Of a DNA stretch of 64,000 bases, positions 1 through 64,000 are shown piece after piece. Source of the DNA: Sordaria brevicollis (lineage: Eukaryota; Ascomycota; Sordariomycetes; Sordariales; Sordariaceae); the NCBI GenBank assembly GCA_033439795.1, contig JAUTDP010000002.1, forward strand, positions 3,844,001 to 3,908,000. Direction: 5' to 3'. Made by a program: the position numbers and the translations under genes. Below the pieces are notes generated by a model. It did no database searches. It was not told the DNA's origin and saw nothing but the letters and a program-made list of their open reading frames with translations. The number at the start of each line of letters is the position of its first letter. Position 1 is the first letter of the stretch.

Positions 1-1044
1 GGTCGTAAAAGTGTTGATCAGTCCTCCCACCAAGGGCCCTGTCGACGGTCCAATAAACGGCGACAGCGCAAAGATGGCCATGGGCAACTGGAACTTGTCA
101 CGAGTGAACAGATCACCCACCGTGCCGCCAGACACACTCAGAAAGGCACTTCCCGCCAGACCCTGGAAGAACCTCGCAATAACCATGGTCTGAATGTTCT
201 TGGCCACCGCACTAGGGATCAACCAGATCAAAAACCCAGCAAACGAGTAAATGTAGATGGGCCTCCTCCCATAAAACTCGGCCAGCGGCGACCAGAACGG
301 ACCCAGGGCGATGCCCAGCACAAAAAACGAGAGGCCCAGCGTCGCCACTATGCGAGAGCAATGGAACTCTGCGTTCATCTGCGTGTACGTGGCCGTGTAG
401 ATGGCTGACGCGTGCGTCACGGCAAAGGAGCCGACGCTCAGCACCCCGATGATGATCCACTTCCGCCAGGCCGGCATGCTCCGCGGGTTCATCGGGTCCG
501 AGTCGCCTCCTTCCCAGCTAACCTCAAATTGCTTCTCTTCGTCAACGGTCTCGCCAGCGCCTGCGATACGGGCTACCGCTTCCTCATCGGCTTCTTCTTC
601 CTTTTCGGCTTCGTCTTCAAGGTCGTCTACCCCGAAACCGTTGTTGGAGCGTGAGCGCGAGATGTGGCTGAGCGCCGCGGCACTGTGATGACTTTGTCGG
701 CTTATAGGCCGGGTTGGTTGGCTTTGGTGCTGCTGCCCGGGATGGTGGGTTTGGCTGCGGGTTGATATGGGGGCGAAATCGATGTCATCATCGTCCACTC
801 CTGTTTGGGATGATGATGCCGAGTCGAAGTCCTTCTCCCTTTCGCCGTTCTGGCCTGCCGTTGACAGGGCAACTTGGGGTGTGGTTGAGCCGCTTGTTCC
901 ATGGTTGCCGTCTCCGATCTGATGACCCTTTTCGAGATCTACGTCATGGTCATGGGCATGCGTCGTCGGTTGGTTTATCTGAGTCTCATTTGAGCTTGGG
1001 TGAGTGCTGGTGTGGTGGTTTTCCACCTTTTCTAGTTCGTTCAT
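1..1044 (-). CDS. MFS multidrug/polyamine transporter, N-terminal part (cut by window edge)
   Basis: An open frame of 348 codons starts at the ATG ending at 1044 and runs off the left edge without a stop, so only the N-terminal part is visible. The first ~165 residues are hydrophilic and rich in His, Ser, Gln, Asp and Glu, as in the long cytosolic N-termini of fungal DHA1 transporters. They are followed by the pre-TM motif DPMNPRSMPAWRKW, a first membrane helix, and the segment GPFWSPLAEFYGRRPIYI, which is the MFS loop 2-3 signature (G-x3-D/E-x2-GRR type). Later helices carry FFQGLAGSAFLSVSGGTVGD, typical of the drug:H+ antiporter-1 group that includes yeast Tpo1-4 and Flr1. The expected role is plasma-membrane export of drugs or polyamines; the substrate cannot be told from this part. 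No intron is needed in the visible part. Confidence 0.88.
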   Translation of the reverse strand, partial: MNELEKVENHHTSTHPSSNETQINQPTTHAHDHDVDLEKGHQIGDGNHGTSGSTTPQVALSTAGQNGEREKDFDSASSSQTGVDDDDIDFAPISTRSQTHHPGQQHQSQPTRPISRQSHHSAAALSHISRSRSNNGFGVDDLEDEAEKEEEADEEAVARIAGAGETVDEEKQFEVSWEGGDSDPMNPRSMPAWRKWIIIGVLSVGSFAVTHASAIYTATYTQMNAEFHCSRIVATLGLSFFVLGIALGPFWSPLAEFYGRRPIYIYSFAGFLIWLIPSAVAKNIQTMVIARFFQGLAGSAFLSVSGGTVGDLFTRDKFQLPMAIFALSPFIGPSTGPLVGGLINTFTT

Positions 1045-4011
1045 CTTGTGTTGTTTTGTCGCTTTCTATTTTATTACTTGTCGTTTATGAGGTTTCAGTC
1101 CGTGAGAGAACCTGATATGGTTCGGTCCTCGATGTCTTTGCTGGCAGGTCCTAGAAAAACCTCCAGCCACTGGAATTTCCGTGATCAACTAATTAACAGT
1201 TTAGATCGATCTAAGGATGCAGGCTGTGATGTCCGTCAAAATTATTCTCGTTATTTCTTGGTTGGATAAAAGTGTTGGGAATCGCAATTAAATGGTGCAA
1301 TAGCTGAAACTGTGCTGATATGATACACAGTTGCTGTTGGGCCCAACAGGTCGTCGTGTCGTTCAAACTGTTATAGCCGGTGAGAGGAGGATGAAAGAGG
1401 TATCAGGATGGCAGGTCGTTCCCGTGAGATGAATATGTAGGATAAAAAGTAGGTGAGATGGTAGTAACAGATCGAAGTAAAGCCAAGAAGGAGAGAAAAC
1501 GGAGATAGTGAAGCCAACTACCGCCTTTTTCTTCCAGGTTTTTGCAGAAAGGAGACGAGGGCGGGGGATGACGGGGATCGGGGATGCTTACCCCGGGTTT
1601 AAAGTTTTTCACAAGAAATAGGAAGACGCCATCAGCTAACTAGTATTAGGTTAGGTTAGTTTCCCTTTCAATGATGGTCGATCGTGACATCCCAAGTGGG
1701 AATGGCATTATGGGACGACCGGGAGGTAAAGGTGGTGTATGGTGTGTGCCTGACTAGAGGTAACCATGACCGTTGACCCCATTTTTTTTTACAGGCAGAT
1801 GATTGATAATGCTTCTGTCAAGTTTCCCTTTTGGAGCTTTTTGGAGCTTTGTATTCCTCACACCGCATTTACACAGATACAAATTACCAATTCTGCAGAC
1901 GTTGGCAAGCTAAAAGACGTTAGGGAACCATGCTTCGCCGGGAATCTATTTTGCCAGCCAAGTCCCGGTTACTCCTCGCTTGGTCCATCCACTTGGCGCA
2001 GACAGTCATCACAGTCTGATGAACCGGTCGGGAGGAAATTGGGAATGTCAACAGGCAGAGTATGACGAAGCGTAGCAAAAAGAGAAGAAAGGGCCCAACC
2101 GCACCCACCACCGGCATCGTGCCGTCTGTTCAGTCCATCTCGGGAAGTGGCGGTCATTGTCATTGTCATTGAAGAAGGTTGGTTGTGTGTGCGCGGGCAG
2201 GTAATAACCCAACCATGCATTGATGTAATCGATTTACAAGGGGTCCTCCAAGATCAGCGGTTGGAACTTCCCAAAACTGTTAGAACGAAAAAGAAGAAGA
2301 AGTTGGAGAAGCGAAGCTCAGAAGAAGAAGAAGAAGAGCAGCCGACATCCGTAATCGGCTTTAGGGTTTTTGTGACCTCTCGCCTTGACATCGCTACATA
2401 GTAACCAGAAACAACACGCATTTCGGTTCTTTCTTTCAAGATGTTGGTGTTGTTGAAGCAGCCTTCCGGCATGTGGATGACAAGCAGAAGGAAGAGGATA
2501 GTTAGTTGGTATAGATAGGAGAGAAGCTCGGTCGGACGTTTCTGTTCTGTTCGGCTTTGCCGCCACCTTGCTCTCTGCTCTCACGCAATCATCATCCCAA
2601 AGAGGAAAAGGAGGCGACGACGGGGGGTTATTGTCGGATTGTTTGGCGCATAGCTGGATTCTAGAAGAAAGGTGGCCGGGGAATTAAAAAGTATAGAACA
2701 CAGTGATGAATGGCTGCGGACAGTATCACAGGTGTCATGTGCTCAATACTTACTATAGCACAGTTACAAGCGGCTTCAAACGGCGGCTTGTACCAGTTAA
2801 CCAGCTATCAACTATTACCGTACTGTAAGCGATGATAATGGTCCAATTGTATAGGTAAGCGGCGACAGATATCTTTTGTCCGGTATTAAACTTGACTTTG
2901 ATCCTTTCGGTCCGTATGTAGTCATCTAAAGAGCAGAAAAAGAAGAAAGGTTGATGATGTGAGGTCAGATATGAGAAACCATTATACGAAACATTTGTAA
3001 CGGGCGGGACGAAACTCGGCATTGCAGTGGGACAGAACCTACAGCATGCATTACGTACAGCGAGCGGCATGATAGACATGCAATGGACGCAGAGATCGTT
3101 GGTTCAAGTCAGCTCTTCAAATTGAACTTGGTGCAGCATGTCGAATCGATCGAAAGAAAGCGAAGATTGGAAATATTCCGTTCGTTAGTTTGCTCGTCTT
3201 TACCAGAGGTGATTGACACATTAAATGGGAAAACGTGCTGCGAGTGTTGTAAGTGCTTGTATAATCCTTCGCTTGCAGGTGCCGAAGCTTTGGTGCAACT
3301 CAATGCGGGGAATATTAGCTCCGGCGGTATCCCCGAGGCGTTGAATGGCCGGAACGGGAGAAGAGGGGCCGAGCGAGCGGTGGGCGATGGGCGGGCGCCG
3401 GTTCGAAGTGGAGGAGGGGTTGGACTTCAGTGATTGGAGAGCTTGAAAGAGGGGAATGTTAGATCAAAAGCTGAAAGAATTCCAAAGTTGGTGGTTGCTG
3501 AACACTTGAAGGGATGTTGGATGCGAGTTGGGAAAGACGGAATACTATCTATACTCGTTAGTCTAGTTGGTATAATATCGACCATTTATATAAAAGGCCC
3601 TTGACGAGTAAAGGTGGAAGGAAATGTTAAAAGAGTTTCTGGAACTCGAAGCTGCCATTATCTCTTCTCAACGCCAATAGCCTTTTAAGATCTGGAATTC
3701 TTGAACAGCAGTCAACTTCACAAGCACCACGAAATATCATCCGAATATTGTCGTATAAATTGACGTCGGTAGTTCCGTCCCGTCTGGTATAAGACCAGAG
3801 TCGTACATTGAGTTAACGTTTTTGCCAAGTATTGCTCTTGTCCCGTCTCAATATCAACCCGCAGTATAATGCACATCACTGCCCACATGGCATCGGGAAC
3901 CTCCACGGTCGGATGATAGCAAAAAGGGGATATACGATATAAAGTAAATAATGATCGAAGATATAAAAAAAAAATAAAAAAAAAATAAAAAAAAAAAACC
4001 TCTCCAAAAAG
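1045..4011. other. Intergenic region, no convincing gene
   Basis: About 3 kb without a supported gene. The open frames here are short, overlap on both strands and have no recognisable motif. It holds the promoter side of the MFS gene, pyrimidine-rich stretches, a GAA/AGA-rich microsatellite near 2,287-2,338, and an A-rich run at about 3,960-4,000, which is the T-rich downstream region of the 5S gene on the minus strand. Confidence 0.6.
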
Positions 4012-4130
4012 ATATACAACAATAGGGATTCGCTGGTCGTCACCGACCCAACTACTAGTCTGGCCCTCACTGGCTTATTTATGGGAGAGCGGACGGGATC
4101 CCGAGTTTTCCAGTGGGTATGGTCGTATGT
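4012..4130 (-). rRNA. 5S rRNA gene, dispersed copy 1
   Basis: The minus strand from 4130 reads ACATACGACCATACCCACTG and continues through the internal control region AGTTGGGTCGGTGACGACC followed by AGCGAATCCC, the pattern of fungal 5S rRNA. Length is 119 nt. It is nearly identical to the plus-strand copy at 15,525; I see changes only at one internal base and in the last ~12 nt. The 3' end reads GTTGTATAT instead of GTTGTATGT, which breaks one pair of the terminal stem. A T5 run at 4006-4010 can terminate Pol III. The TATA-like box expected near -29 is weak (TGATAG around 4,155), so this copy may be poorly expressed or a pseudogene. Single dispersed 5S genes, not a tandem array, are typical of Neurospora. 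Confidence 0.88.
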
Positions 4131-4618
4131 GCTCTATTAATTCAAAGCATGTGCCTATCAACTGCAACAGAGTGGTAGATTTGTTGAATCACTTCAAAGT
4201 GTTATGCATGTACACCTTTTATTACCTCGTACGTCACCACGACTATCGTCCAGGCTGCTAGCTCGGAAAGACTCGTCCGTATAACAAATACTTTTGGATT
4301 TACATCTGTCTCTTACTTACTTCTAAACTTGAGGTGTGGGTTTCTGTTGATGGGATACATGCCGCTGGTTATGTACGACACTGAACCTTTCTGTTCACGT
4401 CTTGTGTCTTTTGTCTTCTGTCTCGGTCTCTTATGAACGGTAACTGCCTTGTATGTTTTCACCTCATTACCCTTTCCTCCCTGGGGTTTCACCTCCGAAG
4501 AGGATATCGATAACTTCATCGAGGAATGTAAACGCTAGATGTGCACTAAATTGGAACCGAGTTAGTCCATCAATTTCTGACATCAAGTGATCTAATTATC
4601 ACAAGGATGAGGCAACAC

Positions 4619-7600
4619 CTACTTCAGCCGCTCATTATTAAACGTCGCAAAAATCCTCCTGCTCGCCGCCTGCGCATTGAGTCGTCCCACCACGCTAGCC
4701 GCCAAATCCGGCACCAGCGTAGCGAGCATCAAGCTGGCCTCCGTCTTTGTGCGTGCCTTCTCCTGCGGCGTCCGGGGCGTTTTGTTGGCGGGCAGCTCGC
4801 CACCGGGCCACATGCCGTCCTTGACGAGATTGATGTACCGCAACAGCGCGTCTTCGGCCACCAGCATTTTGACGTTGTCGCGCAGCTTGCGCTCGATCGT
4901 GCCGCCTAGGAGCTGGTGCAGCACCACGACGACGGCTCGGCCACGAAGCCAATTGTTGCCACGGTTAAGTTCGAAGACCTCGAGGAAGATATCGCAGATA
5001 GGCTTGACAAAGGGTTCAAGCTCCTTGTTGTTGAGTTCGAAGGCGTTCAGCTCGGCCTCAGCCTCGGCGGCGGTGACTACATCGTCGCTCCCGGCCCCGG
5101 ACCCGGCTGCGCTGGCGGCCGCCAATTGCTGGTTGGTAGCTGCGGCCAGGAGATTCTGTCCAGCAAGCGATAGCTGGTCGAGCACGGGAATGTTGCCGAG
5201 GATGTCCTCCATGCCGTCAGCAACCGAGTCGTAGAGACGAGTCATCATGTCTTTTTTGCTATCTTCTAGTGACGAGCTTTGGCTCTGGGCTGCCGTAGCG
5301 GGTGTGATGGCGCTTTGGGAGAGGAACGTTCGAAGTTCTCGGCTGTGGCAGACGTCCGGTAGCAGGAGAAGTTGGTTAAGATACTTTTCGAGTGCCACGC
5401 GACGCTTCTGCAAGAAGTCGTTTTGTAACTTCATCACCACCCGCCGCCGGGGAAAGTCCAGGTTGCGGACGGACGGATACTGTGATCGGAGTTTTTGATG
5501 AAGCTCGAGGAACTCGCTGTACCGACGAGTGACAGTCCATGTCGCCGCTGGCATTTTTTCTCCAGCATTTCGTAGCACCTCGATGGCGTACATGGCAAAC
5601 TCCTTCCCGTCCTCTTCTCGGCCAACATGGATATTCTTAATTTTGATCGTTGACCGGCCGTAAAGACTGTTGTCACTCTCTTGAATGACATATTGTTGTC
5701 GCTGTAACTCCTTCCTCCTGATTTCCCTTTGCAGGCTTGCTTTTGACTTTCGAAGAATCCTTAGCTCGGCAGTGTTGTTTGTTAGCTCGGCTTTCTTTAG
5801 CAGAGAGTCCACGACGGCATCTTGTGCGACTAGGCGATCAATATCATTGCTGAGAACGGTGATTGCCTCTGCCAACCCAAGGTCGCCAGGGGCAGCCTCA
5901 TGCACTTCATCAATCTCATCATCATCCTTGTTGCCGTCAGAATATTGCTCATCCGAGAGAAACCTGTTTTCGTCTGCAAACAGGTCGTCGTCAATGAAGA
6001 CGCCTATACGAGACGCAGCGCTCACAAGACCCAGGGATGCCAAACTGGGCTTCTCCGGCTCTTTCGCAGTCATTGGTCTCGGCAAGTCAGCAGAACCCCT
6101 ACTAGGGCGCCCTAGATCGACAGAGCCATGATTGGAACGTGGTGTAGCAGACATCGCTCTTGTTGGTACGGCTCTTGGTGGAGAAGCAAAAAGACTTGAG
6201 TTACTCCCGTCATCACCAAAAAGAGATGCACGCAGATCCTCTGCCGTTGGCGGCTGGCTGTCCTCCATGATATTATTTAGAGCCTGCTCCATCGCTTGAA
6301 CGACACGAGTATCTGGGACAGGTGGTGCTGGCTCCTGGTCGAGGCTTTGGACCGAATCGGCCAAGCCATCCTCAACCAAATCGTCGTCGTCGAACATGGG
6401 AGTGGATGAATCGTCTTCCATGGAATGACGAGTTCCCATTAGGGAGTCTATGCTTTGCGCTCCTGCCCGTAGATCAAGAGATGATCCGGCGCCCCTATTG
6501 CGGGCGCCAGGAGGGAGACGAAGGGCCATGCGTAGTTGAGGATTTGGCTTGGCGGTAAATGAGGATGCTCTAGCCATTGAAGGTCCGGCAGATGATGATC
6601 CAGAAATTGGTGGCGCTATGGTCTTCGATGCCTCTTCAGAAGCCAGCGCTTTGTAGAACAAGTCGGACTTTTTGAAATTTCCAAAATGCTTAGCCTTCAT
6701 CTCCTCGAGCACTGCGCTTTGAGCGCGCAGGACAGCCCTCCGTGCCTTGTAGTACTGTTCAGGCGAGGCTCTTCGCCCTGCTCTCAGAAACTCCTGGATG
6801 GTCCTCTTGGACGAGTCTGGTACTTTAAGCTCAGGCCTCGAGAGATACGCAGCCTCAATTTGAGCAAGGTCCAAGCGGTCTGAGTCCGTCCAGGGCGGAA
6901 GCTGCAACGGAAGCTGCTCTCCCTCTGGGCCGTCATCCTCTAGCGGATTACGAAATCCATCCACCACAAGCCAGAACTGAACCAGGGGCATCAGGCGTTG
7001 CCTATCCATGTATTCCATGAAATACGACAAACTGGAAGGATCACGCAAGACATCCGTTAGGGAAGCATTCTCCAACCGAGACACGGTTGGTGTTGGCAGA
7101 GCCGGGGTCTGAGGTGGGAGAGTCCGCCGATCCCCACCGGCTGCCAGATGATGGACCTTTTGATCGAGTAGTCTCTTTCCCATCTCAAGACGACGCAGGT
7201 AAACCTGGTCGACGTTCTCTTGCTGGGAATCCCGCTTGAGCTGGATGGCCACTTCGCTCCGGAACCGCCTCGCATCCGAGAGGTTGATGGTTTTCCGAAT
7301 GGCTCGGATGAACTTTTCGAACTTTCTCTCATTATCACCAGGAATCAATCGAGGAAATGCCACAGGCTTGCTGACCCTAGGCACGGGTGAAGCGTGCTGG
7401 TCCAGAGCCGCCCGAAGCTTGCGGACGGTCGACCGATCCTGAAGCATGCTCCTCCCGTAATTTTCCATCAGCTGGTTCCAGGTGTCGGGGTCGGAAAGCA
7501 TTTGCATGATGGGAAACATGACGGCGCAGGCGGTGATCTCGCGAACGATGGCTGAAACTGCGCCGGAGGCTAACATGCTCTTGGGCAGAATTTTGGGAAG

Positions 7601-8320
7601 AATCCTCAGCATAACCTTCCGGAGATAGTCCTGCTGAGTCGTCTTGGTGTCGGAGAAGGACAGGGTGGCCGCTGGATGGAGCTTGCCATCTCTGTATTTG
7701 GACGCAATCGCGAGGTCCAGTTCATCCGTCTCTGTCACTGATCGATTCAGTTTGCGGCCTCTGACGGACTTCTCGGCCTCGTACACGTCGCGAAAGTGTG
7801 CTGTCAGGATGGGCACCAAACGGGTGGTCAGGATGGTCGCGAGGTCCAGCTGCGCAAGGCGATCCCTGACGGTCAAGATGGCGCCCCGTATTGCTTTGTC
7901 TACCTCGTCCGCAAACACGGGGTTCTTGCTGATGCTCGAATACCAGACTTGTATGAAATCGCGGATGACGTAGGCCAGGACCTCGTCGAGAGCTGCCGAG
8001 ACCTTGGGCGACTCGGGGCAGAGCGGTGCTTTGGTGGACGTCTGGCGCGCCCGAAGCGCGGCTACCTCCTTCGCCCAGGCGCTCGGGGCGACGAAGGCGG
8101 CGCCATTGGGCCGTGGTGATCGTCGGAGTTGGCGGTGATGTGGTCCACGGGAAGTAAGCACAAGCAGGGCGAGCAGGCCGAGGAGAGTGACGAGGACGCC
8201 GGCGGCAAAGGCGTAGTTAGCCCAGCGAATAACGGGGAACCAATGGACGGCATATCCCCAGGCGATGAAAGCAGCAATCGCAGCAAGGGCTATGTCTCTC
8301 CCTTGAAGAGCCATTGCCAT
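4619..8320 (-). CDS. Sorting nexin with PXA, RGS, PX and nexin_C domains (Mdm1/SNX13-14-25 family)
   Basis: An intronless frame of 1,233 codons. Residues ~8-57 hold two hydrophobic segments, an ER membrane anchor. A PXA domain lies at ~108-290. An RGS-like domain lies at ~420-560 (LTDVLRDPSSLSYFMEYMDR onward). A Ser/Asp-rich linker follows, then a coiled coil (~830-885) with charged heptads. The PX domain is at ~894-1007, including the RRYSEFLELHQKL core and the FPRRR basic patch for phosphoinositide binding. The nexin_C domain is at ~1100-1233. This order is diagnostic for yeast Mdm1 and animal SNX13/14/25, which tether the ER to the vacuole or lipid droplets and act in lipid handling. The RGS part probably does not act on G-alpha in fungi; that is an inference. 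The start is the first ATG, directly before the membrane anchor. It is tandem with TRM8 upstream. Confidence 0.93.
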   Translation of the reverse strand: MAMALQGRDIALAAIAAFIAWGYAVHWFPVIRWANYAFAAGVLVTLLGLLALLVLTSRGPHHRQLRRSPRPNGAAFVAPSAWAKEVAALRARQTSTKAPLCPESPKVSAALDEVLAYVIRDFIQVWYSSISKNPVFADEVDKAIRGAILTVRDRLAQLDLATILTTRLVPILTAHFRDVYEAEKSVRGRKLNRSVTETDELDLAIASKYRDGKLHPAATLSFSDTKTTQQDYLRKVMLRILPKILPKSMLASGAVSAIVREITACAVMFPIMQMLSDPDTWNQLMENYGRSMLQDRSTVRKLRAALDQHASPVPRVSKPVAFPRLIPGDNERKFEKFIRAIRKTINLSDARRFRSEVAIQLKRDSQQENVDQVYLRRLEMGKRLLDQKVHHLAAGGDRRTLPPQTPALPTPTVSRLENASLTDVLRDPSSLSYFMEYMDRQRLMPLVQFWLVVDGFRNPLEDDGPEGEQLPLQLPPWTDSDRLDLAQIEAAYLSRPELKVPDSSKRTIQEFLRAGRRASPEQYYKARRAVLRAQSAVLEEMKAKHFGNFKKSDLFYKALASEEASKTIAPPISGSSSAGPSMARASSFTAKPNPQLRMALRLPPGARNRGAGSSLDLRAGAQSIDSLMGTRHSMEDDSSTPMFDDDDLVEDGLADSVQSLDQEPAPPVPDTRVVQAMEQALNNIMEDSQPPTAEDLRASLFGDDGSNSSLFASPPRAVPTRAMSATPRSNHGSVDLGRPSRGSADLPRPMTAKEPEKPSLASLGLVSAASRIGVFIDDDLFADENRFLSDEQYSDGNKDDDEIDEVHEAAPGDLGLAEAITVLSNDIDRLVAQDAVVDSLLKKAELTNNTAELRILRKSKASLQREIRRKELQRQQYVIQESDNSLYGRSTIKIKNIHVGREEDGKEFAMYAIEVLRNAGEKMPAATWTVTRRYSEFLELHQKLRSQYPSVRNLDFPRRRVVMKLQNDFLQKRRVALEKYLNQLLLLPDVCHSRELRTFLSQSAITPATAAQSQSSSLEDSKKDMMTRLYDSVADGMEDILGNIPVLDQLSLAGQNLLAAATNQQLAAASAAGSGAGSDDVVTAAEAEAELNAFELNNKELEPFVKPICDIFLEVFELNRGNNWLRGRAVVVVLHQLLGGTIERKLRDNVKMLVAEDALLRYINLVKDGMWPGGELPANKTPRTPQEKARTKTEASLMLATLVPDLAASVVGRLNAQAASRRIFATFNNERLK

Positions 8321-8873
8321 ACTCCAGCGCAGACATTTGGCGCTTGTCGTCGCCGCATGGTTTTATCGCAAAGCTCGATCTGGGAGTGGTTCGGTGTGAG
8401 GAGTGTCGCGGGTGAGGCAGGCGGGGGGTTGGGCGATAACTTGTTCGTGGGCTGTTTAGTAGAGCTCGCTACTGGACGCTAACACAAGCCAGCGGGTCCA
8501 TTACTGCCGCCAAGCTAGACTGCGTTAGTGACGCCAGTGGTGCGATGCCAGATGGCCAAGAAGGTCCCCCAGGGTCCAGTCACGGTGGGCACCGTTACAC
8601 CACCGTTGAACTAGCCGTATTTTACGTGTAAAATTCATGCCTTCTTTCCCTTTGCGTGCGTGGGGGTCAGGTTGGGGTAACTGTGAAGATAGTGTGCCGC
8701 CTCTCTCATCACAAATACATCCTGAACACCAACACAACGCTCCCAGTGTCGGGCACCATACAGGATATATTGGGAGGCGATTTGCCTTTTAGTATTCCCA
8801 ATGGACGTGGGTATCATCAGCATTGCGTATTTTGTCCACATCTATAGTCTCCCTTCCATGTCCCAGAGCGCGC
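8321..8873. other. Intergenic: sorting-nexin promoter and TRM8 3' region
   Basis: 553 bp between two minus-strand genes. No ORF of note. It must hold the 3' UTR of TRM8 and the promoter of the sorting nexin gene; I see no distinctive motif. Confidence 0.5.
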
Positions 8874-9874
<1,001 letters not shown>

Positions 9875-10460
9875 GACAGCTGATGGAATGACTAGCTTTG
9901 TCGGATGAGGTTGTATGAACTCTGTTTCTGTAGTACTGGTATCCGTGAGTGGTGTGGTGCGGTGTGGTGCCGTCAATAATTCAGTTGAGATTGATCCAGC
10001 AAAAAAGTGAAACTCCAATTCGACTCTCACAAAAGTTTCATCCCCGGTAACGAAGCAAATCTGGAAGCCAAGGTTCCCGTGTCGCTGCAAAAATCACACA
10101 GGGGCGTTCCTGCAGTGTAGAAGCGGGCACAGTGTTGGGTCCACAGAAAGATTCAGCAACCGTTCCTGTATCGTAATCTACCGATACCACTCTCAATACA
10201 TGTGGATACGGTTACATTATCACCAAGGTTACAAGGATGAAGCTCCCGAAGCTCTTGGAGTCGGGCGGCGGCCCCGCTATCGGCAACCCACATGGCGACA
10301 TTTTTACCCAAGGACCCCACGAGGTTACGGTGTCAGTCATCAGTTGAGTCAGGGTCGTTTTCTATTTCCATTCAAGCTATAATCTTAAAGGTGCCTTCAG
10401 TTACTTGACCCTTTCATCCCTCTTACACTACGTAACCAGCAATTGCATAGGTTAGACATA
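9875..10460. other. Divergent promoter region TRM8 / homoserine dehydrogenase
   Basis: 586 bp separating two divergently transcribed genes. The only motif I would name is the Gcn4/CPC1-type site listed separately. Short frames here have no coding support. Confidence 0.6.
10345..10351. promoter_or_regulatory. Gcn4/CPC1-type site TGAGTCA
   Basis: TGAGTCA (reverse complement TGACTCA) is the consensus for the bZIP regulator of general amino-acid control, Gcn4 in yeast and CPC1 in Neurospora. It lies 110 bp upstream of the ATG of an amino-acid biosynthetic gene, the position expected for cross-pathway control. The match is 7 of 7, but a 7-mer can arise by chance. Confidence 0.55.
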
Positions 10461-11641
10461 ATGGCTTCTGCTCGTCAAGTTAACATTGCCATCATCGGTA
10501 AGCAACTGAATCACACCAATTGGCTCCCCACCCCGATGCCGCTCATAGTTTGTACTAACTCGAACCTCTCCATCATCCAGGAGCCGGCGGAGTTGGAAAG
10601 TGCTTCCTCTCCCAGCTCGAGTCGCTTGCCGCTCGCCGCCAGAGCCAGAAGCTGGTGCTCACCTACATTGCCACCAGCAAGAAGGCCGTCTATAGCGACT
10701 CGTACTCTCCCATCGCCCTCGACAGCGTCGTCTCGACCCTCTCCTCGTCCTCGCAGGCTCCCCTCGCCCTCCCCAAGCTCGTCGATTACCTCGCCGCTTC
10801 GGGCACCAAGACCGTCCTCGTCGACAACACCAGCTCGCAGGACATCGCCGATGCCTACCCCAGCTTCCTCCGTCGTGGCATCAGCATCGTGACCCCCAAC
10901 AAGAAGGCCTTCTCCGGCTCCTACAAGCTCTGGCAGGACATATTCGCCGCCAAGGAGGAGGGCGGTGCCCTGCTGTACCATGAGGCCTCGTGCGGCGCCG
11001 GCCTGCCCGTCATCTCCACCATCAAGGACCTGGTTGAGACGGGCGACGAAGTGACCAAAATCGAGGGTGTCTTCAGCGGCACCATGTCCTTCCTCTTCAA
11101 CTCGTTCGCTCCGACATCGGGCTCGGGCGGCGGCAAGTGGTCCGCCGAGGTGGCCAAGGCCAAGGAGCTCGGGTACACTGAGCCTGACCCCCGCGACGAC
11201 CTCAACGGTCTCGACGTTGCGCGCAAGCTGACCATCCTGGCCCGCTACGCCGGCCTCGAGGTCGAGTCGCCCACTTCTTTCCCCGTCCAGAGCTTGATTC
11301 CCAAGGAGCTCGAGTCGGTCGCCAGCGGTGACGAGTTCCTCGCCCGCCTGCCCGAGTTCGACGCCCAGATGGAGGAGGTCAAGGCCGAGGCGCAGAAGGA
11401 GGGCAAGGTTGTGCGCTTCGTCGGCAGCATCGACGTGGCCAGCAAGCAGGTCAAGGTCGGGCTCGAGAAGTTTGACCTCTCTCACCCCATTGCGGCGCTC
11501 AAGGGCAGTGACAACATCATTAGCTTCTACACTAAGCGGTATGGAAGCAACCCCCTTATCATCCAGGGCGCCGGCGCCGGAGGCGACGTTACCGCCATGG
11601 GCGTCACTAGCGATCTCCTCAAGGTTCTTGCTCAGCTTTAA
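10461..11641 (+). CDS. HOM6: Homoserine dehydrogenase
   Basis: Two exons, 10461-10497 and 10581-11641, encode 365 residues (yeast Hom6 has 359). The 83-bp intron (GTAAGC...TCCAG) falls inside the dinucleotide-binding loop; splicing creates NIAIIGAGGVGKCFL, a Rossmann GxGxxG-type motif. The enzyme reduces aspartate semialdehyde to homoserine with NAD(P)H, the branch point to threonine, methionine and isoleucine. The catalytic domain is recognised by IEGVFSGTMSFLFN (about residue 205) and by the family signature GYTEPDPRDDLNGLDVARKL (about 240-260), which holds the substrate-binding Glu and Asp residues and the Lys. A short C-terminal NAD-domain return, IIQGAGAGGDVTAMGV, completes the fold. There is no ACT or aspartokinase fusion, as usual in fungi. 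It probably responds to CPC1 through the upstream TGAGTCA. Confidence 0.96.
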
Positions 11642-11784
11642 GTCTGCGCAGTGTCCCTAATGTAATGATGAACAAACAACGATATTTTTCTTGGTTCTTG
11701 CCCTGCTGTTCTGTGTGCCAGACTCGCTTGTTCGATGACACCCTTTTCCCCCGTCCTTAGCCTTTTTGTAATGACGTTCCACGA

Positions 11785-12330
11785 TCATGGCTGCGATTCC
11801 TCTCCTTCGTGGGTGACCTTCACATCTCCACCATCTCCCCCCTTCCTCAAAACAATCGGTGTTGAGCCACTCATTGCCAAACCTGTCGAGGCGCCCTTGG
11901 TCTCTGTGTCCTTATAGTGCGAATTCGAATTGCTCCTTGTCGGTGATAGCGATCCTTTGGTCGGCGAACCAATGTGCGAAGGTGTTGCAGGCGAACTGCC
12001 GCTCGGACTAGCTGCAACGCTGCCTCCCGTCCTGTACTCGATGGGTTCTCGTTGTGGATTCCTCCCGATAACCAGGAGCCTATACATCCAAAGGACGAAG
12101 TCATATACGACCAGTGCGATGATGGGCAAGATGGGCGCCAGCGCCAGCGTTTTCTGGTTGATGGTTGGGATTAGCATGTGATTGGAACATCGATACATCA
12201 GATGGGAGGCGAAGAAAGCAAACCGTACAAAGACTCCAGTGAGAACTTCCATAAAGTGGCTCCATTCTGCTGGTAGCAGGCTGGCGCCGGTGATCCAGCT
12301 GTACCAGCTTGGAAAGTCGGATTCGGACAT
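11785..12330 (-). CDS. Small hydrophobic membrane protein, function unknown
   Basis: The frame is open for 181 codons, but an in-frame 75-nt segment (12154-12228) has the signals of an intron: GTACGG donor, GCTAATC near the 3' end and CAACCAG acceptor. If spliced, the product has 156 residues: the N-terminal SESDFPSWYSWITGASLL, an amphipathic region, one strong membrane helix (LALAPILPIIALVVYDFVLW) and a Ser/Pro/Gly-rich cytosolic tail with SPTKGSLSPTRS-like phosphorylatable repeats. I favour the spliced form, because the intervening part (many His, Cys, Met) is poor protein and the splice brings two hydrophobic parts together. I do not recognise the family. It converges with homoserine dehydrogenase, 143 bp apart. 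Confidence 0.65.
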   Translation of the reverse strand: MSESDFPSWYSWITGASLLPAEWSHFMEVLTGVFVRFAFFASHLMYRCSNHMLIPTINQKTLALAPILPIIALVVYDFVLWMYRLLVIGRNPQREPIEYRTGGSVAASPSGSSPATPSHIGSPTKGSLSPTRSNSNSHYKDTETKGASTGLAMSGSTPIVLRKGGDGGDVKVTHEGEESQP

Positions 12331-14190
12331 GTTTGCTGGGTAGAGGTGGAGGGTTATGTCTGTTGCGTCTCCAAATCGGTGAATGGACAGGCAGAAGTCT
12401 TTTGTCTCGTCTGCTTTCGAGGGGATATTCAGAAAGCGCTGGGTCTGAGATCCGAGTGAGGTAAATGGTGTTTGAAGAGGTTCGTGAATCGAAGGCAGCC
12501 GAGGCAGCGCTGTGAGGGCGGGTGTGCCGTGAACTCGGAAGTGACGTGCTGCTGTGAAAATTCGAGGCCTGTCCTGTCTCCTGTCCCGTCGCTGTCACTG
12601 TCACGCTATGTTGCAGCTGCTGGGTTAGGTGACCAATATGCAGAGGCCTGGGTCGCGCAATGCGTTCTAAAGCCGAGAACGCGGGCAGGGCTTCAGCCGA
12701 GATTGGGGCAATGATACTTTTGATGGAGATCCTTTTGCTGAAGTTATAAATGGTCGCCGCGGAGTAGTTGACCGTCACGTCCGTCGTCGTATGGGATATA
12801 TAGCCTGTGGCTGTTATCGTCTTTTGTCGTCGATGCTGAAAGTTGGTCAAAGGAGCACAGCACGTCGTCGGATCAGCGCTGGGAAGACAAAAGTGGTGTA
12901 AGTGTCGGATGGCTGCCTTGTTTAACAGTTCGGGTTCAACTCGATGCTAGTGGTAAAGAGGTATCGTGGCACGGCGGTTCGAGGGAAAAGATGACGGAAA
13001 CTCCCCGCCGGTGACCCAACGCCGATGTGAGGGAAGTGAGGTGAAGTAAAAGCTGAAGAGTGAAAAGTTTCCGTGGTTTATTTGTTGCAGATCTGAGTAG
13101 CTTATCAGGAACAGCCAGCAAGCGCCGGAAAGACAGATGGAGGACGGAAGGACGGAGTGGGGGAAATTGTTTGATTTTGGAGATAGCAAGTGACAGGTAT
13201 CAATGTCTCGCAACCGAAAAGGCAAGAACGTGGCCGCTGTGCAACATGAAATAAATCGATGAAGTTGAAAGGAGGAGGAGGAGGAGGAAGGAGGGGTGTT
13301 GTGGTTCATACAAAAAGGGGACCGAAGGAGATAAGGTCAAGTTGGGCTATAGGAACCAAGCTCGGCATTGCATTCAGGGCGCCAAAGTTAAAAGACATGG
13401 AGGTCCATGACTGGAAAGGTGGGACACCATGGGGTACGACCCGTCGGGGTACTTCCATGACGGCTTCCATCCCCATCTGATTCGCAAAATGGAGGTGAAT
13501 TTGACTTTTGACATTTAAGGGGCGGGCCACCAATCTGGCACTGCTCGGGCGGATGAAGGGGAGGTCCATGGTTCATCCAGAATCACAACCATGACGCTCA
13601 TTTTCCCCTCCCACGTCACAGTCAGGCCGCTTGGGTTTTGGCTAGTAAATGTGAATTAACAAATCGCTGTTGCTTGAATGGCCGAGACTTGAAAATCCGT
13701 CCAGTCACAGCAATGCATTCCTCCATTGTTTGTTGGCGATGATGCCGGGGCGTTTAATTGCGTGATGCCCGTTCTTATCGATAGTGTAATTTATTCAGGT
13801 ATGTATGGTATCTTTCACTGGCGTCACAGAGTCTCGATTGGAACGTCGAAGTTACAGTGCGTACAACCCCAGATTTCACGGAGGTTCCACGCTCCACTAA
13901 CAATTAATGCTACAGTGCTCCGAGCTTCTATCAATATTCTCAGAAGTCTGGATGAGCCTCACAACTTCGCCCTTCACAAACACACTGCAGTTCGACACTT
14001 GATCACGTCAACACGCATATCCAAGAAACCAGAGCTCTCAACCAGATTCCGCCGATGGGAGGCATCAATAACTTGTAGTAATCTTCATTTCAAACCACCA
14101 ATCAAAGAGCCCTTTACAAAGTCAGCCTGGAAACTCGGATCCCGTCACAACAACAAGGCGACTGCTAAACAACATATATCCCAGCCAATC
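12331..14190. other. Intergenic: divergent promoter region of the membrane protein and the CCDC174-like gene
   Basis: 1.86 kb. Frames on both strands are short or low-complexity (a GGA/GAG-rich run near 13,265-13,290). The frame of the CCDC174-like gene stays open upstream to 13,726, but that extension lacks coding character and is treated as 5' leader. Confidence 0.5.
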
Positions 14191-15309
14191 ATGCCTTTGC
14201 AAGATCCAAACCTCTATGGGCAACCAGCGCCCAAGAAACAAAAAAAGGAGTTGAATCTGCCTGCCTCTCTGACATTTACGTCCCAACTTAGTTCACTCCT
14301 CGCCGCGTCTTCATCATCATCTGCCACCGCCAGCAGCACAACAGCCACAGCCGGCCGCGCCCGACCTTCCAAAGCTGGCAAGGACATCTTTGCCGGGGTG
14401 AAAAAGAAGAGCAGACCTGGCGCGAAGACTGTTAACGAGGACAGAGACGGCAAGTTGACCCTCAAAGAGCCCGTTGGTACCGAAGATGAGAAACGGGAGC
14501 TTGAACGTGCCCGGCGCAACATGGAGCACAAGGCCCGTCTTTATGCTGCCATGCAACGCGGAGACTACATCGGCAAGGAAATCGGCCTGGTTGACTTTGA
14601 TCGGAAATGGGCAGAGGAGCAGGAGAAGAAGACAGGCCACACGGGAGAGGTGTCATCATCATCATCAGAGGACGAGGAATCCGAAGAAGAAGAACGAAAG
14701 CAGGAACTAATAGAATACACCGACGACTTTGGCCGTACCCGCCTGGTCACCCCGGCCCAAAAGGCCAAATTGGAGCGCTCCCGCTCTTCCGCCGCCGAAC
14801 TCACGCAAATGTCCGCCCGCCCTGCCGAACCGGAGCAGCTGATCGTGGGCGACACCATCCAGACGGAAGCCTTTGCGGCCACTGTAACCGCGGACCGGCT
14901 GGAGACTATCAATGAACTGGCCGCCAAGCGCGACAGGAGCGCCACGCCGCCGCCACCGACCCACTACGATGCGAACTGGGAGATTCGCACCAAGGGAGTC
15001 GGGTTCTTCCAGTTCAGCAAGGATGAGAAGAAGCGGGAGGAAGAAATGAGGGCGCTGGAGGAGGAGCGTAGGAAGACGGAGGAAAAGAGAAGGGAGCGGG
15101 AGGAAATGCTGGAGAAGAGGAAAAGAGAGATTGAAGAGAGGAGAAAGGAGATCAAAGAAAGGAGAGCAAAAAAGATGGCTGATAGCTTCTTGCAAGGGTT
15201 GGGTGAGGAGCTTCTGGGAGGAGGAGGTGGTGGTGGTGGTGTTGATGCTGGAGGCGAAAGCGGTGGCGCCGGCGGGAGAAAGAGGGAAAGAGAAGATGAG
15301 GAGTCATAA
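14191..15309 (+). CDS. CCDC174-like nuclear coiled-coil protein (DUF4078 type)
   Basis: 372 residues from the ATG at 14,191 (MPLQDPNLYGQPAPKKQKKE). Seen in the sequence: a basic N-terminus; a Ser/Ala/Thr-rich stretch; a charged central part with KARLYAAMQRGDYIG and GLVDFDRKWAEE; an acidic SSSSSEDEESEEEE tract; DDFGRTRLV; then HYDANWEIRTKGVGFFQFS, the conserved block of CCDC174 proteins; then a long Arg/Glu/Lys coiled coil (~280-335) and a Gly-rich tail ending KREREDEES. Animal CCDC174 is a nuclear protein linked to the exon-junction and splicing machinery; a similar role here is inferred. The earlier in-frame ATG at 13,726 would add 155 residues of non-conserved sequence and is not preferred. 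Confidence 0.82.
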   Translation: MPLQDPNLYGQPAPKKQKKELNLPASLTFTSQLSSLLAASSSSSATASSTTATAGRARPSKAGKDIFAGVKKKSRPGAKTVNEDRDGKLTLKEPVGTEDEKRELERARRNMEHKARLYAAMQRGDYIGKEIGLVDFDRKWAEEQEKKTGHTGEVSSSSSEDEESEEEERKQELIEYTDDFGRTRLVTPAQKAKLERSRSSAAELTQMSARPAEPEQLIVGDTIQTEAFAATVTADRLETINELAAKRDRSATPPPPTHYDANWEIRTKGVGFFQFSKDEKKREEEMRALEEERRKTEEKRREREEMLEKRKREIEERRKEIKERRAKKMADSFLQGLGEELLGGGGGGGGVDAGGESGGAGGRKREREDEES

Positions 15310-15495
15310 TCGGCTACGAGGACAGGCTACCACCGTTTTCTACGACAAGATGTAACTACACCGTACCCCAGTTTCGTATTATTTTGTCGTCGGATCCATG
15401 CCAAGTTTCTGCTTCGAGTCGATGATCATCGCCGCAGTTGATTGTCGGACGCAACATACCTACAGAATGCGGTGCACCAGCAAGAAGTGGAAGAT

Positions 15496-15500
15496 ATAAT
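15496..15500 (+). promoter_or_regulatory. TATA-like element of the 5S rRNA gene
   Basis: AAGATATAAT at 15,491-15,500 places a TATA motif 25-30 nt before the 5S start. Neurospora 5S genes are known to need an upstream TATA box near -29 in addition to internal control elements. Confidence 0.6.
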
Positions 15501-15524
15501 GCAAACAAGAGTTAAAGCTTTATC

Positions 15525-15643
15525 ACATACGACCATACCCACTGGAAAACTCGGGATCCCGTCCGCTCTCCCATAGATAAGCCAGTGAGGGCCAGACTAG
15601 TAGTTGGGTCGGTGACGACCAGCGAATCCCTGGTGTTGTATGT
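15525..15643 (+). rRNA. 5S rRNA gene, dispersed copy 2
   Basis: 119 nt beginning ACATACGACCATACCCACTG and ending GGTGTTGTATGT. The first and last ~9 bases pair (ACATACGAC with GTTGTATGT) as the closing helix of 5S rRNA. The internal control region reads AGTTGGGTCGGTGACGACC followed by AGCGAATCCC. A T6 run directly after the end (CTTTTTTG) is a Pol III terminator, and a second T-rich run follows. The upstream TATA box is good, so this copy looks functional. It is the same 5S type as the copy at 4,012-4,130, in inverted orientation 11.4 kb away. Confidence 0.95.
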
Positions 15644-15837
15644 CTTTTTTGTATGTCTTTTGTTTTTTTCTCTCTTGCCTTCGGGCCGCCAACATCTAGG
15701 CCATTTCTTCACCTTTTTCCTTCCGTATAACGTGTTGGGCCGTTTGGCGTAGAAACTTTGGCTGTTCAAGGTGCTCAGGATTCAAATTAACAAACCATAC
15801 ATGTGTTTTTTTAACCATCCGCTCTGATCAGGTCAAG

Positions 15838-17520
15838 TCAAGTTAGTTCCCTCGGTAAAAACACCATCTGCCCAAGCTCCAACGGCCACTCCATCAGCTC
15901 GGCGTACTCTGTTTTGGGTAATCGCCTAGCAACCTCATTCAACCAAGCGAAGCAGACCTTTCGCCGAAATGCGAAGCGCGGCCGGAAGGACCCCAGGCTC
16001 AGATCGCCTAGGGCAAACTCCATGAGGAAGAAATGCAAGAGAAGGATCTGGGCATAGTGGTTGGTAGGATCGGTGAGCGAGGCAAAGTCGGCGTTTGGCG
16101 CGTTGATCATGGGTGAGTAGAGGTTTGTAAGTTCTTGAAACGCTGTACGATATCCCGTCAGTTTCACACACCTAAATAACGTGATAGATGGAAAGACGAG
16201 AGACAACCAACCTTGAGCCGGCGATACCTTACTAGTCCTAGCAGCGCCTTCCATCCCCTCCAACATCAATAATTGCAAATTTCTGCCCCCTCCCTCTTCC
16301 ACTGCGTCCGTACCTTTCTCATTATTACCCCTACCTCTACCCAAGATCCCCACCTTCAACCTTCCCAAACTCCTCAAAAAATCATCCACTAACCTCTCCT
16401 GCTCCCCTTTAAGCCCCCTTCTCTCCACCTCCGCCTTTGTCTTAGCTGTCATCTTCCTCATACTATCCGAATACCCCCTCTTCGCCAGCTCGCTAAAAAT
16501 CGAGTTCTCTCCGCACTCGGCAATGTCGTTGCATAACCTGATCATGGAAAGAAACTCGGTCATGCCGTCCGGCAAGCAACTAGCTTGGAAAGCAAGAATC
16601 AAGATGGAGGCGAACCGGGCGTCGCCTTCGGCTGGGGAGGAGCAAGGATGGGAAAGGGAGTGGTTGAGGAGGGAGATGGACTTGATTCGGTGAGAGAGGG
16701 CGGTGGCGGATTCTTGGGATTGGGATTGAGAATGGGATGGGGAGGAAGAAGTGGAAGTGAGGAGGGAAAGGTGAGAGGCGGCTAGACCGAGCATGGCGTG
16801 GACTAGATAGGGGTAGTTATGCGATAAAGCGGCGACGTTGTTCCAGAGGCCGTCGGCTTGGGCGGGTAGAGGTGGGTGTGCGGCGGTTAGGAAGTGGTGG
16901 AAGAAGCGGAGATCTTGTAGGGTGAACATTGGTGCTGAGGATGGGGAGGAGATGATGGTGGGATTTGGTGGTTGTAGGATTGGAATATCTGCTTGAGCAT
17001 GTTGTCTCTGTCGTTGTCGAGTGTTGACTAAGCGTGAGAGAGCAGACGGGTTGGGCGGCTCGGGATATTCGCAGATGAGACCGATGCGGACGCAGTTGTC
17101 GCATTCGGGTAGGGTCTCGGAACACTTGACTTTTCGACGCTTGCAGGTGTAGCAACCTCGTCGGGATTTGGTGTGGCCTTTTCGTGGGATGGGTTTGTTT
17201 CGCCGCACGGGGACGGCCGTGGAAGCTGTGGCGTCCGAACTTGAGCAGGCAGACCCGGGGCCCGGACCAGGGCCGGATGCGGAGCCGGAGCCGGGGCCAG
17301 AGGTTGGAGTCTGTGCTACCTCATCATTTGGCGTTTCCACATTAATGAAGGGTGAAAGGAACTGGTAGTCAAAGGCCGAAGATTCAACATGATCTGACTG
17401 GCCCAGCATGCTCGATTGGCCACCGAAGCTCAGAGTGTCTTCGGGGAGCATGAACCCTTCTGACGCTTGGTTTCTAGGATCGAACATCTGGGCGTTATCC
17501 AGCTTCAGGTGTAAATCCAA
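15838..17520 (-). CDS. Zn2Cys6 (GAL4-type) transcription factor
   Basis: From the ATG at 17,520. The frame is open for 560 codons, but 16,143-16,211 is probably a 69-nt intron (GTTGGT donor, CTGACGG branch-like sequence, CGTACAG acceptor, phase 1). Splicing gives 537 residues and joins VSPAQ to AFQELTNLYSP. The DNA-binding domain is at 117-150: SRRGCYTCKRRKVKCSETL..., with Cys at 123, 126, 133, 140, 143 and 150 (C-x2-C-x6-C-x6-C-x2-C-x6-C), preceded by a basic stretch. The N-terminus is acidic and Gln/Ser-rich, with a Pro-Gly repeat at ~75-90. The middle (residues ~190-300, FTLQDLRFFHHFL...) looks like the fungal regulatory domain of the Upc2 type, where factors often sense lipids; that link is only suggestive. 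The targets are unknown. Confidence 0.88.
   Translation of the reverse strand: MDLHLKLDNAQMFDPRNQASEGFMLPEDTLSFGGQSSMLGQSDHVESSAFDYQFLSPFINVETPNDEVAQTPTSGPGSGSASGPGPGPGSACSSSDATASTAVPVRRNKPIPRKGHTKSRRGCYTCKRRKVKCSETLPECDNCVRIGLICEYPEPPNPSALSRLVNTRQRQRQHAQADIPILQPPNPTIISSPSSAPMFTLQDLRFFHHFLTAAHPPLPAQADGLWNNVAALSHNYPYLVHAMLGLAASHLSLLTSTSSSPSHSQSQSQESATALSHRIKSISLLNHSLSHPCSSPAEGDARFASILILAFQASCLPDGMTEFLSMIRLCNDIAECGENSIFSELAKRGYSDSMRKMTAKTKAEVERRGLKGEQERLVDDFLRSLGRLKVGILGRGRGNNEKGTDAVEEGGGRNLQLLMLEGMEGAARTSKVSPAQGWLSLVFPSITLFRCVKLTGYRTAFQELTNLYSPMINAPNADFASLTDPTNHYAQILLLHFFLMEFALGDLSLGSFRPRFAFRRKVCFAWLNEVARRLPKTEYAELMEWPLELGQMVFLPRELT
16143..16211 (-). other. Probable in-frame intron of the Zn2Cys6 gene
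   Basis: 69 nt, a multiple of three and without a stop, so both spliced and unspliced mRNAs are translatable. GT...AG ends and an AACTGACGG branch-like sequence about 16 nt before the acceptor support splicing. Confidence 0.6.
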
Positions 17521-19141
17521 AGGTACGTCTCGATTCCCAACAAAATAGTCAGAAGGTCGTCAACAAGTTCGGAAAATGTTGTAGAGATAAAATAAGCCAT
17601 CATCTCGTGACGGTGAGAAGGCAGCTATCTTCTACCGTAAACAATAAGATTCGTAAAAGGAGGCTATGTTATTTATCGTCTAGCCAATCACGAACCATTT
17701 CAGAAGTCATGGACTATACTGTTGGCAGGTTAGTCCAGGCATGGCAAAGTTAACCGAACAATGACCACTTTGGTAAGTAAGCCACAAAGCGAGGAGGGTT
17801 GCAATGAGCCGCATCTGGAGGTGTGATGCTGACGACGTAGGACATCGCACAACGATATCTGAATAATACCAATCGGAAGAATCCAAATAGTTGGTATGGA
17901 TGTTGATTAGTCCGACTATATCCCGTCCCGAGAGAACCTGACTTATTTGTGTGATACGATATCTATCAACTCTATCAGACATCAGACGAAAATGAGTGAG
18001 AATGACACTGGAGGTGAGCTTCAGCCTGTCCCAACAGTTCTGCCGTTTGCCCAAAATGTTGTGTTCGAACATTTGTTAACCGTCGGGCTTCAAGTCGGAA
18101 CTTTTCAGGCATCATATGCTTCCCCTTGCGTTTCCTGTCATTGCACTTCAAACAAGGAGTGAAGTCGAAGTGGATGTGCAGAGTTGAACATGCCTCGGCA
18201 GAGCTCGGGGCGCTGGATATTCGAAGGAATTTAAAGTTATTGCACCCCTGTAAGTCTGTTAGTGCCAAGCCACTGAAAGCCCAATTTTAGCGGTGCTCAC
18301 TGACAATTCGAAGCTCGTGAAAGTCCCATCCGAATCTTGGCCCTGGGCTGTGGAGCCCCACTGGGAAGCCCCGGAGCCTCTGGAGCTGCTTGGATGCAAA
18401 AGCGACGTCACACGGGTTCCTCGCGGGGCACAAAGTGGAAGGTGACGCGGTTGCGGTTGACACCGGAAAGTGAATCTTGACAATCTTGATGACGGCCCGC
18501 CGGGGAACACAACCTAATTAAAAGTTCCACGATAAGGACAAGTGGAAGATACCGCTATGTACACCAGAGCAGCCGGATGGCATTCTCTTGTTGTCTTGAA
18601 TCTCGGCATGTTCCACCGCGTTTGCTGTCGTTGAGGTCATCTGTACAACCATTACCCATTACCCATTCCCTGGTCTGAATACAGTACCTAACGACAATCA
18701 AGACCCTGAACGGGAACACGAGAAAGTGAAGTGTCCACCCAACGGATCCTCCTCTCCACCATCCACATCCCGTCGGTTGTCCTTGTCCAACTTCCACTTC
18801 TTGTGACACTTCCGTCGACAGTCTTCCTCTTCTTCTTCTTCCTCCTGACCATTTCTTCTTCATCATTCTACAACATTTGCGCCAACCGAAACATTTCCTC
18901 TCCAACCGTCTGGTTCTCTTTCGAAGCAATCATCAGTACCAATTACTCTATCAGCTTTTAATTTAACCCCCGACAAAGTCATCCAACTCGGGTCCGCTTG
19001 GAATAACAGTGGCCCCTCCATAAACCTCGGCCCAACTCCGCCCGACCCAGCTCTATAATAGTCTCGGTCAGCACCCTCTAGACCTACCCTAGGCCACTCG
19101 ACCTCAGGATACCTCAACATCGCATACCTAGATCAGCCACT
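17521..19141. other. Intergenic: divergent promoters of the Zn2Cys6 factor and acyl-CoA synthetase
   Basis: 1.6 kb between divergent genes. No supported gene. A pyrimidine-rich tract (about 18,770-18,900) precedes the acyl-CoA synthetase start, as is common in strongly expressed fungal genes. Confidence 0.5.
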
Positions 19142-21388
19142 ATGTCGAACACAGGACCCGGAAATGTGCCTCTGCACTTCATCCAGAAACCTCCCTTCAC
19201 CGTTGAGGATCCCAATGCCCAACCCATCCCAGGCGAGACCATCCCACGCCGACACCCCAAGGCCAAGAATGGCCTTATCACTCGTCCTGCCCCCGAAGTC
19301 AACACCACTTTAGACCTTCTCACTAGAACCGTGAACCTCTATGGCAACGAGCCCGCCATCGGAAGTCGCAAGCTGATCGAGCTTCACAAGGAAGTGAAGA
19401 AGGTCCCCAAGGTCGTTGATGGCGAGACTACCATGGTAGACAAAGAATGGCAATACTTTGAGCTTTCCCCTTACTCCTATATCACCTATGGCGAGTATTT
19501 TACCATTGCGAAGCAGATAGGCGCTGGCCTTCGCAAGCTCGGCTTGGAACCCAAGGACAGATTGCACATCTTTGCTACCACAAGGTACGTCCTACCACCT
19601 GTTCTACATGTTGATTGCTTTGGAATTTGCTAATGTCGTTCCCTCGTCAATTATAGCCCCCAGTGGCTCGGCATGTCGCATGCCGCCTCTTCCCAATCTC
19701 TCACCATCGTTACCGCTTACGACACCCTCGGCGAAAGCGGTGTTGAGCACTCCCTTGTCCAGAGCAAGGCGAGCGCCATGTTCACCGACCCTCACCTTCT
19801 CAAGACAGCCACGAAACCACTCAAGAAGGCTACGTCCGTCAAGGCCGTTATTTACAACAACCACACCACGCAGCCTGTATCCCAAGATAAGATCGATGCC
19901 TTCAAGGCCGAGCACCCGAACCTCACCGTTCTCTCTTTCGAAGAGCTCCGCGCTCTCGGCGAAGAAAACCCCGTCCCGCTCACACCTCCCAGTCCCGAGG
20001 ATACCTACTGCATCATGTACACCTCCGGCAGCACCGGCCCGCCGAAGGGTGTTCCCGTCGACCACGCCGGATTTGTCGCCGCGGTAGCTGGCCTGTACGC
20101 CGTTATGGAGGAGTCCGTCACCTACCGCGACCGAGTTCTCGCCTACCTCCCGCTAGCCCACATCTTTGAACTCGTCCTCGAAAACCTGGCCGTCTTTGTC
20201 GGCGGAACCCTCGGGTACTCTAACCCGCGTACCCTTTCTGACACCAGCATGCGCAACTGCCCAGGCGACATGCGCGCCTTTAAGCCGACCATCATGGTTG
20301 GCGTGCCGCAAGTCTGGGAGACCGTCAAGAAGGGTGTCGAGGGCAAAGTTAACAGCGCTGGTACGCTGGCCAAGGCGCTCTTCTGGGGCGCCTACAACAT
20401 CAAGTCCTTCCTCGTCGCCAACAACTTTCCCGGGAAGACCATCTTCGACGACCTCGTCTTCGGGCAGGTGCGCACCATGACAGGCGGCGACCTGCGCTTC
20501 ATCGTCAACGGCGCCAGCGGCATCGCCGCCTCCACGCAGCACTTCATGTCCATGGTAGTAGCACCCATGCTTAACGGCTACGGCCTAACAGAAACCTGCG
20601 GCAACGGCGCTCTTGGTTCGCCAATGCAGTGGACCTCGACCGCCATCGGCGCCACCCCCGCCGCCGTCGAGATGAAGCTTGTTTCGATCCCGGAACTCAA
20701 CTACCACACCCACACCACTCCTCCTCAGGGCGAAATCCTCTTCCGCGGCGCTTGCGTCGTCAAGGAATATTATGAGAACCCCGAGGAAACGGCCAAGGCC
20801 ATTACCCCAGACGGCTGGTTCAAGACGGGCGACATTGGCGAGATCGACGAGAACGGCCACATCAAGGTAATCGACCGCGTGAAAAATCTTGTCAAGCTTC
20901 AGGGCGGCGAGTACATTGCCCTGGAAAAACTGGAGGCTGTGTACAGAGGCGCGGTGTTTGTGCATAATATCATGGTGCATGGCGATAGCGGCAACCCGAG
21001 GCCGATTGCGGTAGTGGTGCCGAACGAGAAGGCTTTGACAGAAAAGGCGAAGGAGCTGGGTGTTAGCACCGAGGCACCGGAGATGCACAGGAGTAGGAAG
21101 TTGAGGGATGCGGTCTTGAAGGAGTTGCAGAGTGTGGGCAGGGCGGCTGGGTTAAGTGGCATGGAGACGGTGGCGGGCGTGGTGTTGGTGGATGATGAGT
21201 GGACGCCGGTGAATGTGAGTACCCTATCTCTCTTTGTTTCGGCTTTGGGGCTGAGAGGATCGCGGGTGATGGTCATGCTAACGAATTCCTTATGATAGGG
21301 TCTCGTCACTGCTACGCAAAAGGTTAACAGGCGGGCGGTAAAGGAGAAGTATAAGAAGGAGATTGAGGCTTGTCTTGAGGGCAAGTAA
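19142..21388 (+). CDS. Long-chain fatty acid-CoA ligase (FAA1/FAA4-type)
   Basis: Three exons, 19142-19584, 19657-21214 and 21299-21388, encode 696 residues, the usual length of fungal Faa1/Faa4 enzymes. Intron 1 (GTACGT...TTATAG, with TTGCTAATG before the acceptor) joins IFATT to SPQWLGMSHA. Intron 2 (GTGAGT...GATAG, with ATGCTAACG) joins DEWTPVN to GLVTATQKVNRR. The enzyme activates long-chain fatty acids with ATP and CoA for lipid synthesis and breakdown. Motifs: AMP-binding loop YTSGSTGPPKGVP (~265-278), YLPLAHIFEL, GYGLTETCG (~455), and GWFKTGDIGEIDENGHIKV (~533) followed by DRVKNLVKLQGGEYIALEKLE, the fatty-acyl-CoA-synthetase signature. The C-terminus lacks a clear peroxisomal SKL signal (it ends LEGK), so an ER, lipid-droplet or cytosolic site is more likely. 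Confidence 0.95.
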
Positions 21389-21843
21389 GCAACACTCGTT
21401 CACGAATGTATGGGCCGGCGTCGATACGAGCAAGGCGTAATGGTAATTGATAGCTCCAAAGGCGTTGGTTGAAGCATGCCAGAGGACACTGTCTTGATGC
21501 TGCGTCAAGATCAAACGGATGGGGTAAAATTAGCATTGGTATTCATTGTGGATAGAAGGAATAAGAGGGCCGCGATGGGAAATCGTGCATTGTTAGGTTC
21601 ATTATCGGTAGTTTTGCATTATTCGTCAAGACATCATCATCACGGAATCACCAAAGTTCGAAGCCTTTTTATCCATAGTTATGTTCTGATGCCAGTGTGA
21701 ACTTGATCAAACTTTGTTATATATTCAAAACTTAACGCCTGGCAATGAGACCCCGACGATATGCAAAAAAACCGCTATATGCAAACACCGAAAGTCATCC
21801 ATCCGTTTATACTAAATAAAAAAATGCTCTCAGTCTGTGTTGC
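21389..21843. other. Convergent 3' region
   Basis: 455 bp between two convergent genes; it holds both 3' UTRs. Short frames only. Confidence 0.5.
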
Positions 21844-24771
21844 TCATGTAACAAACCATTCACAATTACACTGGCTTCCAAAGGGAGCAACACCACTGCT
21901 TGGATTTGACATCCCCCCATCCCCTTCGCCCCTTCGAACAACGTCGTTGCTCCAAATCGGACCACCATCCTCTTCATCCAGCTCCAAGTCCCAGTCAGTA
22001 AACCTCTTGCCGAAGCGATGGCGGAATTTCGGCGAAACAGTTTCGGTAGCCTCTGGGGGATAGAGGGTGACGACCACCATTTTCCCCTTCTCGTCGCGAA
22101 CGGGCTGAGCCTCTTGTCCATTAGTGGGTATCTCAAATTGCGTGCACTCCGGAATTGGCGCATCGAGATATCGACGCTCTTCAAGTTTAATGACACGAGG
22201 ATAACCTGGAGGTGGAGGAGCGAACCCATCACCACGGGGTCCGGTGCCCATTGGGCCTGGTGGAAACGAGGGGCCAGGTCCCGGGGAGGTTGACGATGGT
22301 GTTTCGCTCGAGGATGAGGAGTGGTCTTTGTCGTGGTGTTCAGCATCGAATTGGCGGTGTTTGTAGGGGTGATAGTACTGGTCCCCGTCTGGAGGTTTTT
22401 GTTCAAATGGCTTTGTGGTGTAGTGGTTGTATTTATCCGGTGACGTGATCGGCGAAGAAGATATATCCGTTGTCGTCGGTGATGGTACGTGGTCTGTCTC
22501 TGTTTTCGTGACGACTACTGTCATCGTAGGAGAGTCCGTTGATGCCGGCCCGGAAGAGGTCGAGGACGGTGGTGATAGGCTTTGAGTGTTGATGGACCAA
22601 CTCGAGTTCTGTTGAGCATAAATGTAGAGCTCAAACGTCGTCTGGGGCCAGTTGCAAATCCAAGGCTTGTCGCCAGGTTGAGCTCCATAGTTCTTCCGTT
22701 TGTTGTAATCCTTCTTATCCCATCTACGGCGTAGCTTCGCCACACCTTCTGTCGTGGTGATATTGAGCGAATCCTGCGGAAGAATGACGGTCTTGTTGTA
22801 AGGGAAAGACTGAAACCAAGCGGGGCCCCGATTGGCTTCAAGAGAATCGTTGACCAGCACTAGTGCACCCGGATTCACCAGTATCGCTGGTTGCTCGCCG
22901 TATGAGTAGACATTGTTGGCCATGGTGAGAGAATGGTTGCAATTGACCGTAAAAGTATATCCGTCGGGGGCGGAGTTTTCAACCGCCAAGTGCATGCCCG
23001 AAGGGACGAAATGGCAATCCCAAGTTTTTGACTGTGTAGGATCCTTAAAACAGTTACTAGAAGCTTTGTTCAGCATCATGGGTATACTCCATGTTCCCGT
23101 TGGCAGCGGTGCAATATCTGTTGGAGTTGTTATGGGTATCACATTGCTAGGAAGGGTTGAGCCAGGTGAGGGTTTACTGGTTTTCGCACACTAATTAGTA
23201 CGTTGCCCAAATATAGTATGATTCTTTTTTCTTGCAACTTACGGATGACCATCCCTTGGTGGTGGTCTCCCATGTCTGCTCAGTAATACTCCGGCAACCG
23301 TGCCGGCAACGATCCCCACGATCACCAGGAGGCATAGCGAGAGGACCAAAGCCCAGTTAGGGACCACACCGAAGCACCACTGTTTCCTCATCCAGCGCTT
23401 GAAAGGCGTCTCCTTTTCGGTAATCACCGCTTTTTCATCATTGATTTGGTCGTTACTATTTGTCGTATTAAAGCTCCGCGTCGAAGCACGGGGGCGAGGA
23501 GCTCGTAGATCGTCCAGCGAGTCGAATTCTGGGTTCCAAGTCGCAAGTCCTAAACCTCCAGCGCCAGTAAGAGTCTCTCCTTGCGCCGCTTCCACTGCTG
23601 GCCCTATCTGGCCCGTCTGCTCTGTCGGCACTGCGGCGAATGCTTGTGGTGTTGTTGATGATGATGCCTGCGTGGTGGATGGTGTCTGGGGTGACGGAAG
23701 AGATTCCTGTGTAGGCTGCGCCGTGGGTATAGTTCGATCCCCTAGCTCTTCAGAAACGGGGCTAGGTCCCAATGCGGGGATAGACTCTGGAGCAAGAGCA
23801 AGGGCTGGAGTAGCAACGACAGCTGAAGTGGCAGTAGGTTGACTGATACTAGAAGTGACGTTAGTAGCAGGCGCAGGGTTAGTGCCAACGGAGCTTGAAC
23901 TGCTCCCTCCTAAGCCTGTATTATCTCGTTCGGTGTAGGGCGGTAGAGGTTCGTGATGTCCGTAAGCAGTATAGTAATCGACTACCGGGACTTCGCCTTG
24001 CTGAGTTACGACTCGTCCATATTGGGGGCCGTTATGCACATCTTGAGGATAAATATGATAGGGGGATGGGTCTTGTGGTCCGGGATATGGGTATCCTCGT
24101 GATAAAGAATCGGAAGAGAGACCAATTGGTGGCCCGAAGGGTAAGTTGCGAGTATAATGCTCGTAAACGTGAGATGAACCTGGTGGCTGTATTGAGCCAG
24201 GAACACGGTCGGATTGAGCGGCATCCATGCCCACATGTTGGGATGACAGGTTCGGGCTCGTTGCTCCATCGTGTCTCAAGGCCAAAGGATCTGCAGCTGA
24301 GCCTGCTGGTTTTGTCGGGCTTGGCGGACGAAGAGGGGCCTGTGGTAATTCCGGAGATACTGTGGTCAACTCTGATGGTGAAGTCGTCGCTGCCACATCG
24401 GCGTTCGTCCCATATGTACTCTCTCGCCCTGTCTGCGATTCTGCCTGTGACAATGACTGTATTGGTGATATCGGTATAAATGTTGGTGACGATGCTGGTA
24501 GTCCGCTGTCGTTCGTTATCCTCCCCCTAACCTGACCTCCTTGGCTCAAGCTCTCGTCTCTGAGTTCCTGCTCCAGTGCCACCACAGCCGGACTGGGATC
24601 ATGCAATGGACCGTGCCGCCTGTCATTGTCTGTCATCGAAGCCAGAGCTGAGTCATCTGGATCGGAAAATTCGTCCATCCGTTCAGCCCGTAGAGTCAGT
24701 GAATGCCTCATTGATGTCCTCCGTGACCGCCTGCGCTCTGGCGAATCCAGCTTCCTGTCTCCGGAATCCAT
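21844..24771 (-). CDS. Large single-pass membrane protein, function unknown
   Basis: Two long frames join into one gene: exon 1 24771-23243 and exon 2 23176-21844, separated by a 66-nt intron (GTAAGT donor, GTACTAATTAG branch region, AAACCAG acceptor). The join is phase 2, completing Pro in RDGHPKPSPGSTL. The product has 953 residues. Residues 1-~450 are Ser/Pro/Thr/Gln-rich and probably cytosolic. WMRKQWCFGVVPNWALVLSL... (~460-500) is a membrane helix with Gly-x3-Gly spacing. The ~450 residues after it include a Cys- and Trp-containing globular part (GTWSIPMMLNKASSNCF, CHFVPSG, FELYIYAQQNSSWSINTQSL) with N-glycosylation sequons, then a Ser/Thr/Pro stalk and an acidic end. Type II topology with an outside C-terminal domain is inferred, for instance a cell-wall or surface sensor. 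I do not recognise a named family. Confidence 0.8.
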
Positions 24772-27700
24772 GGCGCCAATGGATATCTATGTGCTGTCGT
24801 CAAGCGAATCCCGATGCGAAAAGACGACACTCAGAGCCAGAGGTTCATCGGGCCCCTCAAGGCCATTGACTGCCCGCTTGGGAGACAATGGCACAGTCGT
24901 TCCCTTGTGATATGCGCGTCGCCTCCAAGAGATTCGAAGTTCCGTCTGATTATAACGTTGTCAAACCGTATGGCGGCGGGTGAGTGGAGTCGGCGGATGA
25001 ATGGTGAGATGATAGTCTTGAAGCGCTGAAGCCGGATTGATTTGAGAGGATGTTCGGTTAAAATTGACAAAGTCTACAATGAGTTGGCCAGCGGAAGGGC
25101 CAGCGCAATGGCGAAAACGGACTGCCAAGAGAGGACAGGAGAGGAAGGCCCAGATTTGAGATCGAATGAAGGCACGGGAAGATCAGATGGCGGTAAACTG
25201 GGGATCGAATGGATCTGGAAGGTGCAAAAGAGACTAGATGAAAAATGCGATGGGGCCAAATTGCGCTGCAGAATGGCTCCTTCCCGTCCCTCTCTGTATC
25301 CAAGGAAAATGGGCGAGACTGTTGAGGCAAGAGAAAACAGCCGGATGTGACTTCCAGTTTGTGGTGAAAAGAGGGAAGATTGAACGGACGGCAACAACCA
25401 CCCCCAGGCCCCAGGTCCGAACAATTCAGGAACAAGTGTTGTTAGGGAGGGTTGCACTCCTTGTGGTTCCTTCCATTTGAGGTTGCACCGGTGCCGTTCT
25501 CTGACTGGGGTGTCCGACTGCCAAGCTTTTGTTCTTGTCCTCCAGTCCCCGTCCAGTCCCCGTCAAGTCCCCAAGGAAAATGGCTTGGCGAGATGAACCG
25601 CTCCTGCCAGTCAAAAGAAGGCCGGAGTGCAAACGTCCATTGAGTTTAGCTTGGCGGCATTTGAAGATGCTGGGCGGAAAGGGTGTCGGGTTGCACATGC
25701 GTAGGTTGTCTGAGCTGGGACGTCCCGCTCTGAAGTGATTCATGTCCGGTCAATGTCCTTGGGGGGTTGATGATTCGAATTGAGGAAAATGGGCAGGCCA
25801 TTTCATCCACGACGCAAGGTATGAATATGAGAGTCGTGTTAAGATACACCAACAGGGCTCGTAACTAAAGGAGAAATAAACAAATCTGTGAAACGGTCAA
25901 CAGAGTCGTTGAGTACAGCCAATCGTATTGGTTTCCTGTTGCGGGCAATGGCCGATTCTGTAAAAATCAATTGTTTGTGTCCGGCTTCCATCCCACCTCC
26001 AAAATCTCCGTGCTCCCCGTGTCTACCCTGCTGTGCCATGAAGCCCAGAATGCCATGCCCCAAGCTCCCTTGGCTGCTCTCCGCTGCTCGATGTCGATTT
26101 GATGTTTCAATGTGCCTCGACCCACACTGCACCTCTTTAGCGCCATATATGTGGGTCAAGAGACATGCGCTTGATGGAGCCCTTTTTAAGCACAAATGAC
26201 GGGACAGCCCAGCTGTCAACTGCCACTCCGAACTCGTAAACACCACTGCAACGACGCGATTTGAAAGCATCACGGTAACAACATGCAACTCACTCTCGCA
26301 TCAATTACTCCACCCTTCCAACTGGGATAGCATGATACTCTACGCGGCAGCGGGCTTATAACCTCTTTCGGACCGACGTGATACCGGATGATATCCAAAT
26401 GCCGTGCGCAAGGTGAACAATCTATAGCCCGTCATTTGCAACTGAAGCCTGACCAACTCTCACGAAACGTTGGCCAGCGACTCTGTGCCGCCATCACCCG
26501 CGCCAGTTTAGCCGCGCATTCGTCGCCTTTTTCAAACCTGCACTTGCAACATAGTGGCATGTTGAAGGCCCGAGATGAAAATATCACCACGCAACCCTCA
26601 AGTGTCTTGGGCAGCTCCTGAGACGGTCAGAATTCTGGACTTGGTGACGACAGAGCTCACCGGGCTTCCCAGCCGGTATATCCGAAGGTCTAGCCACTTA
26701 ACCAAAGAGGATTGGAACAACATCGGGTTGACAGACGATCTTGTCTGGTACCGATGTGCGTCTCTTGAGATCTCCGCCTTGCCTACCCATGACCATGACT
26801 GGCTTGAAGGTCTGGCCAGAGGCGGCAGAGTAGGGCCCGTTGTCACGGTTCTACAGACTGCCGAGCCGCACCCCAGGTTAATACTACTTTGGTTAGTATT
26901 GGTATTAATCTGTTCGGCTATTTTGGCTGTTGCTAACGCAAACTTAAGCTTACTTGATGCCATTACTACTATCATGTACGTATAGACTTTTCATCTTTTC
27001 ATGTTCTTATGTAGGTACTCTTTCTTCCAAGCGCCTCATGATTTGAATCAGCTGCCGCAATAGGCGTTCTACTTCGTTTTGACGTTTGCCGGTTTTCCCA
27101 TCCCACTTGTTCACGGCCGCAGTCAGCCTGTGATGGATGCGATTAGTCAAACATACAACGCCAGCTACGACTGTCAATACTCCCGGAAGACTCTTGTCCA
27201 GATTACAACTTAAGCTTGAAGGCTTCACACACGGAAGGAAAGAACATGGAAAGAGAGGGAACGTGCCTACCTTGCAAAGAACGTGGCTCTTTCCTGGCCC
27301 CAGCGTGATAGGGCTAACTTGAGGTATCTTCCTACCTCTAGGTTGTCATCACATCATGCACCCTTTTCAATTTTCCCAAAGATGGAAAGTGCGTCCAACC
27401 TTTGAGTGAGGACCTGGTACAAGTGCACTCTCGGCGCTGATAAAACCTCCAGCCACCGCCCAGCTCGAGTGAGCAGACAGCCAGCCCATGTAGAGGTAGC
27501 AACATGTTACACGCCAATATCTCGAACGCGGGCGGGCTTCCTATTGGATGCCAGTCATGTAGTTGCCCGTCTGGCCCGTTGGCTCGACCTCTTGGACCCC
27601 TCATTCTCTTCTTTCTTCCTTATGTCTTCATGCTCATGAGTTTTTACGGTCTCTGACCTTAGGACTTCGGACAACTTCGGACCCACAATGCTTCCGGTTC

Positions 27701-29414
27701 GCGTTGTGTGAACATGTTCTTAAGCAGAAGCAGGCACCCAAGCAAGGCAAAGTTCTCCTTCTTGGTAACACCATGTCAAGCCGGATGAACTCTTGCCCGC
27801 CCTCCTAGAGGTAACTCTAGCCCTGTTTCTCGGTCAATACATCGATCTGCTCATTTGCCCTTCACAGAGACAGTGTCAATATTAAGTTGGCTGGCGCTTC
27901 AAAGGCTGACCATCGCAACCCTTCGGATCTGTCATAAGGCGGGGAAGGCAACCAAAAACGAACATTTCGGGCTGTCCCCAGTTGCTGGCTTATCATTTCA
28001 TCGGGTGGCTTGTCAGAACCGAAAACCCCGAGTTCTGGAACTGCACCTTCGAAGCTTATTTGGGTAAGCGTCACGATGCCCGTCAGCTCAAATCATAGCT
28101 TCTTTGTGAGGCTTGAGTTTTACTCGATAGCATCCTGAACCACTTCACTAACCGTCAATAATCTGTCCGTCCTCCTTCCAGTTGATGGTCCAGATTCCCT
28201 TGAATACACAAAGTTGAATCTGACATCACAAGTTAACAGGCATCGACCCAGTACACCAGGAGAAAAAGAAAAGGCATGCAGACGGGTAACTGCGTCTTGA
28301 CCGCCCAGGCTTGTGCTCAGAACGGATGCACCCACACGTCTGTATAGCCGCCCACGTCCGCTCTCAGATACCAAGACTTCCGCGCACCTTTTGCTCATTG
28401 AATTTTATTTTAACAAAACGGCTGCTTACACCATACACGACCGTGTGAGTAGCATGCTTTCGGTTGCCCAGTTCTGGCCGTGCATTATGTAGCTCGGATG
28501 AGGGTATCGAGGTCTGCGTTGGCGGGTCGCATGCTGAGCGCCGGCTTAACGCCTGGCTTCCAACCTGTCCGGTGCCCGGCATGCGTATGTATGACTTATG
28601 GACACACACATTTTGTCACATAGCCTTCCCGATCCTGCCATCATCCACGGGAGCGGACATCACCAACAACAGACATCCCCAAAAAGGGACGAACTAGATC
28701 GCCGATGACGAGCCACGCACTTGGAGTTCCAGTCTGGCCTCGTTTTATCAAGGCCAGGAGCTTTCCTTGTCACCTTGTAGCACAAATGCGGGTATTTCCA
28801 ACAGTACCCCTTGAAGTTGACGTTAGACTGTCTTTCTTTCTGGTTCCCCCACGCTCACGTTTGAGGAAGCATGCAGTATAGCAGGCAGGCAAGCAGGCAA
28901 CATTACATACATCCTAGTCGGGCAACGTCTGCCCTTACTGGTGACGCTATACAGGGGCAAGGCTGCGAGACGATCTCGTCTTGACTCGATGCGAACGCGG
29001 TGCTCCCTGATGGATCGCTGTACTATACACAGCATGCTCGTTCAACGGAACAGCAGGAAGCTGGGGTCTTCGTTTGTAGATATGTACTTCCCGCTCCCGG
29101 CTGTTTTACATTGCTCGTATTTCTTCTTCTCCTCATCACTTTTAACTTCTTTATCTTTTCGACTTCTTTATTCTTCTGGCTAGTTTTGTTACCTTATCCA
29201 TATACAACGATCCTGTGTCTCTGCTTCGAAGGCGCGTCTGGTCCTAATGATCACTCATACCTGAACCTTTACCAGTACTGGCTTCCCACTCGTTGCCATC
29301 TTCCACAGCCTGGAACTTGAACATAACCGACCCGGCTGAGGATTTCCTCAGGTAACACCTACTCATATATCAAACCACAAACACTTTGGTTCTGATTCCA
29401 CCGAGAGGACAAAG
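24772..29414. other. Long intergenic region (4.6 kb), no confident gene
   Basis: Normal base composition and no RIP signature, but no frame with recognisable protein features. The best candidates are weak: a 136-codon plus-strand frame at 26,575-26,985 (listed separately) and a 73-codon minus-strand frame at 27,007-27,228 ending in an amphipathic NEVERLLRQLIQIMRRLEERV. The region serves as promoter for the two divergent genes on either side and could hold non-coding RNAs. Confidence 0.4.
26575..26985 (+). CDS. Dubious small ORF with C-terminal hydrophobic segment
   Basis: 136 codons (MKISPRNPQVSWAAPETVRI...). Residues ~100-120 (LILLWLVLVLICSAILAVAN) would form a membrane helix. The hydrophobic part may equally be an intron: a GTTAAT donor after CACCCCAG and a TTGCTAACG branch-like motif are present. 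No family is recognised and no flanking support exists. It is reported only because it is the most protein-like frame in a 4.6-kb gap. Confidence 0.15.
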   Translation: MKISPRNPQVSWAAPETVRILDLVTTELTGLPSRYIRRSSHLTKEDWNNIGLTDDLVWYRCASLEISALPTHDHDWLEGLARGGRVGPVVTVLQTAEPHPRLILLWLVLVLICSAILAVANANLSLLDAITTIMYV

Positions 29415-30395
29415 ATGTCGTCCCGGCCCTCAAGCCGCTCCTCCTCCTCTTCCACTTCCTCTGGCTCCTCCACCCGAACCTGCCGTGAAAAGCGTCTCCC
29501 TAAATCCGCAGCCGTGGGCATCCTCGTCTACTGTTGTGGCCAGGACCCGCGCAAGGTCAAAGCCATGCGTGTCTACGAGACGACATACAATGAAAACAAC
29601 GATCCTCCGTCTGATGAATCTGATACACGAAGCAGCTCCAGAAGCTCTGCGCATTCGGGACTCTCCTGGGCCAGCAACGGCAGTAACTCTGGTGGAATGA
29701 AGCGGGAATTCTACTTTGTCGAGTCAAGAGGGAACGGTGTGTCTTGGTCTGATGGCGGTCATGAGTACGACTATGGGGCCAAGCAACGACCAAAGAGTGG
29801 GAGAGAGTCGCGTTCCTTGAAACCGTCCAGCAAAAGTGGTGGCGGCAGTTATAAAAAACAAAACAAACACAGTCATGGGGGACATCGGCGACAAGGATCG
29901 TCGACGCAAAGCGATCTTACTGAAGAAGACGAATATGATGACGACGGCACAACCAACGACAGTGCCAGTGTCAGCGACGGCGGCACAAGTGGAAGTGGGT
30001 TCAGCGAATACGTTTACCGAGGAGGTGGTAGTCCGTTTCCGCCCGGTCAGCCGGGACCACCACCAGGCCCGCCCGGTATGATGCCACCGGGGATGCCTTC
30101 TTTTGGATCTTCCCCGGCGCCGCCTCCTCCGGGACCTTACGCTCCCGGCGGTAATGGCTTCACAGGCTACCATCAACAGCAGCAACAACAACAACAACCG
30201 ATGTACAACATGCCGCCGCCACCCATGCCATCAATGACACCACCGCATGGGGGCTTCCACCCTTCTCCTTCTCCGTTTCCTCCTTCGCATATGCCACACC
30301 ATCCGGGAGGATCACCACCTCCGACGATGTCAGGTGGAGGTGGTGGAGGACGTTTTCAGCAGGATGGAAATGGTATTCAGGTGTTTATGCCATGA
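29415..30395 (+). CDS. Low-complexity Ser/Gly/Pro/Gln-rich protein, function unknown
   Basis: 326 residues from the ATG at 29,415, in good context (AAAGATGTC). The N-terminus is a Ser/Thr tract, followed by the only ordered-looking stretch, KSAAVGILVYCCGQDPRKVK and MRVYETTYNEN (~residues 33-62). Then come Ser/Gly-rich disordered sequence, an acidic EEDEYDDDG patch (~165-175), EYVYRGGGSPFPPG, proline-glycine repeats, a polyQ of eight with YNMPPPPMPS, and a poly-Gly end. The composition suggests an intrinsically disordered, perhaps condensate-forming protein; that is inference. No catalytic motif and no signal peptide. Long upstream (4.6 kb) and downstream (3.7 kb) gaps isolate it. Confidence 0.7.
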   Translation: MSSRPSSRSSSSSTSSGSSTRTCREKRLPKSAAVGILVYCCGQDPRKVKAMRVYETTYNENNDPPSDESDTRSSSRSSAHSGLSWASNGSNSGGMKREFYFVESRGNGVSWSDGGHEYDYGAKQRPKSGRESRSLKPSSKSGGGSYKKQNKHSHGGHRRQGSSTQSDLTEEDEYDDDGTTNDSASVSDGGTSGSGFSEYVYRGGGSPFPPGQPGPPPGPPGMMPPGMPSFGSSPAPPPPGPYAPGGNGFTGYHQQQQQQQQPMYNMPPPPMPSMTPPHGGFHPSPSPFPPSHMPHHPGGSPPPTMSGGGGGGRFQQDGNGIQVFMP

Positions 30396-33300
30396 ATGAT
30401 GATGTGAAGAATGATTGAGAGGTGCAACGGGAAATCCATGAAATACAGGAGTTCGGATTGGATTTGGGTGTGTTTCTCGCGCTGAACAAGACATTTGTAG
30501 TATAGGGGCGTTTGGCTGGACATTAAGTCTCTTGTACCCAAGCAGTCTGCTTTTCATGATGCCGAACTGTTTGGGGAAGTGGAAGAGACTTGCTCTTGAC
30601 TGTATAATGTTTTTTTATGAAAGTTTTATGGTAGTCTTCAAAAGTTTTTTTTTTTTTCTTTGCTTCGTCTTGTGCCATATACTAAGAAAAACCTTCACTG
30701 GCTATCTCTTTTCTCTGTACACTTGATCAGCGCGAATGCGGAAGCCATCAAACATCCAACGTCCGGCTTATTCGGCAGATGTTCAAGACTGCAATGAGAA
30801 TCATCTTCGAGTTTGAAATGAAAAAGGCAGCGTAGTGCTGTAGTGTCTTGGCAGTGTCTGAAGCTGCGAACAGACGCCTAGACACTCTGGTTCTTAACTG
30901 TATTGCTATCCCTTGAAAAGTAAAGAACTCGAGTGAGCATCTTGGTTGGGGCTTCTCCTGCGTAAGTCAAAGCTATACGTCAGCGACATGGGATCTATAT
31001 AAGATCATGCATGTTAGCGAAATACTCGATATGAAGCAAAGTCAAGATTGCCTGGAACTTCAGGGTTTTTGACGGATGATAACAGAAACCATATGGGTGT
31101 AACAGGCAATACCAGACGGCAGCGACCATGACGACATGTTTGATCACGAGTCGAGAATCGAGCGGGAGCGGTGTGAAAACTCGGACGGTTATCGGAGGCT
31201 TTGACAAGTGGGGCCGAACTTGTCCATAAATTTTGCGGAGGCCGCGCGGTGTTGCACTGCCGAGATGACGGGGCCGGCGATGACGGCGGCGATGACTGCA
31301 ACTTCCACTTTGCACTGCCGCGGCGCTCGGAGATCCCGAAGCAGCGGTTAGAAAAGGTCATGTCTTATCGGGACCAGAATGGAGCTCTTATTGGTCAGAG
31401 CTAAAAAGGTGGGGTAGTTAAACGGGCGGGGCGGGGTCGCAGTTCAGGGTCCGGTGCGGGTATGGAAATGTTCTGTGATGGTGGCCTCCGAATTCCGAAC
31501 CCTTGACATCTTCCAACAAGCACCTTGGACACCAAACCTCAATCCACTCAGCCCTACGACCTGCCGAAAATGTGACAAGTCACTGAAGACAAGTTTCTCT
31601 TCACGATCCAACAGTTTGTTTGGCTCCATGCCCAAACACCGCCGCATGACGTACATGAGTCTTTGAACAACTCCATGTCACCTCCAAGACAATCACACAG
31701 CCAGAAATCATGGAGGTTGAAGGAGGCCGGAAGGAGGGTATACCGAGCTTACTACAGCAGCAGCCTAGGCACATCACACCCTTCTTCACACCCCACAGCA
31801 CAATTTGCCGGCAGCAATATTGAAACCTCCTAGCCTTACTCAAGGCTCACTGCCTCATTGCCTTGGGTTGTGTGCCTTGTTGAGCATTGGTAGGTCCTTG
31901 ACTTCAAGGCCCTTTGAGAAGGTCTAGAACAGTCCAACTCCCATCATCTTCACGATATCGTGGACAAGGCACCGAACCATGACGTCGTTCTCGTACTGTA
32001 CCTCTTCTCTACCTCTCGGAGGTTGGAGGGTGACGATGGCGGGGCTTCGTGAGTTTCGACAACCAATTCGCGGTGTCCAAGGAAGGAAGTCAGATCTTAC
32101 TCCTATCCCGTTCGTCAGACGCTAGAGCACGGTACCAGCAACCGTTGTCTCACAAACCTACGAATCTCTCCCTTATCGTTTTCAGAGCCTTACGGATCTA
32201 CGCCGCATCTACCCTAGCACCATTGCCTGGGGAATGACCAGAAAGGTTGGGTTCGATTCTTCAATGTTACCTTCACCCGGATCATACAGATCCTTGGGAG
32301 ACAAGAGAGAAGACGAAACGACGTGGTAACCTACGCAAGCCGAAAGGTACGTCTTTCGGTGAGTAGTCAGCAGAGACACTCTCTCCTCTCTCAGAGCGGC
32401 CCGGATTTTACGGGACATTCCATTATCCAGTCGTGAGCTATTAAGGCGGCCGCAGGCATCTGGTACCTCGGTGACCAGTTCAGACTTCCAACCTATCTGC
32501 TGTCAAGTGGCAGACTATCATTCGGAACTGGATACCGATATTTCATGTGCATACCCTCTTCCCTGCCTAACATTGCAACCCAAAATCCGAATTTGAACAT
32601 GCGTCATGCCGCGGTATCGGCGGCCCCCCAGGTTTTTCGACGTTGACTGTTCCGCTGTCAACGCCGGCCTGCATTCTGTGTGGTTGTGTCTGTCATGCAA
32701 TGCCATCCCGGCCATGCTCTTGGGAGAGTTGCTGGAAGGCTGTGAGTGGCCGGCCGGAACGGTGGGTGTGGTCAGCGTCGTGGGTGGTGGTGTTCCCTCG
32801 TCCTGTCTCCGGACCCGGACGTGGCTTGTTCCCTCTCTTTGCTTTTCACTCGGTTCTAACTGCATGGAAAATATGGATGAGAGAACTGTTGAGGGCTCCC
32901 TACTTTCTGTGACTCGGGACCCGGCCATCACCACAATCATCCTTGCAACGGCCGAATCGCCGTTGCTACTTGCAAGCCACTTTTCAATCTTGCCCAGTGG
33001 CATTGCGCTACATTGCGCCTCGAGTTGTCCCAACATGCAGCGCCAGAGCCAGGGGTAGCAAGGAACTGGACTAGTAATTGCATTGCATGCTGCATCTCCT
33101 ATCGCCTGGTGCTGACGGGAGCCCTTGCGTTATGCTGATGTGTGCTGCGGCTGCTTTTTGACTTTGCACCTTACCCAATACGTGTTTGGATACTAGTTCT
33201 TCGCTACGAGACCCTCTTCCAATTCTCTTCACGTCACATGCATGGTGATTGTTCATGACCAGGGACTTAGGTGTATCCTGATACCTCCACGGCGCCTACA

Positions 33301-34101
33301 CCCTCCTAACTGTGTCCGTGTGGACAGTCTAGGATATTCTTACTCGGGCTATCATTCGCTCTCTTTCTCTACCAGCCTCCATGTGTGGTACTTCTCCCGG
33401 AGGTATTCAGCCCCAGTTATACCACCTTGCTTACTGTATCGCTGCCTGGCGTTTTGACGTATCCATCCATACCTTCTTGGATCAATACACACGAGTATAT
33501 AAGGCCTCGACGCCCAGTACTTTCCATCATGTCGACTTGACCGCTTATCCCAAGCATCCTCCAGTCGGCTGTCCCGACGATCCGGAGCCCAAAGTTACTC
33601 ATCTAAACGAACCCGAGGATATAAGTCGGCTTTCTCTTCGTTCACTCGACTATCTTTTCGACCTCGTTTCTTCAAGGACAGTCAACGGGAACACAAACCC
33701 AGTTACGCCACTCCCTTCGTATCATACCACAGGTGTATCCAGCTTGGACCTCGGTACTGGTCTAAGTCATACCAGGAAACACGAAACACTTAGCCTTTTA
33801 GTACTGTTCTTCGTTACACCGCAGCTTGACGTTTTTTTCCCCCGTTTCCTCAGCTCGGCGCAACGGCGGTCTGTAGCACTCCAAACAACCTTTGAAGAAG
33901 ACAAGAGCAGACGACCTACTGTCACTGACACACACACGCCGCCTAAAAAGGATACGACAAACGAAAGTGAAAACTGACGACAGGGAACAGGGCCTATATA
34001 AAGCCTCCACTTTCCCTTCACGGTTTTCCTTTTCCCTGATTCCGGTTTCCAAGCAACATCATCAGAGAAAAAACGTCTTTAGACCTTTACAGAGGATCAA
34101 C
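30396..34101. other. Long intergenic region and leader of the BCS1-like gene
   Basis: 3.7 kb with only overlapping, motif-free frames (the largest are 172 codons at 32,518-33,036 minus, shadowed by 150 codons plus, and 198 codons at 33,381-33,977 plus). The last ~700 bp are pyrimidine-rich with many short ATG frames and probably form the promoter and 5' leader of the AAA ATPase gene, so some could be upstream ORFs. Confidence 0.4.
33995..34002 (+). promoter_or_regulatory. TATA box of the BCS1-like gene
   Basis: TATATAAA, about 100 bp before the ATG at 34,102 and followed by a CT-rich stretch; a plausible core promoter. Confidence 0.5.
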
Positions 34102-36423
34102 ATGGACACTCTCTTACAACAAATGGCTGGGCAAGCCGCCTCTTGCTCTAGTGGGGCTTCTTTCACCACACCCGCTCCTGCTACCGGCGCCCCTGTGACC
34201 GGCCAGATGGTCCTTCTCGACATGTTCTTCCCAGGCTTTTCAACATTCTCGGCTTTTGTACAGAAGAACCTCAACATCGATCTGAACCTCTACATCCCGC
34301 TGGTGCTAATATGCGGTATCCTCACGTTCGCCTGGCAGTACTTTAGCACATATGTCTGGGACCTGATCGACAGCTACATGATGTCCGTCGTGGACGTGCG
34401 CACCGACGACGAGATCTACAACATGCTGATGGGCTGGGTGGCCGCGCAAAAGTTTGCCCAGGGCGCGCGCCGCTTCGTCGTCAACACGAACCTGAACTCG
34501 CGCTTCTGGTGGCTGTGGCGTTATGACTACGAGGACGAGGAGGAGGAGGACGGATCTGAGGATGGTTCTTCCCACTCCTCAACCAAGGGCGGCAGCAAGA
34601 AGGTGTTGGCATACACCCCTACGTTTGGCAGCCACTGGTTCTGGTACAAAGGGCGACTCCTGTGCTTCCGCCGATCGCAGAGCCGCGAGATGGGCTTCGC
34701 ACTCCCCAGCGAGCGGGAGGAGATCTCCATCAAGTGCTTCGGCAGAAACCCCTGGATTCTGAAGGAGCTGCTGCTCGAGGCCAGACAGGTGTACATGAAG
34801 CGCGACGAGGCCAAGACGCTCATCTACCGCGGAACGACCAAAGGAAGCGGCAGCGAGCCCACCTGGCAGCGATGTATGGCGCGCACCTCGCGGCCCTTCT
34901 CGACCGTCATTTTGAACGAGAAGGTCAAGAAGGACCTGATCGATGACGTGACGGATTATCTCAACCCGGCAACGCGCAGGTGGTACGCCAACCGCGGCAT
35001 CCCTTACCGCAGGGGTTACCTCCTCCACGGACCGCCCGGCACGGGCAAGTCCTCGCTGAGTCTGGCACTGGCTGGCTTCTTCAAGATGAGGATCTACATC
35101 GTCAGCTTGTCTTCCATTGCCGCCAACGAGGAGAATCTCGCTTCTCTGTTTTCCGAGCTTCCGCGCCGGTGCGTTGTCCTGCTAGAGGACATTGACACTG
35201 CCGGCCTTACTCACACGCGTGAAGGCGACAAGGCCCCTATTGTTGAATCCGGCAGCGACGATATGGTTCCCGGACAACTTACCCCCGGCGACGGCACAGG
35301 TACAACTGGCGCCGCTCAACCCAGCGGTCGTCTCTCTCTCTCCGGCCTCCTCAACATTCTAGATGGCGTCGCCTCCCAAGAGGGCCGCGTCCTCATCATG
35401 ACCACCAACCACATTGAGAAGCTGGACAAGGCCCTGATCCGGCCGGGACGAGTCGACATGATTGTCGAGTTTGGGCGCGCAGACAAGGAGATGACGGCAG
35501 CCATTTTCCGAGCCATCTTTGCTCCGCTTGAAGGTGACGAAGTCGACACTCCTAACACCATCCCCTCTTCCCCCACCTCCACCACCAAAGATCTTCCTTC
35601 CCCGGAAGCAGCAGCCGCCGAAAAGGAAGCTGCAATCGAAACCCAACGTCTTCACAACGAAGCCACTCTCAGAAACGTCACCGAGCTAGCCACCCGCTTC
35701 GCCGAAAAGATTCCAGCGCACGAGTTCTCGCCCGCCGAGATCCAAGGGTTTTTACTCAAACACAAGCGGAACGCACAAGCGGCCGTGGAGGGCGCGGAAC
35801 AATGGGTTGTGGAGGCAAGAAAAGAAAAGGTGGAGAAGGAACTGAAAGAGGCAAAGGAGAAGAGGGAGAAGGAAGAAAAGGAGGCTAAGGAGAAGGCTGA
35901 GAAGGAGGCCAAAGAAAAAGAAGAGAAGGAAAAGGCTGAGAAGGCCGACAGCAAGGATAAGACCGATGAAGAGGACAAGAGGGACAAGAAGGAAAAGAAA
36001 AAGTCAAAAGGGAAGAGTAAACACCACAAACGGTCCTCCAGAAAGTCAAGGCGATACGACTCCGACTCTGGTTCTTCCTCATCCTCATCTTCCGACTCCT
36101 CCTCTTCTTCATCCGACTCCGAATCCGAGTCTGAGGTGGAGATCATCGAGAAGAAATCCTCCAAGAGGAAACATTCTTCGAAGAAGAAGACGAAGGAGCC
36201 AGCTACACCACCGTCTTTGGTCAAGGAGGATACCATTAACATTGTTGTTGCCGACGAGGTTCCCTCAGTCATCGCCGCCATGGCCTCTCCGGAGGTAGAT
36301 GAGAACACTGAGGTTGCCGTGGAAGCCATCAAGGGTTTGGATGCCCTGCCTCAGATCTCAGTAACGGAGGTTAGGTCGACTGGATCGGAAGATGGGAAGG
36401 ACTCTGGGTACGGGACGCCTTAG
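34102..36423 (+). CDS. BCS1-like AAA ATPase with long charged C-terminal tail
   Basis: 773 residues, intronless. The N-terminus has one membrane helix (~61-86, LNLYIPLVLICGILTFAWQY), then a BCS1_N-type domain (~95-290) with an acidic DEEEEDGSEDGSS insert, and an AAA module: Walker A HGPPGTGKSSLS (~310), Walker B CVVLLEDID (~357), sensor MTTNH (~433) and RPGRVDM (~447), with the DNILDG-like LLNILDGVAS motif. A ~40-residue Gly/Thr/Asp insert between Walker B and LSGLLN is common in fungal paralogues. The tail (~560-773) is a Lys/Glu helix followed by basic and poly-Ser/Asp stretches. True Bcs1 translocates the Rieske protein across the mitochondrial inner membrane and is ~450 residues; this larger version is a paralogue and its substrate is unknown. 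The start at 34,102 is preferred over an upstream in-frame extension, which contains the TATA box. Confidence 0.9.
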   Translation: MDTLLQQMAGQAASCSSGASFTTPAPATGAPVTGQMVLLDMFFPGFSTFSAFVQKNLNIDLNLYIPLVLICGILTFAWQYFSTYVWDLIDSYMMSVVDVRTDDEIYNMLMGWVAAQKFAQGARRFVVNTNLNSRFWWLWRYDYEDEEEEDGSEDGSSHSSTKGGSKKVLAYTPTFGSHWFWYKGRLLCFRRSQSREMGFALPSEREEISIKCFGRNPWILKELLLEARQVYMKRDEAKTLIYRGTTKGSGSEPTWQRCMARTSRPFSTVILNEKVKKDLIDDVTDYLNPATRRWYANRGIPYRRGYLLHGPPGTGKSSLSLALAGFFKMRIYIVSLSSIAANEENLASLFSELPRRCVVLLEDIDTAGLTHTREGDKAPIVESGSDDMVPGQLTPGDGTGTTGAAQPSGRLSLSGLLNILDGVASQEGRVLIMTTNHIEKLDKALIRPGRVDMIVEFGRADKEMTAAIFRAIFAPLEGDEVDTPNTIPSSPTSTTKDLPSPEAAAAEKEAAIETQRLHNEATLRNVTELATRFAEKIPAHEFSPAEIQGFLLKHKRNAQAAVEGAEQWVVEARKEKVEKELKEAKEKREKEEKEAKEKAEKEAKEKEEKEKAEKADSKDKTDEEDKRDKKEKKKSKGKSKHHKRSSRKSRRYDSDSGSSSSSSSDSSSSSSDSESESEVEIIEKKSSKRKHSSKKKTKEPATPPSLVKEDTINIVVADEVPSVIAAMASPEVDENTEVAVEAIKGLDALPQISVTEVRSTGSEDGKDSGYGTP

Positions 36424-37101
36424 TGGTGCCGTTTCCTTAACTTGGGCCGATTTGGTAGACTTTATAAGTTGGTAGCAATCAAAACGTTTCATGGTCACAG
36501 ATTGTACGTATCTTGGCATGATAAAAGAGAGTTGAAAACATCGGATGATAAAAACGTTCACGGGCCGCTCCGCTAGGTTTGGTCTGAGTTTGGATGACAG
36601 CAATGGCATGAATCGAAGCATTCACCATATGACAATGCGTCCCAACTTAATTTGACGTTCATGTTATCATCGGATTTCATCATGTAACATGTATATTTCC
36701 ATAAAATCCTCGATCCTCATGAGCCATCAGTTAAGTGGCCATGATCGCCGATGAGTATTAGTATAAGGTATATGTGTAATATGTGTAAGAAGAATCGCAA
36801 AGCTTTCTTGCCCTTCCAGCTTTTGCTTGATTATCTTCTTCCTGCCCTTTCCCTTTATTTCCTTTCCCTTCCCAGGTATCCCACTCTCTAGAGCGCGCAA
36901 CCCCTTTGCCTTGAACCGTCCCAGTTCTAAAGTAGTAGAGAACCGGACCCCTCCTGGTTTCACTTACTCCATAAAGTCATGATAAAGTGTACGTGAAATC
37001 ATACGTGGTCTCCAACTCTCTATGCCTGACCCCGGCCTTATTAATGTATAATGGTATAATGCGAACTCCTCCCTTCTTCTTTTCTTACAGTATCAAGACA
37101 T
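36424..37101. other. Convergent 3' region
   Basis: 678 bp holding the 3' UTRs of the BCS1-like and HMG-CoA synthase genes. No supported gene. Confidence 0.5.
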
Positions 37102-38771
37102 TTAAGCCTTGATGGAGTATGTCCTCTTGAACATGTCATCGACGTTCTCGAGGTAGTAGGTACCGGGCTCAAGAGTAGAGACCTCACCCTTAGGGGTGTA
37201 GTTCTTCTGGAGATGGGCCTGCTTGCGGAGATCGCACATCTGTAAAAAACAATCGTTAGCAACTTGTCGCGCAGCTTTTGATCGATCTAATCAGGGGTAC
37301 TCACAGCATCGTAAGCCTCGGGAGGGACGGCGCGGCGAGCAGCGAGTCTGGCGGGGAGGTTGAGGGTCTTGGCGAGCTTCTCGGTGCTGCCAGTGACGCG
37401 GAAAGAGCAGAAAGAGGCGGCGAGACCGGAGCCGTAGGAGAAGAGGCCTATCCTCTTGCCCTCAAGCTGGGCAGCATCGACGTGGCCGATGAGGGAGGCG
37501 AGACCGCCCCAGACGCTACCGCAGTACATGTTACCGCAGAGGGTAGGGACCTGGATGGCGGGGTTAACACGCTCCTGGAACCGCTTCTTGGTAAGAGCCA
37601 TGAAGGTCTTCTCAACGACCTTGTCGGTCAAGGACTTCTTGTAGTCCATATCGCGAACCTCGGGAGGAACGTCGGCGAAGACGGGACTCTCGGGGTTGGC
37701 AAGGTAGTCGTGGTAGAGAAGGCGAGCATACGACTTCTGGACGAGCTTGCAGGTAGGGGCGTGGAAGGCAAGGTAGTCAAAGCGATCCAAGGGGGTCTTG
37801 GAGCTGTCCTCGGAGTGGCCGTTAGCACCCTTGGTGAGCAGCTTCTCGCGCTGGTTGTAGGCACGGTAGGCGCCGTCAAGAGCCTCAGTGTAGCAGTTGA
37901 CGGAGTAGTGGCCATCGACGTAGGGGTACTCGCTGGTCAAGTCGGGCTTGTAGAAATCGTAGGCGTGGGCCATGTAGCTGCCGCGGAGACCGGGCTCGAT
38001 GGCAATAGGGGCATCAGGGCCGACAAGCATGGCAACGCAGCCGGCACCACCGGTAGGGCGGGCATTGCCCTTGGCGTAGAGGGCGATATCACCAGCGACG
38101 ACAATGGCGTCACGGCCGTCCCAGGCGGAAGACTCGATCCAGTTGACGGAGTTGAAGAAAGCGTTGGTACCACCGTAGCAGGCGTTGATAGTATCAACAC
38201 CCTCAATGTTGGTGTTCTCGCCGAAAAGCTGCATCAGGACGGACTTGACAGACTTGGACTTGTCGAGGAGAGTCTCGGTGCCGACCTCGAGGCGGCCGAT
38301 AGAGTTGGTGTCGATCTCATAGTTCTTGAGGAGGCGGGAGACGGCAGTCAGGGCGAGAGAGTAAATGTCTGTAGACACACGGCAAATTAGCCCCTGAAAA
38401 GACGCGCAGAGGATTCTCGGAACGAAAGGAAAGGGGATAACTCACCCTCACGGTCGTCGCAGAAGGCCATCTTGGTCTGGCCGAGACCAATGGTGTACTT
38501 GCCAGCGCTCACGCCATCGAACTTTTCGAGCTCGGATTGCTCCACATACTAAAGTTGAGATGACAGCTGTCAGTCTGATGGGTTCCTGAATGCGAAGTGA
38601 GAGCGTGGCGAGCAAAAACTAGCAGAGGGCAGAATATGCGCTGCTGCTGTGGGCGAGAAGCATAGCATAACGGATGTCTCTCGTTTCTGGTGCAGAAAAG
38701 GGGGTAGGGGCGTTATCCGGAGCTAACGCGGCCGGCGTGAAATGCGCGTTGTACGCAGAAGCAGCAGCGGC

Positions 38772-38821
<50 letters not shown>

Positions 38822-38906
38822 CGGCGTTATGTGGTGTTTGACGTACCTGGCTGGGGAAGTAGATTTCGATGGCCTTGATGCCAATGTTCTGGGGGCGGGT
38901 AGACAT
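37102..38906 (-). CDS. ERG13: Hydroxymethylglutaryl-CoA synthase
   Basis: Four exons on the minus strand: 38906-38847, 38548-38446, 38368-37305 and 37239-37102, encoding 454 residues. The introns are 298 (GTACGT...TTTAG), 77 (GTGAGT...TACAG) and 65 nt (GTGAGT...TACAG). The enzyme condenses acetyl-CoA with acetoacetyl-CoA to HMG-CoA, the second step of the mevalonate/ergosterol pathway. Visible catalytic residues: Glu86 in [17 protein letters not shown], Cys118 in [18 protein letters not shown] (the acyl-thioester Cys) and His257 in [14 protein letters not shown]. The N-terminal [20 protein letters not shown] and the C-terminal [18 protein letters not shown] are typical. It is unusual only for its long first intron, which carries a CAG/CTG triplet repeat. 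Confidence 0.97.
38760..38817. repeat. CAG/CTG trinucleotide repeat inside intron 1 of HMG-CoA synthase
   Basis: A run of GCAGCA units (with GCGGCG and GTAGTA variants at the ends) inside the 298-nt first intron. On the mRNA strand it is GCTGCT/CTGCTG. If the intron were retained it would encode poly-Ala. Uninterrupted triplets are prone to length change. Confidence 0.85.
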
Positions 38907-41900
38907 CTTGATGTGGGCAATTGAAATCTGGCGAGAAAGGTCGGGGAAAGATAGAGGAGAGTGAAGGAAGGGAAGTAACGGAGGAGGAGAGGAAGAGGAG
39001 AGAAGAAGGGCAAGAATGGAGTTGAAGAGAAAGAGAAGATTATCGTGTCCCGTTCAGGGGAGGGGTTGTTTTGAGAGATTGGGGGTCCTGGCGTGGAAAA
39101 GTGCCTGTGCTCCTTGTCTGTGAGAGGGGCAATTTTGGGGTTAGCGCATTTCGTCCTATCTTTTTCCACTTTGGCAGGAGCTCGTTGCCCACTGGCTTCC
39201 CGTCCAACGACCCAACCCCAACTCAGACTGAGCAGGAGCCCCTTTTCACCGCTGTTTGGCGCCGAACGTTGTTGCCAACAAGCTCCCGTCTTTCCCTCTT
39301 CAACATCGAGAGGTCCAGAATGGCTGGGGTCACTTTTTTGGGTGGCTCTGGAATGCCAGGTGGTTCCATTCCGAGCTTCGAAAAAAATGACCAAGGGACC
39401 TGCCAATCCTGCCACCACGCCATTCAGTCCCACAGTCTTAGTGCCCCTGCCTGCCACTAATGCTGGTGCCCCTGAATGAGTTGCCCCTTTCCCATGTCTC
39501 TCTCAACGACAACAACAAATCCGGGCCGGGGACTATCAGACTTTGGCCAAGCCGCTGCACGGCAACAACCACGCTCAACAAAAAGAGCATGGACCAAGCT
39601 TTTCCGACCCGGACTTTGGGATTGAATGGCTAGTGGACAGGGGAGGGGGGATATAAAGGTGATGTGCAAAGATTATTGCCGGGTTTGATATACACACCTT
39701 TTTCTGTCGATATCTCGATCAAAGATCTACTAGAGATATGATGGGGATTCTGTCGTTCTCAAAGAAGGATGAAAAAGAAGAATTTAACAAGAAGAAAGAG
39801 ATTCAAAACCAGTCGAGGATGGGGGACATACGAGGTTCATATACCATTTTGCTGTTCCTCAAGAAGCGGCCATTTGCCGGGCAGGGAACAATGCGTAAAA
39901 AGGGGTCCAGACAATACCAATCGAGCGTGGCTCCCGACCAAAGCCAAGGCCGTTCTACTGCACGACCAGCGATGTTGAAGCAGGTCGGGACAAGGGTCTC
40001 GATGGGTCGCAGATGGGTTAGAAGAACGATGTCGGAGAAACCTCATCAAAAAGGTAGCATTCACGTTGAGGGAAGATATTTCCTGAGCTTGGGACAGGAT
40101 GGGCGACGATACCGATGGATGGAAGCCATCATCATAGAAATGTCTCAGTTGGAAAAGTCCCAAGGAAGCTCCTCTGGGGCGACTACCCAACTGCCACTTT
40201 AGACAGATACCATACTTGTATATCTGCACCTACCGATACATGCGATTCTGTGGCGTCTGGAGTACAAAAGTTGAGAAAGAAAACATTCAAAAATCAACGT
40301 GGCGGGTCGGACGGGACAAAAGTTGAACCCCACAAAAAAGGTTTGGCTGATCAAGCCATGCGAGCCATGCCGGCTTCCACTCGGTGGGCTGGTACAAGCT
40401 GGTGAGGCGGCGCGGACAAAGGCGACTCGCCTCCGCAAATTCGTCAGTTCGCAAGACACCGGGGCCATGTCCCGGCCCCCGTTTTCGCCCATCTCACAGG
40501 TGCAACATGTTTTTTTTCCTTGTGTTCCTGGATGGGATAGGTAGGGGTAGTTGAAGCTACCTTGTCCGCTTGCCGTTGCTCGTGCTCTCGCATACGTAGC
40601 CCCTTGTTGCCCCTCGATACAGACCGCCTTCTACATAAAGTCGACATGTAAACAAAAGAGTATCTTGCCCAGTCTTCCCTCCTCCGATATTCTGAATTTT
40701 GGGCCTCCTTGGAAACTGGCGAGGACTCCCGTGGTGCGCTTATCTCGGGGAATCCAGAACTTCCGCTCTCTGTCTTTTGCTCCTCTCTTGCTTTCTGCGC
40801 GTGGTTTCGGGTCCCAGTTTCGGAGTGCAAAGCTTTGCTCCACCCGCGAGAGTTATCAGATCTTTCCTTCCTTGCTCGTCCCATCAGAAGGATCAAAAGT
40901 GGGCATTTCCGCCGCAAGAAAACGAGAAGAGTGGATGCGTGGAAATCGTGAGTGGACAGAAAGTGGAGATTTTGGGCGCAGTTACGGACGTACAGTACGG
41001 AGGAAAAATCTGATAACAGTCTGTCATCGGATCTCGGTGGGGTTTTCGGCGGCGGCTCGGTTCGTAGCTCGTGGAAAAAAGAGAAGATGGAAGGAGGAGA
41101 TAAGATGAACGTTGTCTGTGCTTGGGATCCTCGGTTGAGTCAGAGTCGTCATGAAACAAGGGATGGAGAACGGGGTCATAGCAATCTTGAAATCCGCTCA
41201 AGCCTCAAGGTGTCGTGAGAGATTTGAGCCCGTTCGCACCTTTCTCAACGTCGGATATTTTCAATTCGCTTTTTCGGGGCGGGCAGCAGCCACGAGAATA
41301 CGACAGGAGTCAATATGATTGGTGAGGGGCTGTCACACCGCCCTCCCGCTGCAGGAACCGCAAGACACATCTGTGAACCGGCCGGCAGTGTTACCATCCA
41401 TCTCGTCAGGCACACCTCTAATCGCAGCCCAGGTAACAGGTCTCTGGACTCCCGCCACTTGATATTGCACCCGCGAGCCATCTGTTTCAACTTTGTGGCT
41501 GAGAGCCTGTTACTATAGACTCCAAGCATGGTTGAGAATCATTGTCTGCCTCTCTTTGGTTGACATCTACCTATCTCAAGTGCTGCTGCGACGGGAGAAA
41601 GGCACCCAAACATGCCCGATCAAGAAGCGCTCAAGACCGGAAACGAAGCCCGATACTGAATTGGTGGGAATTACACTGTGTTTCTCCCTCGTACAGGTAG
41701 TTATATTAACGAAAGCGCAAACTTTGGCAGCGTTGTTGGAGATCGTGGAGCGATGTTGGGAGGTTCTTCGAACCAAAGCTGTGTGTGTGATATGGAAGTT
41801 GCGACTTGAGACGAAATGGATGCTAGGAAATGACTATGCCCATTTAGGCTAGTCCAAGTTTGCAAATGGGTACCTTTAACTAGAAGTGGTTTAAAGGCTG

Positions 41901-42056
41901 ACTGGTTCAAATGTAGGTTCGGATCGCAACGTCACCCGTTCGAATCTCATCCGAAGTCAAACTTCCTTCAGTTTTTCTTCAACTCCCAAAGCTATGGGAG
42001 AGCTGTCCGGGCAAGTCCTGGGTACTCTCCCATGGTGAGCAAACTCGCCATAGCGA
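38907..42056. other. Intergenic region upstream of HMG-CoA synthase, no confident gene
   Basis: 3.1 kb. The first ~150 bp are GA-rich on the plus strand (CT-rich on the mRNA strand), fitting a promoter and leader for the HMG-CoA synthase gene. Frames of up to 185 codons (40,551-41,108 plus) overlap opposite-strand frames and have no motif. A TATATAAAGG-like motif lies at about 39,651. Confidence 0.45.
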
Positions 42057-42308
42057 ACAACAGCGAAAACAACACCAGCGAAAAACATCAGCGAAAACAA
42101 CACCAGCGAAAACAACACCAGCGAAAACAACACCAGCGAAAACAACACCAGCGAAAACAACACCAGCGAAAACAACACCAGCGAAAACAACACCAGCGAA
42201 AAACACCAGCGAAAACAATACCAGCGAAAACAACACCAGCGAAAACAACACCAGCGAAAACAACACCAGCGAAAACAACACCAGCGAAAACAACACCAGC
42301 GAAAACGG
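42057..42308. repeat. 15-bp tandem minisatellite
   Basis: About 16-17 head-to-tail copies of the 15-mer AACAACACCAGCGAA. Most copies are perfect; a few are shortened by 2 bp (GCGAAAAACACC) or differ by one base (AATACC). Because 15 is a multiple of 3, all frames stay open and produce repetitive phantom proteins on both strands. No gene spans it. Confidence 0.9.
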
Positions 42309-43145
42309 CGAAAACCATCATCAGCGACCAAATACATGCCATATAACTGCCATCTATCTACCATGTAACTTGCCATATAGTTACCATATATCTGTCACTT
42401 AAATACTAGCGGGCATACATAGATAGCGCAATGGGTTTTCTCCAAGTGGTTTCCCACTTTTTTGGTCCTTCGTCGATCTGTCCCAAGCTTTTCTTTTCTT
42501 TTTTTCTTCATCTTCTTATTTCCTCCCCGTTACGTTCATTCCATACTGTATCGAGATATTGCCCGGAAATCCCAGGGTGTCATCCCGAATGTGTCGCCAT
42601 CGGTTCATCACGAAGGTTGTTATTCACATGCTCCAACGGAGCTTCCCATGATGCCAAGTATCGATATCGCCGCTTCTCGGCCGACTCTCATATGTGCGAC
42701 ATCCTCTTCGCCAAAGAAAAACGTGGATCCGGCGAAAGGCTAGAAGAACACAAGTTCCTCTGGCTTTTCCAATATTCGCTCTGCCATGAGAACGGTTAAC
42801 AAAATAAAGAAGTGATAACTACATATATTCATATTGCCATAAGTGGTTCGCTGTAACGGTAGCTAACATGTGAACTGCTCAAAAAGAGTACAGATATCTA
42901 AGTTTTTGTTTGACTCCAACTTGGACACAGGAAGAAAATAAAGTCCCAGGATGGGAAAAGAAAAAGTTTCCCATTCCCTGAGCAGCGCCGACGTACACTT
43001 TCATACCATCCACCTGACCTCCCTCCCAAGAAAACATAAACAATGAATCCGCCATGCCATAATTCTACCGAGGAATAACAACAAGTGTGTGAAACGACCA
43101 CATTAACTGCTCAGAATCCGCCCTTTTAAGCATCCTGACGGGACC
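42309..43145. other. Intergenic: 3' side of the BRCT gene
   Basis: 0.84 kb with T-rich and C/T-rich stretches and no supported gene; it includes the 3' UTR of the BRCT-repeat gene. Confidence 0.4.
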
Positions 43146-45844
43146 TCAGTTTGGGGGGTTCTCGGCAAAGTACCTCTCAGCCAAATACTTGGGATCAAAT
43201 GTCAACTCCTGCTTCATCGCCACATCCAACAGCCAATCCGACACCACGATCCTCGGCTCCATATTTCCCTTCTTCGCCATCTCCTCGAACTTGGGCCACA
43301 GCACCGTCTCCGGCGGGCTCATTGACGTCAACAAGTAAACCGGCTCGGGCGGCGCCCCTCCGTCCTCCTCGGGCGTGGTAGGCTTGATGACCGACGCCCC
43401 GCGGCCGCGGAAGAGCTTGAAGATGGCCCCGTTAGCCTCGGCGATAGCCTGGTAGCTCTGCACGCCGTTCTTGATCTCGGCCGTGCAGAAGATGGGTACG
43501 CCCCAGAGCAGACGGCCCCGGTTGGCGCGAGCGCGCGAGATGGCCGTCTCAAGGGTGACGCCGAAGCGCTTCTCGTTTTCCTTGTCCTCTAGCAGGTAGT
43601 CCTCGATAGGCAGCATCTTGCCGGCCTCGATGCAGGCGGTGACGAAGTCGGACGAGATGATATCTAGACCGCGAGCCAGACAACGGAGAAACTTCATAGT
43701 TCTCACCATCAGCGGCGCGGCAAGATAGTCGGCGATACCGTTGTCTTGAACGATTTGAATGCCCATAGCACGTAGTTTTCGCTATACGTCAAACAGGTTA
43801 GGTCAGCTTGGCAATGTCTTTGTGCGTGTGTCAGGGCACACAAGGATCAAACTCACCCTATCTGCGTCCTCGCGTGGCTTGTCGTTCACCCATCTCTTAT
43901 AGCCTGTCAAGCAGATGCGCATCTCGACTGGGCCCGATGAGACCCTAGCCTTTTTGGCAGGACGTTTTTGTGCTGCCTCATCCTCCTCATCCTCCTCTTC
44001 TGCTGGACTTGACTCCTTCGCGGACCGTTCCCGGTCAATCTGGTCTGCCGCCCGCTTACCGCCCCATGGGCCGCCCTTTGCTGTCCGCTGCTTTTCCTTC
44101 TCATACAGAGCAATATCCGGTGCGAGCTGATGTAGCTTGGACAACGCCTTGTCCTTGGCGCTACGGCTCCCACTGGACATGAGTGATGGTGTGTCGTTTT
44201 CCTTTCCATTTCGTGCGGTCCGGGTTGCCTTTGCTGGTGTTTGGAGATTTTGCTTGTTCTGCGTCCCCCGTGGTGCCTTGCTGGCTGCCTTCCCAGTGAG
44301 TGGGCTTGATTCGTTCACAGCTGCTCCAGCATCGGTCTCTGCCAGGTTGGAGGCATACACGTTCTTGTTCGCGGCCTCATTTGCTTTGCGCTTCCGCTTT
44401 GCAGTCGCGGTAAGCGATTCCTCACCACCGGGATAGTACAACTCACGTAACTTTTGTTCGTCGAAAAAGGTGCTGCCGATGATCTCGCCGAGATTTGTCC
44501 TAGGCGGGAAGTGTTGGTACCTGGGGTTGGAGAACGACTGTACCTCACTCTTGGCGTAACTGTCTTCGATCCAGAGATGGTTGACTATCTCGATGTTCCA
44601 TTCCTTGGCCGCCTCGCACTTTTCGCCGTTCATCCGAGCCGTGATCAAGTGGGTATTGTCGGCCTTCATGGTCTTGGTGTACGTTGCACCCGCCGCAGTG
44701 ATGAGGTTCTCGAGGTATACTCGAGCATCACCTCCATAGTTGGAAATCGTGATCTTCATATCCCTGAATCCGGGTATGCCCTCTCGTGGTATCGGGTAAT
44801 GCAGAAGTCGTCGCGTAGGCCTCGTCCATTCGTTGTGTACAATGAGATAGTAGAGCCAAGCAAGGTTGCCCACGTCTTTCCCTTGTTGTGCTGCGCGAAC
44901 ATAATCGTCCCCATCGCGATATTGGCACACGTACATATCGCATGCATCGACATCATTCACGACCTCCCCGCCACTTTGCTCAATTAGGTTGTTTAAGATG
45001 GGTCGCAGCCGCGCGTTGACAGGGAGATCTTTGGAAAGCATGACCTTCTTCTGAGCGAAAACAACAATCTTTTCCCTCTCCTTCCCCGGCATCATAGAGC
45101 TGGGTAGTGCGGAAGTGGCACCTTCCAGAGCCTCACTTGCTGGAATTTTGACTTCTTCGTCGGGTCCCTTACGCAGGATCTCGGGATCGGGCAGCAAATA
45201 AGGTGCTTCGCTGATTCGCCTCCCTAGCCTGAAGCAGTCATCGAACCAATGCGGAAGGACGATCTTGCACTTGGGGTTCTTCTTCAAAGCCTCCTGGCAC
45301 TTCTCATGGTCCATGGACAAGGCGCAGATATGGGTGGTTTGACGCGTCAAGTCCTTCGATTCCATACCACCCAGCGCCATGGTCGCACCAATAATGGTTT
45401 CCTTGTCGGACTCGGGAATGTCGGCGCAGGTGAGAATGACGTTGGAGAAGATCATTCTAGGATCGGGAGAGTATGGCCTCACTTGGGCGACCTTGCTTCG
45501 GGCTAGCGTGACTTTGATCCAGTTGGTGTTGACGACGGGGATCATGTATTGGAGCGCATCGTGATACTCTTCGAAGTCGATCGTGTTCGAGACAATATGT
45601 GTCGCGTGTTCTAAAGGGATTGTGCCATTTCTCTTCGGCTCAAGAACTTCGGCACCATGCTTTTGTACAAGCCTGGACATCTAACATGGTACTGAGACGT
45701 TAGAGAATCCACGATATCTCGCCTCGAGTCTTATGGGCAGGAGAGACGTACTTCTGCTATCGTACTAGCGGACAGAGACTTGCTCTGCACAAAGTAGATG
45801 TAGCAGCCGTCCAGAAGGTCCGGCTTTCCATTTTCCCCGGCCAT
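43146..45844 (-). CDS. RTT107: Six-BRCT DNA-damage scaffold (Rtt107/Brc1 type)
   Basis: Three exons: 45844-45752, 45680-43857 and 43781-43146, encoding 850 residues. Intron 1 (GTACGT...GTTAG) joins ASTIAE to MSRLVQKHG inside BRCT1. Intron 2 (GTGAGT...TATAG) joins EDADR to RKLRAMGIQ inside BRCT5; both complete a BRCT fold. Domains: BRCT1-2 at ~8-200 (WIKVTLAR, HWFDDCFRLGRR), BRCT3-4 at ~235-425 (WLYYLIVHNEW, HLWIEDSYAK), a Lys/Ser/Ala-rich linker (~430-605), and BRCT5-6 at ~610-845 (SDFVTACIEAGKMLP, LLWGVPIFCTAEIKNGVQSY, VSDWLLDVAMKQ). The 4+2 arrangement matches S. pombe Brc1 and yeast Rtt107, whose last pair reads gamma-H2A and which support replication-fork repair with Smc5/6 and Slx4. The gene starts ~0.4 kb from the edge of the RIPed block. 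Confidence 0.88.
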
Positions 45845-46264
45845 TTTCCTGATGTAAACGCGGTTTCGCTCGATCAATTACAAGTTATACAGGAAGCGTC
45901 GAAGCGCAAGGTGTTGAGTCGATTCTAATCGATTTCCATGGGCAAATGGTTGTCGCAAGTGAGGGTGATGATGTGTGAAAAGCGACAGGCAAATGCAGAC
46001 GAATTGGCGATGCGAACCAATGCAGTGGCTGTTGATTGAAGGAAAGACTCAATTGTCTTCTTGTTTGTCTGCCATTGGCAAAATGGGTCAGCTTGCAGGC
46101 GACGCGATCGGAAAAAGCCAATGTGGGGCCATGACGCGACCCAGGCACGCTCTGTCACCTGACCGCGGAATAGCTTCGTGCTACCTCTAGTACTAACAGT
46201 TTAATGGCTTCCTTATCTTATCATCTGTGCAGACGTAACGACGATTTCCCCCACTTTCCGTTGT
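45845..46264. other. Promoter region of the BRCT gene up to the repeat block
   Basis: About 420 bp of normal base composition upstream of the BRCT gene; no gene. It is the last unmutated DNA before the RIPed region. Confidence 0.5.
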
Positions 46265-46326
46265 TAGGGTGCGTTCGGCAATCTGGGAAATGGCCTTCTG
46301 AAATGAACTTTCCATAAGGAACGCAT
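46265..46326. other. Imperfect inverted repeat at the edge of the AT-rich block
   Basis: TTAGGGTGCGTTC at about 46,264-46,276 is mirrored by GAACGCATTAGCC at about 46,314-46,326, a core 7-bp inverted repeat (TGCGTTC/GAACGCA) with partly matching flanks. Base composition changes right after it. It could be the end of a TIR transposon whose other end has decayed; the partner end is not seen. Confidence 0.3.
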
Positions 46327-46329
46327 TAG

Positions 46330-48330
46330 CCTCTCCTAAACCCGTTTTTAGCGGCAAATTCTAATAAATATAGGGTCATAATTTTCGGTTCAAAAACCGG
46401 ATTTCAGGAGCCTATTCGTATATACAAATTTCTAGAAAATTATAAAAATGAAACTTTTCTTAGGAATCTCGTAATATTAATATTTAAAGTAAATAAAAGG
46501 TTATATTTATTATTATAATCGATTATTTCCTTTATCCTTTTATTTATACCCGCTTTATTTTCTTCTCTTATTGTAATTCCCTTATTTTCCATACTAAAAT
46601 GAGTTAGGAATTGATTGGAAGCGAATTCTAAACCTTAAATTCTTAAATTTAATCGTTTTCGTTAAATTCCTAAATAAATTAATTAAACTAATTTACTTTT
46701 ACCCAACCTAATTAACCTAATTAAATAATTAATCGTAATAAAAGTAAAGGTAAAAAGGCTTCGACGATAATTTTAAATAAAAAGAAGAATTGGATATAAA
46801 TTCTAATATAAAAAATCCATTTCCTAATTAAATTCGGGAAAGCTATCGAAAGTAATTTAATTAATTAGAATAGGTATAAAGAATAAATATATATTAAATT
46901 CATTAATAGTATACGTAACGAATTCGGCATTATTCCTAATAATTAATAAATACGTAATAAAATTGATTATTTAAGGAAGAAATAGCGCGTTTAATATATT
47001 TTTAAATCGTTATTTAAATTCGATTTCGATCCTAATACTAATATACTAACTATAAAGGATAACGTTTAGGAACGGATAATTAAGGTTAATATATTATATT
47101 AATATAAATATAATATAAGTAAATTAATTAAATATAATAAGCCTATAAAGAGGTTAGCTAATTTCGTAAATAGGGTCTCCCGTATTGTAAATTTATAAAG
47201 TAGGTTTTTATTAATAATTAGGGAATTATTAGGGAATATACGGTAATTTTGGGCTAATTATTATCGATTAAAGAAATATAATAAGTAAATCCCCTATTAA
47301 ATTTATTAACCGACGAGAATAATAAGGATATACCTATCCCCGCTTATATAAAGGATAATAATTTAAAGAAGTCGGCTATTAATAATTAAAATCTTAAAAA
47401 GAAAAAGAGGAAGAGTAATAGTGAAATTATTATAGAGAATTTGAAAAATTTAACGACTACGTTATTAAAGGAGGATAACGACTACGACCGTAATTATATC
47501 GAGAAGGTAATTATCGAAGAGAAAAAGGCGGGGGGGGAGTAATTAAATAAGGCGTTCGATATTTTTAATTGGAATTAGGAGGAGAAGGTCGATAACGACG
47601 TTACTAAAGCTATTTTTATTAAGTAGTAATTTTCTAAAATTAAAATTAATATATTTATAAGGATATTATAAAAAAAAAGGGAATATTATTTTAAAAAGGT
47701 AAAGAGAAAAATTAAAAAGGAGAAGGATAAAAGAGAGGTAGGATTTAAACTTTTATTAAATTTATTAATCGACCCTACCCTATAATAATATTGAAAGAGC
47801 GCTATATTTTAACGTTATTAGCGGGGTAATTTAATAATTTATATAAAAACGGGAGCGGGATATAGGGCGACCCCGGATTTTTTTTATCTTATCGATTTAA
47901 TATATTTTTTCAATACCTTTATATTACCACCAAAAAAAATTATATATATATAAAAAATATACCATTATAATCGCTAAATTGAATTAAATCGATATATTTA
48001 ATTATTATTAATTTTAATAAAATTTTATAGGCAATATAAATATTAAAAATAGTATTACGATTTTAATTTATACGGTATAGCGGGAGTTAAAACCGCGCTA
48101 GTATAATTTAATATATTAAATTTATTTATTTAAAATCTAAAATATTTTGAAATCGAAGGTATAAAATTCTAATATTTATATTCGGTTGTTTATATTCTAG
48201 TACTTTAATATTTTAATATATACTTTAGATTATTATTTAAATTATTATTTATATTATTATTTAGATTATTATTTAAATTATTATTATTTTAATAAATTTA
48301 ATCGATTTAAGAAGTAATTTAAGTATATAA
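46330..48330. repeat. RIP-mutated AT-rich DNA of unknown origin
   Basis: 2 kb with very high A+T, almost no CpA or TpG, and frequent stops in all six frames. CpG is retained. This is the pattern of repeat-induced point mutation, so the sequence was once repeated. A stretch at about 47,350-47,760 has Lys/Glu/Asp-like codon remnants, but I cannot assign an element type. It is flanked on the right by the 5' LTR of element 1. Confidence 0.75.
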
Positions 48331-48616
48331 TATCACAGGATTATACCTATGCTATACCCGGTATACGCACTAACCACCTATATAAGTGCCCAAATCCCTA
48401 ACGACCATTCCCGACTATAGTACGCATACTATAACTCAATATAATCTAAATTTAATTACTTATAATTACGTATAGTATCACGTAGGTACGCACGGATTAG
48501 GGTATAAACTCGCGCCTATATATCTAATCCTCCGTATATACTTCTCCCTTCCCTTCCTTCGTATAATAATATATATTTTATTATATACTTAACGGTATTA
48601 ACGCTATCCTTTAATA
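48331..48616 (+). repeat. 5' LTR of element 1
   Basis: 286 bp, starting TATCACAGG (ancestral TG with RIP change) and ending CCTTTAATA (ancestral CA). It aligns along its whole length with the two LTRs of element 2 in the opposite orientation; the differences I read are C/T or G/A. Confidence 0.88.
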
Positions 48617-50388
48617 ATTTATTACACCTTCTTTAACGCTACGTACATAATTTTCGAAGAAGATTAATCGTTAATTATATTAATTAGTATTAAAATTCGT
48701 TTCTTTAGCGGCTAACGCTCTAGCGACGGTCTTACAATTAATTCGAATTAAATAATTATTAAAATGAATATTACTACTACGGTCGCTCGTATTCTCTTTT
48801 CTTTTATATTTATTAAAATATATTAATTTAAACGATTAATATCCGATTTAATCCTTATTATAATTATTAATACCTTCGTTACGGCTATTACACTTTCCGA
48901 AATTAGAAATATCGATCTTTATAATATCGAATTCTAAGATTAATTTACCGACGTTATTTACGCGTATAATAATAATTCTATTATTATCCCGGTTTTTATT
49001 ATTTAAATTTTTAATTTGGGTAATTACCCTACGTTTTCGGCCGCCGTTTACGCGTTCGCCCGCTTTATATAATTTAACGTTATTTTTATTACCGCCGAGC
49101 TTTAAAGTATTAAGGAGGACTTTTAATAATCCGAAGACGAGAATAATTAATTATATTAAGATTTCAATTAGTTTTATATTTTAATTTAAGATAAAGATTA
49201 GATTAATACGATTTTTAATATTAATTTCGCAATTTTTAGAATTAATTATACCCTTTAATTCTTAAATACCGCCGTTAAATAATAAATTTAATATAACGTT
49301 TATAAATAAACCTTCGTTAATATAACCTCTTAATATAATAATATTATTAACGATTTTTAAATTCGTTTAATTACCCTTTAATAAAATTTATCCGACGTTT
49401 AAAAACGTTATTCCGACTTTAAAATTAATTTTTAGAATATAATTAAATACGAAATAATTAAATATTAGAAAATAATTAACGACCTTCGCTAATATTTATT
49501 TAAACCTACCGACCTTGCGTTCGTACCTTTATTCGATAATAATAATAATAATAATTCCAATTCTAATTTTAATAATTCCGAATCCGAATTTAATAATATA
49601 ATTACTAACGACCTAATTGGAAGTAACGGCGGTAACGGCTATAAATTGGTATTATATATTATCGTTTCCCCCGTTTTCAATAGTATTAGTAAAATTTTTA
49701 AGAGAGTTATTAAATTTCGTTAATAGCGCGTTAATATTTTATTTACTTTTAAGGATAAACTTTCCGCCTTTAAAACCGAAAATACTAAATTTTCTTTAAT
49801 TTCCCATTCCCTTCGCAATAAACTTTAGGAGGTAATCGAGCCCGAATTTATTAAAATTCTATTTAGTAAATTAGTTAAATAGTCTATTACTTTCAATTTA
49901 TTTAAATAAATAATTAATAAATATAATAATATTAATATTATAATTTAAATTCGTTATAAATTCGAGGATTTAAAAATAAGTAAAATAAAATAATTTAATT
50001 TCGAAGATAAATTTATTATTATTATCGAACGTTATTAATCTAATAATAATATAAAAATTTATTATTTCTATTAACGTTTAATTGAATATTTTTATAACGC
50101 TATCGTTTTATAACGCTCCTAATTTAAGGATAATAAATTCGATGAATAGTTCGAAATGACCCGCGATTTCGCTAAATAATTCGAATAGAAGAATTAGTAC
50201 GATAAAATCGCTAATTTTTATTATAAGTCTAATATTAATAACCCTATTGCCGGCTTTAATTCCGCTTTTAATAATACGAATAACTCTATTCTTAAATTTA
50301 TTGTTAACAAGGGCGGTATTATTATAAATTTCGATTGTATATCCGCTTCTAACGTTTAAATCTCCTATATAATCGATAACGATATATT
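48617..50388 (+). pseudogene. gag-region relic of element 1
   Basis: Full of stops, but matches the minus-strand sequence of element 2 just inside its 5' LTR (for example ATTCTCTTTTCTTTTATATT followed by TATTAAAATATATTAATTTAAA). It ends at ATATT, the target duplication of element 2. Confidence 0.75.
50384..50388. repeat. Left target-site duplication of element 2 (ATATT)
   Basis: ATATT before the left LTR pairs with GTATT at 58,068-58,072 after the right LTR. The uninterrupted homologous site inside element 2 reads CGAT-ATATT-TTAATATT, as expected for one 5-bp duplication with a single G/A difference. Confidence 0.75.
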
Positions 50389-50674
50389 TATTAAGGGACA
50401 GCGTTGGCACCGTTAGGTATATAATAAGATATATGTTATTGTACGAAGGAAGGGAAGGGAGAAGTATATACGGAGGACTGGATATATGGGCGCGAGCCCA
50501 TACCCTAATCCATACGTACCCACGTAATACTGCACGTGACTATAAGTAATTAAATCTGGACTATATCGAACTATAATATATATACTATAATCGGGAATAA
50601 TCGCTAAAAATCTAAATACCTATATAGGTGGTTAGTACGTATACCGGGTATAGTATAAATATAATCCTATAATA
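50389..50674 (-). repeat. 3' LTR of element 2
   Basis: 286 bp. On the minus strand it begins TATTATAGG (from TGTTATAGG) and ends CCCTTAATA. It is the least RIP-changed of the three LTR copies at its outer end (GACAGCGTTGGCACCG kept on the plus strand). Confidence 0.88.
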
Positions 50675-50690
50675 TTATCCCCCTTTAAAA
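50675..50690 (-). other. Polypurine tract of element 2
   Basis: On the minus strand TTTTAAAGGGGGATAA directly precedes the 3' LTR. A purine run next to the 3' LTR is the plus-strand primer of LTR retrotransposons and fixes the orientation independently of coding matches. Confidence 0.8.
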
Positions 50691-53600
50691 GAAATTCGTA
50701 GAGTTAAAAAAATTTATATATACGTATAATTATAATTTAAAATCCTTTATTAATTTATTAAATACTTTTAACTATAACGTTAATTATATCCTAGACTATT
50801 TATCTATTAAAAATCGTACAATCTTCGTTATTACCTCTATAAATCCCTCTTCTACCTCCTTCTTAATTAATAATAATTCCGTTTTAGAGATAACGAATCG
50901 TTATATTAAGCGGGTAAAATAACGGCGTAAAGCGCAGGGTTCGGTATTAGCATTAAATTATTCGTTGCAAATAACGGGGTCCGTTATCGGGTATTTTCCT
51001 TCTTATTTAAAGTAATCGAAAAATTCCTTAACGTAGGGCGGTATTAATTTATCGGAATAGTCGTAATAAAATTCTTAAAGATGTACTTTATAATCGATAA
51101 CGTTATTAACCTTTTCCTAAGTAGGGTCGTAATCGCCCTTCTATTTAATTAAATAATATTAATAACGGTTTTTTCCTTTTTATTTAATATTTAATAATTT
51201 ATTAAATCCTTATTTAATATATTCCTCGTAATCGTCGGTACGAATTATAATTCTACCCTCGTTAGCGCGGACGTCGGAATCGACGATTTAGCCGGAGAAA
51301 CTTTAACCGATTTAACGTTAAATTATCGAAATATAGAAAATTAGCAAGCATTTTATATTATTAGGTAATTGTAATTTAATAATATATAAGTCCGCTTTTA
51401 AAATTTTAAATAGTCCTTCTTAGCGGGGGAAGAATTTAATATATAGGCGACCGCTAATTAAATTAAACGTATCGAATAGAACGGTATCCCCTTCCTTATA
51501 TTTTACTAAATCAACCCACTTCTTATTAGCGTTTTTTTCGTACCGGTCTTAATTACGTTTAATTTATTAAATTACGAAGTCCTAAATTTTACGGAAATAA
51601 TCGGCGAATTCGTTAGCCTTATAGTATTTTTTTAATTATATAGGTAATAACGTTAGCGGTAGGGGGTTACGAAATTTAATACTTATACGGGGGTAATAAT
51701 TATAATTGGCGAAGAAAGGTAATAAGCCTATTAACGAGGATATTGCGTTATTACCGGCGAATTTTATAAAAGGAAATTATTTAGCCTAATCGGTTTATAT
51801 TTAATTAATATATAATCGGAAGTATTATTCTATTTTTACGTTAATATATTTAGTTTAAATATTTATTTAAAGGTAGAAAATAGAGGTTAAAGTGCGTTTA
51901 ATACCTAAACGTTAATATAAGGAGGATTAAAATTATAATACAAATTAAATACCTTTATCCGAAAGGACGGAATTTAAAAAGCTGTAAAGGTAATAAATAT
52001 AATCGATAAAACGTTCGGCTAATTTTTTTATTAATAGCGTAATTATTAGTATAAAGTATTATATTTTTATTAATTAATTAACGACGACGTAAATGTATTT
52101 AAATTCTTAATTAAAGTAAAAATTACCGGGGAGTAGAATAATATAATCGATAGAAATATAAATTTAAGGAGCTAATACAACGGGTAAGGTTTTAAAAAGG
52201 TTAATAGAACCATATTTAAAGAATTTAATCTTTATATAAAGTAAATAGGCTTTATAGAATATATATATATTATTAGCTATACCCTTCTAATAGAATTTTT
52301 AAAATAGGAATTCGTAAATAGCGTTACGATTAGGGTAATTTATATTAAGCGAATTATATTAACGATTAATTAATTAGAATTAGAATTCCTTATTATAAAG
52401 GTCGATTATTATATAATTACGCTATTTAATAATATTATTAAGGGTAACTTAATATTCGCTAAAAGTTTTATAAAGGACTTTACGAATCGAAATTAATTAA
52501 TTATAATTATTTAAATTATTTAAAGCGGAGATTATTTTTTAAAGGAATACGGAATTTTCGTAATTATTTAAAATAATATTATTAATTAATTTATTTTTAT
52601 AATCGCTTATTAGGGAAAAGGAATAATAAAAGGTTGGGTTTTTTTCATCGAAGCAACCGTTTGCGAATTATAAAGGTTAGAAAAGGGTATATTAATAAGC
52701 GGCGAAACGTTCGTCTTCAATACCCGCGGGGATATTATTAGGCTTCCTATTAAGGGTATTAGGGCGTAAATTCTTTAATCCTAAAGTATATTGAATTTAA
52801 AAGTTAAAACGTAATAAGAATTACAATTAATATATATACTACTATATAAATTGCTTATTAATTATAAAGGTCTTCAAATTTTTATAATCCGTTAAAATAT
52901 CGAATAATTATTATACTCCTTTAAATTCGGGTTATTATTCCTCTAACGCTTTAATAATAATTAAGAGTTTTTTATTATAAACGTTATAATTATACTTTTA
53001 AATTATATATTTTACTAAAAAGTAAGCGATTAAATATAATACTCCGTCGTTACTATATTATAAAAATATACCCCCTATTACTTAATTAAATATATTTATT
53101 TCAATTATAATCTTTTTAATTTAATTATAAATCTTTAATATAAATTTAATTACGAAAGCTTTCTTTAATATATTAAAAGCGGATTAATAATAATTAGATT
53201 ATAATTATAATACATTTTTCTTTATTAATTTATATAACGGGGATATTATCGTCGAAAATACTTTAATAAAACGCCGGTAGAAGTTCGCGAAACCGAAGAA
53301 TTACTAAAGCGATTTCTTAAATTAAAAGGGCGTTTAATCGAATACAACTTTAACTTTATTTAAATCCATTTTAATACCGCTTAATATAATAATTAAACCG
53401 AAGTATTTTGTACGTTTCGTATAGAATTTACATTTATTAATATTTACGCTTAAACCGGCTTTAATTAAACGTTCGAAAATATCGTTAATATATTATTCGT
53501 AATCCTTCTCGTTATTAAAATATATAAAAATATTATCGAAATAAGCGGTCGCGTAAACGTCGAAAATATTATATAAAATATCGTTAATATAATTCTAAAA

Positions 53601-56600
53601 AGCGCCGAAGGCGCTTTAAAAGCTAAAAAGTATAACCAAGGATTCGAATAGCCTAAACTTTATTATAAACGCGGTTAGCTATTCGTAATTTTCCTTAATA
53701 CAGACCCGGTTAAAAGTAATAATAATATCTAATTTAATAAAAATTTTAACGTAATAAATAGCGTTGAATATTTCTTTAATAAATGGGAGTAAGTAGCGGA
53801 ACTTAAGGGTAATATTATTAATACTTCGGTAATTAATATAAACGTAGACTCCTCCTCCCGGCTTTTTAATTAAAAATATAAGAATAGAAATTTTTAATTA
53901 TAATAGCCGGATAAATTTCTTTTTTAAATTATCGTCGATTTATTTTTTAATAACGTTAAATTCTTTTGGGTTAAAAGTACGATTACGGAAAGCGGATAAT
54001 ATAACGCTAAATTTGAATTCGAATTTAAAATCGTAAGACCGGTTAGGGGGTAGTATATTAACGCTTTCCTAACGGAAATTACTCGTCTATTACTAATATT
54101 ACTAAAGTAATTTTTATTAAATTTGAACGTCGGTCTTTAAGGGTTTATTTACCTTTTCGTAGAATTTAATAATATTTTTAAATATAATTTTATTAATATT
54201 AATATTATTAGCAGTAAAATAATAATTAATAATCTCTTTACAAATTTAAAAATCGGAAGTATCGCCTATAAATATAATTAAAGCGGAGATTTTAATTGCT
54301 TTAATAATTTCTTTATTTCTAATACTATAAAATATATCGATTTAAATATAATAATTACTACCGAAGAACTTTTTATAATAAATTGCTTTACCGTTTATAA
54401 TATTTTTAATTATATTAACCGTAAAATTATTACTAATTACATTCGGGGTTAAAACGTTTTTTTCTTTTATTATTTTATCTTCGTCTATTATACGTTAAAT
54501 ATCTTTTATTATATTCGCCCTTATTATATAAATAATTTAAAGCTTATATTTTTCGGCGAATTAATTAAATATAGCTATTAAGAGCTCTTTAATATTAATT
54601 AGGTCGAAAGGTCCTTTAAAAATATAATAAAAGCGGATTAATATTCGATAATCGGGGAAAGAAATATATACTCCTCCGGCTAAACGATATAATATAGGGA
54701 TTATATATAATAGAAGAAGGGGGTAATAACGTATTATAACTATTAATATAAGAATTTAATTACTAATAATTTTATTAATAAAGATTACGCCTATTTTATT
54801 AACGACCCTTTACTTAAATTTATTAAAACGGTAATAAGCGGCGTATTTAACGATCGCGGAAATAGAAATCTAACGAACAGCTTCTAATAATAAGGCGGGG
54901 GTATCTAATTCTCTTTTATTAAAGACGTTTAAAACGGAAGGTTTCTAATATATTAATCGCATCCTAAAGGAATTCCTAAAAGTAATAATAGAAGGTATAC
55001 TACTAAGAATAATAATTAAAAGCGTATCGACGTTATATTTACGTAATAACGGTACGTAATATAAATAACGGAATATTCCTAAGGGAAAGTAATTACGTTA
55101 TTTATAAGTAGAACTAAAAATAAAGCGATCGTTAAATTAATTAATATTAAGGGCGTAATAAATTAATTACAAATATCCGAAAATAACGGGGTTATCCTTT
55201 ATAAAATCGTAAATAAAAAAATCGATAAATTCGTAATATACGCTAATATTTATAATTAAACGACTAAAATACGTAATATTCCCCTTCGTTTAATTATTAA
55301 CGAGGTATAAGAATTTGGGGAATTAGAATTTAAAAATTAAAAGATTATTATATAAAACGAAACGACGGTTAATAAACCCTAGGGTAATATAACCACTATT
55401 AACGAATATAGTATAATATATTTTACGTAATCTATAAAATAAATAAATAGAAAGATTTAATAAATTGGGGTATTTATAACGGCTATTTATAAAAGATTTA
55501 TTAATCTTAATAATTTCAAATTTAACTATAAGGATACTCCTTAATTATCCTCCTCCTTATTTATATTTAATAAATATTAGCCTCTAATTACAATTTAAAC
55601 GGGAAATTATATATTTCCTTAACTATTAATAAAACCGTTCTTATTATTTATAACCGGGCCTACGAAGCCGTAAGGGTATATAAAGGTAAAGTAGTAAATA
55701 AATTACTATTACAATATAAAATAACCGGGAACCGGAGTATTAAGAACGGGAATACCTATAACGTTAACATTATAATAATTATATTAACCGTATCTATATT
55801 AACCCTAGGCAGGGCGCTATTATTAATTACCGTTATTATTATTATTTTTTTCCTTTTCCTTTTTATCCTTTTTCTCTTTCTTCTCCTTTTCTCTCTCTTT
55901 ACGTAATTTATATTTAAGTACTTCCTTTTTAAATTAAATACGACCTTTATATTTAATAAAGAAATAGCCTTTATAATTATAGCGGGTATAAGTACTAATT
56001 TTTATATAATATTAAAATATATCGTTATTAATTATACAGGAAATTTAAACGTCGGAGGCGGATATAAAATCGAAATCTATAGCAGTACCGCCCTCGTTAA
56101 TAATAAATTCGGGAATAGAACCGCTCGTATTACTAAAGGCGGAACTAGAGCCGGTAATAGGGTTATTAATATTAGATTTATAATAAGGGTTAGCGATTTT
56201 ATTATATTAATTCTTTTATTCGAATTATTTAGCGAAATTATAGGTTATTTCGAATTATTCGTTAAATTTATTATCCTTAGGTTAGGGGCGCTATAAAGCG
56301 ATAACGTTACGAAAGCGTTCGGTTAAGCGTTAACGGAAGTAATAGATCTTTATATTATTATTAAATTAATAACGTTCGATAATAATAACGAATTTATCTT
56401 CGAAATTAAATTATTTTATTTTACCCATTTTTAGGTCCTCGAATTTATAACGAATTTGAACTATAATATCGACGTTATTATATTTATTAATTATTTACTT
56501 AAATAAATCGAAAGTAATAGACTATTTAACCGGTTTATTAAATAGAATTTTAATAAATTTAAGTTCGATTACCTTTTAAAATTTACCGCGAAGGGAGTGG

Positions 56601-57781
56601 GAAATTAAGGAAAATTTAATATCTTTAATCTTAAAGGCGGAAGGTTTATCCTTAAAAGTAAATAGGATATTAATACGCTATTAACGAAATTTAGTAATTT
56701 TTTTAGGAGCTTTACTAATATTATTAAAAGCGGGGGAAATAACGATATACGATACTAACCTATAACTATTACTGCCGTTACTTCTAACCGGATCGTTAGT
56801 AATTATATTATTAAATTCGGATTTAGAATTATTAAAATTAGAATTACTATCGTTATTATTATTAAACAAAAGTATAAACGCGGAGTCGGTAGGCTTAAAT
56901 AAATACTAGCGAAGGTCGTTAATTATCTTTTAATATTTAATTATTTCGCACTTAATTACGTTTTAAAAATTAACCTTGAAATTAGAATAACGCTTTTAAA
57001 TGTTAAATAAGCTTTATTAAAAAGTAATTAAACGAATTTAAAAATTATTAACGATATTATTATATTAAGAAGCGGCGTTAACGAAGGCTTATTTATAAGC
57101 GTCGTACTAAACTTATTACTTAATAGCGGCGTCCGAAAATTAAAGGGTATAATTAGCTCTAAAAATTACGAAATTAATATTAAGAATTACGTTAATTTAA
57201 TCCTTATTTTAAATTAAAATGCGGAATTAATTGAAATCCTAACGTAATTAATTATTTTCATCTTCAGATTATTAAAAATCCTTTTTAATACTCTAAAGCT
57301 CGGCAATAACGGAAATAACGTTAAATTATATAAGGCGGGCGAACGTATAAACGGCGGCCGGGAATATAAAATAATTACCTAAATTAAAAATTTAAATAAT
57401 AAAAACCGGGATAATAATAAAATCGTTATTAAGCGCGTAAATAGCGTTAATAAATTAGTCCTAGAATTCAATATTACGAAAGTCGACGTTTTTAATTTTA
57501 AAAAGTATAATAACCGTAATAAAAGTATTAATAACTATAGCGGGGATTAGATCGGATATTAATTATTTAAATTAATATATTTTAATAAATATAAAAGAAA
57601 AGAGAATACGAACGATTATAATAATAATATTCGTTTTAATAATTATTTAATTTAAATTAACTATAGGACTATTGTTAAAGCGTTAACCGCTAGGGAAATA
57701 AATCTTAATATTAATTAATATAATTAATAATTAATCTTCCTCGAAAATTACGCGTATAGCGTTAAAGAAGGTATAATAAAC
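50691..57781 (-). pseudogene. gag-pol relic of element 2
   Basis: Coding region read on the minus strand, destroyed by RIP. Recognisable parts, compared with the better-read element 1 copy: reverse transcriptase core (~53,800-53,300), RNase H (~53,200-52,800) and integrase (~52,700-51,500). The short open frames at 56,681-56,869 (Asn/Ser-rich) are chance remnants of gag. Confidence 0.75.
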
Positions 57782-58067
57782 TATTAAAGGATAGCGTTAG
57801 CACCGTTAAATATATAATAAGATATATATTATTATACGAAGGAAAAGAAGGGAGAAATATATATAAAGGATTAGATATATAGGCGCGAGCCCATACCCTA
57901 ATCCGTACGCACTTACGTAATACTACACGTAATTATAAGTGACTAGATTTGGACTATATCGAGCTATAATATACGTACTATAGTCGGGAATAGTCGCTAG
58001 AGATTTGGGCACCTATACAGGTAGTTAGTACGTATACCGGGTATAGCACAGGTATAATCCTATAACA
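57782..58067 (-). repeat. 5' LTR of element 2
   Basis: 286 bp. On the minus strand it begins TGTTATAGGATTATACC, keeping the canonical TG, and ends CCTTTAATA. Confidence 0.88.
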
Positions 58068-58072
58068 GTATT
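58068..58072. repeat. Right target-site duplication of element 2 (GTATT)
   Basis: Partner of ATATT at 50,384-50,388; it differs only by G to A, a RIP-type change. Confidence 0.75.
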
Positions 58073-60307
58073 TTAATATTGTATAAAAATTAATATTTAT
58101 ATTTATTATAATTATAAAGGTTATTTTTTTATCGAATATAAGGGTCGTATTTAATTTAAGAAGGAGGTACTTAAGTATAAATTATATAGAGAAAAAGAAA
58201 AGGAAAAAAAAGAAAAGAAAAATAAAAAAGAAAAGGAGAAAAATAATAATAATAACGGTAATTAGTAATAGCGCCCCGCTTAAGGCTAATACGAATACGG
58301 TTAATATAATTATTATAATATTAACGTTATAAATATTCTTATTCTTAATACTCCGGCTCCTAATTATTTTATATTATAATAATAACCTATTTATTACTTT
58401 ACCCTTATATACTTTTACGGCTTCGTAAGCCTAATTATAAATAATGAGAACGGTTTTATTAATAATTAAGGAAATATATAGCCTCCCGTTTAAATTGTAA
58501 TTAGAGGCTAACGTTTATTAAATATAAATAAAGAGGAGGATAATCAAAGAATATCCCTATAATTAAATTTAAAATTATTAAAATTAATAAATTTTTTATA
58601 AATAGCCGTTATAAATACCCTAATTTATTAAATCTTTCTATTTATTTATTTTATAAATTGTATAAAATATATTATATTATATTTATTAATAGCGGTTATA
58701 CCGCCTTAGGGTTTATTAACCGTTATTTCGTTTTATATAATAATTTCTTAATTTTTAAATTTTAATTCCCTAAATTCTTGCACTTCGTTAATAATAAAAC
58801 GAAGGGGAATATTACGCATTTTAATCGTTTAATTATAAATACCGGTATATATTACGAATTTATCGATTTCTTTATTTACGACCTTATAAAGGATAACCCT
58901 ATTATTTTCGGATATTTATAATTAATTTATTACGCCCCTAATATCAATTAGCTTAGCGATTACTTTATCTTCGGCTTTGCTTATAAATAACGTAATTACT
59001 TTCCCTTAGGAATATTCTAGTATTTATATTATATATTATTATTATATAAATATAACGTTAATACGCCCTTAATTATTATTCCTAATAATATACCTTCCGC
59101 TATTACTTTTAAGAATTCTTTTAGGACGCAATTAATATATTAAAAACCCTCTATTTTAAACGTTTTTAATAAAAGAGAACCAGATACCCCCGTTTTACCG
59201 TTAGAGGCCGTTTACCGGATTTTTATTTCTACGATCGTTAAACGCACTATTTATTAACGTTTTAATAAATTTAAATAGAGGGTTACTAATAAAATAAATA
59301 CAATCCTTATTAATAAAATTATTAGTAATTAAATTCTTATATTAATAATTATAATACGTTATTACCCCTTTCCTTTATTACGTATAATCTCCGTATTATA
59401 TTACTTAATTAAAAGAGTATATACTTCTTTCTCTAATTATCGAACGTTAGTCCGCCTTTATTATATTTTTAAAGGACCCTTCGATTTAATTAATATTAAG
59501 GAATTCCTAATAATTATATTTAATTAATTCGTTAAGAAATATAAATTTTAAATTATTTATATAATAAGGGCGAATATAATAAAAAATATTTAACGTATAA
59601 TGGACGAAGATAAAGTAATAGAAAAAAAAGGCGCTTTAGCCCCGAACGCAATTAATAATAACTTTACGGTTAATATAATTAAAAATATTATAGACGGTAA
59701 AATAATTTATTATAAAAAATTCTTCGGTAATAATTATTATATTTAGATCGATATATTTTATAATATTAGAAGTAAAGAAATTATTAAAGTAATTAAAATT
59801 TCCGCTTTAATTATACTTATAAACGATATTTCCGATTTCTAAATTTACAAAGAAATTATTAACCGTTATTTTATTACTAATAATATTAATATTAATAAAA
59901 TTATATTTAAAAATATTATTAAATTTTATAAAAAAGTAGATAAACTTTTAAAGACCGACGTTTAAATTTAATAAAAATTACCTCAGTAATATTAATAATA
60001 GACGAATAATTTCCGTTAAAAAAACGTTAATACGTTACCCCCTAACCGGTTTTACGATTTTAAATTCGAATTTAAATTTGGTATTATATTACCCGCTTTT
60101 TATAATTATATTTTTAATTTAGAAGAATTTAACGTTATTAAAAAATAAATTAATAATAATTTAAAAAAGAAATTTATTCGGCCATCGCAATTAAAAGCCT
60201 CTATTCTTATATTCTTAATTAAGAAGCCGGGAAAAGGAATCCGCATTTATATTAATTATCGAAATATTAATAATATTATTTTTAAGTCCCGCTACCCGTT
60301 CCCGTTT
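58073..60307 (+). pseudogene. gag end, protease and early reverse-transcriptase relic of element 1
   Basis: Continuation of element 1 beyond element 2. It holds a Lys/Glu-rich stretch (~58,190-58,260), protease-region relic and the start of reverse transcriptase ending in ...TCCCGCTACCCGTTCCCGTTT, where the next insertion begins. Stops are frequent. Confidence 0.75.
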
Positions 60308-60321
60308 AAAATAGTAGTCCC

Positions 60322-60345
60322 TTGGGCGGAGCCGGATATGCCCAA
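60322..60345 (-). other. 3'-terminal hairpin of the Helentron-like element
   Basis: TTGGGC (60,322-60,327) pairs with GCCCAA (60,340-60,345) around a 12-nt loop, 13-14 bp from the element's 3' end. Rolling-circle transposons of this class carry such a terminator hairpin. Confidence 0.7.
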
Positions 60346-60354
60346 CGGAGACAA

Positions 60355-60367
60355 TGAAACGCCCATT
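60355..60367. repeat. Subterminal inverted repeat of the Helentron-like element
   Basis: TGAAACGCCCATT, perfect 13-bp inverse of 62,261-62,273, lying 46-47 bp inside the 3' end. Confidence 0.8.
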
Positions 60368-60539
60368 TCGTTTTTCCCTATATATTTAAAAGCTCTTGAA
60401 TTTTAAATATTTTATGAATTAAAATTTAACCTATTAAATTTCATGTGAAAGATATAATTCATTAATTCCTTTTTTAATTTTATATTAATTGCGTTATTTA
60501 CTTTCTTAGAAAAAGCTATATATATTAGTTAAATTTACT

Positions 60540-61110
60540 TATTCAATTATTTATCCATTTGTTTATTTATTTATTTATTTGTTTATTTATTAATTCATTT
60601 ATTTATTCATTTATTTATTCATTTATTTAATTTTCCATGTATTATTATACTTATAGATTTATGTATCTATTTATGTATTTAATTATTCATTTATTTATTC
60701 ATTTTTTTATTTATTTATTTATTTATTCATTTATTTACTAACCTATTTATTTATCTGTTTATTTGTTTATTTATTTATTAATACATTTATTTAACTATGC
60801 AATTTTTTATTTATTTATAAATGTATTTATATACTTATTTCTTAATTTATTTATTTATTTATTTATTTATTCATTCATTTACTTATTTTTATAATTTTTT
60901 TATTTATTTATTTGTTTATTTATTTATTTGGTTTTCTTTATTTGTTTATTTATTTATTTATTTGTTCATTTATTTATTTATTATTTATTTTCTTATTTAT
61001 TTTATAATTTTTTATTTTTTAATTTATATAGGTATTTATTCATTTATATATTGATTTATTTACTTACTAATTCAATTCTTCTTTAATTTCGCTATTTATT
61101 TATTTTTACC
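60540..61110. repeat. TTTA-rich microsatellite, part 1
   Basis: Imperfect tandem TTTA/TTCA/TTTG units on the plus strand (TTTATTTATTCATTTATT and similar). One open frame here reads as a Tyr/Leu/Phe-rich phantom protein. CpA and TpG occur freely, unlike the RIPed DNA on both sides. Confidence 0.85.
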
Positions 61111-61279
61111 CTTTTTTCTTTTATTCCTTCCTTTTTCCTTTCTTCTTTTATATCTTTTACCCCTTATATTATATTACTTGAAAACAATTCTTACTTTTTA
61201 AACTTTTCCTTTCTTTTTCTCTTTTTCTTTCTTTCCATTTCTTTTTCTTTTTCTCTCTCTTTCTCTCCTCTTCTACCTT

Positions 61280-61585
61280 AAATAATACTGTTTATTATTT
61301 ATTAATTATTGTTTATTATTTATTATTTATTATTTATTATTTATTATTTATTATTTATTATTTATTATTTATTATTTATAATTTATTATTTATTATTTAT
61401 TAATTATTAATTATTATTTATTAATTATTATTTATTAATTATTATTTATTAATTATTATTTATTATTTATTATTTATCATTTATTATTTATTATTTATTA
61501 TTTATTATTTATTATTTATTATTTTGTATTTATTATTTTATATTTATTATTTATTACTTATTATTCATTATTTATCATTTATTAA
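61280..61585. repeat. TTATTA microsatellite, part 2
   Basis: A second simple-sequence block of TTATTATTTA units (7-mer ATTTATT alternations), separated from the first by a C/T-rich stretch at 61,100-61,280. Confidence 0.85.
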
Positions 61586-61831
61586 ACGTTTTTATATAAC
61601 CTCCCCCCTCCCTTTTCCCACCCTTTCTAGATTTTTCCTCGATTTTTTTTCGATTTTTTTTTTCGAATTTTTTTCTTATACCTATCCGTCAAATTTTTTC
61701 AAAATCGTTTTTCTCCCTCAACAAGGGGTATAGAAATTTTCAAGGGGGTGCATCTTACTCGCCTTTTTCTCCTCTATATTTTAGTACCCCCTTTACCACC
61801 GGGGTTAGGGTTATAGGCTTTAGAAAACAAC

Positions 61832-62194
61832 TTAGCGATTTTTTTCTCTAAGTCCACTAACAATTTCCGGCCAGCGTTCCCGTACAACCGTACCAAACTC
61901 GATTTTTCCAAACTTCTTTCTCATTTTTCTCAACAACCGCTCGTCGGAATTTAATGCACCCGGCACCATTCTGTCCGGAATAATTAGACCAACACAATGG
62001 TACCCCTTTTGTGCCTGCGACGTTGAATCTGAAGGGTGTATCAACCTTTCAATCCGTTCCTCGAATTCAACTGAACTCAAATTACCCGTTTTGGTAGGAG
62101 GTGGGTCTAGGGGGCTCCGCAATTTCAGTAATTCGAACCGCGATAGACAGAAACGCCGCTCCTTCCCTCGGAAGTTTCGCTGCGACGGGCCCAT
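61832..62194 (-). CDS. 120-codon ORF inside the Helentron-like element, unknown
   Basis: Open frame of 120 codons starting 80 bp from the element's 5' end (MGPSQRNFRGKERRF...), with balanced composition, charged C-terminus (KMRKKFGKIEFGTVVRERW) and normal G+C. It sits in a block (~61,820-62,273) with free use of CpA/TpG and is the only intact frame of note in 17 kb. I recognise no Rep, helicase or host family. It may be a captured host gene fragment, an element-encoded small protein or chance; capture is well known for Helitrons. Confidence 0.35.
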   Translation of the reverse strand: MGPSQRNFRGKERRFCLSRFELLKLRSPLDPPPTKTGNLSSVEFEERIERLIHPSDSTSQAQKGYHCVGLIIPDRMVPGALNSDERLLRKMRKKFGKIEFGTVVRERWPEIVSGLREKNR

Positions 62195-62260
62195 AGCACG
62201 ACCTGCGGTATTTCAATCCATGGTTCGGGGCCCGGCGCAACTCTACCTCCAATGCGAAGG

Positions 62261-62273
62261 AATGGGCGTTTCA
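62261..62273. repeat. Terminal inverted repeat of the Helentron-like element (5' end)
   Basis: AATGGGCGTTTCA on the plus strand, ending exactly where the retrotransposon sequence resumes (ATTAAAGAAATATTCG). Confidence 0.8.
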
Positions 62274-62274
62274 A

Positions 62275-64000
62275 TTAAAGAAATATTCGATATTATTTAC
62301 CGTATTAAGATTTTTATTAAATTGGATATTATTAATACCTTTAACCGGGTTTATATTAAAGAAGGTTACAAATAATTAATTATATTTATAATAAAGTTTA
62401 AGCTATTCGAATCTTTAATTATACCTTTTGGCTTTTAGGGCGCTTTTGGCGCCTTTTAGAATTATATTAATAATATTTTATATAATATTTTCGACGTTTA
62501 CGCGACCGCTTATTTTGATAATATTTTTATATATTTTAATAATAAGAAGGATTACAAATAATATATTAATAACGTTTTCGAACGTTTAATTAAAGTTAAT
62601 TTAAATATAAATATCGATAAATATAAATTCTATACGAAATGTACGAAATACTTCGGTTTAATTATTATATTAAGCGGTATCGAAATAAATTTAAATAAAG
62701 TTAAAACCGTATTCGATTAAACGCCTTTTTAATTTAAAAAATCGCTTTAATAATTCTTCGGCTTTGCGAATTTCTACTGGCGTTTTATTAAAGTATTTTC
62801 GACGATAATATCTTTATTATATAAATTAATAAAGAAAAACGTATTATAATTATAGTCCGACCGTTATTAATCCGTTTTTAACGTATTAAAGAAGGCTTTC
62901 GCGACCGGACTTGTATTAAAGATTTACAATTGGATTAAAAAGATTATAGTCGAAATAAATATATTTAATTAAGTAATAGGGGGTATATTTTTATAATATA
63001 GCGACGATAGAATATTATATTTAATCGCTTACTTTTTAGTAAAATATATAACTTAGGAATATAATTACGATATTTATAATAAAGAATTCTTAATTATTAT
63101 TAAAGCGTTAGAAAAGTAATAATTCGAATTTAAAGGAGTATAATAATTATTTAATATTTTAATAGATTATAAAAATTTAAAGACCTTTATAATTAATAAA
63201 CAATTTATATAACGGTATATACGTTAATCGTAATTTTTATTACGTTTCAATTTTTAAATTTAATATACCCTAAGATCGAAGAATTTACGCCTTAATACCT
63301 TTAATAGGAAATTTAACGATATTTCTATAAGTATTAAAAATAAACGCTTCGCCGCCTATTAACGTACCCTTTTTTAGCCTTTATAGTTTATAAATAATTA
63401 CTTCGACGAAGAAAATTTAACCTCTTATTATTCCTTTTCTTTAATAAGCGATTACGAAAATAAATCGATCGACGATATTATCCTAAATAGTTACGAAAAT
63501 TCTATATTCCTTTAAGAAGTAATCTCCGCCCTAAACGATTTAAATAATTATAATTAATTAATTTCGATTCGTAAAATCCTTTATAAAATTTTTAACGAAT
63601 ATTAGGTTATTTTTAACGGTATTATTAAATAGCGCGACTATATAATAATCGACCTTTATAATAAAGAATTCTAATTTTAATTAATTAATCGCTAATATAA
63701 TTCGTTTAACGCAGGCTATTTTAATCGCAACGCTACTTACGAATTTTTATCCCGAGAATTTTATTAAGAAAATATAATTAACGATGTACATATATTCTAT
63801 AAAATTTACCTATTTTATATAAAGATTAAATTTTTTAAGCGTAATTTTACCAACCTCTTTAAAACCTTATTTATTACATTAATTCCCTAGATCCGTATTT
63901 CCATCGATTATATTACTCCGCTCCCTAATAATTTTTACCTTAATTAAGAATTTAAATATATTTACATTATTATTAACCGGTTAATAAAAATACGGTACTT
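62275..64000 (+). pseudogene. Reverse transcriptase, RNase H and integrase relic of element 1
   Basis: Reading through stops: reverse transcriptase core KLDIINTFNRV (~62,317), a PFGF box and YFDN at 62,511-62,522 (YxDD with the last D changed to N by a G-to-A change); RNase H (~62,930-63,200); the integrase zinc-finger region (~63,640-63,780) and the start of the integrase core with SIDYI (~63,900). Order and motifs are Ty3/gypsy. The window ends inside the integrase core. Confidence 0.82.

What the first reader, a model, noticed from the sequence alone, without database searches (positions are those of the whole stretch)
60308..62274. Non-RIPed Helentron/Helitron2-like element inside a RIPed retrotransposon
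The insertion site can be read to one base because element 2 preserves the uninterrupted target: nothing is duplicated. One end starts with a 13-bp sequence (TGAAACGCCCATT); its inverse copy is 46 bp inside the other end and is followed by a 6-bp-stem hairpin. The body is a microsatellite. This asymmetric layout is what is described for Helentrons/Helitron2 and DINE-1-like elements, not for TIR transposons or LTR elements. It keeps CpA and TpG while the host element has lost nearly all, so it either arrived after RIP or was never duplicated enough to be hit. A precise rolling-circle footprint in a RIP-active genome is unusual and could be a new family.
Basis: partly seen in the sequence, partly recalled or inferred. 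Interest (0 to 1): 0.82.

Follow-up and report, generated by a model that had tools for sequence, protein, structure and literature searches.

The report
Short Helitron2-type transposon in Sordaria
This is a short copy of a "rolling-circle" jumping element in a Sordaria fungus; it lacks the copying enzyme but shares its ends with dozens of other copies, one of which carries that enzyme's gene. It is a new family of a known kind, with a useful clue about how such elements survive the fungus's anti-repeat mutation system.

Summary
The layout is real. A 1,966-bp element (60,308-62,273, minus strand) begins TGAAACGCCCATT, carries the inverse of these 13 bp 47 bp inside its other end, then a hairpin, and ends ATTTT. 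Three uninterrupted paralogues of the host retrotransposon show insertion with no base gained or lost. The genome (Sordaria brevicollis, by an annotated protein and contig length) holds at least 39 copies of the 3' end; 23 complete copies were delimited. Twenty-two lack Rep-helicase (0.74-2.39 kb). One, 11,039 bp, carries an interrupted HUH-Y2 Rep and PIF1 helicase between the same ends. Ends and target (TNAT^W) match fungal Helitron2 elements described in Fusarium and Chaetomium (PMC5148889). "Non-RIPed" is only relatively right: the family is multicopy and lightly RIPed. One pair differs by 31 transitions and no transversions; another pair is identical over 818 columns. Six larger Rep-helicase copies are heavily RIPed, yet in the three measured directly the last ~180 bp are much less mutated. 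New member of a known kind; the RIP-sparing of ends is the most interesting by-product.

The parts
60308..62273 (-). non-autonomous Helitron2-type element, 1,966 bp (5' end at 62,273)
   Evidence: empty sites; ends shared genome-wide; no Rep-helicase match inside it
62261..62273 (-). 5' terminal half of the asymmetric inverted repeat, TGAAACGCCCATT
   Evidence: kept, up to the last C/T, in 22 of 23 full copies, which were delimited with a pattern allowing little else
60355..60367 (-). subterminal inverse copy AATGGGCGTTTCA, 47 bp from the 3' end
   Evidence: perfect 12-bp inverse in 21 of 23 full copies, at 47 bp (19) or 38 bp (2)
60322..60345 (-). 3' hairpin TTGGGC-12 nt-GCCCAA
   Evidence: perfect stem of 5-7 bp in 24 of 33 tails, including a different stem (TCCCTTA/TAAGGGA) in 2
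60308..60312 (-). 3' terminus ATTTT
   Evidence: 33 of 33 tails, picked with a pattern that demands it; also each of the 30 rows (25 places) of the BLAST listing made without that demand
61624..62273 (-). ~650-bp 5' core shared with the short copies
   Evidence: pairwise alignments; 22-copy alignment
60533..61584 (-). ATTT / TTTATTA microsatellite body of the long copies
   Evidence: lengths; alignments
58069..60307 (+). left part of the interrupted RIPed gypsy-type retrotransposon (interrupted in its reverse transcriptase)
   Evidence: family named from sequence reading, not from a profile search
62274..64000 (+). right part of the interrupted retrotransposon
52054..56019 (-). inverted paralogue of the host element with the uninterrupted target, junction 53,780|53,781

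Best explanation
A non-autonomous member of a new Helitron2-type (FoHeli1/2- and Chaetomium-like) rolling-circle transposon family in Sordaria brevicollis. Inferred mechanism: the Rep-helicase of an autonomous element nicks at the 5' TGAAACG terminus and unwinds one strand. The subterminal inverse repeat and hairpin mark where copying stops at ATTTT. The strand, probably through a circular intermediate, is joined into a TNAT^A/T site without duplicating it. Shown here: ends, target, empty sites, family, an autonomous-size copy with the same ends, and recent movement (an identical pair of copies). Inferred: that this enzyme acts on these copies, and the strand and circle steps.
For: At least 39 3' ends in one 53-Mb genome: 35, C21:13830, and C22:1427040, C5:902765 and C8:99944. 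34 matches to the 5' end region. 23 complete copies: 5' flank TNAT in 19 of 23 and T at -1 in 23 of 23; next base A in 14, T in 8, C in 1. Empty sites with no gap at the junction for 9 of 23 copies. For two copies further spans across the junction were found genome-wide; 36 of 40 scored rows have equal length in query and genome (junction places). An 11,039-bp copy, C27:1242456-1253494, has the same first 12 bp, 56 of 60 identical bases at the 3' end, PF14214 Rep (6.4e-20) and PIF1 helicase (4e-20); GHTH and NYVAKYISK are read by eye as the HUH and Y2 motifs. Closest described relatives have the same features. Copies C21:3085103 and C26:1490385 are identical over 818 aligned columns (30 gap columns) in different surroundings.
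Against: The autonomous-size copy is not intact: three TAG codons lie inside the Rep match, so the enzyme that moved the youngest copies may be another, unseen one or that of another strain. Of 35 rows in the Y2-region search only this copy lacks stops. No protein tree against reference Helitron1/Helitron2 sequences was made. The 3' hairpin is only moderately better than shuffles (z -1.64), and 9 of 33 tails lack a perfect stem of 5 bp or more. For 14 of 23 copies no empty site passed the filter in the DNA held, and the flanks of the 11-kb copy matched nothing. The constancy of the ends is partly built in, since copies were delimited by end patterns; the BLAST listing without them shows some variants at the 5' end (TCACACG, TAAAACG, TGAAACGCCTAT).
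Confidence: 0.93

Rival explanations
1. A TIR transposon or MITE that lost one outer end or its target duplication.
For: A 13-bp inverted repeat links the two ends.
Against: The asymmetry (0 bp against 47 or 38 bp) recurs in 21 of 23 copies by perfect 12-bp match, and the empty sites recovered for 9 copies show no gap at the junction. A Rep-helicase sits between the same ends.
Confidence: 0.02
2. A Helentron in the strict sense (Rep-helicase plus endonuclease) with DINE-1/HINE derivatives.
For: Same architecture: subterminal repeats, 3' hairpin, core plus microsatellite.
Against: No endonuclease domain in the 12 ORFs scanned of the autonomous-size copy; some of its ORFs were not scanned. The target is TNAT^W, not TT. 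No variation in the number of terminal Ts was seen, though the search pattern left little room for it.
Confidence: 0.04
3. A canonical Helitron1.
For: Rep and PIF1 helicase domains are common to all Helitrons.
Against: Canonical ends (5'-TC, 3'-CTRR, A^T target; definition read in PMC5148889) are absent; an asymmetric inverted repeat is present.
Confidence: 0.01

Closest known systems
Chaetomium globosum Helitrons neighbouring FoHeli1/2 (Chellapan et al. 2016, PMC5148889; abstract, sections 6 and 13, and passages read)
   Same: Asymmetric inverted repeat, 3' ATTTT, no 5' hairpin, insertion between TNAT and A. The protein search also returned Chaetomium globosum proteins (CHGG_02436, CHGG_03715); whether they are the paper's elements was not checked.
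   Different: Different terminal sequence in the window's family (TGAAACGCCCATY); next base also T in 8 of 23; many short copies without Rep-helicase, several with a microsatellite body.
FoHeli1 / FoHeli2 of Fusarium oxysporum (PMC5148889)
   Same: Helitron2-type ends, ATTTT, inverse repeat 38-51 bp from the 3' end, TNAT^A target, one-T ambiguity at the 5' end, no target duplication.
   Different: They start TCAG or T[c/a]AG with a 5' hairpin and are ~5-6 kb; here no 5' hairpin is seen (z +1.70) and the autonomous-size copy is 11 kb.
DINE-1 / HINE elements and Helentrons (Thomas et al. 2014, PMC4067079; passages read)
   Same: 13-bp subterminal repeats, 3' stem-loop, conserved core plus microsatellite, non-autonomous copies sharing ends with an autonomous partner.
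   Different: TT target and an endonuclease-bearing partner in Helentrons; neither found here.

Membership tests
Helitron2 (fungal FoHeli1/2-like) | asymmetric terminal inverted repeat | tested here: met
   perfect 12-bp inverse 47 or 38 bp inside the 3' end in 21 of 23 copies
Helitron2 (fungal FoHeli1/2-like) | 3' end ATTTT | tested here: met
   each of 30 rows (25 places) listed without an end pattern; 33 of 33 tails picked with one
Helitron2 (fungal FoHeli1/2-like) | insertion between TNAT and A, no target duplication | tested here: met
   TNAT 19 of 23; next base A 14, T 8, C 1; 9 of 23 copies with empty sites, no gap at the junction
Helitron2 (fungal FoHeli1/2-like) | hairpin near the 3' end | tested here: met
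   perfect stem of 5-7 bp in 24 of 33 tails, none that long in 9; z -1.64 for the window copy
Helitron2 (fungal FoHeli1/2-like) | hairpin at the 5' end (FoHeli1/2; absent in the Chaetomium relatives) | tested here: not met
   window copy: 195 of 200 shuffles fold as well; this is the Chaetomium state
Helitron2 (fungal FoHeli1/2-like) | autonomous copy with Rep (HUH-Y2) and PIF1 helicase between the same ends | tested here: met
   C27:1242456-1253494; the reading frame has TAG interruptions
Helitron2 (fungal FoHeli1/2-like) | protein groups with Helitron2 in a tree | not tested
   no reference set of both types was at hand; named fungal hits are Fusarium and Chaetomium proteins
Helentron (strict) | endonuclease domain | tested here: not met
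   none in the 12 ORFs scanned, not all ORFs of the copy
Helentron (strict) | TT target dinucleotide | tested here: not met
   target T^A in 14, T^T in 8, T^C in 1 of 23
Canonical Helitron1 | 5'-TC, 3'-CTRR, A^T target | tested here: not met
   5'-TG, 3'-ATTTT
TIR transposon / MITE | symmetric ends and target duplication | tested here: not met

The most novel reading that the evidence does not exclude
RIP cannot sterilise this transposon. Its mutation load falls off over the last ~180 bp of the repeat, exactly where the transposition signals lie, so RIP-killed copies keep working ends. If the 5' end is spared alike (not measured), copies under 1 kb lie nearly half inside the spared zones. RIP also makes new TNAT landing sites in the retrotransposons it destroys. 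The family would thus live on RIP wreckage, driven by rare surviving Rep-helicase genes.
Probability: 0.3. Interest if true: 0.6.

Novelty: new member of a known kind. Interest (0 to 1): 0.4.

Why it matters
It gives a well-delimited Helitron2 family in a relative of Neurospora, where RIP genetics is best understood: short non-autonomous copies, one largely readable autonomous-size copy, RIP-dead larger copies, and precise empty sites. The gradient of RIP toward the end of a dispersed repeat, measured against a little-mutated relative, bears on how RIP recognises homology and on how short elements persist in RIP-active genomes.

Tried and rejected
Rejected: TIR/MITE, canonical Helitron1 and strict Helentron (see rivals). 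Tested and not supported: that RIP load depends on how similar the nearest copy is (Spearman 0.23, p 0.31, 22 copies). Considered as an artefact: that intact 3' ends in RIPed copies only reflect a search with an intact end. A RIP-tolerant 35-base pattern gave 27 matches with 0 for the reversed control; in the 13 printed sequences I saw no heavily RIPed end. 14 were not printed, and ends with other changes would be missed. Local alignment of joined flanks with loose settings gave mostly low-complexity matches; only matches of at least 74% identity, 120 columns and 40 bases on each side were kept. The Rfam and tRNA scans of the window gave nothing in the element. Solved structures: the helicase piece matches PIF1 helicases and Helraiser (7lcc), not informative on type. 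Paper searches: no paper held all of 'Sordaria brevicollis', 'transposable element', 'genome'; searches listed no Sordaria Helitron paper by title. Nothing wider is claimed about print. PMC7296669: passages seen, not used.

Full report
What is in the window. The element occupies 60,308-62,273 on the minus strand. Read 5' to 3' it starts TGAAACGCCCATT. It has a ~650-bp core, about 1.05 kb of ATTT/TTTATTA microsatellite, the inverse AATGGGCGTTTCA ending 47 bp from the 3' end, a TTGGGC/GCCCAA hairpin, and CTATTTT. It interrupts a gypsy-type retrotransposon (my reading of the reverse transcriptase) that is 22-24% G+C. In that host (CA+TG)/(AC+GT) is 0.19 on both sides, against 0.95 in the element and 1.19 in window bases 1-46,000.

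Insertion. Three uninterrupted paralogues align ungapped over 300 columns to the joined flanks, one of them the inverted copy in the window. A single T can be given to either element or host. This is the same ambiguity that Chellapan et al. describe for FoHeli1/2 (PMC5148889, section 6 read).

The family. The genome G000 (53.1 Mb, 27 contigs) was searched with both ends. All 35 left-end matches start at the predicted terminal base. Of 34 right-end matches 26 start at the terminal base. Three more 3' ends came from the fetched loci (C22:1427040, C5:902765, C8:99944) and one from a pattern search (C21:13830), so at least 39. Twenty-three copies were delimited end to end with end patterns: 22 without a Rep-helicase match, 744-2,386 bp, and one of 11,039 bp. 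Ten more 3' ends had no 5' end matching the pattern in the DNA held; one of them, C14:216450, has a variant 5' end (TAAAACG). The short copies (744-848 bp) have no room for the microsatellite; the longer ones align over it at about 70-85% identity. 5' flanks are TNAT in 19 of 23 and have T at -1 in 23 of 23, against a TNAT frequency of 6% in the flanks at large. For 9 of 23 copies a paralogous empty site with no gap at the junction was found. In an ungapped comparison the last 60 bases are identical between the window copy and five others, 56 of 60 agree with the 11-kb copy, and 30-31 of 60 in two copies, which have the inverse repeat 38 bp from the end and a different 7-bp stem in place of the usual one. 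That the hairpin is rebuilt with other letters argues that it matters; against it, 9 of 33 tails have no perfect stem of 5 bp or more.

The autonomous-size copy. C27:1242456-1253494 has the same ends. Its ORFs match Helitron_like_N (6.4e-20) and PIF1 (4e-20). By eye the Rep part holds EFQARGTGHTHSIYW and NYVAKYISK, which I read, from recalled knowledge, as the HUH and two-tyrosine motifs. Twelve of its ORFs were scanned and none matched an endonuclease. The Rep match contains three TAG codons, so the copy is interrupted. A search with the joined ORF pieces gave 108 proteins; eight, among them a Fusarium pseudoanthophilum protein, are 34-39% identical over 98-100% of the query. Chaetomium globosum hits are CHGG_02436 (52% over 20%) and CHGG_03715 (32% over 97%). 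An S. brevicollis protein (B0T20DRAFT_481244) lies on a contig of 3,329,525 bases, exactly the length of C27, and aligns in pieces along this very element. I take G000 to be Sordaria brevicollis on that ground. In a search with another window gene no listed hit bears that name; the best named one, 88% identical, is from Neurospora tetraspora, and the best of all, 95%, is unnamed.

RIP. Against the majority sequence of 22 non-autonomous copies, C>T changes occur in 102 of 572 cells before A and 58 of 484 before T, but only 39 of 924 before C and 88 of 2,024 before G. G>A changes occur in 136 of 858 after T and 157 of 1,100 after A, but 67 of 2,024 after C and 39 of 968 after G. So the family has been touched by RIP, lightly. 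Copies C23:430938 and C5:1485962 differ at 31 of 771 columns, all transitions, 22 at CpA/TpG. Copies C21:3085103 and C26:1490385 differ at none of 818 columns, apart from 30 gap columns, so movement is recent. [quoted passage not shown]

Larger copies are another matter. Six loci with a family 3' end, but with no 5' end within the DNA held, carry Rep-helicase remnants upstream. Their last 4.6 kb are 23-27% G+C with a substrate index of 0.21-0.30, against 0.93 in C27. In the Y2-region search 34 of 35 rows contain stops; the weaker rows (27-36% identity) are probably other Helitron families. Yet the last 60 bp of the six keep 10.0 CA+TG per 100 bases, the next two 60-bp bins 7.2 and 7.5, then at most 3.3 out to 1.2 kb, while the six bins just outside have 2.5-3.6. 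One of the six flanks, at C5:1777963, is visibly not RIPed. Measured against C27 on three copies of its subfamily, conversion of CpA sites is 6 of 21, 9 of 21 and 10 of 21 in the last three 60-bp bins, 12 of 15 in the fourth and 0.80-0.91 beyond. My sums of those figures are 25 of 63 inside 180 bp and 1,164 of 1,373 beyond. Against a strong reading: the copies were found through their ends; only three copies enter the direct measure; C27 is assumed to stand for the ancestor; the last 60 bp also have no transversions (0 of 180), so they may simply be conserved; and in the non-autonomous copies the bin at -120 to -61 has only 0.8 CA+TG per 100, so no such zone can be read there. Some ~290-bp repeats of the window that look like LTRs also keep CA/TG, so this may be a general edge effect and not a property of Helitrons. 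A Neurospora experiment notes a stretch of ~130 bp at one end of a repeat that escapes RIP with one construct and not with another (PMC4858203, passages read).

Landing sites. At C23:430938 the filled site reads AATTAT where three empty paralogues read GGTCGT or GGTCGC. At C21:2117003 it reads TTAT where two empty paralogues read TTGT. The differences are of RIP type, so RIP may have made these targets before insertion, though later mutation is not excluded. In the window copy the three empty paralogues already read TAAT, so it says nothing on this.

Verdict. This is a new family of fungal Helitron2 elements with larger Rep-helicase relatives present, and RIP has touched it lightly rather than not at all. 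RIP on fungal Helitrons is itself already described, in Fusarium solani (PMC5148889, section 13 read).

Noticed in passing
C1:2026151, C1:2837270, C22:415864, C1:2795492, C5:1777963, C3:1779865 (3' ends; L040, L042, L041, L046, L043, L039): RIP-dead Rep-helicase copies whose last ~180 bp are much less RIPed than the body; five of the six flanks look RIPed too.
   Followed up: partly
C21:3085103-3085920 and C26:1490385-1491232: Two non-autonomous copies identical over 818 aligned columns (30 gap columns) at different sites: recent transposition with no RIP-type difference between them.
   Followed up: yes
C23:430938 and C21:2117003 insertion sites: The TNAT target in the filled copy differs from the empty paralogues by RIP-type changes, as if RIP had created the landing site.
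   Followed up: partly
C21:3199463-3212369: A family 5' end and 3' end in the same orientation 12.9 kb apart with no Helitron_like_N match between them: nested insertions or captured cargo.
   Followed up: no
window 15525-15644 (+) and 4011-4130 (-): Two dispersed 5S rRNA genes or pseudogenes.
   Followed up: no
window 48301-48500, 50401-50600, 57901-58100: Parts of ~290-bp repeats that look like LTRs of the RIPed retrotransposons keep more CA/TG than their surroundings.
   Followed up: no
window 42056-42306: A 15-bp tandem repeat, 17 copies, 94% matches.
   Followed up: no
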